A program made the position numbers and the translations under genes. Positions 1 to 41,453 of a stretch of 41,453 nt of DNA are shown here, one piece after another. Source of the stretch: Nitrospirae bacterium RBG_16_64_22 (GTDB lineage Bacteria; Nitrospirota; RBG-16-64-22); the NCBI GenBank assembly GCA_001803795.1, contig MHEK01000060.1, forward strand, positions 5,171-46,623. Direction: 5' to 3'. The notes beneath the pieces were generated by a model. That model was not told the DNA's origin. It did not search any database and saw only the letters and a list, made by a program, of their open reading frames with translations. The number at the start of each line of letters is the position of its first letter. Within the stretch, counting starts at the first letter, position 1.

Positions 1-959
1 CAAAGAGGTCCCACCCCGTAGGCGGACGAAGCCCCTCCGCAGATCGCATCCAGAATCTCCCGCCCCCCCCGTTCCAGGATCCGCTTCGCGAGCGAGACGC
101 CGAGCGCATCGCTCCTGTCCGACGCGCCCTCGACCTGGTCTCGGATCACGGTTCGTCCATCCAGCGATGCAACCAGCCCAGAGATCATGAGCGATCCGCC
201 CGACACGACCGCATGGGCGGCGATCGGCACCTGGCCTCCTCCTTCGAGCCGTCTGAGAAAAGCCCGCTCGGCGCTGACCGCTGTCCTCGTTTCCGCGTGG
301 TTCAGCGCCTCCACGATCCGGCGGGTCTCCGGATCGTCCACGCGCGTCTCGATCCCGATCGCCCCCTGCCCCACGGCGGGGAGGAGCGCTTCGATTCCGA
401 GATACGCCGAGACGCGGCCGGCGAGCCCCATCCGCTTTAATCCCGCCGCGGCGAGGACGATCGCGTCGTAATCGCCCGAATCGAGCTTCCGGACGCGCGT
501 GTCCACGTTCCCCCGGAGCGTCGCTATTTCGAGATCGGGCCGCAGGTGGAGAAGCTGGGCCTGCCGCCGGAGGGAGCTCGTCCCCACCCGCGCGCATTTC
601 GGGAGTTCGTCGAGCGAAGCGCCCCTTTGGGCGAGCAGGGCGTCGCGCGGGGCTTCGCGCTCGAGGACGGCGGCAAGTCCCAGCCCATCCGGAAAGAAGG
701 CGGGAACATCCTTGAGGGAATGGACGGCGAGATCGACTTCGCCCGAGAGGAGCGCCTCCTCGATCTCTTTCACGAAGAGGCCCTTCCCGCCCACCTGGGC
801 CAAGGGGGAATCGAGGATCTTGTCGCCCGTCGTCTTGATCATGACGATCTCGACCTCCAGTTCCTCGTTCGCGCCCTTGAGAAGGCCTGAGACGTGGTTC
901 GCCTGCCAGAGGGCCAGCGCGCTTCCCCGCGTCCCGATCCGGACCCTGCTCTTTTTCAT
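1..959 (-). CDS. hemC: Porphobilinogen deaminase (hydroxymethylbilane synthase), 3' end outside window
   Basis: Cytosolic heme-pathway enzyme that polymerises four porphobilinogens into hydroxymethylbilane. The frame reads 319 codons from ATG 959 without a stop, so the C-terminus lies beyond base 1. Family landmarks are present: RIGTRGSALALWQA at the N-terminus, VDLAVHSLKDVP with the catalytic Asp, GTSSLRRQAQL, LRGNVDTRVRKL and LPAVGQGAIGIE. Its ATG overlaps the hemA stop (ATGA), so the two are translationally coupled. Odd point: the family motif LEGGCQVPI reads LEGGGQVPI, so residue 242, the cysteine that holds the dipyrromethane cofactor, is Gly (codon at 234-236). Identity as HemC is secure; activity is in question. 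Confidence 0.95.
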   Translation of the reverse strand, partial: MKKSRVRIGTRGSALALWQANHVSGLLKGANEELEVEIVMIKTTGDKILDSPLAQVGGKGLFVKEIEEALLSGEVDLAVHSLKDVPAFFPDGLGLAAVLEREAPRDALLAQRGASLDELPKCARVGTSSLRRQAQLLHLRPDLEIATLRGNVDTRVRKLDSGDYDAIVLAAAGLKRMGLAGRVSAYLGIEALLPAVGQGAIGIETRVDDPETRRIVEALNHAETRTAVSAERAFLRRLEGGGQVPIAAHAVVSGGSLMISGLVASLDGRTVIRDQVEGASDRSDALGVSLAKRILERGGREILDAICGGASSAYGVGPL

Positions 960-2380
960 CCCGCCCCTCCGGGGGCGGAGGACTGAGGACCGGTCGGCGA
1001 ACCTTCTCCCGGCGAATCCCCTCCCGACCCGCCTTTGTCAAAGGGAGGACCGCCGGCATCCCTCTCCTTGCCTGCCTTGCGGTGATGGGGCGGGAAGTTC
1101 TCGTCCAGGTTGAAGAGGCGCCGCGCGGCGGCGATGAACGCCTCGCCCTCCGAGACGCCCGCTTCCGCCTTGATCGCCACGATGGCGGGGTGAAGGATCT
1201 TCCGGACGATCGCCTGCGTGAGGGCGTCGATGGCCTGCCGCCCCTTCTCGTCGATCCCGTTGAGACGCGCAAAGGTCTTCTCCAGCTCGGCCCGCCGGAC
1301 GGCCTCCGCCTTCTCAGAAAGGGCCGTGACCGTCGGAACGGCCGACAGTCCTCTGCTCCGGTCGAGGAACGCGTCTGCTTCCTGGGCGACGATCGCCTCC
1401 GCCCTCTCCGCCTCCATCCGCCGGTTGTCGAGATTCTGGTCGACGACCGCCTGAAGGTCGTCGATATTATAGAGGTAGACGTTCTCGAGATCGCCGACGT
1501 CGGCGTCGATGTCTCGCGGAACGGCGATGTCGATGAAGAAGATCGGACGGCCCTTCCGCTCGCGCATGATCCGCTGGACGGTCTCGGCGTGGATGATCGT
1601 CCGGGGGGCGTCGGTGCAGGAGATGGCGATGTCCGCCTCGCGGAGGGCGCCCGGAAACTCCTCGAACGAGATCGCGCGCCCTCCCAGCTCGTCGGCCAGG
1701 CCCGCCGCCCGTTCGATCGTCCGGCTCGCCACGAGGACCTTCTTCGCGCCTGCCGCGACGAGGTGCCGCGCGGCCAGCTCCCCCATCTCGCCGGCCCCGA
1801 TCAGCAGGACCTCCTTTTGGCCCAGGTCGTCGAAGATCTGCTTCGCCAGCTCGACGGCGGCGTAGCTCACCGAGACGGCGTTCTCGGCGATCCGGGTCTC
1901 CGTGCGCACCCTCTTGGCGACCTGGATCGCCTTCTGGAAGAGGCGGTTCAACACCGGCCCCGTCGTCCCCGCTTCCATCGCCGCCTCGAAGGCGCTCTTG
2001 AACTGCCCGAGGACCTGCGGCTCGCCGAGGACCATCGAGTCCAGGCTTGACGCCACGCGGAAGAGATGGCGCACCGCGTCGCGCCCGGCGTGGACGTAGA
2101 GGACCGGGTCCAGCACTTCGCGCGGAATCCCGTGGTGTCGCGAGAGGAACTCCCGGACATCGGCGATGAAGGGATCGGCCGAACGCTCGCCAGAGCCCCC
2201 GGGACGGGCGACGACCTCCACCCTGTTGCACGTGGACAGGAAAGCCACCTCGTCCGAGCCGGACAGCCCCCGGAGCCCTTCCAGCGCGTCGGCGAGGCTC
2301 CGCTGGGAGACGGCCAGGCGTTCGCGCACCTCGACCGGGGCCGTTTTGTAGCTGACGCCCATGACGATGACGTTGTTCAC
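956..2380 (-). CDS. hemA: Glutamyl-tRNA reductase
   Basis: Reduces glutamyl-tRNA(Glu) to glutamate-1-semialdehyde with NADPH, the first committed step of C5-route tetrapyrrole synthesis. The 474-residue product has the N-terminal catalytic domain with STCNR (catalytic Cys51), a Rossmann domain with GAGEMG, and the C-terminal dimerisation helices. The last 40 or so residues form a low-complexity Gly/Pro/Ser tail containing PPFDKGG, encoded by a palindromic repeat that has entered the 3' end of the gene. It lies 12 bp after the ccsA-like gene and overlaps hemC, forming one minus-strand operon. Confidence 0.96.
   Translation of the reverse strand: MNNVIVMGVSYKTAPVEVRERLAVSQRSLADALEGLRGLSGSDEVAFLSTCNRVEVVARPGGSGERSADPFIADVREFLSRHHGIPREVLDPVLYVHAGRDAVRHLFRVASSLDSMVLGEPQVLGQFKSAFEAAMEAGTTGPVLNRLFQKAIQVAKRVRTETRIAENAVSVSYAAVELAKQIFDDLGQKEVLLIGAGEMGELAARHLVAAGAKKVLVASRTIERAAGLADELGGRAISFEEFPGALREADIAISCTDAPRTIIHAETVQRIMRERKGRPIFFIDIAVPRDIDADVGDLENVYLYNIDDLQAVVDQNLDNRRMEAERAEAIVAQEADAFLDRSRGLSAVPTVTALSEKAEAVRRAELEKTFARLNGIDEKGRQAIDALTQAIVRKILHPAIVAIKAEAGVSEGEAFIAAARRLFNLDENFPPHHRKAGKERDAGGPPFDKGGSGGDSPGEGSPTGPQSSAPGGAG
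1028..1048. repeat. REP-like palindrome inside the 3' end of hemA
   Basis: The core CCTTTG-T-CAAAGG (1032-1044) with flanking C and G runs is translated on the minus strand as PPFDKGG within HemA. It resembles the palindrome at 28600-28620 and belongs to the short C-run/TTTGA/AAAG/G-run palindromes scattered through many environmental genomes. The reading frame is preserved through it. Confidence 0.6.
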
Positions 2381-2392
2381 GGTTTCGACTCG

Positions 2393-3208
2393 TCAGGCAA
2401 AGGTGTGAAGACCCCTGTAGAGCAGGGCGACGCCGAAGAAAGCCGCCAGGATGAGGCCGAGTCCCGCGACCCCCAGAACGGAGGCCCGATGCCCCCGCCA
2501 GCCCAGAACGATCCGCCCGCTCATGATCAGGCCGTAGAGGAGCCACGTCCCGAAGCCCAGTATCTGTTTCGGATCCCAGAACCAGAGGAGGCCCGGGGCG
2601 TGAGTCGCCAGGATCGATCCGGAGATGATCCCGATCGTCACGAGGGGGAACCCGATCGAAACGACCCGGAACGAGAGCTGGTCCAGGAGCTCCAGCGGAG
2701 GAAGACGCCGCGCCCAGCCCGTGATCCGCTTCGCCTTGAGCGCCCGCTCGTGGAAGAGATAGAGAAGGGAGACCAGCCCGGCCAGGACGAACGCCGCGTG
2801 GCCCGCGAGGATGAAAAGTGCGTGGAACCGGAACCAGACGCTCCGAAGCGCGGGAGAAAGGCCCGCCGCCTCCTTCGGAAGATGGGAGGCGGACGCGAGG
2901 GCGATGAAGACGAACGGGATGACGAAGGCCCCCAGGACCCGCGTCCGCGTGCGCCCCTCGACGACAAGGTAGGCGAGCATGAGGGTCCAGGTGAAAAAGA
3001 GCGTGGTCTCGAAGAGGCTTGTCGCCGGGAGCGTCCCCGCCCGGACATACCGCGCAACGATCGCGAGCGTGTGGACGGCGAACCCCGCCAGGGCGGCGTA
3101 GAACGCCGCGCGGCCGATCTTCTCGCCGGGAACGAGGACGGCCCCGAGGACCAGGCCCATGGCGAGCGCGTAGGCGGCCAGAGTCGCGTAGAAAAGGTGG
3201 AGATCCAT
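2393..3208 (-). CDS. CcsA/ResC-like cytochrome c assembly protein (HemX-type position)
   Basis: Integral membrane protein of 271 residues with about eight hydrophobic segments. It has the WFWDPKQ signature of the heme-handling CcsA/CcmC/CcmF superfamily (family WxWD, usually WDPKE; here WDPKQ) and conserved membrane histidines such as those in WFRFHALFILAGHAAF. Known relatives present heme to cytochrome c outside the membrane; the relative encoded next to hemA in some bacteria (HemX) influences HemA level. Its place 12 bp upstream of hemA in the same operon fits either role. No CcsB/ResB partner is in the window. Confidence 0.85.
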   Translation of the reverse strand: MDLHLFYATLAAYALAMGLVLGAVLVPGEKIGRAAFYAALAGFAVHTLAIVARYVRAGTLPATSLFETTLFFTWTLMLAYLVVEGRTRTRVLGAFVIPFVFIALASASHLPKEAAGLSPALRSVWFRFHALFILAGHAAFVLAGLVSLLYLFHERALKAKRITGWARRLPPLELLDQLSFRVVSIGFPLVTIGIISGSILATHAPGLLWFWDPKQILGFGTWLLYGLIMSGRIVLGWRGHRASVLGVAGLGLILAAFFGVALLYRGLHTFA

Positions 3209-3334
3209 TGACGGTTCACGCCTCGATGGGGGGACAAGCTTTTGAATTATAGACGACCGCTTGGAGTCAAGGCAAGGCGGCGGAATGAGGAACCTTTCGG
3301 GGCTTCAATGGACCATTCCCCGATTGCCCGGCTT

Positions 3335-4234
3335 TCAGTCCGGTGGAGACGAGACGCCAGCCCTCGCCAGGATCGAAACGAACGTCTCCTCGACCGGGCT
3401 CAGGGCCGCTCCTTTTCGATGAACGATGCCTAGGACGCGCGTGATCGGCGGGCCGGAGAGAGGCCGGACGGCGAGCCGTCTTCCCCGGGCCGCCTCGGCC
3501 ACGGCCGTCTCGGGGAGGATCGCGATCCCCAGCCCCATCTCGACGGAGACGCGGATCGTGTCGAGGTAGGGTATCTCCTGGACGGAGCCGAGGGGAACTT
3601 TCGCTTTCCGGAAGGCGGACTCGATCGCCGCCCGCGTCGTCGTTCCAACCTGCGGGAGAAGAAGAGGCTCTCCCGACAACCGGCCCAATGGGACTTGCTT
3701 GAGCGCGGCGAGAGGATGGCCGATCGGCAGGGCGGCGACGAAACGGTCCTCCCAGGCGGGTCTCACGACGAGGCCGGCCCGCCTGGATGGAAGCGTCACG
3801 ACGCCGATGTCGACCTCTCCCGAAACGACCTTTTCGACGATCTCTTCCGACCCACCGTACACGACGCGGAGGAGGACGTCGGTGTGCCTCCGGCGGAACT
3901 CCCTCATGGGCGCGGGCAAACGATGGAGGGCGATGTGATGGCTCGTCCCGAGGACGAGAGATCGCCGCGCGGCCCCCGCCGCCTCGCGGACCCGCCGGGA
4001 GACTTCCTCGACGTGGTGGAGGATCGAAGCGGCGTCCCGGCGCAACTGCCGTCCCGCCGCGGTCAACCGGAGCCCCCGGCCGGCCCGCTCGAAGAGGCGC
4101 GCCCCAAGGTCCTCTTCGAAGAGCTTGATCTGCCTGCTTAGCGCCGGCTGACTGCGGTGCCGCCTGTCCGCCGCGGCCCGGATGCTCCCCGTTTCGACGA
4201 CCGCCAGGAATGTCCGAAGCGCTTCCAGATCCAT
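3335..4234 (-). CDS. LysR-family transcriptional regulator, divergent from leuCD
   Basis: The 299-residue protein has an N-terminal winged helix-turn-helix (MDLEALRTFLAVVETGS..., with the SQPALSRQIKLFEEDLG recognition region) and a C-terminal substrate-binding domain from about residue 90. It starts 96 bp from leuC and is divergently transcribed, the usual layout when a LysR protein controls the neighbouring operon and itself. Inference: it regulates leuCD in response to a leucine-pathway metabolite. The effector cannot be told from sequence. The preceding gap (3209-3334) shows no gene. Confidence 0.93.
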   Translation of the reverse strand: MDLEALRTFLAVVETGSIRAAADRRHRSQPALSRQIKLFEEDLGARLFERAGRGLRLTAAGRQLRRDAASILHHVEEVSRRVREAAGAARRSLVLGTSHHIALHRLPAPMREFRRRHTDVLLRVVYGGSEEIVEKVVSGEVDIGVVTLPSRRAGLVVRPAWEDRFVAALPIGHPLAALKQVPLGRLSGEPLLLPQVGTTTRAAIESAFRKAKVPLGSVQEIPYLDTIRVSVEMGLGIAILPETAVAEAARGRRLAVRPLSGPPITRVLGIVHRKGAALSPVEETFVSILARAGVSSPPD

Positions 4235-4330
4235 TCAATTATTTTATCATTGTGAAAGAATTATTCAACTTTTCTTATATGCGGCCCTCTGGCATAATTC
4301 CATTCGAGACGGCAACCGTTAGGAGGTCCA
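4235..4330 (+). promoter_or_regulatory. AT-rich divergent LysR/leuC promoter-operator region
   Basis: This 96-bp gap is much richer in A+T than its surroundings. A TTG-N13-CAA inverted motif at 4250-4268 is the kind of dyad LysR proteins bind, and ATTCAA occurs twice. A -10-like CATAAT at 4293-4298 has only a poor -35 (TTTTCT) 17 bp upstream, as expected for an activator-dependent leuC promoter. AGGAGGT at 4321-4327 is the leuC ribosome-binding site. Confidence 0.5.
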
Positions 4331-5731
4331 ATGTCTTTTACGCTTCTCGACAAGATCTGGAACGCGCACGTCGTCCGGGAGGAGCCGGGCGGGGCGGCGA
4401 TTCTCTACATCGACCGCCATCTCGTTCACGAAGTCACTTCACCCCAGGCCTTCGAGGGGCTCCGGATGGCGGGCCGGAAGGTCCGGCGGGCCGAGGCGAC
4501 GTTCGCCGTCCCCGACCACAACGTCCCGACGAAGGACCGGGAGAAGGGAATCACCGATCCCGTCTCCGCCCTCCAGGTGGAGACCCTCCGGCGGAACTGC
4601 CGCGAGTTCGGCGTCACCCTCTTCGACATGGGCGACAAGCGCCAGGGGGTCGTCCACGTCATGGCCCCGGAGCAGGGAATCTCGCTCCCCGGCGCGACGA
4701 TCGTCTGCGGCGACTCTCACACGGCGACGCACGGGGCCATGGGGGCGCTGGCCTTCGGGATCGGGACGAGCGAGGTGGAGCACGTCCTCGCGACCTCCTG
4801 CCTCGTCCAGAAGAAGCCGAAGACGATGGAGATCCGCGTGGAGGGCCGCCCGCATCCGGCCGTGACGGCCAAGGACCTGATCCTCGCCATCATCGGGCGG
4901 ATCGGCACGGCGGGCGGCACGGGGTACGCGGTCGAGTTCACGGGGGAGGCGGTCCGCGCCCTCTCGATGGAAGGGCGGATGACGCTCTGCAACATGGCGA
5001 TCGAGGCCGGGGCACGCTCCGGGATGGTCGCGCCCGACGAAAAAACGTTCGAGTACTTGAAGGGGAGGCCCTACGCGCCCAAGGGGGCGGACTGGGACGC
5101 AGCCGTCAAGTCGTGGAGAGCGCTCCCGTCCGATCCGGGGGCGCCGTACGATCGTTCGATCGTCGTTCGCGCGGAGGAGATCGCTCCCCAAGTCACGTGG
5201 GGGACGAGCCCGGAGATGGTCGCGCCGGTCGACGGCCGGGTCCCCGACCCGGCGGAGGAGAAGGATCCCGTCCGCCGCGTCGCGATTGAAAACGCCCTGG
5301 GCTACATGGGCCTCTCGCCGAACACGCCGATCACCGAGATCCCGATCGACCGCGTCTTCATCGGCTCCTGCACGAACGGCCGGATCGAGGACCTGCGCGA
5401 GGCGGCCCGCGCCGCGAGGGGAAAACGTGTCGCGGCCGGCGTCTCGGCCATGGTCGTCCCCGGCTCGGGCCTCGTGAAGGAGCAGGCCGAGCGGGAGGGT
5501 CTCGATGGAATCTTCATTGAGGCGGGATTCGAGTGGCGGGAACCGGGGTGCTCCATGTGCCTGGCGATGAACGACGACGTCCTCGCGCCGGGCGAAAGGT
5601 GCGCCTCGACGTCGAACCGGAACTTCGAGGGTCGGCAGGGAAAAGGCGGACGCACGCACCTCGTCTCCCCCGCAATGGCCGCCGCCGCGGCGGTCCAGGG
5701 GCGCTTCGTTGACGTGAGAAAGGAGCAGTGA
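4331..5731 (+). CDS. leuC: 3-isopropylmalate dehydratase large subunit
   Basis: Isomerises 2-isopropylmalate to 3-isopropylmalate in leucine synthesis as a heterodimer with LeuD, using a [4Fe-4S] cluster. The product has 466 residues, the length of the enterobacterial enzyme. The cluster cysteines fall at 347 (GSCTNGR), 407 and 410 (PGCSMC), and the aconitase-family [13 protein letters not shown] motif is intact. The start is fixed by AGGAGGT just upstream. The stop overlaps the leuD start. Confidence 0.98.
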
Positions 5732-6345
5732 TGGAGCCGTTTACCGTTCTCGAATCAGTTTACATGCCCCTCGACCGTCCCAACGTCGACACGGACGCGA
5801 TCATTCCCAAACAGTTCCTCAAGACGATCGAGCGGACGGGGCTGGGGAAAAACCTTTTCTTCGACTGGCGGTACAGGGAGGACGGAAGCCCGGACCCGGC
5901 GTTCGTCCTGAACGATCCATGCTACCACGAGGCGCGGATCCTTCTCGCGCGTGAGAACTTCGGCTGCGGCTCGTCGCGGGAGCACGCCCCCTGGGCGCTC
6001 CTCGACTACGGCTTCCGCTGCATCATCGCGCCGTCGTTCGCCGACATCTTCTACAACAACTGCTTCAAGAACGGGATCCTCCCGGTCGTCCTGTCCGCGG
6101 ACGACGTGGACCGCCTCTTCCGCGACGTTGCGAAAACGCCCGGATGCCGCGTGAGCGTCGACCTCGCGTCCCAGACGGTCATCACCCAGGACGGATCGGT
6201 CCACGCCTTCCAGATCGACCCCTTCCGGAAGGAATGCCTCCTCAAGGGATTGGACGAGATCGGCCTGACCCTCCGGCACGAACCGGAGATCGCCGCGTAC
6301 GAGACCCGGCGCCGCGCCGAGGCCCCCTGGCTGTTCGCCCTTTAG
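5731..6345 (+). CDS. leuD: 3-isopropylmalate dehydratase small subunit
   Basis: Small subunit of the LeuCD isomerase, 204 residues, with the swivel domain. Typical motifs are [14 protein letters not shown] and [15 protein letters not shown] chose ATG 5731 because AGGAG (5721-5725) sits 5 bp upstream; a GTG three bases earlier (5728) would be too close. The leuC TGA overlaps this ATG by one base, so the subunits are translationally coupled. Confidence 0.97.
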
Positions 6346-6357
6346 CCCGGCGATGTC

Positions 6358-7308
6358 ATGAAAGCCGACCCCCGCCTCGCCATGTCCCTCGTCCTCGACG
6401 AGATGTTCGACCTGGAGCTTTACAAACAGCTCCGGGCGATGACGGACGGCGGCCTCGCGCGGATGCTCGACGATCTCATCCCGATCGAGGTCAAGCACGT
6501 CAATTTCTGGCAGGAGTTCTTCGACCTTCGCGTGGACGGCCTCGACTTCGGACGAAGGATCAAACTCGGCCTGATCGCCGGGCTCTGCCGCCTCTTCGGC
6601 ACGACGGCCATCCACCTGGTCCTCGAGGCCACGGAGATCTACGGCCTCCGGAAATACCTCTCCATCTGGGACGTCTACAAGGACCAGCCGCTCGGCCAGG
6701 CTGTCCGGGAGGTCCTCACCGACGAGTTCAAACACGAGGACGCGATCGTCTCGGAACTCGTGGAGCGGAAGATCAATCCGGAAAAGATCCGGAACGTCTT
6801 CCTGGGATTCAACGACGGCCTGGTGGAAATCCTCGGCGCCGTGAGCGGCTTTTTCGCCGCCTTCGGCGAGGCCGCCTCGGTCCTGGTCGCGAGCCTCACG
6901 GTGGCCGTCGCGGGTTCTCTCTCCATGTCGGCCGGCGTCTTCGCCTCGACCAGCTCCGAGAAGGAAGTCGTCCGGATGGAGCGCGGAAAGGCCCGCTTCC
7001 TCGGAGGGGGGATGGAGACCGCTCCCGACGAGGACAAGCCTCTCTCCCTGGCCTTCGTCGTGGGCGTCAGTTATTTCATCGGCGCGATGGTCCCCGTTAT
7101 TCCCGTCCTCTTCGGCGCCCGGAGCCTCGTTCTCTCCGTCCTAATGGGGGGCGGCATGGCCGTCCTCGTCTCGCTCGTCCTGGCCTACCTGTCCGGAATG
7201 GACGTGAGGAAACGGATCGCCATGAACCTGCTCATCATTACTCTCGCGGTGAGCGTCACCTACGCGATCGGCCTGGCGGCCAAGAGCCTATGGGGAATTT
7301 CCGTCTAG
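6358..7308 (+). CDS. Ferritin-like / VIT1-CCC1 fusion protein (MbfA-type iron transporter)
   Basis: A 316-residue protein in two parts. The N-terminal 140 residues form a ferritin-like helical domain with carboxylate/His iron-ligand patterns (DEMFDLE, EVKH, DEFKHED). The C-terminal half is a VIT1/CCC1 membrane domain (FNDGLVEILGAVSGFFAAFG, five hydrophobic segments ending near residue 312). The same architecture is found in membrane-bound ferritin A (MbfA), which exports iron; I infer ferrous iron sensing plus transport out of the cytosol. It follows leuD by 12 bp and may be read from the leu promoter. Confidence 0.85.
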   Translation: MKADPRLAMSLVLDEMFDLELYKQLRAMTDGGLARMLDDLIPIEVKHVNFWQEFFDLRVDGLDFGRRIKLGLIAGLCRLFGTTAIHLVLEATEIYGLRKYLSIWDVYKDQPLGQAVREVLTDEFKHEDAIVSELVERKINPEKIRNVFLGFNDGLVEILGAVSGFFAAFGEAASVLVASLTVAVAGSLSMSAGVFASTSSEKEVVRMERGKARFLGGGMETAPDEDKPLSLAFVVGVSYFIGAMVPVIPVLFGARSLVLSVLMGGGMAVLVSLVLAYLSGMDVRKRIAMNLLIITLAVSVTYAIGLAAKSLWGISV

Positions 7309-7328
7309 CTCCATCGGCGGAGACCAGA

Positions 7329-8510
7329 ATGCCGCGCCCGCGACTGTCCGGCAAACAACGCGCGCTTCTCCTCGAAATCGTCTCCCAGCCGACAGCCCCG
7401 TTCCGGGAACACCGCGTCGCCGCCGTCGCGACGCGGACGCTTGAGGAAGCCCGCGTGCCGTTCTTCGAGGACCCAGCCGGGAACATCGTCGTCGGCGTCC
7501 CCTCAAGGCCGGCCTACGCGCGGCTGGTCCGGGAGAAAAGCAGAGAGCCCGTCCGCTTCTTCATGGCTCACATGGACCATCCCGGCTTCCACGGCCTTTC
7601 ATGGATCGCGGCGGACCGCCTCAAGGTGAAGTGGCACGGGGCGTCTCCGGTCGCACGACTGATCGGGGCCCCTGTCTGGATCGCCGCGGTTGATGGGAAC
7701 GAGGTCGGCGGCAGGATCGCCGCTGTAAAGCCCGCCCGGTCCGGCCGCGGGATCGACACGGCCGAGATTAGCGTAGACTCAGAGCCCTTCCCGCGACGCG
7801 ACGCGAAGACGGCCTTCGGCGGCTTCCGGTTCAAGTCACCCGTCTGGACAATCGGGAACCGGGTGTACGCGAGGGCGGCCGACGACCTCATCGGCGTCTT
7901 TACGCTTGTCTGGACGGCCATCGACGTCTTCTCCCCCAGGAAACGATCCTCGCCTCCGTTTGTCGGCCTCCTCACGCGGGCGGAGGAAGTGGGGTTCATC
8001 GGCGCCATCGCCCACTTCGAGAGGGGCTGGCTCGCGCGCGCCGGAAGACCGATCGTTTGCGTCAGCCTCGAAACTTCCCGGGCCCTCCCGGGGGCCGAGA
8101 TCGGCCGAGGCCCGGTCGTTCGGCTGGGGGACCGCCAGACCGTCTTCAACCCGGGGGAAACGGCGGTTCTTTCGACCGTCGCGGAAAAAACGCTCGGGAA
8201 GAACCACCAGCGCCGGATCATGGATGCCGGGACGTGCGAGGCGGCCGCGGCCCTCGCGTTCGGCTTTTCGGCCGTGGGAATCTCCGTCCCTCTCGGAAAC
8301 TATCACAACCAGTCGATCGAAGGCGGTCCCGACAGCCGAGGCCCCGGCGGCCCCGCTCCCGAATTCGTGGACCTCCGGGACGTGGCCGGCGAACTCGCCC
8401 TGTGCGCCGCCCTCCTGAAACCGGGCCTTCCGTGGGCCGACCCATGGCGGGCGCTCAGGAACCGCCTCCGGAAGCGCTTCGCCGCCTGCCGGCCGTTGCT
8501 CGACGGATAG
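7329..8510 (+). CDS. M42-like zinc aminopeptidase
   Basis: A 393-residue hydrolase of the co-catalytic metallopeptidase group. The metal-ligand landmarks run in order: AHMDHPGF (first His/Asp), ARAADDLIGV (bridging Asp), RAEEVGFIGA (catalytic Glu-Glu), SLETS (Asp/Glu position) and GNYHNQS (last His). This order matches family M42 glutamyl aminopeptidases. ATG 7329 starts just before the conserved region, 20 bp after the VIT gene. The ribosome site is weak, so the exact start is moderately certain. It probably trims cytosolic peptides. Confidence 0.8.
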   Translation: MPRPRLSGKQRALLLEIVSQPTAPFREHRVAAVATRTLEEARVPFFEDPAGNIVVGVPSRPAYARLVREKSREPVRFFMAHMDHPGFHGLSWIAADRLKVKWHGASPVARLIGAPVWIAAVDGNEVGGRIAAVKPARSGRGIDTAEISVDSEPFPRRDAKTAFGGFRFKSPVWTIGNRVYARAADDLIGVFTLVWTAIDVFSPRKRSSPPFVGLLTRAEEVGFIGAIAHFERGWLARAGRPIVCVSLETSRALPGAEIGRGPVVRLGDRQTVFNPGETAVLSTVAEKTLGKNHQRRIMDAGTCEAAAALAFGFSAVGISVPLGNYHNQSIEGGPDSRGPGGPAPEFVDLRDVAGELALCAALLKPGLPWADPWRALRNRLRKRFAACRPLLDG

Positions 8511-8522
8511 ACTTCTTTGGGC

Positions 8523-8551
8523 TTGCCGAATGGGGGCGCGTGGCCTAATGT
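8523..8551 (+). promoter_or_regulatory. Candidate sigma-70 promoter
   Basis: TTGCCG (8523-8528) and TAATGT (8546-8551) are separated by 17 bp, which places a start near 8558 for the thioredoxin-HEAT gene. That leaves GTG 8564 almost leaderless and favours ATG 8600 as the start codon. Confidence 0.5.
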
Positions 8552-8599
8552 AGTTCGGCCCTCGTGTTTACACAACCTGTCGCCGGGAAATCCGCTCCA

Positions 8600-9295
8600 A
8601 TGACTCAACCTTCGGCCGGAAAACCGCCCGATGTCTTGTTCCTCATGGCGTCCGGATGCCATTGTCAACACTGCTCGAACGTCCTCCAGGGACTCACCCA
8701 GCTCGTCCACGAAGGATCGATCGGGAGGCTCGAGGTCGTCAACGTGAAGATGTTTCCCGAGCGCGCCGAGGCGCTGGGCGTCGATACGGTCCCCTGGATC
8801 CGGATCGGCCCGTTCGAGCTGGAGGGAATGCTCTCTCTCGACCAACTCCGCGAGTGGCTGGGGCGGAAAGACGACGAAGAGGGAATGGCGGCGTACTTCG
8901 AATATCTCCTCGCGTCCGGCCGGCGGGAGAAGGTCGTGGAAATCGTCCGCCGCGAGCCGGACCGGACGCGATCGCTGACCCGGCTCCTCGGACGCGTCAA
9001 GACGACCCTCCACGTTCGGCTCGGGATCGGCGCCGTGCTTGAGGAACTGCGAGGCACGGACGCGGTCCGCTCCATCGTCCAGGACCTGGGCCGTCTCACG
9101 ACGGACGGCGACACGCGGGTCCGGGGCGACGCCTGCTACCTCCTGACGTTCACGCACGCCGCCTCAGCCGTCCCGTACCTGACGGCCTGCCGCCGGGACC
9201 CGGACAAGGACGTGCGCGAGATCGCCGAAGAGGCCCTGGAAGTCCTGCGGGCGGAAGGCGTCATTCCGCGCCAAACAAGCCCGGCATCGCCTTGA
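8600..9295 (+). CDS. Thioredoxin-fold protein with C-terminal HEAT-like repeats
   Basis: Roughly the first 85 residues form a thioredoxin-like domain: a hydrophobic strand, then SGCHCQHC (active-site-like CxxC with an extra Cys), and the cis-Pro loop TVPW. The remaining 140 residues are helical repeats (GDTRVRGDACYLLTFTHAASAVPYL...PDKDVREIAEEALEVL) of the HEAT/PBS-lyase type, usually protein-binding. No signal peptide is seen, so it is probably cytosolic. GTG 8564 gives a 12-residue longer alternative. Function unknown; a redox protein with a partner-docking module is the best guess. Confidence 0.75.
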   Translation: MTQPSAGKPPDVLFLMASGCHCQHCSNVLQGLTQLVHEGSIGRLEVVNVKMFPERAEALGVDTVPWIRIGPFELEGMLSLDQLREWLGRKDDEEGMAAYFEYLLASGRREKVVEIVRREPDRTRSLTRLLGRVKTTLHVRLGIGAVLEELRGTDAVRSIVQDLGRLTTDGDTRVRGDACYLLTFTHAASAVPYLTACRRDPDKDVREIAEEALEVLRAEGVIPRQTSPASP

Positions 9296-9320
9296 CAGAG
9301 CCACGGACGTCGGCTATGAT
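9292..9320 (+). promoter_or_regulatory. Near-consensus promoter for the tRNA-Ala unit
   Basis: TTGACA (9292-9297), a 17-bp spacer and TATGAT (9315-9320) differ from the sigma-70 consensus at one base only. The -35 overlaps the stop codon of the preceding gene. The start near 9327 lies upstream of both defective tRNA copies, so they should be transcribed with the real tRNA. Confidence 0.85.
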
Positions 9321-9347
9321 CCTTTCCGCTTGCGCAATCAACATCTT

Positions 9348-9438
9348 GGGGCTGTAGCGCAGTTGGGAGCGCGTCCCGATCGCCTTCGGGAAGGTCAGGG
9401 GTTAGGAAGGGCAGTTGTTCCAGAGAGAGTTTCGGAAT
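9348..9438 (+). repeat. Defective tRNA-Ala copy 1 (91-bp tandem unit)
   Basis: The unit matches the real tRNA-Ala at 9530 through the acceptor 5' strand, D-arm, variable loop and 5' half of the T-stem. It carries a different anticodon arm: a 6-bp TCCCGA/TCGGGA stem closed over TCGCCT, which does not give a standard 7-base loop. After GGGGTT it departs completely, so the T-loop, the 3' acceptor strand and CCA are missing. It cannot fold as a tRNA. Confidence 0.85.
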
Positions 9439-9529
9439 GGGGCTGTAGCGCAGTTGGGAGCGCGTCCCGATCGCCTTCGGGAAGGTCAGGGGTTAGGAAG
9501 GGCAGTTGTTCCAGAGAGAGTTTCGGAAT
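9439..9529 (+). repeat. Defective tRNA-Ala copy 2 (identical 91-bp tandem unit)
   Basis: This is an exact copy of 9348-9438, directly abutting both copy 1 and the intact tRNA. Perfect identity between the two units points to a recent tandem duplication or to maintenance by recombination. The unit's last 36 bases are unrelated to tRNA. Confidence 0.85.
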
Positions 9530-9605
9530 GGGGCTGTAGCGCAGTTGGGAGCGCGCGTGAATGGCATTCACGAGGTCAGGGGTTCGATCCCCCTCAGCTC
9601 CACCA
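9530..9605 (+). tRNA. tRNA-Ala (GGC)
   Basis: A full cloverleaf of 76 bases with encoded CCA. The acceptor GGGGCTG pairs with CAGCTCC (one G-T pair), the D-arm is GCGC/GCGC, and the anticodon stem CGTGA/TCACG encloses ATGGCAT with anticodon GGC. The T-arm is AGGGG-TTCGATC-CCCCT and the discriminator is A. It decodes GCC and GCU. It is transcribed behind two defective copies of its own 5' half. Confidence 0.96.
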
Positions 9606-9626
9606 AAAAAACTCTATGATCCCAGA

Positions 9627-9776
9627 ATCCGCAGATGGACGCAGATAACGCACGGCAGAATCAAAGTAGTGTTACACACATCCGACTCACCTTCGGGGTG
9701 ATGCCGGTCTTCAAGAGAGGTTTCTAAGAAATCTGCGCTTATCTGCAAAATCTGCGGATGAACTGCTTTTTCTAGG
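9627..9776. repeat. Dispersed MITE-like repeat, copy A
   Basis: The ends are inverted (ATCCGCAGAT...GCAGATAA at the left, mirrored at the right) and are followed by GAACTGCTTTTTCTAGG, which recurs in copy B. It has no coding capacity. It belongs with 29547-29705 and 37481-37595. Confidence 0.65.
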
Positions 9777-9788
9777 ATGATTTCGCCC

Positions 9789-9818
9789 TTGACGCGGGCA
9801 GAGAGTGTGTGGCATAGT
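9789..9818 (+). promoter_or_regulatory. Promoter of the cold-shock leader
   Basis: TTGACG (9789-9794), an 18-bp spacer and CATAGT (9813-9818) predict a start near 9825. No other promoter-like pair is evident between here and the cold-shock gene at 10035, giving a leader of about 210 bases. Confidence 0.55.
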
Positions 9819-9824
9819 GATCGC

Positions 9825-9902
9825 CAGATTGTGGTCCGGTTTTTGTTCCAGTTGAATGCAGAGACATTTAACCGCAAAGCCAAACCGCTTTGCGGTTTTT
9901 TT
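9825..9902 (+). ncRNA. Putative terminated leader RNA / small RNA upstream of csp
   Basis: A promoter-like pair at 9789-9818 and an intrinsic terminator at 9870-9902 bracket about 78 bases without a convincing ORF. It could be a free-standing small RNA or the prematurely ended form of the cold-shock mRNA. I do not recognise an Rfam family. Confidence 0.35.
9870..9902 (+). terminator. Intrinsic terminator in the csp leader
   Basis: An 11-bp perfect stem, AACCGCAAAGC (9870-9880) with GCTTTGCGGTT (9887-9897), has a six-base loop and runs into a T-tract ending at 9902. It lies between the only visible promoter and the cold-shock gene, so read-through or antitermination would be needed for csp expression. 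Confidence 0.8.
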
Positions 9903-9961
9903 GTGCCTCTGTTCGCCGGAGCGTTTCGGCCCGACAATCCTCAACGGCTCGGAGGTCCCCC

Positions 9962-10027
9962 ATGGCAACAAGGGGGAGGCGGGCCGAGATCCCCGCACGT
10001 CGGGGGGTTCCGGCGAAAAGGAGGTGA
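9962..10027 (+). CDS. Possible 21-codon leader peptide ORF before csp
   Basis: ATG 9962 follows GGAGGT (9951-9956) at 5 bp and opens a 21-codon frame rich in Arg and Lys (MATRGRRAEI... ending AKRR). Its TGA (10025-10027) lies within the csp ribosome-binding site, 7 bp before the csp ATG, so translation of one would affect the other. The region also folds: TCGGCCCG (9925-9932) can pair with CGGGCCGA (9980-9987) around a C5/G5 hairpin. It may be chance in GC-rich sequence. Confidence 0.35.
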   Translation: MATRGRRAEIPARRGVPAKRR

Positions 10028-10034
10028 TTGACAA

Positions 10035-10235
10035 ATGGCACAAGGAACCGTGAAGTGGTTCAACGATGCGAAAGGGTTCGGCTTTATCGCCCAGGAAGGC
10101 GGCAAGGACGTCTTCGTACACTTCTCCGCGATCCAGAACGAGGGGTTCAAGACCCTCGCCGAAGGAGAAACGGTGGAGTTTGAAGTGACCCAGGGTCCGA
10201 AGGGGCCCCAGGCATCCAACGTTCGCAAGGCCTAA
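10035..10235 (+). CDS. Cold-shock domain protein (CspA family)
   Basis: A 66-residue single-domain OB-fold RNA chaperone with both nucleic-acid motifs, KGFGFI (RNP1) and DVFVHF (RNP2). Such proteins melt mRNA structure and can act as transcription antiterminators. AGGAGGTGA at 10019-10027 is a very strong ribosome site. The long structured leader with a terminator and a strong terminator after the gene suggest a monocistronic, RNA-regulated unit. Confidence 0.97.
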
Positions 10236-10269
10236 CGGTCTTTTCCGGATAGGAATTGTGAGGAACCAT

Positions 10270-10308
10270 CGGCCCGGTCCCGCTCCGCGGGGCCGGGCCG
10301 TTCTTTTT
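10270..10308 (+). terminator. Intrinsic terminator after csp
   Basis: A 14-bp GC-rich stem, CGGCCCGGTCCCGC (10270-10283) with GCGGGGCCGGGCCG (10287-10300), has one T-G pair and a three-base loop and is followed by TTCTTTTT. Confidence 0.88.
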
Positions 10309-10379
10309 GCCCCCGGAAACGGTTGGCCCCGAAACGGTTGGATATTGATGGGCGAAGGCGAAGATGCTATCGTCCTTCC

Positions 10380-12122
10380 ATGTCCGGGAGATCCCCGCAA
10401 AACCTTGCCCACGGCAACGACCGCTGTTATGGGCATGCGCGCTCCGGGAGCGACCGGCGGATCGGAACCCTTCTGTGGCTCGCCGTCTCCGCCGGACCCC
10501 TGTTGTTGGCCCCTCCCGCCTTCGCGAAGAACCTCGAGAAAACCCCGACGCCCATCTCCATCGAAGCGAAACCCGCGTTTGTCATTGCCGGCGGAACGGT
10601 CACAGTCAAGGGATCGTCCGTCCCGCTCGGGAAGAGCACGGAAGTCACGGTCACGATCCAGCCCCCCGCCGGCCCGCCCGCAACGGAGAAGGTTCTTCTC
10701 AAGGGGGAGGGGAATTTCGAGACGAAATACGTTCCGAAGGGACCGCTCGGAAAGTATTCGGTTACGGCCCGCGCCCCGGACGGCAAGGCCGCGGCGAACG
10801 CGGAGTTCACCGTTGGAGCAGCGGCCGCCCTTTCCAAGCAGACCGTGGAGAAGGTTGACCGGACTCTGGATCGCGCCCGAAAGGTCGTCCTCGCGCTGGA
10901 CCAGCAGATCCGGCAGGCGCCCCCTTCGCCCGCTCAGGAAGAGGTGAAGCAGAAGCTCGGCCCCCTGAAGGAGAGGCTCGCGCATGGGAAGGCGCATGCC
11001 GGCAAGCTCAAGGAAGGACTCAAACCCCTCGACGACTTCGTCCGCGACCACCCCGCGGCCCAGCCCGGCGTGGCCCCTCTCTACACGGCCCTGGGAGAGA
11101 TCGGAACGGCGGCCGACGAAGCGGACAAGCGCCTGGCCGACGTAGAGAGTGGTCTCGCCCGCACCGGCACCCGGTGCGACCAGTTGGACACGATGGTCGA
11201 GGCCATGTCGGCCATCTCGACGGTCTTCAACATGATCGGGAGCGCGGCCCAGATCGCGGCCAACATCGCGACGGACAAGGTCGTCCCGGACGCGGTCTTC
11301 TCCCTCCTTCCGCCGGCCGAGCGGACGACTGAATCGAAGTTCATGTTCTCCCAGGGGCTCAAGTTCACCGTCGCCGCCCTGAGCGGTCCGGCCGGCCTCT
11401 ACGCTTACGCATCAGGCCTCGCCAGCGACCTCATTCAACTCAAGCTCCAGCAGACCTTCGCCGCATATTGCGAGAAGTTCCAGGGACCCCTCTCCGCGAC
11501 ACTTAACGTGGAGACGTACGAGAAGGGGAAGTTATTCTGGAAATACTCAATCGCCCTGGCGGGAAAGCTCGTCCTCCGGTACGACAAGGGGGCCGCGGGT
11601 TCCGCAATACCCGTGACGGGCGAGTTCGAAGGGAACGCGACGAAGTTCACTCTCGGGGAGGACCTCATCGTCCTCAGCCCTCAGCTCAGGCGGAACCTGC
11701 TCCTTCGCTTGACCGTCATCCCGCAGGCGGCGCCGTACTTGGAGCAGGCAGGCCGCTTCATCCGTAAGGCGACGCCCGCCAGCTTCCTCGTTCCGGTGAA
11801 GGGAAGGATCGAGGGAAAGAAACTGACGGTCGAGGTCCACCCCGCCGCCGCGGACCTCGATGTCTCGGGCCGCGTCCTGTACGTCATGCTCGAACCGTCT
11901 CTTCCGATCCCGCACGTCCTGCGGCAGGACATCCCCTACCAGAACGCACACTTCGTCCTCACGCGGTCCACGCACAAGAAGCCGATGGAGTTCGCGATCG
12001 AGGTCGACAAGGGGAAGAAGATCTCGCTCATCCGCCGTGTCTACACGCGCGACGAGAAGAGGACCGATCTCAAGGTCGGCATCAAGGTCGACGTCAAGGC
12101 CTGCAATCCGGACTGCCCGTAG
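10380..12122 (+). CDS. Large exported protein of unknown function
   Basis: From ATG 10380 the product has 580 residues: a long basic N-region, a hydrophobic core (TLLWLAVSAGPLLLAPPAFA) ending in an AFA cleavage-like site, then an Ig-like beta domain (about residues 35-125, PISIEAKPAF...KYSVTARAPDG). A helical, coiled-coil-prone stretch rich in Lys/Glu follows (about 130-270), then a C-terminal beta-rich region ending in CNPDCP. I do not recognise a family. There is no clear ribosome site, and an in-frame TTG at 10323 would lengthen it. Its last 79 coding bases are duplicated at 12767-12845. Confidence 0.7.
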   Translation: MSGRSPQNLAHGNDRCYGHARSGSDRRIGTLLWLAVSAGPLLLAPPAFAKNLEKTPTPISIEAKPAFVIAGGTVTVKGSSVPLGKSTEVTVTIQPPAGPPATEKVLLKGEGNFETKYVPKGPLGKYSVTARAPDGKAAANAEFTVGAAAALSKQTVEKVDRTLDRARKVVLALDQQIRQAPPSPAQEEVKQKLGPLKERLAHGKAHAGKLKEGLKPLDDFVRDHPAAQPGVAPLYTALGEIGTAADEADKRLADVESGLARTGTRCDQLDTMVEAMSAISTVFNMIGSAAQIAANIATDKVVPDAVFSLLPPAERTTESKFMFSQGLKFTVAALSGPAGLYAYASGLASDLIQLKLQQTFAAYCEKFQGPLSATLNVETYEKGKLFWKYSIALAGKLVLRYDKGAAGSAIPVTGEFEGNATKFTLGEDLIVLSPQLRRNLLLRLTVIPQAAPYLEQAGRFIRKATPASFLVPVKGRIEGKKLTVEVHPAAADLDVSGRVLYVMLEPSLPIPHVLRQDIPYQNAHFVLTRSTHKKPMEFAIEVDKGKKISLIRRVYTRDEKRTDLKVGIKVDVKACNPDCP

Positions 12123-12125
12123 CGG
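12044..12125 (+). repeat. 82-bp direct repeat, left copy
   Basis: These are the last codons and the stop of the exported-protein gene plus a few bases. They are identical to 12767-12848, 723 bp downstream, and flank the toxin-antitoxin pair. Confidence 0.9.
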
Positions 12126-12143
12126 ACCACACACCCCCCATTC

Positions 12144-12172
12144 TTGACATGAGAAGCTTGGATCGGTAGATT
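12144..12172 (+). promoter_or_regulatory. Promoter of the toxin-antitoxin operon
   Basis: TTGACA (12144-12149), a 17-bp spacer and TAGATT (12167-12172) give a start near 12179, ahead of the toxin ATG at 12237. Confidence 0.7.
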
Positions 12173-12236
12173 GCGACGGCAGAGGATGGAAAGGTACCCT
12201 CGGCAAGAGCAACGACAGATCGAGACCAGTGTATCG

Positions 12237-12485
12237 ATGAGATATGACGTTCGATTCAAACCAAGGGCAGTAAAGGACATGAAGGGCCTGCCATCCCCAG
12301 TTCAGAGCCGTATCCTGGCGCGAATCGAGGAGATGACTGATGACCTGAAGGGAGACGTCAAGCGGCTCGCGGATTTCACCCCCGAGTATCGCTTGCGCGT
12401 TGCGGACTACAGAATCCTTTTCGAAATTGAGGAGAGTACGATCATCGTGTATCGGATCCGCCACCGCCGCGAGGCGTACCGATAA
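12237..12485 (+). CDS. RelE/ParE-superfamily toxin
   Basis: An 82-residue basic protein with the RelE fold pattern: RYDVRFKPRAVKDMKGLP at the start, VKRLADFTPEYRLRVADYRILFEIEE in the central strands, and YRIRHRREAYR at the C-terminus with the conserved basic residues. Family members cleave mRNA on the ribosome. ATG 12237 is chosen because the fold starts there; upstream in-frame codons look non-coding. The toxin precedes its antitoxin, and A+T content is higher than in neighbours, both common in mobile toxin-antitoxin pairs. Confidence 0.88.
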   Translation: MRYDVRFKPRAVKDMKGLPSPVQSRILARIEEMTDDLKGDVKRLADFTPEYRLRVADYRILFEIEESTIIVYRIRHRREAYR

Positions 12486-12500
12486 ATGGAGGTTAGTGAC

Positions 12501-12725
12501 ATGATTGCTTTGCATGCCCAGATCATAGAGAAGGCCGGGAAGAAGGAATACGCCGTTCTGCCTTACGGGGAATTCCTGAAGGTTCAGGAAGAACTTGAGG
12601 ATTATTATGATCTTCGCTGTCTGAGACAGGGAAAAGAAGCCGAAAAAGGCGCGCCAACAATTGGCATGGATGAGCTGAAGAAGAAGCTCGGAAGCCGAAC
12701 GCGTCGCTCAAGCCGACGGCAATAG
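12501..12725 (+). CDS. Phd/YefM-like antitoxin partner
   Basis: A 74-residue acidic protein (MIALHAQIIEKAGKKEYAVL, then PYGEFLKVQEELEDYYDLR) of the type regularly paired with RelE toxins. The KKEYAVLPYGEF strand-helix segment would bind DNA as a dimer and the charged C-terminal part would wrap the toxin. ATG 12501 is preferred because GGAGGT at 12488-12493 sits 7 bp upstream; ATG 12486, right after the toxin stop, is the longer alternative. Cotranscribed with the toxin. Confidence 0.85.
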   Translation: MIALHAQIIEKAGKKEYAVLPYGEFLKVQEELEDYYDLRCLRQGKEAEKGAPTIGMDELKKKLGSRTRRSSRRQ

Positions 12726-12766
12726 ACGGCGCTTTCGGGCCGACGTTTGCGCATCGGGCGCACCTT

Positions 12767-12848
12767 CACGCGCGACGAGAAGAGGACCGATCTCAAGGTC
12801 GGCATCAAGGTCGACGTCAAGGCCTGCAATCCGGACTGCCCGTAGCGG
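12767..12848 (+). repeat. 82-bp direct repeat, right copy
   Basis: Identical to 12044-12125. Just upstream (12751-12766) the translation RIGRTF still resembles LIRRVY of the exported protein but has diverged. The right copy therefore looks like the tail of a second, mostly lost paralogue rather than a simple target duplication. Apart from this repeat and the HigBA remnants, 12726-13047 holds no gene. Confidence 0.85.
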
Positions 12849-12939
12849 GTCCTGCCGCATGGCCTCGGTTGATCAGGCCGGGCGGGAGATACTCCCGAAG
12901 AACTTCGCCCGGATGGGCGGGGTTGTGCATGCGGGACAT
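12817..12939 (-). pseudogene. Truncated HigA-like (XRE) antitoxin remnant
   Basis: On the minus strand GGAGGAAAGCG precedes ATG 12939, which opens MSRMHNPAHPGEVLREYLPP, the diagnostic N-terminus of HigA-type antitoxins. After GL the frame loses similarity, enters the 82-bp repeat and stops at 12817, so the helix-turn-helix is gone. The break coincides with the edge of the repeat at 12848. Confidence 0.7.
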
Positions 12940-12944
12940 CGCTT

Positions 12945-13010
12945 TCCTCCGAGTCTGTAGTCAAGATAGTCAAGGCCCACGGCGTTCTTCTCTTCAAATC
13001 GGAAACGAAG
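12945..13010 (-). pseudogene. HigB-like toxin C-terminal remnant
   Basis: Immediately upstream of the HigA fragment, the frame LRFRFEEKNAVGLDYLDYR resembles the C-terminal strand pair of HigB toxins, which typically read W/R-x-C/R-F-x-F-E...D-x-x-DYH. A stop lies a few codons before it, so only the end of the gene survives. Short and divergent, hence moderate confidence. Confidence 0.45.
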
Positions 13011-13047
13011 TCCAAGCGACGCTTGTTAATTCCTCCTGGACCGGCTC

Positions 13048-13934
13048 CTAGACCGGCCTTCCGGGGGTCTCCGCGGGCCTGGCGGAGAGGGTGAGCCAGG
13101 CGCCGGCGGCGATGACGAGAGCACCGCCCGCGACGAGCCTCAGCGTGATCGGCTCGCTGAAGAAGGCCGCCCCGAGAACGGCGGCGTGGACGGAGGTGAG
13201 GAGGGAGACCGTGCTCCCCTCGGCCGCCGTCGTCCAGCGGTAGGCGTACGTCATCAGGATCTGGCCGCCGAACGATGTCACGACGATCGCCGCGATCCCG
13301 ACGAATCCCATGACGCCCGGCCAGACGGGCGATGTGAACGGAAGGGCCGGCGCCGTCATCACGCTCCCCACGGCCGCGAAGTAGAAAAAGATCGACCAGG
13401 CCGAGTCGGTCTTCCTCAGCTCCCGGACCGTCGAGATCGCCGCGCCGGAGAAGATCCCCGCCGAAATTCCCATCACGTCCCCCAGCGAGACCCCGAGCCC
13501 TTCGTGCCCCAGGATGAGGCCGACGCCGGCGATCGATACGGCGAGCGGAGCGCCTGCCCGGAGCGTGAGCGGCTCCCGCGCGAAGAGCGCGGAGAAGAGC
13601 GTCGCGAAGACCGGGTAGGTGTACGTCAGGAGCGTTGCGGGACCGGCCCCGATACGGCAGATCGCCATGTAGTAGAGGATGACGGCCGCCCCCCCGAAGA
13701 GGCCCCGCCAGACGAGGAGCCGGCGGTTGCCGATGGAGAGCGCGATCGTCCCGGCGCCAGCCAGGACCAGGATGATGAGCGCGTGACCGAACGAACGGAA
13801 GAAGGCCAATTCGACCGGGGGAACGTAGGTGTTGGCCCACCGGACGGAGACGGCGTGGAAGCCGAACAGCAGGGTTGAGATGCCGATGAGGAAGGGGCCG
13901 TTTTGCCGGAGAGGAGACAGGGCTTTCTCTTCCG

Positions 13935-13938
<4 letters not shown>
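13048..13938 (-). CDS. EamA-family (DMT) transporter
   Basis: A membrane protein with about ten hydrophobic segments and two EamA repeats, a small-metabolite exporter family. The first standard start in frame is TTG 13809 (253 residues), but similarity continues upstream: a first membrane helix (PFLIGISTLLFGFHAVSVRW) is encoded before it. The frame is open to 13938, where CTG overlaps the thiD TGA as CTGA, mimicking the usual ATGA coupling; another CTG lies at 13920. No ATG or GTG is available. Last gene of the thiamine operon; the substrate is unknown. Confidence 0.75.
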
Positions 13939-14792
<854 letters not shown>

Positions 14793-14808
14793 CGACTCAT
14801 CCTTTCAC

Positions 14809-15765
14809 TCACCCGCGCGATCGCTTCTTTGTCCTTGCGGTCTTTTTCCCCGACGCGCCGTAGGTCTTTGAACTCTCCTTGACCATCGAAAGTTTTCGAG
14901 GATGCGGGGTGAGATACGACATCTCCAATCTGGCCGATGAGAACATGTCCTGGTTCTCTTCCTGCAGGCGCTTGGCGGCCATTTCGTGATATGCGGGATC
15001 GATTTCGATGCCGATGCTGTTCCTGCCGGTTTTCATTGCCGCGAGCATGGTCGTGCCCGATCCGCAGAAGGGGTCGAGGACCGTGTCGCAGCAGAAGGAG
15101 AACATCCGCACCAGGCGGTGGGCAAGCTCATAAGGATAGGGGGCGGGATGGGACTTCGTCGAGGCGCCTGTGATGGTCCAGAACTGGCGGAACCATTTGG
15201 CGTAGTCATCCTTGGCGATAAGGCTCGTCTTCCGCTGGTGTTCCGTGGGCTGTCGGTAGCCGCCCGGCTTTCGCTGCATCAGAATAAATTCGATGTCGTT
15301 CTTGATAATGGCGTTGGGCTCGTAGGGCTTGCCGAGGAACTTGGTCCCGTTGTTCGCCTCGAAACTGGCATTGCTGATCTTGTGCCAGATGATGGGATTC
15401 AAGTTGTCGAACCCGATCTTTCGGCAACTGACCGCGATGTCCGCGTGCAGGGGGACAACCACATGCCGTCCGTGCTGTCTGCGTGACAGGCAGACGTCCC
15501 CCACGACGCACACAAGCCTTCCCCCAGGCACCAGAACGCGGTGCACTTCTTTCCACACTTGGTTCAGCGCCTCCAGGAACTTCTCGTAATCGGCAATGTG
15601 GCCCAGTTGGTCTTCGTTCTCATTGTACCGCTTCAGGGTCCAGTAGGGAGGCGACGTGACGGCGAGGTGGACCGACTCGTCGGGAATGTAGCACATGTCT
15701 CGCGCATCTCCCAGGACGAGACGATGCAGTGTGGGACTTTCTTCCAGAATGGCCGTCTTGCTCAT
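14809..15765 (-). CDS. Beta-class DNA methyltransferase of a type II R-M system
   Basis: A 318-residue methyltransferase with the permuted beta-class order: catalytic TSPPYW at residues 38-42 first, AdoMet-binding DPFCGSGTT at 231-239 later. SPPY is typical of N4-cytosine enzymes, though some N6-adenine enzymes share it. Its ATG overlaps the restriction-enzyme stop (ATGA). A lysine/arginine-rich tail ends the protein. It should protect the host from the adjacent PaeR7I-like endonuclease; several CTCGAG sites occur in this window (for example at 660), so protection would be needed if specificity is conserved. Confidence 0.92.
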   Translation of the reverse strand: MSKTAILEESPTLHRLVLGDARDMCYIPDESVHLAVTSPPYWTLKRYNENEDQLGHIADYEKFLEALNQVWKEVHRVLVPGGRLVCVVGDVCLSRRQHGRHVVVPLHADIAVSCRKIGFDNLNPIIWHKISNASFEANNGTKFLGKPYEPNAIIKNDIEFILMQRKPGGYRQPTEHQRKTSLIAKDDYAKWFRQFWTITGASTKSHPAPYPYELAHRLVRMFSFCCDTVLDPFCGSGTTMLAAMKTGRNSIGIEIDPAYHEMAAKRLQEENQDMFSSARLEMSYLTPHPRKLSMVKESSKTYGASGKKTARTKKRSRG

Positions 15766-16490
15766 TTCTTTTCCTGTGCGCCGTATACGGCAACATGGGA
15801 TACGAGCGACTTCGCAAAAAGCTCGAAGGTGAGATCATCGGCAGGCTCGGTATGGCCGCCCTTGAGACCTTTTTCCTTCTCCGACAGGAGAAAAGCCGCG
15901 GCGTTGTAATGCCGCTCCCGCACGATCTTTCGGCAGAAGAGCTCGTATCTCCTGGCATAGGACGCGTTCACGAATTCGGGGAACACCTTGAAATGCGGCT
16001 CCTGAACCTTTACGGGAGATTGGGACTTGTTGCAATCTTCCAGCAGGAAGAGATACCCAAGCCAGGGCCGCACGGTCTTGTTGAACGCCCCTTCGCGGTA
16101 GGCGGTCCAGACGTCCACGGCGCTTCCCATGGCCTCTTCCGTCCGGTTATTGAAGTTGTTTCCGAAGGAGGGACCGACCTGCGACTTGGCTTCGAGCGCA
16201 AGAATGAGCTGTCCGTCTTTGACCACGAGCAGGTCCCATTCCTTGGTCGGCCGGAAGAAGCCCGGCAGTTCTACCGCCCTATTGTGGAAGATGTTCTTTT
16301 CTGAAACACCGGTTTCGACGATGAGGCCGCTGATCAGCTTGATGAACCCATTCATTTGCGCCCCGCCGGTCACGGCGCTCCTCGCGCCCTGGTCGGCACG
16401 GCCCGCCTTGGTCTGTTGCACAGCCTGGCCTTCACGAGTGCGCCAATAGTGTGCAACCGCTTCAGCCAGATGTGCGTTCAAGCTTTTCAT
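15762..16490 (-). CDS. PaeR7I/XhoI-like type II restriction endonuclease
   Basis: The 242-residue protein closely follows PaeR7I as I know it: GFFRPTKEWDLLVVKDGQLI, LALEAKSQVGPSFGNNFNNR, TEEAMGSAVDVWTAYREGAF. The PD-(D/E)xK nuclease centre is visible as Asp86 with Glu100-Ala-Lys102. Relatives cut CTCGAG; the specificity here is inferred from similarity only. ATG 16490 has GGGAG 5 bp upstream; a TTG at 16502 is the alternative. Endonuclease precedes methyltransferase in one transcript, an order that usually needs extra control, but no C-protein gene is seen. Confidence 0.92.
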   Translation of the reverse strand: MKSLNAHLAEAVAHYWRTREGQAVQQTKAGRADQGARSAVTGGAQMNGFIKLISGLIVETGVSEKNIFHNRAVELPGFFRPTKEWDLLVVKDGQLILALEAKSQVGPSFGNNFNNRTEEAMGSAVDVWTAYREGAFNKTVRPWLGYLFLLEDCNKSQSPVKVQEPHFKVFPEFVNASYARRYELFCRKIVRERHYNAAAFLLSEKEKGLKGGHTEPADDLTFELFAKSLVSHVAVYGAQEKK

Positions 16491-16520
16491 TGTTTCTCCC
16501 AAACCCGCCTACTCTCACCC

Positions 16521-17144
16521 TCATCGTTCAACCAGTGCCGAAAATTCACGCGCGGCGGCCTGGATGTCGTCCTGGCCCAGAATGGCAGAGATCAGCCCCA
16601 CGCCAAAGGCCCCGGCTTCCAGAACTTCCCCGACCCGTCCGGCCGTGATTCCTCCAAGAGCGTAGACCGGGATTCTAAGCGACCGGCAGGTTTCTTTCAA
16701 TACCGGAACTCCGACGGGTTCTCCGTAGGCGGCCTTCGAAAGCGTCTCGTAGACCGGGCCAAACGTCACGAACTCGGCCCCGTTCGCTTGGGCCTCCGTT
16801 GCCTCCGCCAGGGAGTGCGTCGAGACGCCGACGCGCATCCCTTTCGGAACGACGGGCCTGATCCCCCCCACGGGAAGGCCGTTCTGGGGCAGGTGAACGC
16901 CGTCGGCTTCGGCGCAGATGGCGACGTCGAGACGGTCGTTGATGAAGAGGAGGGCGCCGTAGGCACGCGTGAGATCCCGCGTCTCCTCGGCCAGAGTCAG
17001 GAGATCGCGGATGGGGAGGTCCTTCTCCCGGAGCTGAACCATCCGAACGCCGCCGTCGAGGGCGGCCTTAACGGCTTCGGTCGGCGTTCCCTTCCGGACG
17101 ATACGCCGGTCGGTAATGAGACAGAGGCGAGGGAGGCTATTCAA
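16521..17144 (-). CDS. thiE: Thiamine-phosphate synthase
   Basis: Joins HMP-PP and the thiazole phosphate to make thiamine monophosphate. The 207-residue TIM barrel shows [51 protein letters not shown] and YALGGIT with the phosphate-binding Gly-rich end. The start is TTG 17144, overlapping the thiG end by 8 bp with AAGGGA upstream. It lies directly before the inserted R-M genes. Confidence 0.95.
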
Positions 17145-17928
17145 TCATCCCTTCCAGGGGGCTCGAGGCCGAAGCGTAGAGCTTTCTCGGAATGCGCCCG
17201 GCTTTGAAAGCGAGCCGTCCGGCGATGACGGCGTGGCGCATGGCGGAGGCCATCATGATCGGGTCCTTCGCCCCCGCGATCGCCGTGTTGAGGAGGACGC
17301 CGTCGCACCCCAGCTCCATCGCGATCGAGACGTCCGACGCAGTCCCCACTCCGGCGTCCACGATGACCGGGACCTTCGCGTGCTCGAGGATGATCCGGAT
17401 GTTGTACGGGTTCCGGATCCCGAGGCCCGAGCCGATCGGCGCCGCGAGCGGCATGACGGCCGCCGCGCCGGCGTCTTCCAGCTTCCTGGCCATGATGGGG
17501 TCGTCGCTCGTGTAAGGGAGGACGATGAATCCCTCCTTCACGAGGACCTTCGTCGCCTCAAGAAGCGCCTCGTTGTCCGGAAACAGCGTCTTGGGATCGC
17601 CGATGACCTCGAGCTTCACCATGTCGGAAACGCCCGCCTCGCGGGCGAGACGCGCCGTCCGGACCGCCTCCTCGGCCGTGTAGCACCCGGCCGTGTTCGG
17701 AAGGATCTTGTAGACCTTCGGGTCGATGAAGTCGAGAAGGTTCTCCGTCGTCCGGTCGGTGATGTTCACGCGGCGGACGGCGACCGTCACGCAGTCGCTC
17801 CCGGACGCCTCGATTGCGCGCCTCGTCTCATCGAAGTCCTTGTATTTCCCCGTCCCGACCCACAGCCGGGACTTGAAGGTGATCCCCCGGATAACGAGGG
17901 GATCGGCAACTTCAGCGGGTGACGCCAT
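17137..17928 (-). CDS. thiG: Thiazole synthase
   Basis: Builds the thiazole ring from DXP, dehydroglycine and the ThiS thiocarboxylate. The 263-residue TIM barrel keeps the Schiff-base lysine in MVKLEVIGD, the N-terminal [13 protein letters not shown] and the phosphate-binding [11 protein letters not shown]. The start is ATG 17928 behind GAGAGGAG. The 147-bp gap before it (17929-18075) shows no gene. Confidence 0.97.
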
Positions 17929-18075
17929 TCGGATCTCCTCTCATGGCCTGTGACTGAATCCTCGTTCGCGATCGAGCGCTAGGACACAAGGAAACGGAGA
18001 GCCGGGGGACCGGTGAGCAATGCAGGTGCCCCGGAACGGTCTTTCCCCGTTTCTCCGGTTCGCCGCCTCACGACT

Positions 18076-18279
18076 TCAAACCCCTCCCCCCATGAACGAG
18101 ACGACCTCGACGCGGTCGCCTTCAGAGAGGATCGTCTGTCCGTGCTCGGCGCGGGGAACAACCTTCTCGTTCAGCTCGACGGCGACGCGCCCTTGGACGA
18201 CGCCCATCTCGTCAATAAGATCGGCGACGGTTGTCCCCTCGCGAAAGACCCGTGACTCGCCGTTCACTTGCACGGTCAC
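18076..18279 (-). CDS. thiS: ThiS sulfur carrier with a one-residue C-terminal cap (GGGV)
   Basis: A 67-residue ubiquitin-like beta-grasp protein that donates sulfur to ThiG as a C-terminal thiocarboxylate. GTG 18279 is set by a GTGA overlap with the thiH stop and by GGAG upstream. The C-terminus reads FMGGGV then TGA, so the Gly-Gly that must be free for adenylation carries one extra Val. By analogy with HcyS and QbsE a peptidase would have to remove it. No ThiF and no peptidase are in this operon; candidates lie at 31522 and 35367. Confidence 0.93.
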
Positions 18280-19517
18280 CGGGCCGCTCCGTCCATCGCC
18301 CACTGCCGTTCCCGGAGCCGGGCCAGGCACTCACCCCGCGCTTGCGGGGCGCACTGGCACTCGCAGGCCGCATTTCCGGCCTCTTCCTCGTCGCAACGAC
18401 GGCAGAGATTCGGGATCCACCCCTCCCCCGTCATGTCTTCGACAACTTCCCGCAGAGACCGATGGTCCGCAAGCTCGAATTGCGCCACGTCCGCCGGCGG
18501 ATGGGGCCGGGCGTACCCTCCGGGCGACGTGGAGACGCCGGCCGAGAAGTGCGACGCGCCCGCGCGCGCGAGACGCTCCCGCATGGCCGGCAGTTCCCGC
18601 GTGGATACGGAGATCGGGCTCCACGGAAGCGCAAGGCGGTAGACGGCCGTGATCTTGAGAAGGTCGTCGTCGGAGACGGGACTGGGAGCCCGCGTCAGCG
18701 CGGCCCCCTCCGCCGGTCTCAGGCGGGGCACGGAGACCGAGACGGCGATCCCCCCGCCCCATCGCTCCCTCAGGTGCCCGGCGTGGGAAAGAAGCGAAAG
18801 AACATCGAACCGGTAGTCGTGCAAGCCCAGCAGGGTCCCTATGCCGAGATGTCGAAACCCGGCTTCCGCCGCCCGGTCCATCGTTCCCAGCCTGAAGGCG
18901 TAGTCGGCCTTCGGCCCTCCGATGTGAACCCGGACGTACGTCTCCGGATGATACGTCTCCTGGAACGACTGGTAGCGGGACGCGCCCGTATCGAACAGCC
19001 GCCTGAAGTCCTCGACGGCGAGCGGGGCCACGTTAACGGCCGCCTCGACGAAACCGCGCCGTCTCGCGGCCTCAATCGTAAGACTGACATCCTCGATGCC
19101 GGCGGCGTGACGGTCCTCCCCGGCTACGATGAGAAGCCGCGTGTGGCCGGTCCGCGCGAGCGCCTCAAGTTCGGACTCCACCTCTTCGCCGCCAAGCCAC
19201 TTGCGGTCGGCGCCCGCGCCGCGCCGGAAACCGCAGTAGAGGCAGTCGTTGGCACAGCGATTGGTAAGGTAGAGGGGAACGAAGAGAAGGCGGTGCCGGC
19301 CGAACGTCCGCAGGGCGACATCGCCAGCCGCCCGCAGGATCCCCGCGCGCGCCTCCTCATCTTCCACGGCGAGAAGATCGGCCGCGTCCTCGACGTTCAA
19401 GCCGCCGAGGGCGGACGCTTTCGCGAGGACCTCGTCCAGTCGGCCGGCATCCGGCGCGGGCCTCCGGGCGAGGGCGGAGACCGCGGCCGCGTCGAGGTTG
19501 AATGCCTGACGGTCCAT
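18276..19517 (-). CDS. thiH: 2-iminoacetate synthase ThiH (radical SAM tyrosine lyase) with HydG-like Cys tail
   Basis: Cleaves tyrosine to dehydroglycine for the thiazole ring. The 413-residue protein has the radical SAM motif CANDCLYC, followed by [11 protein letters not shown] and [12 protein letters not shown], typical of ThiH/HydG. The operon context (thiS, thiG, thiE, TPP riboswitch) supports ThiH. The C-terminus is unusual: CRRC, then 21 residues, then Cys, with three further Cys between, close to the CX2CX22C auxiliary-cluster motif of HydG. No hydrogenase genes are nearby. ATG 19517 lies just after the riboswitch terminator. Confidence 0.9.
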
Positions 19518-19533
19518 TCTCGATATTCCCCCG

Positions 19534-19565
19534 AAAAACAAAACGCCGCACCAGATGGCGCGGCG
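19534..19565 (-). terminator. Attenuator hairpin of the thiamine operon
   Basis: On the minus strand a 9-bp stem (19557-19565 with 19544-19552, one G-U pair, loop ATCT) is followed by TTTTGTTTTT. It sits between the TPP aptamer and thiH and is the likely expression platform: TPP binding would favour this terminator. Confidence 0.8.
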
Positions 19566-19585
19566 CCTATTCACTGCTGTCGACC

Positions 19586-19679
19586 GCTTCCCTACGCCGG
19601 CATGACCCGGATCAGGTGCAAGGGGTTGTTCCGCTCTCTCGGAACTCTCAGTCCTGGCCGCGCAGGACACCCCCAGCGT
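19586..19679 (-). promoter_or_regulatory. TPP riboswitch (THI element)
   Basis: The minus strand carries the conserved THI-box blocks in order: GGGGGTGTCC, CTGAGAG, ACCCCTTGCACCTGATCCGG, then GTCATGCCGGCGTAGGGAAG. It precedes thiH-thiS-thiG-thiE and should shut off the operon when thiamine pyrophosphate is plentiful. Confidence 0.96.
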
Positions 19680-20537
19680 CTATTTTATGCCATACAAGAA
19701 ATCATACGGCCCGCCGTTTCGGATTGTCAACGCGGATCGGCGGGACAGCGAATTTGCGGGGTATATCTCGACCGTAACCTGCCACTCTCCCTGCCCGACG
19801 GCGACGGAATCGAGGACCTTGTGGCCGGCCGACTCCGACATCCGTCGGATTTGCCCTTCGAGAGCACTGCTGTCGGTGATGATCGCGAGCCAAGTCCCCT
19901 TGCCGGCGGACTTGAGAAGACGATGGGTCCGAAGCGTGTCATCTTCGCCCCGGACATCAACGACGCGCGTCTGGGTCTCCCGGTATCTGTCCAGTTTCTT
20001 ACGGTCGATCGCCTTGATGCGGCCGTCTTCCGTCGAAAGCACCCCGGCGGCTTCGAGCTTCCGAAGGACGTCTCGAACGCGATCCCCGTGGAGCCCCATG
20101 CGCCCTGCCAGGTCCCCGACCGTCAATCCCGAGTCCGCGCCGGACAACGCATCGGCAACTCTGTTGAGATGATCGCCGATCAGCAGGTTTTCGATCTGCC
20201 GGTCCGTCTCCTGGAGTCGATTGCAAAGACTCTCGATCACCCCCATCGCCACACCGTCTTCCTTGCGTTGGCACTGGATCATGCCAAGGAAGTCCTGCCG
20301 GCTCATCGTCTGGAGCCGGGCGTTCTCCTCGACGACGGCCGAGGCCGAGCGGAGATTTCCCGTAATGATGGCCATCTCGCCGAAGAACTCCCCGGGCCCG
20401 AACACGGCAAGGGTTTTCTCAACTTCCTTCCCCTTTTTGACGATCTTCACCTTGCCGGACTTGACGATGTACATTGCCGATCCCGCATCACCCTCCCGGA
20501 AAACCACCGAGCCCTGCTTGTAGTCTTTCTCTTCCAT
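19680..20537 (-). CDS. CRP/FNR-type regulator with C-terminal TusA-like domain
   Basis: A 285-residue protein. Residues 1-115 form a cyclic-nucleotide-binding-type sensor domain (GEFFGEMAIITG is the phosphate cassette region, but the Arg of true cAMP binders is not obvious). Residues 120-185 are a winged helix-turn-helix (DLAGRMGLHGDRVRDVLRKL). Residues about 190-258 resemble the TusA/SirA fold (VVDVRGEDD, AIITDSSALEGQIRRMSESA, GEWQVTVEI) but lack the CPxP cysteine. Such a tail on a CRP protein is unusual. The target is unknown; its neighbours include the thiamine operon whose promoter it overlaps. Confidence 0.82.
   Translation of the reverse strand: MEEKDYKQGSVVFREGDAGSAMYIVKSGKVKIVKKGKEVEKTLAVFGPGEFFGEMAIITGNLRSASAVVEENARLQTMSRQDFLGMIQCQRKEDGVAMGVIESLCNRLQETDRQIENLLIGDHLNRVADALSGADSGLTVGDLAGRMGLHGDRVRDVLRKLEAAGVLSTEDGRIKAIDRKKLDRYRETQTRVVDVRGEDDTLRTHRLLKSAGKGTWLAIITDSSALEGQIRRMSESAGHKVLDSVAVGQGEWQVTVEIYPANSLSRRSALTIRNGGPYDFLYGIK
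19701..19730 (-). promoter_or_regulatory. Promoter of the thiamine operon
   Basis: On the minus strand TTGACA (19730-19725), an 18-bp spacer and TATGAT (19706-19701) predict a start near 19694, just before the aptamer. It lies inside the 3' end of the upstream CRP-like gene. Confidence 0.75.
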
Positions 20538-20635
20538 CTACACGCTCCTCTATGCAACCTAACGTCGTTATCAAAACCGCGCGTCCGTTTTCTCTACCGT
20601 TCCTTCCTGGACGACGGGCTCCCGGCGATGTGGAG

Positions 20636-20992
20636 CTATTTTGCCGGGGCGGAAGGAGTCTCGGGCGCCGGGCCGGGCGCTGCCCCTTCCTTCTTCTCGA
20701 CGGGCGCGGTGACGGAGGCCGGGCCTCCTCCCCGTGCTTCGTCCAGGACGACGGAGGAAACGCCGCGCTTCGACGCCATGTAGGCGAGAGACAGGGACGT
20801 GACCATGAAGAGGGCGGCGAAGGCGACCGTCATCTTGGCCAGGAAGGTCGTGGCGCCCCGCGCCCCGAAGAGCGTCTGGCTGGAGCCCCCGAACGCCGCG
20901 CCGATCGACGCCCCCTTGCCCTGTTGCAAGAGGACAACGGCGATCATGAAGAAAGACAAAAAGATGTGAAGGATCGTGAGTACCGTAATCAT
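20636..20992 (-). CDS. secG: Preprotein translocase subunit SecG
   Basis: A 118-residue membrane protein with two helices (ITVLTILHIFLSFFMIAVVL and MTVAFAALFMVTSLSLAYMA) flanking the family motif LLQQGKGASIGAAFGG. The C-terminal tail is low-complexity Pro/Ala. SecG assists SecYE during export. It sits 48 bp after tpiA on the same strand, a gene order found in many bacteria. Confidence 0.96.
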   Translation of the reverse strand: MITVLTILHIFLSFFMIAVVLLQQGKGASIGAAFGGSSQTLFGARGATTFLAKMTVAFAALFMVTSLSLAYMASKRGVSSVVLDEARGGGPASVTAPVEKKEGAAPGPAPETPSAPAK

Positions 20993-21040
20993 GTTCGTTT
21001 GTCCCTTTCTAATAAGTGTCTAATAGACCGTCGTCCGCCG

Positions 21041-21799
21041 TCAGGCCTTTGCGGCCGCGACGATGGCGGCGAAACTGTCCGCCTTGAGGCTCGCGCCCCC
21101 GATCAGTCCCCCGTCGATATCGGGTATCGAGAAGAGCGCGCGGGCGTTGTCCGGCTTGACGCTTCCGCCGTAGAGAATCCGGATCTCCTCCGCGGCACCC
21201 TCGAACCGCCGGGAGAGCCAGTTCCGGATGAGGGCGTGCGCCTCGCCCGCTATCTCGGGCGTGGCCGTCCTCCCCGTCCCGATGGCCCAGACCGGCTCAT
21301 ACGCCAGGACGAGCGTCCGCGCCCGGTCGGCCGAAAGCGAGCCGAGCCCGCCGTTCAACTGCCGGAGAAGAGTGCATTCCGTCTCGCCGGCTTCCCGTTG
21401 TTCCAGTGTCTCTCCGGCGCAGACGATAGGCGTCAGCCCGTTCCGGTAGGCCGCGTCCACCTTCCGGGCCACGGTCTCGTCGGTCTCCCCGAAGAACTGC
21501 CGCCGCTCCGAGTGGCCGATGATGACGTACCCGCACCCAACGGCCGCCAGCATCCGGCCCGACACCTGCCCGGTGAACGCCCCTTCGTCCTCCCAGTAAA
21601 GGTCCTGGCCGGAGAGGCCGATTTGCGTCCCCGAGAGGATCCGAGCGACGGCTTCCAGGGCCGGGAAGGGGGGAGCCAGGACAACGTCGGCCCTCCCGCT
21701 CTCACCCAGGAGCGGGAGCAGTTCCCGCACGAACTCAGCCGCCTCGGATGGAGTCTTGTACATCTTCCAGTTGGCGGCAACAAGGGGGCGCCGGGACAT
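21041..21799 (-). CDS. tpiA: Triose-phosphate isomerase
   Basis: Interconverts glyceraldehyde-3-phosphate and dihydroxyacetone phosphate. The 252-residue TIM barrel retains the catalytic Lys (AANWKMYK), His (IIGHSERR) and Glu (LAYEPVWAIGTG), and the phosphate-binding YGGSVKPDN. Upstream of secG in the same orientation. Confidence 0.98.
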   Translation of the reverse strand: MSRRPLVAANWKMYKTPSEAAEFVRELLPLLGESGRADVVLAPPFPALEAVARILSGTQIGLSGQDLYWEDEGAFTGQVSGRMLAAVGCGYVIIGHSERRQFFGETDETVARKVDAAYRNGLTPIVCAGETLEQREAGETECTLLRQLNGGLGSLSADRARTLVLAYEPVWAIGTGRTATPEIAGEAHALIRNWLSRRFEGAAEEIRILYGGSVKPDNARALFSIPDIDGGLIGGASLKADSFAAIVAAAKA

Positions 21800-21832
21800 G
21801 GCGCAAGACTATAAGGGCTGGAATGAGGGGTG

Positions 21833-22942
21833 TCAAGCGGCGTGAGATTCGCCCGCCCCGGACAATTCACGCGACTTGTCAGCGCCTTGTAGGCGCGAGA
21901 GTCGGCCGGCCTGGAAGCCCGCCAAAGACTCCGCCCGATCCGCCATGAAGCATTGCGGGTCGCGCCGGCGGAAGACGTCGAGCCCCCGGCCGTGCGAGAC
22001 GGCGAGACAGCCGCCGCAGACGTTCCGCACGGGGCACCCGCGGCACTCCCCGCATCCCCGGCGGTATCGCTTCGCCTCGGCGGAGTCGTAGATTTCTGGC
22101 AGGTTCGATTCGCGGACGCTCCCGATCGGCGACGGGAACTTCCGGCATGCGTGGACTTCGCCGTCCGGAAGAAGGGCGACGAAGTTGAACGCCGCGCCGC
22201 ACCCGAAGCCCGTGCACCCCCGAAGGAGCGGCCGTCCGTAGTGGTGGCGGAAGATGTTGAAGAGGTTGTCCTTGAAGCCGAGGACGGGGTTCGACCGGGC
22301 GGCGGCTATGTACTCCTTCATGAACCGGATGTATTCGTCACGTTCCGGAAGGTCGAGAAGCGCCCCCTCCCCGACCTGGGACAAGCGGTTGAACGTAAAC
22401 CGGTCGGCCAGCCCCCGGAGACGCTCGCCCAGTGGAATGACCTGGTCCGGGTTGTCCCGCGTGAGCGTCAGCATCACGTGGGCCCGGATGCGGAACGCGC
22501 GCAGGACGCCGAGAAAACCGAGGACGCGCTTGAAGTTCCCCGCCCCCCGGATCCGGTCGTTGTGTTCCGGAAGGCCTTCCAGGCTGACCTGATAGTAGAT
22601 CGGCCGGCGGATCGAGGCGATCCCGGCGATCTGCTCCCGGCTCACCGGGTTCCCGAGAATGGAAATCGCGTGCCCCGCCAAGGCGACCACGCGATAGAGA
22701 TCCATGAACCCGGGATAGAGGAAAGGATTCCCGCCCGTCAGGCAGACCTGGCCGCTCACGCGGCGCCGGTCGCAGAAACCCGTAAAGTCATCGAGGACTC
22801 TCGATGCTTCGTCGAGGTCGAGGACCGTCCTCTTCGACCGGTCGTAGCAGTGGGCGCAATGAAGCTCGCAGGCGTTCGTCAGGTGCCATTGCAGGGTGAA
22901 CGATCCCGCCTTCCGCCCGAAGAGCCAGCGATCACGCAGCAT
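21833..22942 (-). CDS. Radical SAM/SPASM enzyme, candidate peptide-tail maturase
   Basis: A 369-residue enzyme with the AdoMet cluster motif CELHCAHC near residue 25, the QVCLTGGNPF beta2 motif, and a C-terminal SPASM-type Cys cluster (CTGFGCG, CRKF, CGECRGCPVRNVCGGC). SPASM proteins mostly modify ribosomal peptides. ATG 22942 has GGGAG 5 bp upstream and starts 2 bp after the stop of the Cys-rich-tail membrane protein, so the two are coupled. I infer that this protein's tail may be the substrate. Confidence 0.85.
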   Translation of the reverse strand: MLRDRWLFGRKAGSFTLQWHLTNACELHCAHCYDRSKRTVLDLDEASRVLDDFTGFCDRRRVSGQVCLTGGNPFLYPGFMDLYRVVALAGHAISILGNPVSREQIAGIASIRRPIYYQVSLEGLPEHNDRIRGAGNFKRVLGFLGVLRAFRIRAHVMLTLTRDNPDQVIPLGERLRGLADRFTFNRLSQVGEGALLDLPERDEYIRFMKEYIAAARSNPVLGFKDNLFNIFRHHYGRPLLRGCTGFGCGAAFNFVALLPDGEVHACRKFPSPIGSVRESNLPEIYDSAEAKRYRRGCGECRGCPVRNVCGGCLAVSHGRGLDVFRRRDPQCFMADRAESLAGFQAGRLSRLQGADKSRELSGAGESHAA

Positions 22943-22943
22943 G

Positions 22944-23822
22944 TTAACTCCCGCAACCGCCGCAACCGCCACCGCACCCGCCCCCGCCGCAGGAGGAGCA
23001 CGAGGAACAGGATGAACAGGAAGACCCGCACCCTCCGTCGCCGGAGGTCCGCTTCTTCGGCCTCAGCATCTTCGTGTGCGGGAAGAGAATGGCGGGCACG
23101 GCCCCGAGTCCGTACACGGCGGCCAGGATCGCCAGCTCGTTCGTCTCTCCTCCAGGGAAGATCGACCCCGCCCTGTCCTCGAGCCACTTGAACCGAGTCT
23201 TGAGGTGCCCCAGCACGGCGTTTCCGCGGACCGTGCGGGTCGCGTTGCCGACGACGCAGACGGCGATGGCGGATGCGACCATCAACACCGCCAGGAACTC
23301 CACGTTGGTCCGCCCCCGGGCGAGCGCGATCGCGATCTTCGTGAGGGCGACTCCGGCGAGAATGAGGACGGCGCCGGCGTTCAGCCGGAACCGCGTTCTT
23401 TTCGCCTCCTCGTCCGGAAGCAGGCCAAGACGCTCCAGTTCCACCCGGTACTTGGCGCACGCGGCCTCGGCCTCAAGGCTGTCCCCGACCGACAAGCCCT
23501 CCTTCGGGACCTTGAACCACGCGAGGACCGCCTTCTCGATCGGCCGCCGGACAAGCGTCTCGGCCGACGGATCGGCCGTCACGATCTCCTCGCCCTTCAC
23601 CTTGAGAAGCCCCCGGTCGACGAGCGACAGCGCCGCCACACGCGCGGCCTCCTGGTGCCCCCCGCGAAGATATGCGATCATGTAGGGATCGGACGAATCG
23701 ATCCGCGGCGCGTCTCCCCCCTCACGGAGACAGCGCGCGCCGAGAACGCCGGCGATGACGATTCCAGCCAGAAAGAGATAGAAGACCAGGAATTCCGGAC
23801 CGGGAAGATCGAACGGGTTCAC
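22944..23822 (-). CDS. TIGR04222-type membrane protein with Cys/Gly-rich C-terminal tail
   Basis: A 292-residue protein starting at GTG 23822 (GAGGGA upstream). It begins MNPFDLPGPEFLVFYLFLAG, the typical opening of TIGR04222 proteins, followed by DPYMIAYLRGGHQEAARVA and a small winged-helix-like segment, then membrane helices around residues 147-190 and 232-248. The last 30 residues are almost only Gly, Ser and Cys, with eight Cys in SSC, GGGC and GGC steps. The tail resembles modified-peptide precursors, and a radical SAM/SPASM gene follows by 2 bp. Function unknown. Confidence 0.82.
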   Translation of the reverse strand: MNPFDLPGPEFLVFYLFLAGIVIAGVLGARCLREGGDAPRIDSSDPYMIAYLRGGHQEAARVAALSLVDRGLLKVKGEEIVTADPSAETLVRRPIEKAVLAWFKVPKEGLSVGDSLEAEAACAKYRVELERLGLLPDEEAKRTRFRLNAGAVLILAGVALTKIAIALARGRTNVEFLAVLMVASAIAVCVVGNATRTVRGNAVLGHLKTRFKWLEDRAGSIFPGGETNELAILAAVYGLGAVPAILFPHTKMLRPKKRTSGDGGCGSSCSSCSSCSSCGGGGCGGGCGGCGS

Positions 23823-23832
23823 GGCCTGTCCC

Positions 23833-24582
23833 TCAGGGAAGGCTTTCCGCCCGCTTTCGGAGCCGTTCCGCGATCTCGATCATCTTGAGGAGGGCGGGGG
23901 CGGAGGAGCCCGCCGGGAGAACTCCCGACTCGCGCGCTTCCGAGACCCGGCCCAGGACCTCATCCCATCCGGCCCCGCCGAAGGACGAGACGACGCTTAG
24001 CAGGGCTTCCTTCGGAGAAGAGGCCGGCGCGCCTTCAAGATCGAGGAGGCTCGCGGCGGCGGAGCGAAGAGGTCCGGCCGCGTCCGCGACGGCGCGGGCG
24101 GCCTGCTCTTCCCGAAGGCTCCTGAGGGCGTACTGTTCCCTCAGCCGAAGGACCATGTTGAGGCAGACCTGTCTGAGCCGTCCGATCGCCGCCTCACGGG
24201 AGATTGAAACGCCCGCGAACGGATCGCTCCCGTGGAGAACGCGCCGGCGGCGGAGAATGTCGGAGAACTTCTCGGCGAACGCTTCGGCCGCCGCCGGGAT
24301 CTCGCTTTCCAGCAGGATCATGGGCGCGAGCCGGACGGCGGCGCGCGCGGCCCTGAACGGCTCGCGGAGCGGATCGACCTTGGCGGGATCGAACGCGGAG
24401 AGGACGAGAACGACGTTCACGTCGGAGGTCGCGCGGAGCTTCCCCTCGGCCGCGCTTCCGAAGAGGACGATGGAGCGCAGATCGTCTCCCAACGCTCGCC
24501 GCGCGGCCTCCACGAACTCCTTGAGGACTTCGTCCGCGATTTCGGCGGGAGAAGCGGCTCGAAAGAGAGAAGCGTGGCTCAT
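23833..24582 (-). CDS. Nucleotidyltransferase-fold protein
   Basis: The 249-residue product starts at ATG 24582 behind AAGGAGG. Its N-terminal domain has IVLFGSAAEGKLRATSDVNVVLVL, the GSxxxGxxxxxSDxD motif of the polymerase-beta NTP-transferase fold, but the second Asp is Asn. A helical C-terminal region follows (about 130-245). It is 10 bp upstream of the membrane protein with the Cys-rich tail and probably cotranscribed with it and the radical SAM gene. It may be an inactive or altered transferase; the target is unknown. Confidence 0.72.
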   Translation of the reverse strand: MSHASLFRAASPAEIADEVLKEFVEAARRALGDDLRSIVLFGSAAEGKLRATSDVNVVLVLSAFDPAKVDPLREPFRAARAAVRLAPMILLESEIPAAAEAFAEKFSDILRRRRVLHGSDPFAGVSISREAAIGRLRQVCLNMVLRLREQYALRSLREEQAARAVADAAGPLRSAAASLLDLEGAPASSPKEALLSVVSSFGGAGWDEVLGRVSEARESGVLPAGSSAPALLKMIEIAERLRKRAESLP

Positions 24583-24633
24583 GGGCCGATCCTCCTTGTG
24601 TCTCCGCCCGTCCGGAGCGGCGAAGGCAGGCAT

Positions 24634-24667
24634 CAGGATGCTGAAAAACGAGTTTCTCAGCAACCTG
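24634..24667. repeat. Short MITE-derived inverted repeat abutting the ntrC stop
   Basis: CAGGATGCTGAAAAA and the mirrored TTTCTCAGCAACCTG stand four bases apart. These match the terminal repeats of the 160-bp element at 34772-34931, as if only the two ends remain. It touches the ntrC stop codon and, read on the minus strand, gives a hairpin that could end that transcript. Confidence 0.7.
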
Positions 24668-26116
24668 CTAAGCCTCGGCCTTCCCCTTCTCGACGGGAAT
24701 CCTCAGATCCTTGATCTTCTTGCGGAGCGTGTTCCGGTTGATCCCCAGCGTCTCCGCCGCCTTGATCTGGTTTCCCCCGGTCGCTCGAAGGGCCATGGCG
24801 ATGAGCGTCCGCTCCACTTTCGAAACCACCATGTGATAGAGATCGCTCCCCTCGACGTACCGCATCTGCCGGACGAACGTGCCGAGCTTCTCCTCGAGGA
24901 ACCGCTCCAGGGACTCGTCCTTGGCCACGCGCTGGCGGCGGGCCAGGCCGCGGAGGTGATCCGGGAGGGCGTCCGGAAGGATAGTGCCTGTGGTGGAGAG
25001 GATCATCGCCCGCTTGATCGTGTTCTCCAGCTCGCGGACGTTCCCCGGCCAGTCGTACCCCTTGAGAAGCTCCATGGCCCTCGGCGAGACGTGCATCCGT
25101 CCCGTCCCCAGTTCGTGGCGGAACGCGTCCACGAAACGGGAAACCAGGAGGGGGAGGTCCTCCATCCGCTCGCGCAAGGGGGGAAGAAAGATCGGAAAAA
25201 CGTTGAGGCGGTAGTAGAGGTCCTCCCGGAACCGCCTGCCCGCCACGAGCTCCTCGATGTTCTGGTGCGTGGCGGCGATCACCCGGACGTCCACCTTGAT
25301 CGTGTCGGTGCCGCCCACGCGCTCGAACGTCTTCTCCTGGAGAACGCGGAGGATTTTCGCCTGGAGCGAGAGATCCATGTCCCCGATCTCGTCGAGGAAG
25401 ATCGTCCCCCCGTGCGCCACCTCGAACTTCCCCCGCTTCTGGACCGCCGCTCCGGTGAACGCCCCCTTCTCGTGGCCGAACAGCTCGCTCTCCAGGAGGT
25501 CGCGGGGAATGGCCGCGGCGTTCACGGTGACGAAAGGGCCGCTCAAGCGCCGGCTGTTGGCGTGGATGACCTGGGCGACCAGCTCCTTCCCCGTCCCGCT
25601 CTCTCCCCGAAGGAGGACGGTGACGTCCTTGCCCGCCACGCGTCCGACCGCCTTGAACACCTCCTGCATCTGGCCCGACCGGCCGACGATCGGCGTCACC
25701 TCGCTCTTCTCGGCCGCCGCCTCCTCCGCCGGAGGCGGAAGCCCGATCTCGCCCGCGGCGCGGGCGACGAGGGCCGTCACCTGGTCCGTGTCGAATGGCT
25801 TCGTGAGGTAATCGTAGGCGCCCCGCTTCATCGCCTCGATCGCGTGGGTCATCGTCGACTGCGCCGTCATGATGATCACCTGCACGTCGCGGCGCTCCGC
25901 GCGAATCTTCTCCAGGGCGTCGAGCCCGCTCATCCCGGGCATCCGGATGTCCATCAGAACGATCGACGGGGGCTCCAGGGCCAGACGCTCGAGCGCCTCG
26001 GGCCCCGAGTGGGCGACCGTGACGGCGAACCCGGCCTTGTCCAGCGCCTTCGACAGGACCCAGCAGATCGACTCGTCGTCGTCCACGACGAGCACGCGCG
26101 GCGCAAGGGTCGTCAC
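24668..26116 (-). CDS. NtrC-family sigma-54-dependent response regulator
   Basis: A 482-residue protein with a receiver domain (phospho-acceptor Asp56 in VLMDIRMPG), an AAA+ domain with Walker A GESGTGKE (171-178), the sigma-54-contacting GAFTGA (218-223), Walker B IFLDEIGDM, and a Fis-type helix-turn-helix at the end (NQIKAAETLGINRNTLRKKI). Phosphorylated by the partner kinase, it would open sigma-54 promoters. Its ATG overlaps the kinase stop. Likely nitrogen control, but no gln or amt gene is in view. Confidence 0.95.
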   Translation of the reverse strand: MTTLAPRVLVVDDDESICWVLSKALDKAGFAVTVAHSGPEALERLALEPPSIVLMDIRMPGMSGLDALEKIRAERRDVQVIIMTAQSTMTHAIEAMKRGAYDYLTKPFDTDQVTALVARAAGEIGLPPPAEEAAAEKSEVTPIVGRSGQMQEVFKAVGRVAGKDVTVLLRGESGTGKELVAQVIHANSRRLSGPFVTVNAAAIPRDLLESELFGHEKGAFTGAAVQKRGKFEVAHGGTIFLDEIGDMDLSLQAKILRVLQEKTFERVGGTDTIKVDVRVIAATHQNIEELVAGRRFREDLYYRLNVFPIFLPPLRERMEDLPLLVSRFVDAFRHELGTGRMHVSPRAMELLKGYDWPGNVRELENTIKRAMILSTTGTILPDALPDHLRGLARRQRVAKDESLERFLEEKLGTFVRQMRYVEGSDLYHMVVSKVERTLIAMALRATGGNQIKAAETLGINRNTLRKKIKDLRIPVEKGKAEA

Positions 26117-27501
26117 ACCGCATCCTCCTGCTTCGTCCTGGCGCGGCGCCTGGCGCCGCGGCCCGGTTTCTCCGGCGGCGTCTCTTCCTGGACCATGGGG
26201 AGGGTGACGGAGAACGCGCTCCCGCGCCCCGGCTCGCTCTCGACCCGGATCGCCCCACCGTGCTCGGTGACGATCTGGTGCGAGAGGGCGAGACCCAGTC
26301 CCGTCCCGTGGTCCTTCGTCGTGAAGAACGGGGTGAAGAGCGACGCGGTCGCCTCCGGCGGAATCCCGACGCCGGCGTCCGCGACCCGGACCTGGATCAT
26401 CCGCATCCGCTCCCCTTCGCGCCGGATCGCCATGAACGGGTCGGGAACGCGTGTGGTCACCGTCAGCCGTCCGCCGGCCGGCATCGCCTCGACGCCGTTC
26501 CGGACGAGGTTCAGGAAGACCTGGGCGAGCTGTTCCTCGTTCCCGCGGACGGGGGGAAGGGACGGATCGTACTCGCGCTGGAAGCCGACGCCCGCCGCCG
26601 AAGCGCGGGGCTGTTCAAGGAGGAGGACGCGGTCGAGGACAGAGTGGATGTTGACGGGACCGTAGGAGAAGGTCCGCGGGCTGGCAAAGGGGAGAAGGCC
26701 CGTCACGATCCGGTCGAGACGGTCGACCTCCCGGACGATCACGTCCGTGTAGGGAACGAGGGCCTGGTTGTCCCGGACCTCGCTTCTCAACAGCTGGGCC
26801 GCGCCTCTCACGCCGGCGAGCGGATTCCGGACCTCGTGGGCGATCCCGGCGGCGAGGACACCGAGCGCGGACAGCCGTTCGGCCCGGCGGACCTGTTCTT
26901 CCATCTCCCGGACGCTCGTGAGATCCCTCAGAACGGCCACGACCCCCGTTATGCCGCCGCCGGACCCGGCGACGATCGAAGTCATCACGCCGATCGCCCG
27001 CGTCTCTCCCCCCGAACGCCTGAGGAGCGCGTCGTTGTTGGAGAAGGACCGGCCCGTCTCGAACGTCTGCGTCGCCAGGGAGGCGATCTCCGTCAGGTCC
27101 CGGAAGACGTCGTCGAGAGACCGGCCGACGGCCTCTTCCGACGTGATCCCGACGATCTCCTCCGCCGCCCGGTTGACGAGCGTGATCCGGCGGGACGGGT
27201 CGATCACGACGACCCCCTCGATGAGCGAGGCCAGGACGTCTTCGTAGAACGCCTTGACCGTCGAGAGGGCCGCCATGGCCTCCTGATCGTGCAGGAGCCG
27301 CTCGACCAGGGCGTCCAGGACCGTGAGCCAGACGAGCGTCTCCTCCCCGGCGGACGATCCTTCCAGGCCGTGCATCCGCCGTGTCTCGGCGACTCTGTCG
27401 CGAAGGAGGCGGATCTTTTCCCGGTCGGGGGTCCGGCCCAGGAGAGAGGCCCCCTCGGCCAGAAGGGACAGGATCTCGGCATGGTGAATGAGAGACGGCA
27501 T
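26113..27501 (-). CDS. NtrB-like PAS sensor histidine kinase
   Basis: A 462-residue soluble kinase from ATG 27501: helical N-terminus, PAS domain (about 85-195, GVVVIDPSRRITLVNRAAEE), HisKA with His222 in AAGIAHEVRNPLAGVRG, and a HATPase domain (N box NLVRNGVEA, G boxes DAGVGIPP and GTGLGLAL). There are no membrane helices, as in NtrB. It overlaps ntrC as ATGA. A longer frame upstream (to 27579) has no supporting start. The gap 27502-27622 contains GGCCGA-rich repeats that may form a terminator for the upstream gene. Confidence 0.93.
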   Translation of the reverse strand: MPSLIHHAEILSLLAEGASLLGRTPDREKIRLLRDRVAETRRMHGLEGSSAGEETLVWLTVLDALVERLLHDQEAMAALSTVKAFYEDVLASLIEGVVVIDPSRRITLVNRAAEEIVGITSEEAVGRSLDDVFRDLTEIASLATQTFETGRSFSNNDALLRRSGGETRAIGVMTSIVAGSGGGITGVVAVLRDLTSVREMEEQVRRAERLSALGVLAAGIAHEVRNPLAGVRGAAQLLRSEVRDNQALVPYTDVIVREVDRLDRIVTGLLPFASPRTFSYGPVNIHSVLDRVLLLEQPRASAAGVGFQREYDPSLPPVRGNEEQLAQVFLNLVRNGVEAMPAGGRLTVTTRVPDPFMAIRREGERMRMIQVRVADAGVGIPPEATASLFTPFFTTKDHGTGLGLALSHQIVTEHGGAIRVESEPGRGSAFSVTLPMVQEETPPEKPGRGARRRARTKQEDAV

Positions 27502-27622
27502 TGGGAGAGACCCTTTGCGGGACCCGGAACGGCGGTCGGCCAACGCCCCGACCTTACCACACACCCCGAGGCGGTTCAAGGCTCGGCCGACTCGGCTCGG
27601 CCGGACCGGCCAGCTCGGCCAA

Positions 27623-28555
27623 CTAGGGATGCCCCGGCGCGATCCCCTCCTTCTCGGCTTCCATCTCTTCGTAGACCCGCCCCACGGCGGGCGGCAGGCG
27701 GAACTCGTAATTTTCGAGGGAGGAGAACTCCGTCAGCCGGATCCTCCGCTGGGCCTCGAACGTCGACCAACCGGCCTCGATCGCCGCGCCCACTTCCCGC
27801 CGGAGGGCCTCCAACAGCCGCTTCGTCCTCTCGATCTGCGCCGCCCCGCCCGGTTCGCCGTGCCCGGGGAAGACCTTCTCGACCGGACCGCCCGTTTCCG
27901 CCGAGAGGCGGGCCAGCGCCGCGAGCCATTCGCGGATCGAGGACTCGCGGATCCAGGGAAACCGGTTCGTCGCGACGAGGTCGGCCGCGTAGAGGATCCC
28001 CTCCTCCGGCAGGAAGACGGCCGTGTCCCCCCAGGAATGCCCCCGTCCGACGTCGATGAGGACGACGTCGACGCCGCCGATGCGAATGACGGTCCGGCCG
28101 GAAAACGTGAGGGCGGGAAGGACGAGCGGAAGGTCGTCGGCCTGGTTGCGGATTCGCTCCTTCAGCGCGTCGACCATCTCCCGGCCGCGCTCTTCCATCT
28201 CCCGGGCAGTCGACGCCGACGCCGCGACGGTCGCCCCTTGCGCCAGGACATGGGCGCCCGAGACGTGGTCGGCGTGGGCGTGGGTGTAGACGAGGAACCG
28301 AACGGGCAGGTCGGAGACCTCGCGGATCTCCCGAAGGAAGTCGCCAGCCGCCGCCGTGGACCACTGGGCGTCGATCACGACCAGTCCGCCTGGCGTGACG
28401 ATCACGCCGCTGTTCGGATTTCCGAAATCTCCCTGGAAGAAATAGAACCGGTCCGAAACCTTTTTCAGGCGCTCGAGACCGGAAGCTGGAACGGCGAACG
28501 AAAGAACGGCGGGGACAAATGCCAAGAGGGCCAGGGCTCTCCTTCGGAGTTGCAA
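27623..28555 (-). CDS. Exported metallo-beta-lactamase-fold hydrolase
   Basis: Di-zinc hydrolase fold with HAHADH, the third ligand His in GRGHSWGD, an Asp in YAADLV and the last His in FPGHGEPGG. From TTG 28555 it has a good signal peptide (MQLRRRALALLAFVPAVLSF, then AVPASG), so it acts in the periplasm. The frame also opens at TTG 28576, but those codons lie inside a 14-bp tandem repeat, so the start is uncertain. The substrate is unknown; close relatives hydrolyse lactams, thioesters or quaternary compounds. Confidence 0.85.
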   Translation of the reverse strand: MQLRRRALALLAFVPAVLSFAVPASGLERLKKVSDRFYFFQGDFGNPNSGVIVTPGGLVVIDAQWSTAAAGDFLREIREVSDLPVRFLVYTHAHADHVSGAHVLAQGATVAASASTAREMEERGREMVDALKERIRNQADDLPLVLPALTFSGRTVIRIGGVDVVLIDVGRGHSWGDTAVFLPEEGILYAADLVATNRFPWIRESSIREWLAALARLSAETGGPVEKVFPGHGEPGGAAQIERTKRLLEALRREVGAAIEAGWSTFEAQRRIRLTEFSSLENYEFRLPPAVGRVYEEMEAEKEGIAPGHP

Positions 28556-28590
28556 TTTCCAATTTACAATTTCCAATTTACAATTTCCAA
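28553..28590. repeat. 14-bp tandem repeat at the 5' end of the hydrolase gene
   Basis: CAATTTCCAATTTA occurs twice in full and once as 10 bases. It is A+T-rich in a GC-rich region and supplies the possible start codons of the minus-strand hydrolase. Confidence 0.9.
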
Positions 28591-28599
28591 TCGCCCTTC

Positions 28600-28620
28600 T
28601 CCCCCTTTGAAAAAGGGGGA
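28600..28620. repeat. REP-like palindrome
   Basis: TCCCCCTTT-GAA-AAAGGGGGA is a near-perfect palindrome between the hydrolase and the SDR gene. It is related to the sequence translated in the HemA tail (1028-1048). Confidence 0.75.
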
Positions 28621-28643
28621 TTGCGTGGGATTCGTTCTCCGCC

Positions 28644-29540
28644 TCACGAACGAACGTGGAAGTCCCGCAGACCTTCCTCGAAAGTCCTCGCCGGGCGTCC
28701 GAACCGCTTCTCGAACGAGTCCCGGGGGCAGAGATGGTTGGCCTGGAAGGCGTCGACCTGCGCCAGCGTGAGCGTCGGCCGACGCGAGAAGGCTTCCAGG
28801 ACGACGGCCGACGCGCGGATCAGGGGGCGGGGAAGATGCACGAGGGAACCGCGCCGGTCGGACGCGCGGGCGACCATGGCGACCGCCTCGTCTACGGTCA
28901 GGATCTCGGGTCCCCCCACTTCCCAGACGCCGGTCTCGTTTTCGTCCAGCATCCGGAGGAGCGCGAAAGCCAGATCCGCCGCGTGAAGAGGCTGAAGCCG
29001 CCGCGTTCCCGAGACCGGGATCGGAATGAAAGGAAGAAACCGGGACCAGTCGAGAATCCTCTCGACGAAATTGTCCCCGCGCCCGTAGAGAATCGTCGTC
29101 CGGAGAATCGCCGCCGGAACGCCCGATCCCAGGACGTGGCTTTCGGCCCTCGCCTGGGCGCGGAGGAACGGAAAGGGCGCGTCCGGCGCCGCCCCGACGA
29201 GCGACAACATGACGAGGCGGCGGACGCCCGCGTTTTTCATCTCCTCCGCGAGGATCTTCGTCCCCGCGTCGATCCTGCGGAAGACAACCCGCCGGCTCTC
29301 CTGCGGGACGCCTTCGAGATGGACGACCCGTCCGCAGCCGCGGAGCGCGCGCCCAAGCGCGTCCCGGTCGAGGAGGCTTCCGTGGACGTACTCGACGTGG
29401 CCGTGGCGGAGCCGGGAAATGTTCGTTTTCCCTTCGACCAGACAGCGGACCCTTCCCGAATCGGCCAACAGCGGCAGGAGGCGTCTGCCCACGAATCCCG
29501 TGCCGCCCGTGACGAGCGTAATCTCCGGCTTGGCTTTCAT
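28644..29540 (-). CDS. Atypical SDR / NDUFA9-like NAD(P)-binding protein
   Basis: A 298-residue Rossmann protein. TLVTGGTGFVGRRLLPLL is the dinucleotide-binding loop, followed by VHGSLLDRDAL and LVMLSLVGAAPD, with no classical YxxxK at the usual place. It fits the NmrA/NDUFA9 branch of extended short-chain dehydrogenases, which often act in quinone, lipid or isoprenoid reduction or as redox sensors. The 280-bp gap upstream (29541-29820) holds a dispersed repeat and a small inverted repeat, no gene. Confidence 0.83.
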   Translation of the reverse strand: MKAKPEITLVTGGTGFVGRRLLPLLADSGRVRCLVEGKTNISRLRHGHVEYVHGSLLDRDALGRALRGCGRVVHLEGVPQESRRVVFRRIDAGTKILAEEMKNAGVRRLVMLSLVGAAPDAPFPFLRAQARAESHVLGSGVPAAILRTTILYGRGDNFVERILDWSRFLPFIPIPVSGTRRLQPLHAADLAFALLRMLDENETGVWEVGGPEILTVDEAVAMVARASDRRGSLVHLPRPLIRASAVVLEAFSRRPTLTLAQVDAFQANHLCPRDSFEKRFGRPARTFEEGLRDFHVRS

Positions 29541-29546
29541 CCCAAT

Positions 29547-29705
29547 AACCGCAGTTCACTCACCGCAGAGGACGCGGAGTCCGCCAAGGAACACCTTTCC
29601 GGGCGGTTTTGATGCTCACCTGCCTGGTGAGGTCGATGTGTCTTCCCATCCATGGAACTCCTTTGCGTTCTCTGCGTGCTCCGCGGTTCAACTGCTTTTT
29701 CTAGG
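29547..29705. repeat. Dispersed MITE-like repeat, copy B
   Basis: The left end AACCGCAGTTCACTCACCGC mirrors the right end (GCGTGCTCCGCGGTTCAACTGC), and the tail AACTGCTTTTTCTAGG is shared with copy A (9627-9776). Non-coding. Confidence 0.7.
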
Positions 29706-29820
29706 TTCATTATTATCCGACCGTACCACCCTTATTCCACACCGGTCAAGGCGGGAACCGGTCGATCTACCCCGGCCCGGCCGGATGTGGTAGATTGACA
29801 CGCCCTGCCGGAGGATCGAC

Positions 29821-30765
29821 GTGACGAAGCCCGGGCCCAGCGTGCAGGCCGGCGCGCAGAAACACATCGACCGATACGAAATCGTCCGACTCGTCCACCG
29901 CGGCGCGATGGGGACGATCTACAAGGCGACGGACACGGCCACGGGCGAAGTCGTGGCGCTCAAGGTGCCCGACCTCTCCTTCGGCGCGAGGCCCCAGTTC
30001 TACGACGCCTTCCGCCGGGAGGCCGCTCTCCTTGAGGAACTCGACCATCCTGGAATCGTCCGGTTCAGGAGGGCGGACGGACGGGACCTGCACTACCTGG
30101 CCCTCGAGTTCCTGGACGGCGAGGATCTGCGCGGGGTCTTCCGGCGGGAAGCGCCCCTTCCTCTCTCCCGGACTGCGGAGATCGGCCTCGCCCTGTGCGA
30201 AACCCTCGCGTATCTTCATGGCAGAAGAATCGCGTACCTCGACCTCAAGCCCGAGAACGTCATCCGGACCGTGGACGGACGCCTCGTCCTCGTCGACTTC
30301 GGCCTGGCGAGAACCATGGGAAAGCGCGAGCTCATTGAGGACCGCGCAGAAACCGGTCTTCCCCAGGGAACACCGGACTACGCCTCTCCTGAACAGGTCG
30401 CCGGGAAGGAAGCCGATTGGCGGAGCGACATCTATTCTCTGGGGATCGTTCTCTTCGAAGCGGTTACGGGACGCCTTCCCTTCGCCGGCCGGACGCCCGA
30501 AGCCCGCGCCCGGCGGCGCCTGTATCTCGACCCGATCCCGCCGCGCGTCTTCAAGAGCGATCTTTCCCCCGCCTGGCAGGAGTTGATCCTGAGAGCGATC
30601 GAGAGGGAACCGGCCGCGCGTTTCCAGAATGTCCAGGATATGGCCCGGTCGATCCGCGATCCCCTTGCTGTCCCGCTCACTTCGCGGGCCGCCCGAACGG
30701 AGGCCCCCGGCCTTGGCGATGCCGTTCGCGGCTGGCTCCTATCGCTGATAGGAAGGAGTCCGTAA
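29821..30765 (+). CDS. Hanks-type Ser/Thr protein kinase (non-RD)
   Basis: A 314-residue soluble kinase: Gly loop VHRGAMGTIYKA, ATP-binding Lys in VALKVPD, alpha-C Glu in RREAALLEE, catalytic loop YLDLKPENV, metal-binding DFG in LVDFGLA, and activation segment GTPDYASPEQ. The catalytic loop has YLD in place of HRD: the catalytic Asp remains but the Arg is lost, so activation-loop phosphorylation may not control it. No membrane helix or sensor domain. GTG 29821 follows GGAGGATC. Its stop overlaps the universal stress gene. Confidence 0.92.
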   Translation: MTKPGPSVQAGAQKHIDRYEIVRLVHRGAMGTIYKATDTATGEVVALKVPDLSFGARPQFYDAFRREAALLEELDHPGIVRFRRADGRDLHYLALEFLDGEDLRGVFRREAPLPLSRTAEIGLALCETLAYLHGRRIAYLDLKPENVIRTVDGRLVLVDFGLARTMGKRELIEDRAETGLPQGTPDYASPEQVAGKEADWRSDIYSLGIVLFEAVTGRLPFAGRTPEARARRRLYLDPIPPRVFKSDLSPAWQELILRAIEREPAARFQNVQDMARSIRDPLAVPLTSRAARTEAPGLGDAVRGWLLSLIGRSP

Positions 30766-31196
30766 TGCCCCAGCCGGAAATCGTCGTCGTCTGTATTGAC
30801 CCAAACACGCCTATCCAAAAGATTCTGGACGCGGCGATCGACCGAACCGGCCCCGGCGCAAGGGAGATCGTCCTCGTCTCCGTCACCGGCGGCCCCGGGG
30901 AAAGCGTGGAGATGGAGGAGCTGGACCACGAGGCCCTCCGGAACGCGGCGCGGATGGACGCCCGGCTCGTCCTGGAGCGGGCGGAAACCCATTGCCGGTC
31001 CAGGGGCGTCACTCCCCGGCTCGTGGTGCGGGAGGGCGGTCCGGCCGACGAGATCGTCACGCTCGCGGCGGAAGTCGGCGCGTCGCTCGTCGTCGTCGGA
31101 TCGCGGGGAAGAAAAGGCGTCCTCAAGACGCTTCTCGGGAACGTCTCGGCCGAGGTCGTCGAGCGTGCCCCATGTTCCGTCCTCGTCGTGCGGTAG
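30765..31196 (+). CDS. Universal stress protein (UspA family)
   Basis: A 143-residue single UspA domain with the ATP-binding pattern G-x2-G-x9-G-S/N (VGSRGRKGVLKTLLGNVSAEV) and ending in CSVLVVR. ATG 30765 overlaps the kinase TAA by one base (TAATG) with GGAAGGAG upstream, so kinase and USP are made together. The USP may be a substrate or effector of the kinase (inference). Confidence 0.92.
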   Translation: MPQPEIVVVCIDPNTPIQKILDAAIDRTGPGAREIVLVSVTGGPGESVEMEELDHEALRNAARMDARLVLERAETHCRSRGVTPRLVVREGGPADEIVTLAAEVGASLVVVGSRGRKGVLKTLLGNVSAEVVERAPCSVLVVR

Positions 31197-31205
31197 AACC
31201 GCAAA

Positions 31206-31247
31206 GTGCGCCTTGACCCCGCCCCTTGGGACGGGGTCAAGGCGCAC
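31206..31247. repeat. 16-bp perfect inverted repeat
   Basis: GTGCGCCTTGACCCCG (31206-31221) and its exact complement (31232-31247) surround a ten-base loop. It lies 10 bp after the universal-stress stop with no T-tract. It may end or stabilise that mRNA or be a mobile palindrome. Confidence 0.85.
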
Positions 31248-31276
31248 GAATGAAATTATCGAAAAGTACCTCGGAG

Positions 31277-31314
31277 GTTGGAGAACCCCGCCTTTCAAGG
31301 CGGGGTTCTCCAAC
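31277..31314. repeat. 18-bp perfect inverted repeat
   Basis: GTTGGAGAACCCCGCCTT (31277-31294) is followed, after two bases, by its exact complement (31297-31314). The centre CCCCGCCTTTCAAGGCGGGG resembles the REP-like palindromes at 1028 and 28600. Confidence 0.85.
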
Positions 31315-31335
31315 GGGGGAAATTTGAAATACTTC

Positions 31336-31365
31336 TTGACACCTTCCGGGCGTATTCCTTATTTT
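31336..31365 (+). promoter_or_regulatory. Candidate promoter of the sulfur-carrier operon leader
   Basis: TTGACA (31336-31341) is followed at 18 bp by TATTTT (31360-31365), predicting a start near 31373. It is the best promoter-like pair in the gap 31197-31521. Confidence 0.45.
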
Positions 31366-31372
31366 GGAGCCT

Positions 31373-31490
31373 ACAACTGAATACACGTGGATTGATTTGC
31401 GGCATATTGCAACCACGTTAAAAAAAGTGCTAAAAGGCCGGGTCAGGCATTTCGTCAACCCCGTGCGTCTTTTTGGCACGGGGTTTTTTT
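31373..31490 (+). ncRNA. Putative leader/small RNA ending in a terminator, before the JAMM operon
   Basis: A predicted start near 31373 and the terminator at 31457-31490 define about 115 bases. The 5' part can pair ACGTGG (31385-31390) with CCACGT (31413-31418), with TTGC/GCAA inside. No T-box, SAM or other known riboswitch motif is recognisable. It may be an attenuator for the downstream cysteine/threonine genes or an independent small RNA. Confidence 0.35.
31457..31490 (+). terminator. Intrinsic terminator upstream of the JAMM gene
   Basis: AACCCCGTGC (31457-31466) pairs with GCACGGGGTT (31476-31485) and a run of T follows to 31490. It lies 31 bp before the JAMM peptidase start. Confidence 0.8.
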
Positions 31491-31521
31491 ATTTCCAGCG
31501 TGGAGCCGGCGCGGAGCCAGG

Positions 31522-32001
31522 ATGGAGGACGGAGTGGAGGACGAACAGCCGCCCGGCATCGAGATGGGGCCGGAGTCCTTTCGGGAGATGGTGGAGCACC
31601 TGAGGGCGCACGCCCCGAACGAGGCCTGCGGGATCCTGGCCGGAAGGGACGGGCGGGTCGTCCGCGTCTATCCCATGACGAACGTCGAGCCGACGCCCTA
31701 TTCGTACTTCATGGACCCGAAGGAGCAGTTCGCCGTCATGAAGGAGATGCGGAAGGAAGGGCTCTCTCTCGTGGGCATCTACCACTCGCATCCGTGCACG
31801 ACGCCTTACCCCTCCCGAAAGGACAGGGACCTGGCGTTCTATCCGGAGGCCGCCACGGTGATCGTCTCGTTCCGGGACCCGGGGGAACCCGAGGCGCGGG
31901 CCTACCGGATCGTGGAGGACCGCGTGACGCCCATCCCGATCATCGTCCCCGGCTCGCCGGGGCGAGTCGGGGAGAAGAGCGAAAAGCTGTCTGCGGCATG
32001 A
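31522..32001 (+). CDS. JAMM/MPN+ metallopeptidase (Mec/HcyD-like)
   Basis: A 159-residue zinc peptidase with the full JAMM motif: Glu34 (NEACGIL), then IYHSHP with His88 and His90, seven residues, Ser98-x2-Asp101. In mycobacteria Mec releases cysteine from CysO-Cys; in Wolinella HcyD trims a C-terminal residue from the sulfur carrier HcyS. Here it is first in an operon with a ThiS-like carrier ending GGGS, a cysteine synthase and later a CysO-like carrier ending AGGA, so both trimming and Cys-release roles are plausible. The start ATG has GGAG upstream. Confidence 0.93.
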   Translation: MEDGVEDEQPPGIEMGPESFREMVEHLRAHAPNEACGILAGRDGRVVRVYPMTNVEPTPYSYFMDPKEQFAVMKEMRKEGLSLVGIYHSHPCTTPYPSRKDRDLAFYPEAATVIVSFRDPGEPEARAYRIVEDRVTPIPIIVPGSPGRVGEKSEKLSAA

Positions 32002-32019
32002 GGAAAGGGACCTCGGATC

Positions 32020-32223
32020 ATGATGATTTCGCTCAACGGACAGAAGGAAACGTGCGATGACGGCGCCACGATCGCGTCGCTCCTCCAAAACAGAAACGTC
32101 CGCCCGGAGATGGTCTCGGTCGAGGTCAACGACTCGATCATCGAGCGCGGCCGATACGACCAGGTCCGCCTCAAAGAGGGCGACTCGGTTGAACTCCTCT
32201 ACTTCATGGGCGGAGGATCGTAA
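32020..32223 (+). CDS. ThiS-family sulfur carrier with one-residue cap (GGGS)
   Basis: A 67-residue beta-grasp protein (MMISLNGQKETCDDGATIAS...DSVELLYFMGGGS). It has the ThiS core but sits between a JAMM peptidase and a cysteine synthase rather than thiamine genes. The Gly-Gly end is followed by a single Ser, which should block adenylation until removed. By neighbourhood I infer a sulfur donor for cysteine synthesis. The cysM-like start lies inside its last 35 bases. ATG 32023 is a near-equal alternative start. Confidence 0.9.
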   Translation: MMISLNGQKETCDDGATIASLLQNRNVRPEMVSVEVNDSIIERGRYDQVRLKEGDSVELLYFMGGGS

Positions 32224-33148
32224 GACCGGCCCGGTCGGACGGAGCGTCCTCGACCTGATCGGCCGGACCCCTCTGGTCCGGCTCAGGGCCGTGGTTCCGG
32301 CGCGGGGCGCCGAGATCTGGGCCAAGATCGAGTCGTTCAACCCGGGCGGAAGCGTGAAGGACCGGATCGCCCTGGGGATGGTTGAGACCGCCGAGAGGCG
32401 GGGCCTGCTCAGGCCCGGATCGGTCATCGTCGAGCCGACGTCGGGAAACACGGGCATCGGTCTGGCGCTCGTCTCGGCCGTGAAGCGTTACCGGCTCATC
32501 CTCACGATGCCGGAGTCGATGAGCGAGGAAAGACGGCTGATCCTGGCGGCCTATGGCGCGGAGATCGTTCTCACGCCGGCCCGCGACGGGATGGCCGGGG
32601 CCGTGGAAAAGGCGCGGGAAATCGCGGCCGGCACGCCGGGGTCGTTCATGCCGCACCAGTTCGAGAACCCGGCCAATCCCGCGACGCACGGCCGGACGAC
32701 GGCGCGGGAGATCCTGGCCCAGACAGGGGGGCGGATCGCCGCCTTCGTCGCGGGCGTCGGGACGGGAGGCACGATCTCGGGGGTCGGCGCGGTCCTGAAG
32801 AAGAGTGTGCCGGGCGTCCGGATCTACGCCGTGGAGCCCGCGGGCTCGCCGGTCCTCTCCGGGGGGGCGCCCGGACCGCACCGTATCCAGGGGATCGGCG
32901 CGGGGTTCGTCCCGAAGACGCTCGACCGGAAGGTGATCGACGAGATCATCGCCGTGGACGACATGGACGCCTACCGCACGGCAAAACGCCTGGCGCGGGA
33001 GGAAGGTCTGCTCGTGGGAATCTCCGCCGGAGCGGCGGCGTTCGCGGCTGTCCGGGTGGCGGAGAGACTCCCCAAGGGGAAGAGGGTCGTCACGGTCTTC
33101 CCGGACGGCGGAGAACGGTACTTCAGCCTGGAGCCGTACTTCAGGTAG
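32189..33148 (+). CDS. cysM: PLP-dependent cysteine synthase (CysM/CysK family)
   Basis: A 319-residue fold-type II PLP enzyme with Lys57 in NPGGSVKDRIALG, PTSGNTGIGLA, the PLP-phosphate loop GVGTGGTISG and SGGAPGPHRIQGIGAGF. Relatives add sulfide, or the thiocarboxylate of CysO, to an activated serine. No ATG or GTG is available at the conserved N-terminus; TTG 32189, 8 bp after AGAGGG and inside the preceding carrier gene, gives the right length. Overlap with the carrier and the upstream JAMM gene reproduces the mec-cysO-cysM order of mycobacteria. Confidence 0.93.
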   Translation: MNSSTSWAEDRKTGPVGRSVLDLIGRTPLVRLRAVVPARGAEIWAKIESFNPGGSVKDRIALGMVETAERRGLLRPGSVIVEPTSGNTGIGLALVSAVKRYRLILTMPESMSEERRLILAAYGAEIVLTPARDGMAGAVEKAREIAAGTPGSFMPHQFENPANPATHGRTTAREILAQTGGRIAAFVAGVGTGGTISGVGAVLKKSVPGVRIYAVEPAGSPVLSGGAPGPHRIQGIGAGFVPKTLDRKVIDEIIAVDDMDAYRTAKRLAREEGLLVGISAGAAAFAAVRVAERLPKGKRVVTVFPDGGERYFSLEPYFR

Positions 33149-33166
33149 AACGGAGGTCGAAAGGGA

Positions 33167-34411
33167 GTGTCGCACGTCAAAGGTCTCAAATGCCGCGAAT
33201 GCGGGCGAAGTTATGCCAAGGCGCCGATCTACGTCTGCGAGTTCTGCTTCGGCTCGCTCGAAGTCGTCTACGACTACGAGGCGATCGGGAAGACGCTGAC
33301 CCGGGAAACGATCGCCTCCCGCTCCCCCTCGCTCTGGCGATACCGGGAGCTTCTCCCCATCGACGGGGAGCCGACCGTCGGCCTCTACTCAGGCTTCACG
33401 CCCCTCGTGGCCGCGGACAACCTGGCCCGGGAGCTCGGTCTGAAAGAGGTCTACGTCAAGGACGACGCCAACTGCCATCCCACGCTCTCGTTCAAGGACC
33501 GCGTCGTCGCCGTCGCCCTCTCGAAGGCGAAGGAGTTCGGGTTCGATACGGTCGCCTGCGCCTCGACGGGAAACCTCGCCAACTCGGTGGCGGCCCACGC
33601 CGCCCAAGCGGGACTCAAGCGGGTCGTCTTCATCCCCGCGGACCTCGAGATAGGAAAAGTCATCGGCTCCCTCATCTACGATCCCCAGGTGGTGGCCGTG
33701 GAGGGGAACTACGACCAGGTCAACCGCCTCTGCAGCGAAATCGCCTCGAAGTACACCTGGGGGTTCGTCAACATCAATCTGCGCCCGTACTACGCCGAGG
33801 GATCGAAGACCATCGCCTTCGAGGTGGCCGAACAGCTCGGATGGCGGACCCCGGACCATATCGTCGTCCCCGCGGCGTCCGGCTCCCTCTCGACGAAGGT
33901 CTGGAAAGGGTTCTCGGAGCTCGACAAGTTGGGCCTGATCTCGCGGGCGCGCGTGAAGGTCCACGTCGCCCAGGCCGAGGGGTGCTCGCCGATCGTCCAG
34001 GCGTGGAAGAGCGGCCGCGACGTCATCAAGCCGGTCGTGCCGAAGACGATCGCCAAGAGCCTCGCCATCGGAAACCCGGCCGACGGATACTACGCGATCG
34101 ACATGCTGAGGGCGTCGGGCGGCGACGCGGAGGCCGTCACGGACGACGAGATCGTCGACGCGATCAAGCTGTTGGCGCGGACGGAGGGGATCTTCGCGGA
34201 GACGGCCGGAGGCGTCACGGTGGCCGTCGCGCGGAAGCTCGCCCTGGCGGGGAAGATCGGGCGGAACGAGTCGCTCGTCATCTGCGTCACGGGGAACGGC
34301 CTCAAGACCCAGGAGGCGGTCGCCGGCAAGATCGGCGAGCCGATCCACATCCGGCCGAACCTGGCCGCCTTCGAGGCGGCCCTGGAGAAGAAGACGGCGG
34401 GCGTGGGGTAG
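33167..34411 (+). CDS. thrC: Threonine synthase with N-terminal zinc ribbon
   Basis: Converts O-phosphohomoserine to threonine. The 414-residue fold-type II PLP enzyme starts with a four-Cys ribbon (Cys9, 12, 24, 27), has the PLP Lys110 in TLSFKDRVV, CASTGNLANSVAAHAA and a Gly-rich phosphate site. The GTG start lies behind GGAGGTCGAAAGGGA, 18 bp after cysM. Placement among sulfur-transfer genes is notable: its substrate is also an acceptor for sulfur in homocysteine routes, though nothing in the sequence itself indicates such activity. Confidence 0.93.
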   Translation: MSHVKGLKCRECGRSYAKAPIYVCEFCFGSLEVVYDYEAIGKTLTRETIASRSPSLWRYRELLPIDGEPTVGLYSGFTPLVAADNLARELGLKEVYVKDDANCHPTLSFKDRVVAVALSKAKEFGFDTVACASTGNLANSVAAHAAQAGLKRVVFIPADLEIGKVIGSLIYDPQVVAVEGNYDQVNRLCSEIASKYTWGFVNINLRPYYAEGSKTIAFEVAEQLGWRTPDHIVVPAASGSLSTKVWKGFSELDKLGLISRARVKVHVAQAEGCSPIVQAWKSGRDVIKPVVPKTIAKSLAIGNPADGYYAIDMLRASGGDAEAVTDDEIVDAIKLLARTEGIFAETAGGVTVAVARKLALAGKIGRNESLVICVTGNGLKTQEAVAGKIGEPIHIRPNLAAFEAALEKKTAGVG

Positions 34412-34434
34412 AAGTTCGGAGATAGGAGTTAGGA

Positions 34435-34475
34435 GTCGAAAGTCGAAGGTTGAAGGTCGAAAGTTGAAAGTTGAA
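34435..34475. repeat. 7-bp tandem repeat (GTYGAAR)n
   Basis: Nearly six units (GTCGAAA, GTCGAAG, GTTGAAG, GTCGAAA, GTTGAAA, GTTGAA) lie just upstream of tusA. The unit is close to 7-bp repeats scattered in many environmental genomes. Confidence 0.9.
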
Positions 34476-34489
34476 CCTGGGGATCGGCC

Positions 34490-34771
34490 ATGGCGCAGGA
34501 ACAACCGAAGATGCTCTCGGCGGACGAAACGCCCGCCTTTGACGAGACGCTCAACATCCGCGGCGAGGTGTGCCCCTACACCTTCGTCCGGTCGAAGCTG
34601 AAGCTCGAAGACATGGAAGAGGAGCAGGTCCTCAGGGTGATCGTGGACTATCCCCCGGCGATCAAGAACGTCCCCCAGAGCGCGATCAACGAGGGAAACG
34701 AGGTCCTCGGCATCAAGCAGATCGAGGAGCGCGCCTGGGAGATCTACATCCGCAAGCGGGAAAAGAAGTAG
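34490..34771 (+). CDS. tusA: TusA/SirA-family sulfurtransferase
   Basis: A 93-residue protein with the TusA core LNIRGEVCPYTFVRSKLKLE; the Cys-Pro is the persulfide carrier site. TusA proteins relay sulfur from cysteine desulfurases or rhodaneses. Its place between thrC and the CysO-like carrier suggests it delivers sulfur to the carrier-adenylates made by the E1 at 35367. The C-terminal half is more acidic and basic-tailed than usual. Confidence 0.9.
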   Translation: MAQEQPKMLSADETPAFDETLNIRGEVCPYTFVRSKLKLEDMEEEQVLRVIVDYPPAIKNVPQSAINEGNEVLGIKQIEERAWEIYIRKREKK

Positions 34772-34931
34772 CAGGCTGCTGAAAAACAGTCCCGCAAGGC
34801 GGGACGCGCGGAGCATGGACGCGCCGCCAAATCGCGAAGATTTGAAGTCGAGCGATTTGAAAGACTTGCGCGAATTCACTTCGCGCAAGTCGTGGCTGAA
34901 AAAGCCATGGATGGACTTTTTCAGCATCCTG
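34772..34931. repeat. 160-bp MITE-like element abutting the tusA stop
   Basis: The left end CAGGCTGCTGAAAAACAGTCC (34772-34792, imperfect) mirrors the right end GGACTTTTTCAGCATCCTG (34913-34931). Internal hairpins include a perfect GACTTGCGCGAA/TTCGCGCAAGTC. It begins on the base after the tusA stop and ends just before the ribosome site of the next gene. No transposase. The reduced relative is at 24634-24667. Confidence 0.75.
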
Positions 34932-34951
34932 GTAAGAGGAGGATCGGAACG

Positions 34952-35230
34952 ATGGGTGTCAAGGTCAGGATTCCAACTCCCCTTCAAGCCCTCACGGGGA
35001 ACAACGCCGAAGTGGTCGCGGCGGGGGGAACGGTTCAGGAGGTGATCGACAGCCTCGAAGCCCAGTACAGCGGGCTAAAGGAAAGGATCTGCGACGAGGC
35101 CGGGAAGGTCCGCCGGTTCGTGAACATCTACGTCAACGAGGAAGACATACGCTTCCTTCAAGGCGAGACGACCCCCCTCAAGGACGGGGACGAGATCTCG
35201 ATCATCCCCGCCATCGCCGGCGGGGCGTAG
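34952..35230 (+). CDS. CysO/MoaD-like sulfur carrier with one-residue cap (AGGA)
   Basis: A 92-residue ubiquitin-like protein whose whole length follows mycobacterial CysO: VRIPTPLQALTG, EVIDSLEAQYSGLKERIC, RRFVNIYVNEEDIRFLQG and GDEISIIPAIAGGA. CysO as I know it ends Gly-Gly; here one Ala follows before TAG, as in Wolinella HcyS, whose Ala is removed by the JAMM peptidase HcyD. ATG 34952 has GGAGG 9 bp upstream. It probably donates sulfur as a thiocarboxylate to the operon's PLP enzymes. Confidence 0.92.
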   Translation: MGVKVRIPTPLQALTGNNAEVVAAGGTVQEVIDSLEAQYSGLKERICDEAGKVRRFVNIYVNEEDIRFLQGETTPLKDGDEISIIPAIAGGA

Positions 35231-35262
35231 GGAAAGGGAATCCGGAACCACTCCGCTTTCCG

Positions 35263-35292
35263 TTTCGTTTCCAGAACGGGAACCGCTATACT
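35263..35292 (+). promoter_or_regulatory. Weak promoter candidate before the E1 gene
   Basis: TATACT (35287-35292) is a good -10, but the -35 region (TTTCGT, 35263-35268, 18 bp away) is poor. The 136-bp gap 35231-35366 has no gene and could allow separate expression of the E1-NIL-bioB part. Confidence 0.4.
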
Positions 35293-35366
35293 ATCAACCC
35301 GTCCCAGGCATAGGACGTGCCCGGTACTACTGCGGCCTGCTGGAAGCGCGTGAAGGGTTCATATCC

Positions 35367-36179
35367 ATGAAGAAACTCGAACTGAGCGACGATCAGGTCA
35401 AGCGGTACTCCCGCCATATCCTCCTTCCGGAAGTCGGCGGCAAGGGCCAGCGGAAGATCCTCGAAGGCCGCGTCCTCGTCATCGGAACGGGCGGTCTGGG
35501 CGCGCCCGTCTCCTTCTACCTGGCCGCGGCCGGGGTCGGAACCATCGGCCTCGTGGACAGCGACACGGTGGAGGTGAGCAATCTCCAGCGGCAGATCATC
35601 CACTTCACCCATGATATCGGGAAGCACAAGACCGACTCGGCCAGGGAGAAGATGGAGGCCCTCAACCCGGACATCAAGGTCGTCGTCCACAAGACGCGCG
35701 TCTCCTCGGAGAACATTCTGTCGATCATCGCCGACTACGACGTCGTCGTCGACGGGAGCGACAATTTCCCGACCCGCTACCTCGTGAACGACGCCTGCGT
35801 CTTGTCGGGCAAGCCCCTCTCTCACGGCGGGATCTTCCGGTTCGACGGCCAGGTCACCACGATCGTCCCCGGCAAGGGCCCGTGCTACCGGTGCCTCTTT
35901 CCGGAACCGCCGCCGCCAGGACTCGTCCCATCCTGCCAGGAGGCGGGGATCCTCGGGGTCGTGGCGGGGACGATCGGCGTGGCCCAGGCGACGGAGGTCC
36001 TCAAGCTGTTGATCGGGATCGGCGAACCGCTCATCGGGCGTCTTCTCGTGTACAACGCGCTAGAGATGAAGTTCCGGACGGTCAAGGTGCCGAAGAACCC
36101 GCAGTGTCCGGTCTGCGGACCGCACCCGACGATAACGGAATTGATCGACTACGAAGAATTCTGCAGTCTGAGGAGCTGA
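35367..36179 (+). CDS. ThiF/MoeB/HesA-type E1-like adenylyltransferase
   Basis: Activates the C-terminal glycine of beta-grasp carriers with ATP for sulfur loading. The 270-residue protein has ATP loop GTGGLG (40-45), the Arg in SNLQRQ, Asp130 in VVDGSDN, zinc cysteines 173/176 and 247/250, and the crossover-loop Cys190 in SCQEAG. It has no rhodanese domain, so sulfur must come from elsewhere, for example TusA. It is the only E1 in the window and the obvious activator for the three carriers at 18076, 32020 and 34952. Confidence 0.95.
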   Translation: MKKLELSDDQVKRYSRHILLPEVGGKGQRKILEGRVLVIGTGGLGAPVSFYLAAAGVGTIGLVDSDTVEVSNLQRQIIHFTHDIGKHKTDSAREKMEALNPDIKVVVHKTRVSSENILSIIADYDVVVDGSDNFPTRYLVNDACVLSGKPLSHGGIFRFDGQVTTIVPGKGPCYRCLFPEPPPPGLVPSCQEAGILGVVAGTIGVAQATEVLKLLIGIGEPLIGRLLVYNALEMKFRTVKVPKNPQCPVCGPHPTITELIDYEEFCSLRS

Positions 36180-36181
36180 CC

Positions 36182-36421
36182 GTGCCGAATCGAAGAGTCC
36201 GTCTCACGTTCCCGCAGGAACTCATCACCGAACCGGTCATCTACACGATGGCAAAGCGGTTCGACATCATGCCGAACATCCGCCGCGCCAAAGTGACCGA
36301 GACCGTCGGCGAGGTCGTCCTGGAGCTCGTGGGCGAGGAGCAATCCCTCGACAAGGGCGTCGCCTACCTCGTCGAGCGCGGCGTCAAGGTCGAGGATCTG
36401 CCCGGAGATATCGTTGAATGA
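36182..36421 (+). CDS. Stand-alone NIL-domain protein
   Basis: A 79-residue ACT-like NIL domain (RRVRLTFPQELITEPVIYTM, then VGEVVLELVGEEQSLDKGVAYL). NIL domains occur at the end of methionine ABC ATPases and beside ferredoxin domains in proteins of homocysteine biosynthesis. GTG 36182 follows the E1 stop by 2 bp with GAGGAG upstream, so coupling is tight. I infer a sulfur-amino-acid sensor or scaffold for the operon. Confidence 0.85.
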   Translation: MPNRRVRLTFPQELITEPVIYTMAKRFDIMPNIRRAKVTETVGEVVLELVGEEQSLDKGVAYLVERGVKVEDLPGDIVE

Positions 36422-36422
36422 C

Positions 36423-36446
36423 GGTGAATGGGTGAATGGGTGAATC
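36423..36446. repeat. 8-bp tandem repeat (GGTGAATG)3 at the bioB start
   Basis: Three units, the last ending in C, span the end of the NIL gene region and the first codons of bioB; the ATG of bioB lies in the second unit. Confidence 0.9.
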
Positions 36447-37449
36447 GGCGCCCGGGCAAGGGAATCCATCCCCCGCCTTCCATTTTCTCGTCGAGGAGGC
36501 GCTCAGGAAAGTACTGTCCGGCCGGGAGATCTCTTTCGACGAGGCCCTGACGCTCCTTACCGACGCGCGGATTCCAACGCCCGACCTCGTCTCAGCCGGC
36601 GCCCGCGTCACCGCCGCCTTCCATGAGAGCAAGGCCGACCTCTGCGCCATCGTCAGCGCGAAGACGGGGAGTTGCGTCGAGGACTGCTCGTTCTGTTCTC
36701 AATCGATGCACCACTCCGCCGACGCTCCCAGCCACCCGCTCCTTTCGGATGAAGCGATCATGGACGCCGCCCGGCGCGCCCGGGAGATCGGCGCCCGAAG
36801 GTTCTGCATCGTCTCGCAGGGACGCTCCCCGTCCGAACGGGACTTCCCGCGGATCCTCTCCCTCGTCCAAAAAATCAGAAATGAAACCGGCCTCTCGGTC
36901 GATTGCGCCCTGGGAGCCCTGACGGAAGAACAGGCCGCGGCGCTCAAGTCAGCCGGCGTTTCCACCTACAATCACAACATCGAAACGGCGGCTTCCTTCT
37001 TCCCTTCCATCGTCCGCACTCACGCATTCGAAGACCGCGTCCGGACCGTTCGCATCCTGAAGAAGGCCGGGATCAACGCCTGTTGCGGCGGGATCCTGAA
37101 CCTGGGCGAGACGCCCCGCCAGCGGATCGAGTTTGCGTTCGCGCTGAGGGAGCTTGATCCCGAGATCGTACCCATCAACATCCTCAACCCCCGACCCGGA
37201 ACGCCCCTGGAGGATGTTCCAGCGGCCGACCCCTGGGAGATGGTCCGAACGATCGCCGTCTTCCGCCTGGTCCTTCCGAAGCCGGTCTTCAAATTGGCGG
37301 GCGGGCGGGAGGCGAGCCTGGGCCCCCTCCAGAGCGAGGCTGTCCGGGCCGGCGCCCGCGGCGCGATCGTCGGCGGATACCTCACCACGGCCGGAGGCGA
37401 TCCCGCCGCCGACATCCGGATGTTCGCCTCCCTCGGCCTGTCCTGCTGA
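36436..37449 (+). CDS. bioB: Biotin synthase
   Basis: Radical SAM enzyme that inserts sulfur into dethiobiotin. The 337-residue protein has CVEDCSFC for the AdoMet cluster and all ligands of the [2Fe-2S] sulfur source: Cys in FCIVSQG, Cys in DCALGAL, Cys in ACCGGILNLG, and Arg in LAGGREASLG, plus YNHNIETA. It closes an operon of sulfur-transfer genes, 14 bp after the NIL gene. No good ribosome site precedes ATG 36436, which lies in the 8-bp repeat, so the start is uncertain by a few codons. No other bio genes are near. Confidence 0.95.
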   Translation: MGESAPGQGNPSPAFHFLVEEALRKVLSGREISFDEALTLLTDARIPTPDLVSAGARVTAAFHESKADLCAIVSAKTGSCVEDCSFCSQSMHHSADAPSHPLLSDEAIMDAARRAREIGARRFCIVSQGRSPSERDFPRILSLVQKIRNETGLSVDCALGALTEEQAAALKSAGVSTYNHNIETAASFFPSIVRTHAFEDRVRTVRILKKAGINACCGGILNLGETPRQRIEFAFALRELDPEIVPINILNPRPGTPLEDVPAADPWEMVRTIAVFRLVLPKPVFKLAGGREASLGPLQSEAVRAGARGAIVGGYLTTAGGDPAADIRMFASLGLSC

Positions 37450-37480
37450 CATCCCACTTCATTCAACGCGGGAAAAACAT

Positions 37481-37595
37481 GAACCGCTGAGCGCGCAGAG
37501 AACGCAAAGCAGTCTCTGTACGCGTGAAAAGCGCCCGAAAAAGATTTCCCTCTGCGTGCTCCGTGTCCTCTGCGGTGAATGAACTGCGGTTTCCC
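37481..37595. repeat. Dispersed MITE-like repeat, copy C
   Basis: GAACCGCTGAGCGCGCAGAG at the left mirrors TCCTCTGCGGTGAATGAACTGCGG at the right; the internal part differs from copies A and B. The gap 37450-37743 otherwise shows no gene. Confidence 0.65.
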
Positions 37596-37743
37596 GGTTC
37601 AACCTTCTCTGAAAAACCGAGTCACAATAACAGGAGGTCGCAAGCGGTCATTGCCGCCGTGGGTTTTCCCCGCTGAATAAACCTCCCGCCCGTCCGTCTT
37701 AAGGGCAAAACGGGGAGAACCCCGAACCGAGAGGAGGTCAGCC

Positions 37744-38091
37744 ATGAAGAAGATCGCGCTCGCAACCGTCACGGCACTCTTCATTCTTGCCGCCGTAGCA
37801 CCCCAGGCCTGGGCCGGGGATCACAAGGTCCGCCACAGATGGGAAGGAGCCGCCATTGCCCTCGGGGGCCTCATCCTGCTCGACGCTATCCTCGACCCGC
37901 GGCCCGCCCACGCGGCCGTCGTGCACGCTCCGGTCTATGCGCCGGCTCCCGTCTACGTCCGGGATCATAGGCACTATCACCACTACCGGGACGGCGGATG
38001 GACCTGCGAATTCAGGTCGCATCGGGACGCCCGTCACCACGACCACTACCGTCATCACCAGCACGGCCACAGCGGGTACGGCGGGCGCTAG
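37744..38091 (+). CDS. Small exported His-rich protein
   Basis: A 115-residue protein with a signal peptide (MKKIALATVTALFILAAVAP, cut near AWA-GD), a short hydrophobic segment (EGAAIALGGLILLDAIL) and a C-terminal half rich in His, Tyr and Arg (HYHHYRDGG...HHDHYRHHQHGH). Strong GAGGAGGT ribosome site. The His clusters suggest metal binding in the periplasm; it is paired with a Spy/CpxP-like gene. Confidence 0.75.
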   Translation: MKKIALATVTALFILAAVAPQAWAGDHKVRHRWEGAAIALGGLILLDAILDPRPAHAAVVHAPVYAPAPVYVRDHRHYHHYRDGGWTCEFRSHRDARHHDHYRHHQHGHSGYGGR

Positions 38092-38106
38092 TTGTGAACC
38101 CCGCCT

Positions 38107-38152
38107 GTCTTCTCCCGGCGCTCCCTTGACCACAAGGGGGCGCCGGGCAGAC
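38107..38152. other. Intercistronic hairpin
   Basis: CCCGGCGCTCCCTT (38114-38127) pairs with AAGGGGGCGCCGGG (38134-38147) around a six-base loop. No T-tract follows, so it is more likely an mRNA-stabilising or partial terminator structure between the two exported-protein genes. Confidence 0.6.
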
Positions 38153-38230
38153 GGAAAAACCCGCGGGATTCAACCTTTTCGCCCACGCCGGGTCGAATTC
38201 ACCAGACTCGAAAGGAAGGAGGTGAGAAAC

Positions 38231-38695
38231 ATGAAGAAGACCATTGCACTGACCGCGGTACTTCTGCTCATCCCCGCGGCCGTCGCCTTTGCGCGCGTCC
38301 ACGGTCACGAGGGTCGAGCGGCGGAACCGTTCGCCAAGCTGAACGGGACGGGACACGAGCTCACGGCCGATCAGCGACAGCAGATCGACGGATTTCGTGC
38401 GGCATTCGTCAAGGAGACGTCCGAGTGGAAGCTCGCGCTCCGGGAAAAGAAGGCCGAACTCCACGCCATGCTGGCGGCCCGGACTCCCAACCGGGAGAAG
38501 ACCCTGGCCAAGCAAAGAGAAGTATCCGACCTGCGGGCCCAGCTGGGGGAGAAGTCCCTCATCTTTCGCCTGGACGTACGGAGCGTCCTCACCCCCGAAC
38601 AGCAGGCCTTACTGCCTCAGCACAAGGGACGCGGAATGCACCACCGGACGATGGCCGGCCGCTCATCGGCGGCCGAAAATCCGCCCTCTCGGTAA
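38231..38695 (+). CDS. Spy/CpxP-like periplasmic protein
   Basis: A 154-residue protein with a signal peptide (KKTIALTAVLLLIPAAVAFA) and an LTxxQ-type helical core (LTADQRQQIDGFRAAF...LTPEQQALLPQ), the hallmark of Spy/CpxP/ZraP chaperones. The second motif is 110 residues after the first, as expected. AAGGAGGTGA lies upstream of ATG 38231. Probably an envelope-stress or metal-responsive chaperone. Beyond it, 38696-38910 has no recognisable gene. Confidence 0.8.
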   Translation: MKKTIALTAVLLLIPAAVAFARVHGHEGRAAEPFAKLNGTGHELTADQRQQIDGFRAAFVKETSEWKLALREKKAELHAMLAARTPNREKTLAKQREVSDLRAQLGEKSLIFRLDVRSVLTPEQQALLPQHKGRGMHHRTMAGRSSAAENPPSR

Positions 38696-38910
38696 GGATG
38701 GCGGCCGAAACCGTTGCCAGAGACGGCGTCAGGCTCTCCGCAGACGCCGTCTCGCGCCGGCAACGAACACTTCCTGGAAAGTCCCCCTTATTCTCCCCGT
38801 TTAATCCCGAAACGCCTTCTGTTAGAATAAATCGACCCCGGCCGGGACTGTGACTGTCCGGACGCTCCCTGCCGGTGGGCGATCCTGCCTGCGAAACGGA
38901 GGCTGTTCGT

Positions 38911-39480
38911 TTGAGCCAGATCGATTCGGCCGAAACCCTTCATCGCGAGCTTGTCCAACTCATCGCCCAAAGGGCCTACGAGCGGCGCCGGCCCGGCGTG
39001 TCGACAGGGGAAAGCGACTTCTACATCGACACGAAGTTCGTGAGCCTGCACCCAAGGGGCGCCTACTGCATCGGCCAGCTCATCCTCAAGCGGCTCAAGG
39101 AGCTCGACTGCCACACGGTGGGAGGAATGTCGATCGGCGGCATCCCGATCGTCTCGGTCATCGCCGCCCTCTCGGACGAGGCCAACTGGCCCGTCAACGC
39201 CTTCTTCGTCCGGAAGGACGTGGAGTCTATCCCCAACGCCCGAAAGGTGGAGGGGAACCTGGACCCCGGCGCGCGGGCCGTCTTTGTCGACGACGTGATC
39301 TCGGGAGGGACCTCGACCCTTCGGGCCATCCGCGAGGTTGAAGCCGCCGGCGGGAGCGTGGACCACGTGATCGTCATCGTGGACCGCGAGGAAGGCGGCC
39401 CCGATCTCCTCCGCGCCGCCGGGTACACCGTCGAGTCCCTCGTCACCCGCACCGACGTCGAGGAATTCTTCACGGAGTAG
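38911..39480 (+). CDS. pyrE: Orotate phosphoribosyltransferase
   Basis: Adds ribose phosphate to orotate in pyrimidine synthesis. The 189-residue type I PRTase has the PRPP motif AVFVDDVISGGTS and the FFVRKD flexible-loop region. TTG 38911 is the start, with GGAGG 8 bp upstream; a GTG at 38875 is in frame but has no ribosome site. The product covers the usual domain. Confidence 0.92.
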   Translation: MSQIDSAETLHRELVQLIAQRAYERRRPGVSTGESDFYIDTKFVSLHPRGAYCIGQLILKRLKELDCHTVGGMSIGGIPIVSVIAALSDEANWPVNAFFVRKDVESIPNARKVEGNLDPGARAVFVDDVISGGTSTLRAIREVEAAGGSVDHVIVIVDREEGGPDLLRAAGYTVESLVTRTDVEEFFTE

Positions 39481-39580
39481 CCCGCATCGCTCGCGCGGTC
39501 TGCCGTCCGGCGCCATTTGCTTTGCTTATCCGCTCATTCTCCGATTCACCCGCTCTCCGCTCCAGAAAGCCAAATGATCC

Positions 39581-39609
39581 TTGACCGTTTAGAGAACGCA
39601 TGGTAGCGT
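39581..39609 (+). promoter_or_regulatory. Promoter of the atpHA operon
   Basis: TTGACC (39581-39586), a 17-bp spacer and TAGCGT (39604-39609) precede atpH by 30 bp. Confidence 0.5.
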
Positions 39610-39639
39610 TTGCGGGCTTTTCCCCCCGGAGGCTCCCGA

Positions 39640-40185
39640 ATGAGCTTAGTTCGACCTCTGGCCCGGCGTTATGCACGGGCGATCTTTCAGATGGCCATAG
39701 CGGCCGATCAGGCCCCGACGGTCGGCCGCGACCTTGACGGGGCGGCCCAGATCTACGCCGGCAATCCCGTCCTCGGCCGTTTCATGAACAATCCCAAGAT
39801 TCGGATCTCGGATAAGAAGGACCTGCTCACCGGCGTTCTGGACCAGTGCGGCGCCGGGGAGCTTTGCCAGCGCTTTCTGACGAGCCTTCTGGAGCGGGGC
39901 CGCCTGAGCCAGCTCCCGGAAGTCGCGGCGGGATATCGGAACCTCCTCGAAGAAGCCGAGAACCGGGCCACGGCCGAGGTCTCCTCGGCGCGGCCCCTTT
40001 CGCCGGGCGAGACGGACGCCCTGGCGGCCGCGCTCGGCCGGATCACGCGCCGGAAAATCGGCCTGGGCGTGACGGTCGATCCCGGCCTTCTGGGCGGCGT
40101 CGTCGTCCGGATCGGCTCCGTCGTTTACGATGGAAGCCTCCGCGGTCAGCTCGACCGCTTGGACAAACATCTGACGGAAAGGTAG
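39640..40185 (+). CDS. atpH: ATP synthase F1 delta subunit
   Basis: The 181-residue stalk subunit that links F1 to the b subunits. N-terminal six-helix domain (LARRYARAIFQMA...) and the conserved C-terminal VDPGLLGGVVVRIGSVVYDGSLRGQLDRL. ATG 39640 has GGAGG 7 bp upstream. It is the first gene of its unit; atpF, normally just before it, is absent, and pyrE is there instead. Confidence 0.95.
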   Translation: MSLVRPLARRYARAIFQMAIAADQAPTVGRDLDGAAQIYAGNPVLGRFMNNPKIRISDKKDLLTGVLDQCGAGELCQRFLTSLLERGRLSQLPEVAAGYRNLLEEAENRATAEVSSARPLSPGETDALAAALGRITRRKIGLGVTVDPGLLGGVVVRIGSVVYDGSLRGQLDRLDKHLTER

Positions 40186-40188
40186 ACA

Positions 40189-41453
40189 ATGCAGATCAAG
40201 ACGGCCGAAATCAGCGAACTCATCCAGAAGCAGATTCAGGGCTTCAAGACGGCCATGGAGGTGGCCGAGACCGGCACGGTCATCTCGGCGGGAGACGGGA
40301 TCGCCAAGGTGTACGGGCTGGAAAACGCCATGGCGGGAGAACTCCTCGAATTCCCCCACGGGATCATGGGAATGGTCCTGAACCTCGAGGAGGACAACGT
40401 CGGCGTCGTCCTGCTGGGAGAAGCGGCCGAGATCAAGCAGGGCGACCTCGTCAAGCGGACCCGCCGGATCGCCGAAATCCCCGTGGGAGACGAGCTGGTC
40501 GGGCGTGTCGTCAACGCCATCGGCGAGCCGGTTGACGGGCACGGACCGATCGCGGCCAAGCAGACCCGCAAGATCGAGGTCATCGCCCCCGGGATCGTCG
40601 ATCGGCAGTCGGTCCGGGAACCGCTCCAGACGGGGCTCAAGGCGATCGACTCCATGATCCCGATCGGCCGAGGCCAGCGGGAGCTCATCATCGGCGACCG
40701 GCAGACGGGCAAGACGGCCGTCGCGGTCGACACGATCATCAACCAGAAAGGGCAGAACGTCGTCTGCATCTACGTCGCAATCGGCCAGAAGCGCTCGACG
40801 GTCGCCGGCGTAATCAAGACGCTCTCCGAGTACGGCGCGATGGACTACACGATCATCGTCGCCGCCACGGCCTCGGAGCCCGCTCCCCTCCAGTTCATTT
40901 CCCCGTATACCGGATGCGCCATGGGCGAATACTTCCGGGACAACGGCCGTCACGCCCTCATCATCTACGACGATCTGTCCAAGCAGGCCGTGGCCTACCG
41001 CCAGCTTTCGCTTCTGCTTCGCCGTCCCCCCGGACGCGAAGCCTATCCCGGCGACGTCTTCTATCTCCACTCCCGCCTCCTCGAGCGGGCGGCCAAGCTC
41101 TCGGACGCGCGCGGCGGGGGGTCACTCACGGCGCTTCCGATCATCGAGACCCAGGCCGGGGACGTCTCGGCATACATTCCGACGAACGTCATCTCGATCA
41201 CGGACGGCCAGATCTACCTGGACTCCGACCTCTTTTATTCGGGCGTCCGGCCGGCGATCAACGTCGGCCTCTCCGTCTCCCGCGTCGGCGGCTCGGCGCA
41301 GGTGAAGGCGATGAAACAGGTCGCGGGCTCCCTCCGGCTGGACCTGGCCCAGTACCGGGAGATCGCCGCGTTCGCCCAGTTCGGAAGCGATCTGGACAAG
41401 GCCACGCTTCGCCAGCTCAACCGCGGCCAGCGGATGGTGGAGCTTCTGAAGCA
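40189..41453 (+). CDS. atpA: ATP synthase F1 alpha subunit, 3' end outside window
   Basis: The non-catalytic nucleotide-binding subunit of F1. 421 codons are visible of about 505 expected. Walker A GDRQTGKT, the [15 protein letters not shown] context, [12 protein letters not shown], and the arginine-finger region [10 protein letters not shown] are intact. It begins 3 bp after atpH with GAAAGG upstream. Confidence 0.98.

Follow-up and report, generated by a model that had tools for sequence, protein, structure and literature searches.

A three-gene cassette in Nitrospirae bacterium RBG_16_64_22 probably encodes a radical SAM enzyme that oxidises cysteines in the tail of a TIGR04222 membrane protein to 5-thiooxazoles, giving a membrane-anchored array that would bind a soft metal. 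The cassette was found in a 41,453-nucleotide stretch of one contig (hereafter, the window), and all coordinates refer to this stretch. Close relatives of the enzyme turn such cysteines into thiooxazoles, which makes it probable that a metal-binding array of these rings is built directly on the membrane protein. In the mechanism that we propose, the nucleotidyltransferase-like, TIGR04222 and radical SAM genes would form one modification cassette, whose enzyme may have descended from SbtM by loss of an N-terminal recognition domain. It would perform a four-electron oxidation of Cys in the Gly/Ser-rich C-terminal tail of the TIGR04222 protein, with 5-thiooxazoles as the predicted product and a loss of 4 H (-4.03 Da) per Cys at up to eight sites. 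Substrate recognition was probably taken over by the rest of the membrane protein together with the degenerate nucleotidyltransferase-like protein, and copper is the likeliest metal for the array.

The three genes are on the reverse strand. The nucleotidyltransferase-like gene (23833-24582(-)) comes first, and 10 nt separate it from the gene for the membrane protein (22944-23822(-), GTG start, 292 aa). The radical SAM gene (21833-22942(-), 369 aa) begins with the ATG at 22942, one nucleotide past the membrane protein TAA (22946-22944), in the context GGGAGT-TAA-C-ATG; the program-listed ORF start at 22972 is an in-frame GTG upstream of this ATG. The enzyme has a radical SAM CxxxCxxC motif (CELHCAHC, 22847-22870(-); Pfam PF04055, 1e-11) and a SPASM domain (21950-22201(-); TIGR04085, 2.8e-9; PF13186, 2.5e-7) whose Cys set is complete (C-x12-G-x4-C ... 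CxxCxxCx5CxxC ... C). The first-pass annotation had thus correctly described a membrane protein with an eight-Cys Gly/Ser tail tightly adjacent to a complete radical SAM/SPASM gene with full Cys clusters, but it gave the spacing as 2 bp and missed the third conserved gene beside the pair. A triosephosphate isomerase gene lies 33 nt downstream of the radical SAM gene. With intergenic gaps of 10, 1 and 33 nt, the operon has neither an SbtA-like peptide gene nor space for one, which rules out such a peptide as an alternative substrate within the operon.

The membrane protein belongs to TIGR04222 (near_uncomplex), with an NCBIfam score of 114.5 bits (cut-off 43) and a low-complexity C-terminal region. 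It ends in SGDGGCGSSCSSCSSCSSCGGGGCGGGCGGCGS, and this Cys/Gly/Ser tail (22947-23045(-)), the predicted modification site, holds eight of its 11 Cys within residues 265-290, the other three being elsewhere. Three transmembrane helices were predicted (residues 8-34, 138-168 and 175-192). Residues 256-292 were disordered in the AlphaFold2 model (pLDDT 79.9), and a fold search of the model against the PDB gave no match. The charge counts (+2 to +9 after the third helix, 0 to +2 in the loop between the second and third) favour a cytosolic tail, though this may not hold for homologues that have long N-terminal extensions; the opposite, periplasmic location was assigned to the TIGR04222 tail in PMC12452194. 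The candidate precursor is thus a 292-aa membrane protein, unlike the precursors that define RiPPs, which are small and consist of a leader and a core peptide.

A search for TIGR04222 in genomes sampled from five phyla gave 45 over the cut-off. An adjacent radical SAM gene was found at 19 of the 45 loci, including all 12 from Nitrospirota, and a multinuclear iron oxidase (MNIO) gene took its place at nine, all from Acidobacteriota. Loci below the cut-off and loci found via the radical SAM search were added to obtain 26 distinct radical SAM-adjacent TIGR04222 proteins, which are not an unbiased sample because some were reached through the enzyme. Their genes are from six phyla and adjoin radical SAM enzymes of at least three lineages, one of them that of the short SbtMs. 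Cys tails (2-8 Cys) were present in 26/26 radical SAM-adjacent and 9/9 MNIO-adjacent proteins, the Cys segment being internal rather than terminal in one (L036). No MNIO was matched in the genomes of the 26 at the search sensitivity used, some of these genomes being incomplete. The co-occurrence of tail and radical SAM gene, which the first-pass annotation had suggested checking, was seen for every radical SAM-adjacent protein. Adjacency is not universal, as 17 of the 45 loci had neither enzyme. Only three TIGR04222 proteins without tail Cys were detected (L177, L221 and L223; genomes G1321 and G1323, among the 17 enzyme-less, and G025, below the cut-off). Neither enzyme was alongside any of them.

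The tail could instead be unmodified and serve in metal binding or Fe-S delivery, with the radical SAM enzyme acting on another substrate, which we consider unlikely. Most of the 17 enzyme-less loci encode Cys-tailed proteins (G1237 and G1277 are at contig ends, G788 is unclassified), so a Cys tail needs no adjacent enzyme, allowing for some cut contigs, and the evidence for modification is indirect. Against this, the operon gaps hold no peptide gene, and Cys tails are found in 35/35 enzyme-adjacent proteins, which involve at least three radical SAM lineages as well as MNIOs. Tailless proteins standing equally often beside the enzyme, the pattern proposed earlier as contrary evidence, were thus not observed (0/3 Cys-less proteins, a small number). 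Together with the SbtM-clade enzyme and the MNIOs beside similar tails, this makes the tail of a full-size membrane protein, as first suggested, the best-supported candidate substrate. In at least five enzyme-less Cys-tailed loci (L179-L182, L213), a protein resembling GRDP (LARENxW...EYKRF) is encoded upstream or is fused to the TIGR04222 protein, as judged by eye from the sequence.

The window enzyme scored 537.3 bits against TIGR04082 (SbtM; cut-off 350), the match being confined to positions 196-516 of the 516-position model. A tree built with 55 radical SAM proteins placed it inside the SbtM clade (34 rows, 100/100 support), where the short forms, including the window enzyme, make up a subclade nested among long forms. 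Its identity to relatives in this clade that are not from its own genus lineage is 52-62%. Two features by which SbtM is recognised, the N-terminal domain of ~195 residues and an adjacent SbtA peptide, are missing from the window enzyme and its operon, respectively; given the missing domain, we call it an SbtM-derived short form and not a canonical SbtM. A Cys-tailed TIGR04222 neighbour was found for 10 of the 12 distinct short SbtMs, with the phyla Nitrospirota, Omnitrophota, Verrucomicrobiota, Acidobacteriota, Desulfobacterota and Pseudomonadota represented. Scanning for Cys-rich Gly/Ser segments near the two exceptions (L103:6258-7484 and L112:9626-10984), which have no TIGR04222 neighbour, gave no convincing substrate. 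None of the 81 distinct long SbtMs had a TIGR04222 neighbour in the sequence in view (58 with at least 2 kb visible upstream). By a rough pattern search, 34 of these 81 have an SbtA-like peptide encoded upstream, 27 with an in-frame TGA (for example ...CSSGNSAUSGDKKGAGSSQSGUSG... in L075). The units of these peptides, SGU/SGC or SCGKGSCG, have a local context like that of the window tail, and the SCGKGSCGK repeat is found in the peptides of L043 and L052. Peptides with repeats of this type upstream of an SbtM-clade gene (L041, L043, L052) resemble the EGKCG repeats of MNIO substrates.

The long SbtMs are also related to the MNIO systems through their N-terminus, which aligned with the DUF2063/RRE partners of MNIO enzymes over 178 columns (hhalign 94.5%, E 7.7e-8; 0.2% for an unrelated control pair). 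Pfam matches to DUF2063 and NGO1945_C were weak, and the clear match came from the profile-profile comparison; the N-terminal profile gave nothing meaningful against PDB sequences. This relation, exemplified by L008:1447-2091, is missing from the NCBIfam name. The review PMC11002830, citing Lewis et al. 2021 (doi 10.1021/acs.biochem.1c00469), describes a characterised SbtM that converts Cys/Sec to thio(seleno)oxazole in vitro with the loss of 4 H, the thiooxazole being established by NMR. Thio(seleno)oxazole formation is also the putative activity of the window enzyme. Another gene in the window (18276-19670(-)) encodes a ThiH/HydG-like radical SAM protein that is under both cut-offs (291 bits for ThiH, 269 for HydG).

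A different product on the same tail, such as thioether (sactionine or ranthionine) crosslinks from Cys to neighbouring residues, appears quite improbable. The sole PDB sequence matches of the enzyme are the SPASM peptide modifiers SkfB (6efn) and 5wgg, which we take to be thioether-making enzymes of other systems. The second and third radical SAM lineages beside TIGR04222 are under the cut-offs of all named families, so thiooxazole chemistry should not be assumed for them. The window enzyme itself is inside the SbtM clade and over the TIGR04082 cut-off, and the thiooxazole-making MNIO class adjoins the same kind of tail, both of which argue against a thioether. Cys modification by a SPASM enzyme, as initially proposed, remains the best-supported reading, with the SbtM clade pointing to a likely 5-thiooxazole instead of the thioether or epimer named then.

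Sequence comparison indicates that the tail is under selection and not a chance feature. Its last 20 codons differ from two congeneric relatives at five and four synonymous and no nonsynonymous positions, and the 150 codons before the tail differ at 14 synonymous/8 nonsynonymous and 30/31 positions. When 11 sequences were aligned, the ten others being 27-95% identical to the window protein, the terminal GGCGGCG did not vary. A functionless low-complexity product of repeat slippage is therefore a very remote prospect, even though the repeat DNA is GC-rich and copy number varies (both congeners have seven tail Cys, one SSC unit fewer than the eight of the window protein), as no nonsynonymous drift was seen in close relatives and the GGCGGCG end is kept where the rest of the proteins are 27-46% identical.

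The third gene product was modelled with AlphaFold2 (pLDDT 89.8), and Foldseek matched it to AAD(9)/AadA nucleotidyltransferases (1.5e-6). Its GS-x-AE...SD-x-N motif does not vary across 12 homologues. Pol-beta-type nucleotidyltransferases have two catalytic Asp in D-x-D, and here Asn replaces the second (D56-x-N58), which makes catalysis by this protein doubtful. A recognition or scaffold role may be suggested, and a relation to the DUF2063 partner was rejected by profile-profile comparison. Every short-SbtM cassette has this gene alongside TIGR04222, as do L116/L117, where the enzyme is of another radical SAM lineage, and the MNIO cassettes L184/L186.

TrkA-N/ion channel genes were observed beside TIGR04222 in cassettes of three enzyme classes (L037:2313-3938, L062:8244-10001, L087:2927-4522, L168, L169, L172 and L186). 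In L036:11046-13679(-) the Cys tail continues in frame, with no stop, into a TrkA_N/Ion_trans_2 potassium channel; the two are either naturally fused or joined because the assembly has lost a stop codon. Counting this fusion, channels adjoin four short-SbtM, three lineage-2 and one MNIO cassettes. The profile search detected none at the six lineage-3 loci, the 16 enzyme-less loci listed, or in the window. The channel profile was built from four of the same loci, so this association is a lead and not a test.

Thiooxazoles have been described in small peptides that bind metals. Here a full-size membrane protein is the likely substrate across several phyla, and radical SAM enzymes occupy the position that MNIOs hold elsewhere. 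If true, RiPP-type chemistry would reach proteins that stay permanently in the membrane, part of the TIGR04222 family would gain a function open to testing, and nature would provide two unrelated routes, for comparison, to possibly the same chemical group. More speculatively, radical SAM/SPASM enzymes and MNIOs, two mechanistically unrelated classes, may have been swapped repeatedly while making the same 5-thiooxazoles on the tail of one family, forming a metal site that is never released from the membrane as a peptide and that some lineages couple to a TrkA-N potassium channel.

Among known systems, SbtM/SbtA is similar to the window cassette in the radical SAM clade, the full radical SAM and SPASM Cys sets, and target Cys/Sec residues flanked by Gly/Ser. 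The window cassette differs in having no N-terminal DUF2063/RRE-like domain, small SbtA peptide or Sec, in its likely target, a 292-aa membrane protein, and in the extra nucleotidyltransferase-like gene. MNIOs form 5-thiooxazoles (PMC12668002; for bufferins, PMC12452194), and MNIO-TIGR04222 clusters have already been published (PMC12452194, where radical SAM appears in the reference list only); the radical SAM-TIGR04222 pairing was not found in the literature searched. These MNIO (DUF692) clusters share the target family and the Cys-rich Gly/Ser tail with the window cassette, and the MNIO loci L184 and L186 carry the same nucleotidyltransferase-like gene. In contrast to them, the modifying enzyme in the window is a radical SAM protein, and no MNIO (PF05114) gene was matched in its own genome (G000, 89% complete). 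The captophorins (bufferins, oxazolin and fontiphorin), MNIO-made 5-thiooxazole metallophores (PMC12668002), have short Cys-Gly units and the same 5-thiooxazoles as predicted here, but they are small signal-peptide-bearing peptides modified by an MNIO with its DUF2063 partner, whereas the predicted target in the window is a multi-pass membrane protein.

What the first reader, a model, noticed from the sequence alone, without database searches (positions are those of the whole stretch)
31522..36179. Sulfur-carrier hub: capped ubiquitin-like carriers, one JAMM peptidase and one E1
Seen: within one plus-strand block lie a complete JAMM peptidase, a ThiS-like carrier ending GGGS, cysteine synthase, threonine synthase, TusA, a CysO-like carrier ending AGGA and a ThiF/MoeB E1. 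Together with ThiS at 18076 (GGGV), all three beta-grasp carriers in the window have exactly one residue after Gly-Gly, each a different residue. Known: HcyS of Wolinella carries an extra Ala removed by the JAMM enzyme HcyD; QbsE also needs JAMM processing; mycobacteria use Mec-CysO-CysM. Inference: a single peptidase decaps, and a single E1 activates, several carriers serving cysteine, thiamine and maybe other products. One-to-many capping looks new to me.
Basis: partly seen in the sequence, partly recalled or inferred. Interest (0 to 1): 0.85.

Follow-up and report, generated by a model that had tools for sequence, protein, structure and literature searches.

The report
One protease trims several sulfur carriers
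In this uncultured Nitrospirota bacterium a SAM-riboswitch-controlled operon encodes what is probably the cell's only dedicated protease for trimming the tails of its ubiquitin-like sulfur carriers; survey data suggest that this protease lets the carriers' tails drift or fuse to other enzymes, a layout already partly known from Streptomyces and Deinococcus but here extended to thiamine and cysteine synthesis.

Summary
The genes and tails are as described, with corrections: two carriers end Gly-Gly-Gly plus one residue (GGGS, GGGV) and one ends AGG plus A; the genome also has MoaD on another contig and a second, nif-linked E1. One JAMM was found (89% complete genome). The cap residue is not conserved: within the genus V becomes F and S becomes A, and across Nitrospirota tails run from 0 to about 20 residues. 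Caps follow JAMM presence at genus level (capped carriers in 45/53 JAMM+ versus 2/11 JAMM- genera), including thiamine ThiS, which lies far from the JAMM gene. Elsewhere the tail is a whole enzyme: ThiS-CysK, CysO-NIL, CysO-CysK, MoaD-MoaE. Best reading: one JAMM is a general maturation protease cutting after Gly-Gly, and short caps are tolerated drift. One JAMM plus one E1 serving two capped carriers is already known genetically in Streptomyces platensis, so the principle is not new. New here: a conserved SAM-II riboswitch with a terminator heads the operon; ThiS-CysK fusions occur in JAMM operons; cysK of this genus lacks a usable start codon in its own frame at the thiS stop. Decapping itself is inferred, not shown.

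The parts
31336..31365 (+). promoter-like sequence (TTGACA at 31336-31341), conserved in three species
   Evidence: (no more such sites than chance expects in the region) and alignment of G000, G001, G002
31377..31453 (+). SAM-II-type (SAM_alpha, RF00521) riboswitch aptamer heading the operon
   Evidence: Rfam 38.9 bits, gathering 36; 41.5 and 39.4 bits at the same place in G001 and G002
31457..31490 (+). rho-independent terminator hairpin between aptamer and JAMM gene
   Evidence: fold -19.2 kcal/mol, z -6.55, followed by a run of T; identical stem in three species
31522..32001 (+). JAMM/MPN+ metalloprotease, 159 aa
   Evidence: PF14464 2.3e-27; invariant JAMM residues; model pLDDT 86.5 matches 2kks, PfJAMM1 and PfJAMM1-SAMP2
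32020..32223 (+). ThiS-type sulfur carrier next to cysK, ends FMGGGS
   Evidence: TIGR01683 72.7 bits, cut-off 37.5
32255..33148 (+). cysteine synthase (CysK type); true start unresolved (CTG 32255, ATG 32057 inside thiS, or +1 recoding at the thiS stop)
   Evidence: TIGR01139 433.6 bits; start-codon survey
33167..34411 (+). threonine synthase
   Evidence: TIGR00260 297 bits, cut-off 167
34490..34771 (+). TusA-like sulfur-transfer protein
   Evidence: PF01206 5.2e-21
34952..35230 (+). CysO/SAMP1-like sulfur carrier, ends IAGGA
   Evidence: PF02597 1.8e-20; NF041918 63.5 bits, cut-off 60; CysO 3dwg 2e-24
35367..36179 (+). E1-like adenylyltransferase (MoeB/ThiF type, no rhodanese domain)
   Evidence: PF00899 1.9e-85; best NCBIfam MoeB and UbaA models
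36179..36421 (+). stand-alone NIL domain protein (start approximate)
   Evidence: PF09383 2.2e-18; kept beside CysO in most relatives
18076..18330 (-). thiamine ThiS, ends FMGGGV
   Evidence: TIGR01683 77.7 bits
17137..17928 (-). ThiG
   Evidence: ORF, read as ThiG from its sequence; used as the ThiG query that finds thiS neighbours across relatives
16521..17144 (-). ThiE
   Evidence: ORF, read as ThiE from its sequence
18276..19670 (-). ThiH-like radical SAM enzyme (start downstream of the riboswitch)
   Evidence: TIGR02351 290.7 bits, below its cut-off of 380
19572..19684 (-). TPP riboswitch of the thiamine operon
   Evidence: Rfam RF00059, 75.7 bits

Best explanation
The block is a SAM-controlled sulfur-carrier operon for sulfur amino-acid synthesis. 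Its single JAMM acts as a general maturation protease: it cuts after the Gly-Gly(-Gly) of the ThiS-type carrier, the CysO-like carrier and, in trans, the thiamine ThiS (in sister species also MoaD-MoaE). The exposed glycine is then adenylated by the operon's E1 and thiocarboxylated with sulfur relayed by TusA. ThiS-COSH feeds ThiG; the cys-linked carrier feeds CysK, where the JAMM may also release product from the carrier, as Mec does. The single-residue caps are not signals: they are tolerated drift, the short end of a range that reaches whole fused enzymes. Shown: the genes, the tails, the riboswitch-terminator, one JAMM, and the genus-level co-occurrence of caps with JAMM. Inferred: every enzymatic step, the carrier-to-pathway assignment, and the direction of SAM control.
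For: One Prok-JAB besides RadC in the genome. No thiF in the thi cluster; the other E1 is nif-linked. Any capped carrier in 45/53 JAMM+ versus 2/11 JAMM- genera of Nitrospirota (Fisher 3.7e-5); thiamine ThiS alone 31/44 versus 2/10 (0.005). Of 16 JAMM-less genomes in JAMM-less genera 14 have only bare carriers; of 11 JAMM-less genomes whose genus mates have JAMM, 10 have caps, as assembly gaps would give. Tail residue and length unconstrained. In-frame fusions right after the glycines: ThiS-CysK in 14 Omnitrophota, Margulisbacteria/Saganbacteria and unnamed loci (L177, L179, L182, L183, L185, L186, L188, L194, L205, L207, L214, L215, L237, L248), CysO-NIL (L190, L247), CysO-CysK (L181), and 19 MoaD-MoaE fusion genes among the JAMM+ genomes sampled. 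Precedents: PMC6006322, PMC8832034. SAM-II aptamer and terminator conserved in three species.
Against: No biochemistry. At single-genome level the ThiS association is not significant (p 0.22) and only MoaD is (p 0.007); the genus-level call was chosen after seeing that and does not correct for phylogeny. Two JAMM-less singleton genera have caps (G314, reported 100% complete; G246). Bare GG carriers beside the JAMM gene (e.g. L042, L052, Nitrospira-like genomes) show that decapping is not its only reason to be kept. The own-genome MoaD is probably not fused: 190 nt between markers versus 195 in the fused sister, a different frame.
Confidence: 0.6

Rival explanations
1. Operon-dedicated Mec-like enzyme. 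The JAMM serves only the carriers of its own operon, mainly releasing cysteine (or another product) from carrier-product conjugates, as Mec does for CysO-Cys; the Val on thiamine ThiS is removed by another peptidase or does not matter.
For: Gene order JAMM-carrier-cysteine synthase as in mec-cysO-cysM; JAMM kept where the adjacent CysO-like carrier already ends in bare GG (L022, L042, L044, L052, L054); in other phyla thiamine ThiS is often bare although a JAMM is present.
Against: Caps on unlinked thiamine ThiS and MoaD follow JAMM at genus level; MoaD-MoaE fusions need a cut after Gly-Gly and a JAMM makes it in Deinococcus.
Confidence: 0.22
2. Ubiquitin-like conjugation. The SAMP1-like carrier, UbaA-like E1 and desampylase-like JAMM form a reversible protein-modification system; caps are precursor tails as in eukaryotic ubiquitin-like proteins.
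For: Carrier passes the SAMP1 model (63.5 bits, cut-off 60); E1 scores high on UbaA; JAMM model matches PfJAMM1-SAMP2.
Against: JAMM 82.6 of 130 bits on the desampylase model and E1 378.6 of 450 on UbaA, both below cut-off; no E2 or E3; neighbours are cysteine and threonine synthases, TusA and a SAM riboswitch, pointing to sulfur metabolism.
Confidence: 0.1
3. The caps are inert: E1 and ThiG tolerate a residue beyond Gly-Gly-Gly or cytosolic peptidases trim it, and the JAMM correlation is phylogenetic.
For: Genome-level association weak for ThiS; two capped genera without JAMM.
Against: The thiocarboxylate forms on the terminal glycine, so a further residue blocks it by mechanism (established chemistry); in S. 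platensis deleting the JAMM abolishes use of capped carriers (PMC6006322).
Confidence: 0.08

Closest known systems
PtmS1 (JAMM), PtmS2/PtmS3 (carriers capped MV and C), PtmS4 (E1) of Streptomyces platensis (PMC6006322)
   Same: one JAMM, one E1, at least two capped carriers; JAMM and E1 deletions abolish carrier use, deletion of one carrier does not
   Different: serves thioplatensimycin/thioplatencin; its other two carriers are bare; no cysK-fused or capped thiamine ThiS reported in the text read
JAB-E1-ThiS/MoaD-cysteine synthase operons, type 4c (and 4e) of Iyer et al. 2006 (PMC1779556)
   Same: same four components in one operon; the paper already proposed that JAB frees fused ThiS or MoaD
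   Different: E1 here lacks the rhodanese domain listed for 4c; two carriers, thrC and NIL present; that paper reported no JAB in thiamine or Moco operons, whereas here thiamine ThiS and MoaD depend on a JAMM encoded elsewhere (inferred)
DRJAMM with MoaD-MoaE of Deinococcus radiodurans (PMC8832034)
   Same: JAMM cuts after MoaD Gly-Gly in a natural fusion, as expected for G001 and G002
   Different: one substrate described; not described as part of cysteine synthesis
Mec-CysO-CysM of mycobacteria (own knowledge; CysO structure 3dwg)
   Same: JAMM, carrier and cysteine synthase adjacent; CysO-like carrier also in the operon
   Different: carrier beside cysK is ThiS-type and capped; synthase scores as CysK, not CysM; CysE is present
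HcyS/HcyD of Wolinella and QbsE/QbsD of Pseudomonas (own knowledge)
   Same: JAMM removes residues beyond Gly-Gly before E1 activation
   Different: each JAMM paired with one carrier

Membership tests
JAMM/MPN+ metalloprotease | E-xn-H-S/T-H-x7-S-xx-D motif | tested here: met
   E34, H88, S89, H90, S98, D101 invariant in 17 sequences
JAMM/MPN+ metalloprotease | MPN fold | tested here: met
   model pLDDT 86.5; Foldseek 1.9e-14 to 2kks, 6.2e-12 to PfJAMM1-SAMP2
JAMM/MPN+ metalloprotease | zinc-dependent cleavage after carrier Gly-Gly | not testable with these tools
   needs protein
Archaeal desampylase (NF041370) | curated score 130 | tested here: not met
   82.6 bits
SAMP-activating E1 UbaA (NF047750) | curated score 450 | tested here: not met
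   378.6 bits
Iyer type 4c operon | ThiS/MoaD, E1, JAB and cysteine synthase together | tested here: met
Iyer type 4c operon | E1 fused to rhodanese domain | tested here: not met
   270-aa E1, only the ThiF domain above cut-off; TusA gene instead
Mec-CysO-CysM | CysO-like carrier | tested here: met
   3dwg 2e-24
Mec-CysO-CysM | CysM-type synthase | tested here: not met
   cysM model 303 of 394 bits; cysK passes; own CysE found
One JAMM, one E1, several capped carriers (S. platensis type) | single carrier-type JAMM in genome | tested here: met
   genome 89% complete
One JAMM, one E1, several capped carriers (S. platensis type) | single carrier E1 in genome | tested here: inconclusive
   second E1 in nif cluster
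One JAMM, one E1, several capped carriers (S. platensis type) | JAMM needed for use of several carriers | not testable with these tools
   needs deletion or purified proteins; co-occurrence only
SAM_alpha (SAM-II) riboswitch RF00521 | score at or above gathering | tested here: met
   38.9 versus 36, and 41.5 and 39.4 in two sister species
SAM-II long loop RF01726 | score at or above gathering | tested here: not met
   41.5 versus 44

The most novel reading that the evidence does not exclude
In this genus cysK is reached by a +1 frameshift at the thiS stop (GGA-TCG-TAA-G), so that under SAM-riboswitch control ribosomes make both free ThiS-GGG-S and a ThiS-CysK polyprotein, which the one JAMM cuts after Gly-Gly-Gly: a recoded version of the direct ThiS-CysK fusions seen in other phyla. 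CTG initiation or the upstream out-of-frame ATG would explain the missing start codon without recoding, and no classical slippery sequence was recognised.
Probability: 0.1. Interest if true: 0.8.

Novelty: new variant of a known kind. Interest (0 to 1): 0.5.

Why it matters
If right, one protease gates thiamine, cysteine and, in sister species, molybdopterin synthesis, and its presence explains why sulfur-carrier tails drift or fuse to partner enzymes in some lineages but stay bare in others, much as deubiquitinases free eukaryotic ubiquitin from fused precursors. It predicts that losing the JAMM forces bare carriers, and it ties the system to SAM level through a riboswitch. It also warns annotators that a carrier with extra residues after Gly-Gly implies a JAMM.

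Tried and rejected
Cap residue as a conserved signal: rejected; it varies within the genus and A, S, C, R lead a broad list. A dedicated JAMM or E1 per carrier: not found. Second Prok-JAB hit on C94: RadC. Weak PF02597 hit on C13: below cut-off and no carrier gene seen there. MoaD-MoaE fusion in the own genome: first assumed from the long open frame, then rejected as the two lie in different frames across exact-length masked runs. TTG 32189 as cysK start: absent in G001 and G002. Genome-level Fisher tests gave p 0.22 for ThiS and CysO, probably because JAMM-less calls include assembly gaps; the genus-level version is reported as post hoc. A control set from other phyla could not be drawn because only Nitrospirota handles could serve as a centre. 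Literature searches gave no open text on ThiS-CysK fusion or on SAM-II before a JAMM operon; absence from the held library is not proof.
Full report
What is there. The window lies on contig C60 of a 2.38-Mb Nitrospirota MAG (89% complete); the nearest named contig is Nitrospirae bacterium NC_groundwater_891 (94% JAMM identity). The thiamine ThiS (GGGV) sits with thiG, thiE and thiH on the other strand 13 kb away, under a TPP riboswitch.

A SAM-II-type riboswitch aptamer at 31377-31453 passes the Rfam cut-off here and in both sister species; it is followed by a strong terminator hairpin (-19.2 kcal/mol, z -6.55) with an identical stem in all three, just before the JAMM gene. The operon is therefore probably controlled by SAM through transcription termination; direction and binding were not tested. 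None of the eleven loci from outside the genus that were scanned had it.

How many enzymes per carrier. The genome has one Prok-JAB protein besides RadC. It has two E1 proteins: the operon's, and one between nif-specific ferredoxin and nifV, where a nitrogenase role is more likely. No thiF accompanies the thiamine genes. A fourth carrier, MoaD, lies on C16; its tail is masked. The sister species G001 and G002 have MoaD fused to MoaE, but the spacing in the own genome (190 versus 195 nt) puts the two in different frames.

Is the cap conserved? No. Thiamine ThiS ends V here and F in G001; the cys-linked ThiS ends S, A, S; the CysO-like carrier ends A in all three species; in G003 (same class) the tails are 14, 3 and 0 residues. 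Across JAMM+ Nitrospirota the short tails run from none to about 20 residues, with A, S, C and R the commonest first residues. Several JAMM operons hold a CysO with bare Gly-Gly, so decapping cannot be the only task of the JAMM.

Does the JAMM go with caps? Of 380 Nitrospirota genomes, 344 have the JAMM. Comparing carriers genome by genome gives a significant association only for MoaD (p 0.007; ThiS 0.22), because many JAMM-less calls fall in genera whose other members have it. Calling JAMM by genus, capped carriers occur in 45/53 JAMM+ and 2/11 JAMM- genera (p 3.7e-5), thiamine ThiS in 31/44 and 2/10 (p 0.005). This step was chosen after seeing the first result and ignores phylogeny, so it is support, not proof. 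The exceptions are G314 and G246. In the clearest JAMM-free lineage (family f5) every ThiS and MoaD recovered with a glycine end is bare. In other phyla thiamine ThiS is sometimes capped (Saganbacteria, Omnitrophota, Acetocimmeria) and sometimes bare despite a JAMM (Phycisphaerae, Actinomycetes), as a permissive model predicts.

Fusions. In 14 JAMM operons (Omnitrophota, Margulisbacteria/Saganbacteria, one unnamed bacterium) the ThiS-type carrier runs in frame into CysK right after Gly-Gly-Gly; CysO runs into NIL (L190, L247) or CysK (L181); MoaD-MoaE fusions are common. Short caps and whole-enzyme tails look like one continuum that a protease cutting after the glycines would resolve.

The cysK start. 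In the three species of the genus cysK lies in the +1 frame of thiS and has no shared ATG, GTG or TTG near its beginning; the choices are an ATG deep inside thiS (32057), CTG 32255, or recoding at the thiS stop. Separate cysK genes in the other relatives checked have ordinary starts. This is unexplained.

Mechanism. Best reading: one JAMM matures several carriers, one E1 activates them, TusA relays sulfur, and CysK and ThiG use the thiocarboxylates. The JAMM fold and motif are clear, with PfJAMM1-SAMP2 among the closest structures. All enzymatic steps are inferred. The main rival is a Mec-like enzyme dedicated to its operon.

Known versus new. S. platensis has one JAMM, one E1 and two capped carriers, with deletion evidence (PMC6006322); Deinococcus JAMM cuts MoaD-MoaE (PMC8832034); mycobacterial MoaX is cut at Gly82 by an unidentified protease (PMC4326299); Iyer et al. 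2006 described the operon type and proposed JAB cleavage of fused ThiS or MoaD (PMC1779556). New here, as far as the held literature shows: thiamine ThiS among the presumed clients, caps as drift that follows JAMM across a phylum, ThiS-CysK fusions in JAMM operons, and SAM-II control.

Noticed in passing
window 31377-31490: SAM-II-type riboswitch followed by a strong terminator upstream of the JAMM operon, conserved in three species of the genus.
   Followed up: yes
window 32057-32291: cysK has no usable conserved start codon in its frame; it sits in the +1 frame of thiS at the sequence GGCGGAGGATCGTAAG.
   Followed up: partly
L177, L179, L182, L183, L185, L186, L188, L194, L205, L207, L214, L215, L237, L248: In-frame ThiS-CysK fusion proteins in JAMM operons of Omnitrophota, Margulisbacteria/Saganbacteria and an unnamed bacterium.
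   Followed up: partly
L190, L247, L181: CysO-NIL fusions (two Deltaproteobacteria MAGs) and a CysO-CysK fusion.
   Followed up: no
L009 (G000:C93): Second E1 between nif-specific ferredoxin III and nifV in a nif cluster with PII-like genes; the organism probably fixes nitrogen.
   Followed up: partly
window 9347-9605: Two perfect 91-nt tandem copies that resemble a broken tRNA-Ala directly before the intact tRNA-Ala(GGC) gene.
   Followed up: no
window 29547-29598, 37540-37591, 9739-9782, 29668-29711: Intergenic repeat family (CACCGCAGAGGACGCGGAG-like) scattered in the window.
   Followed up: no
window 34815-34950; L002 1818-2153: A shared intergenic sequence (read FTSRKSWLKKPWMDFFS in one frame) before the CysO gene and after radC.
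   Followed up: no
e.g. G344:C1:219415, G341:C3:41428: A second class of Prok-JAB protein (about 170-240 aa, 30-40 bits) in several Nitrospirota families, function unknown.
   Followed up: no
window 19572-19684: TPP riboswitch heading the thiamine cluster; it overlaps the 5' end of the longest thiH-like ORF, so its true start is downstream.
   Followed up: no
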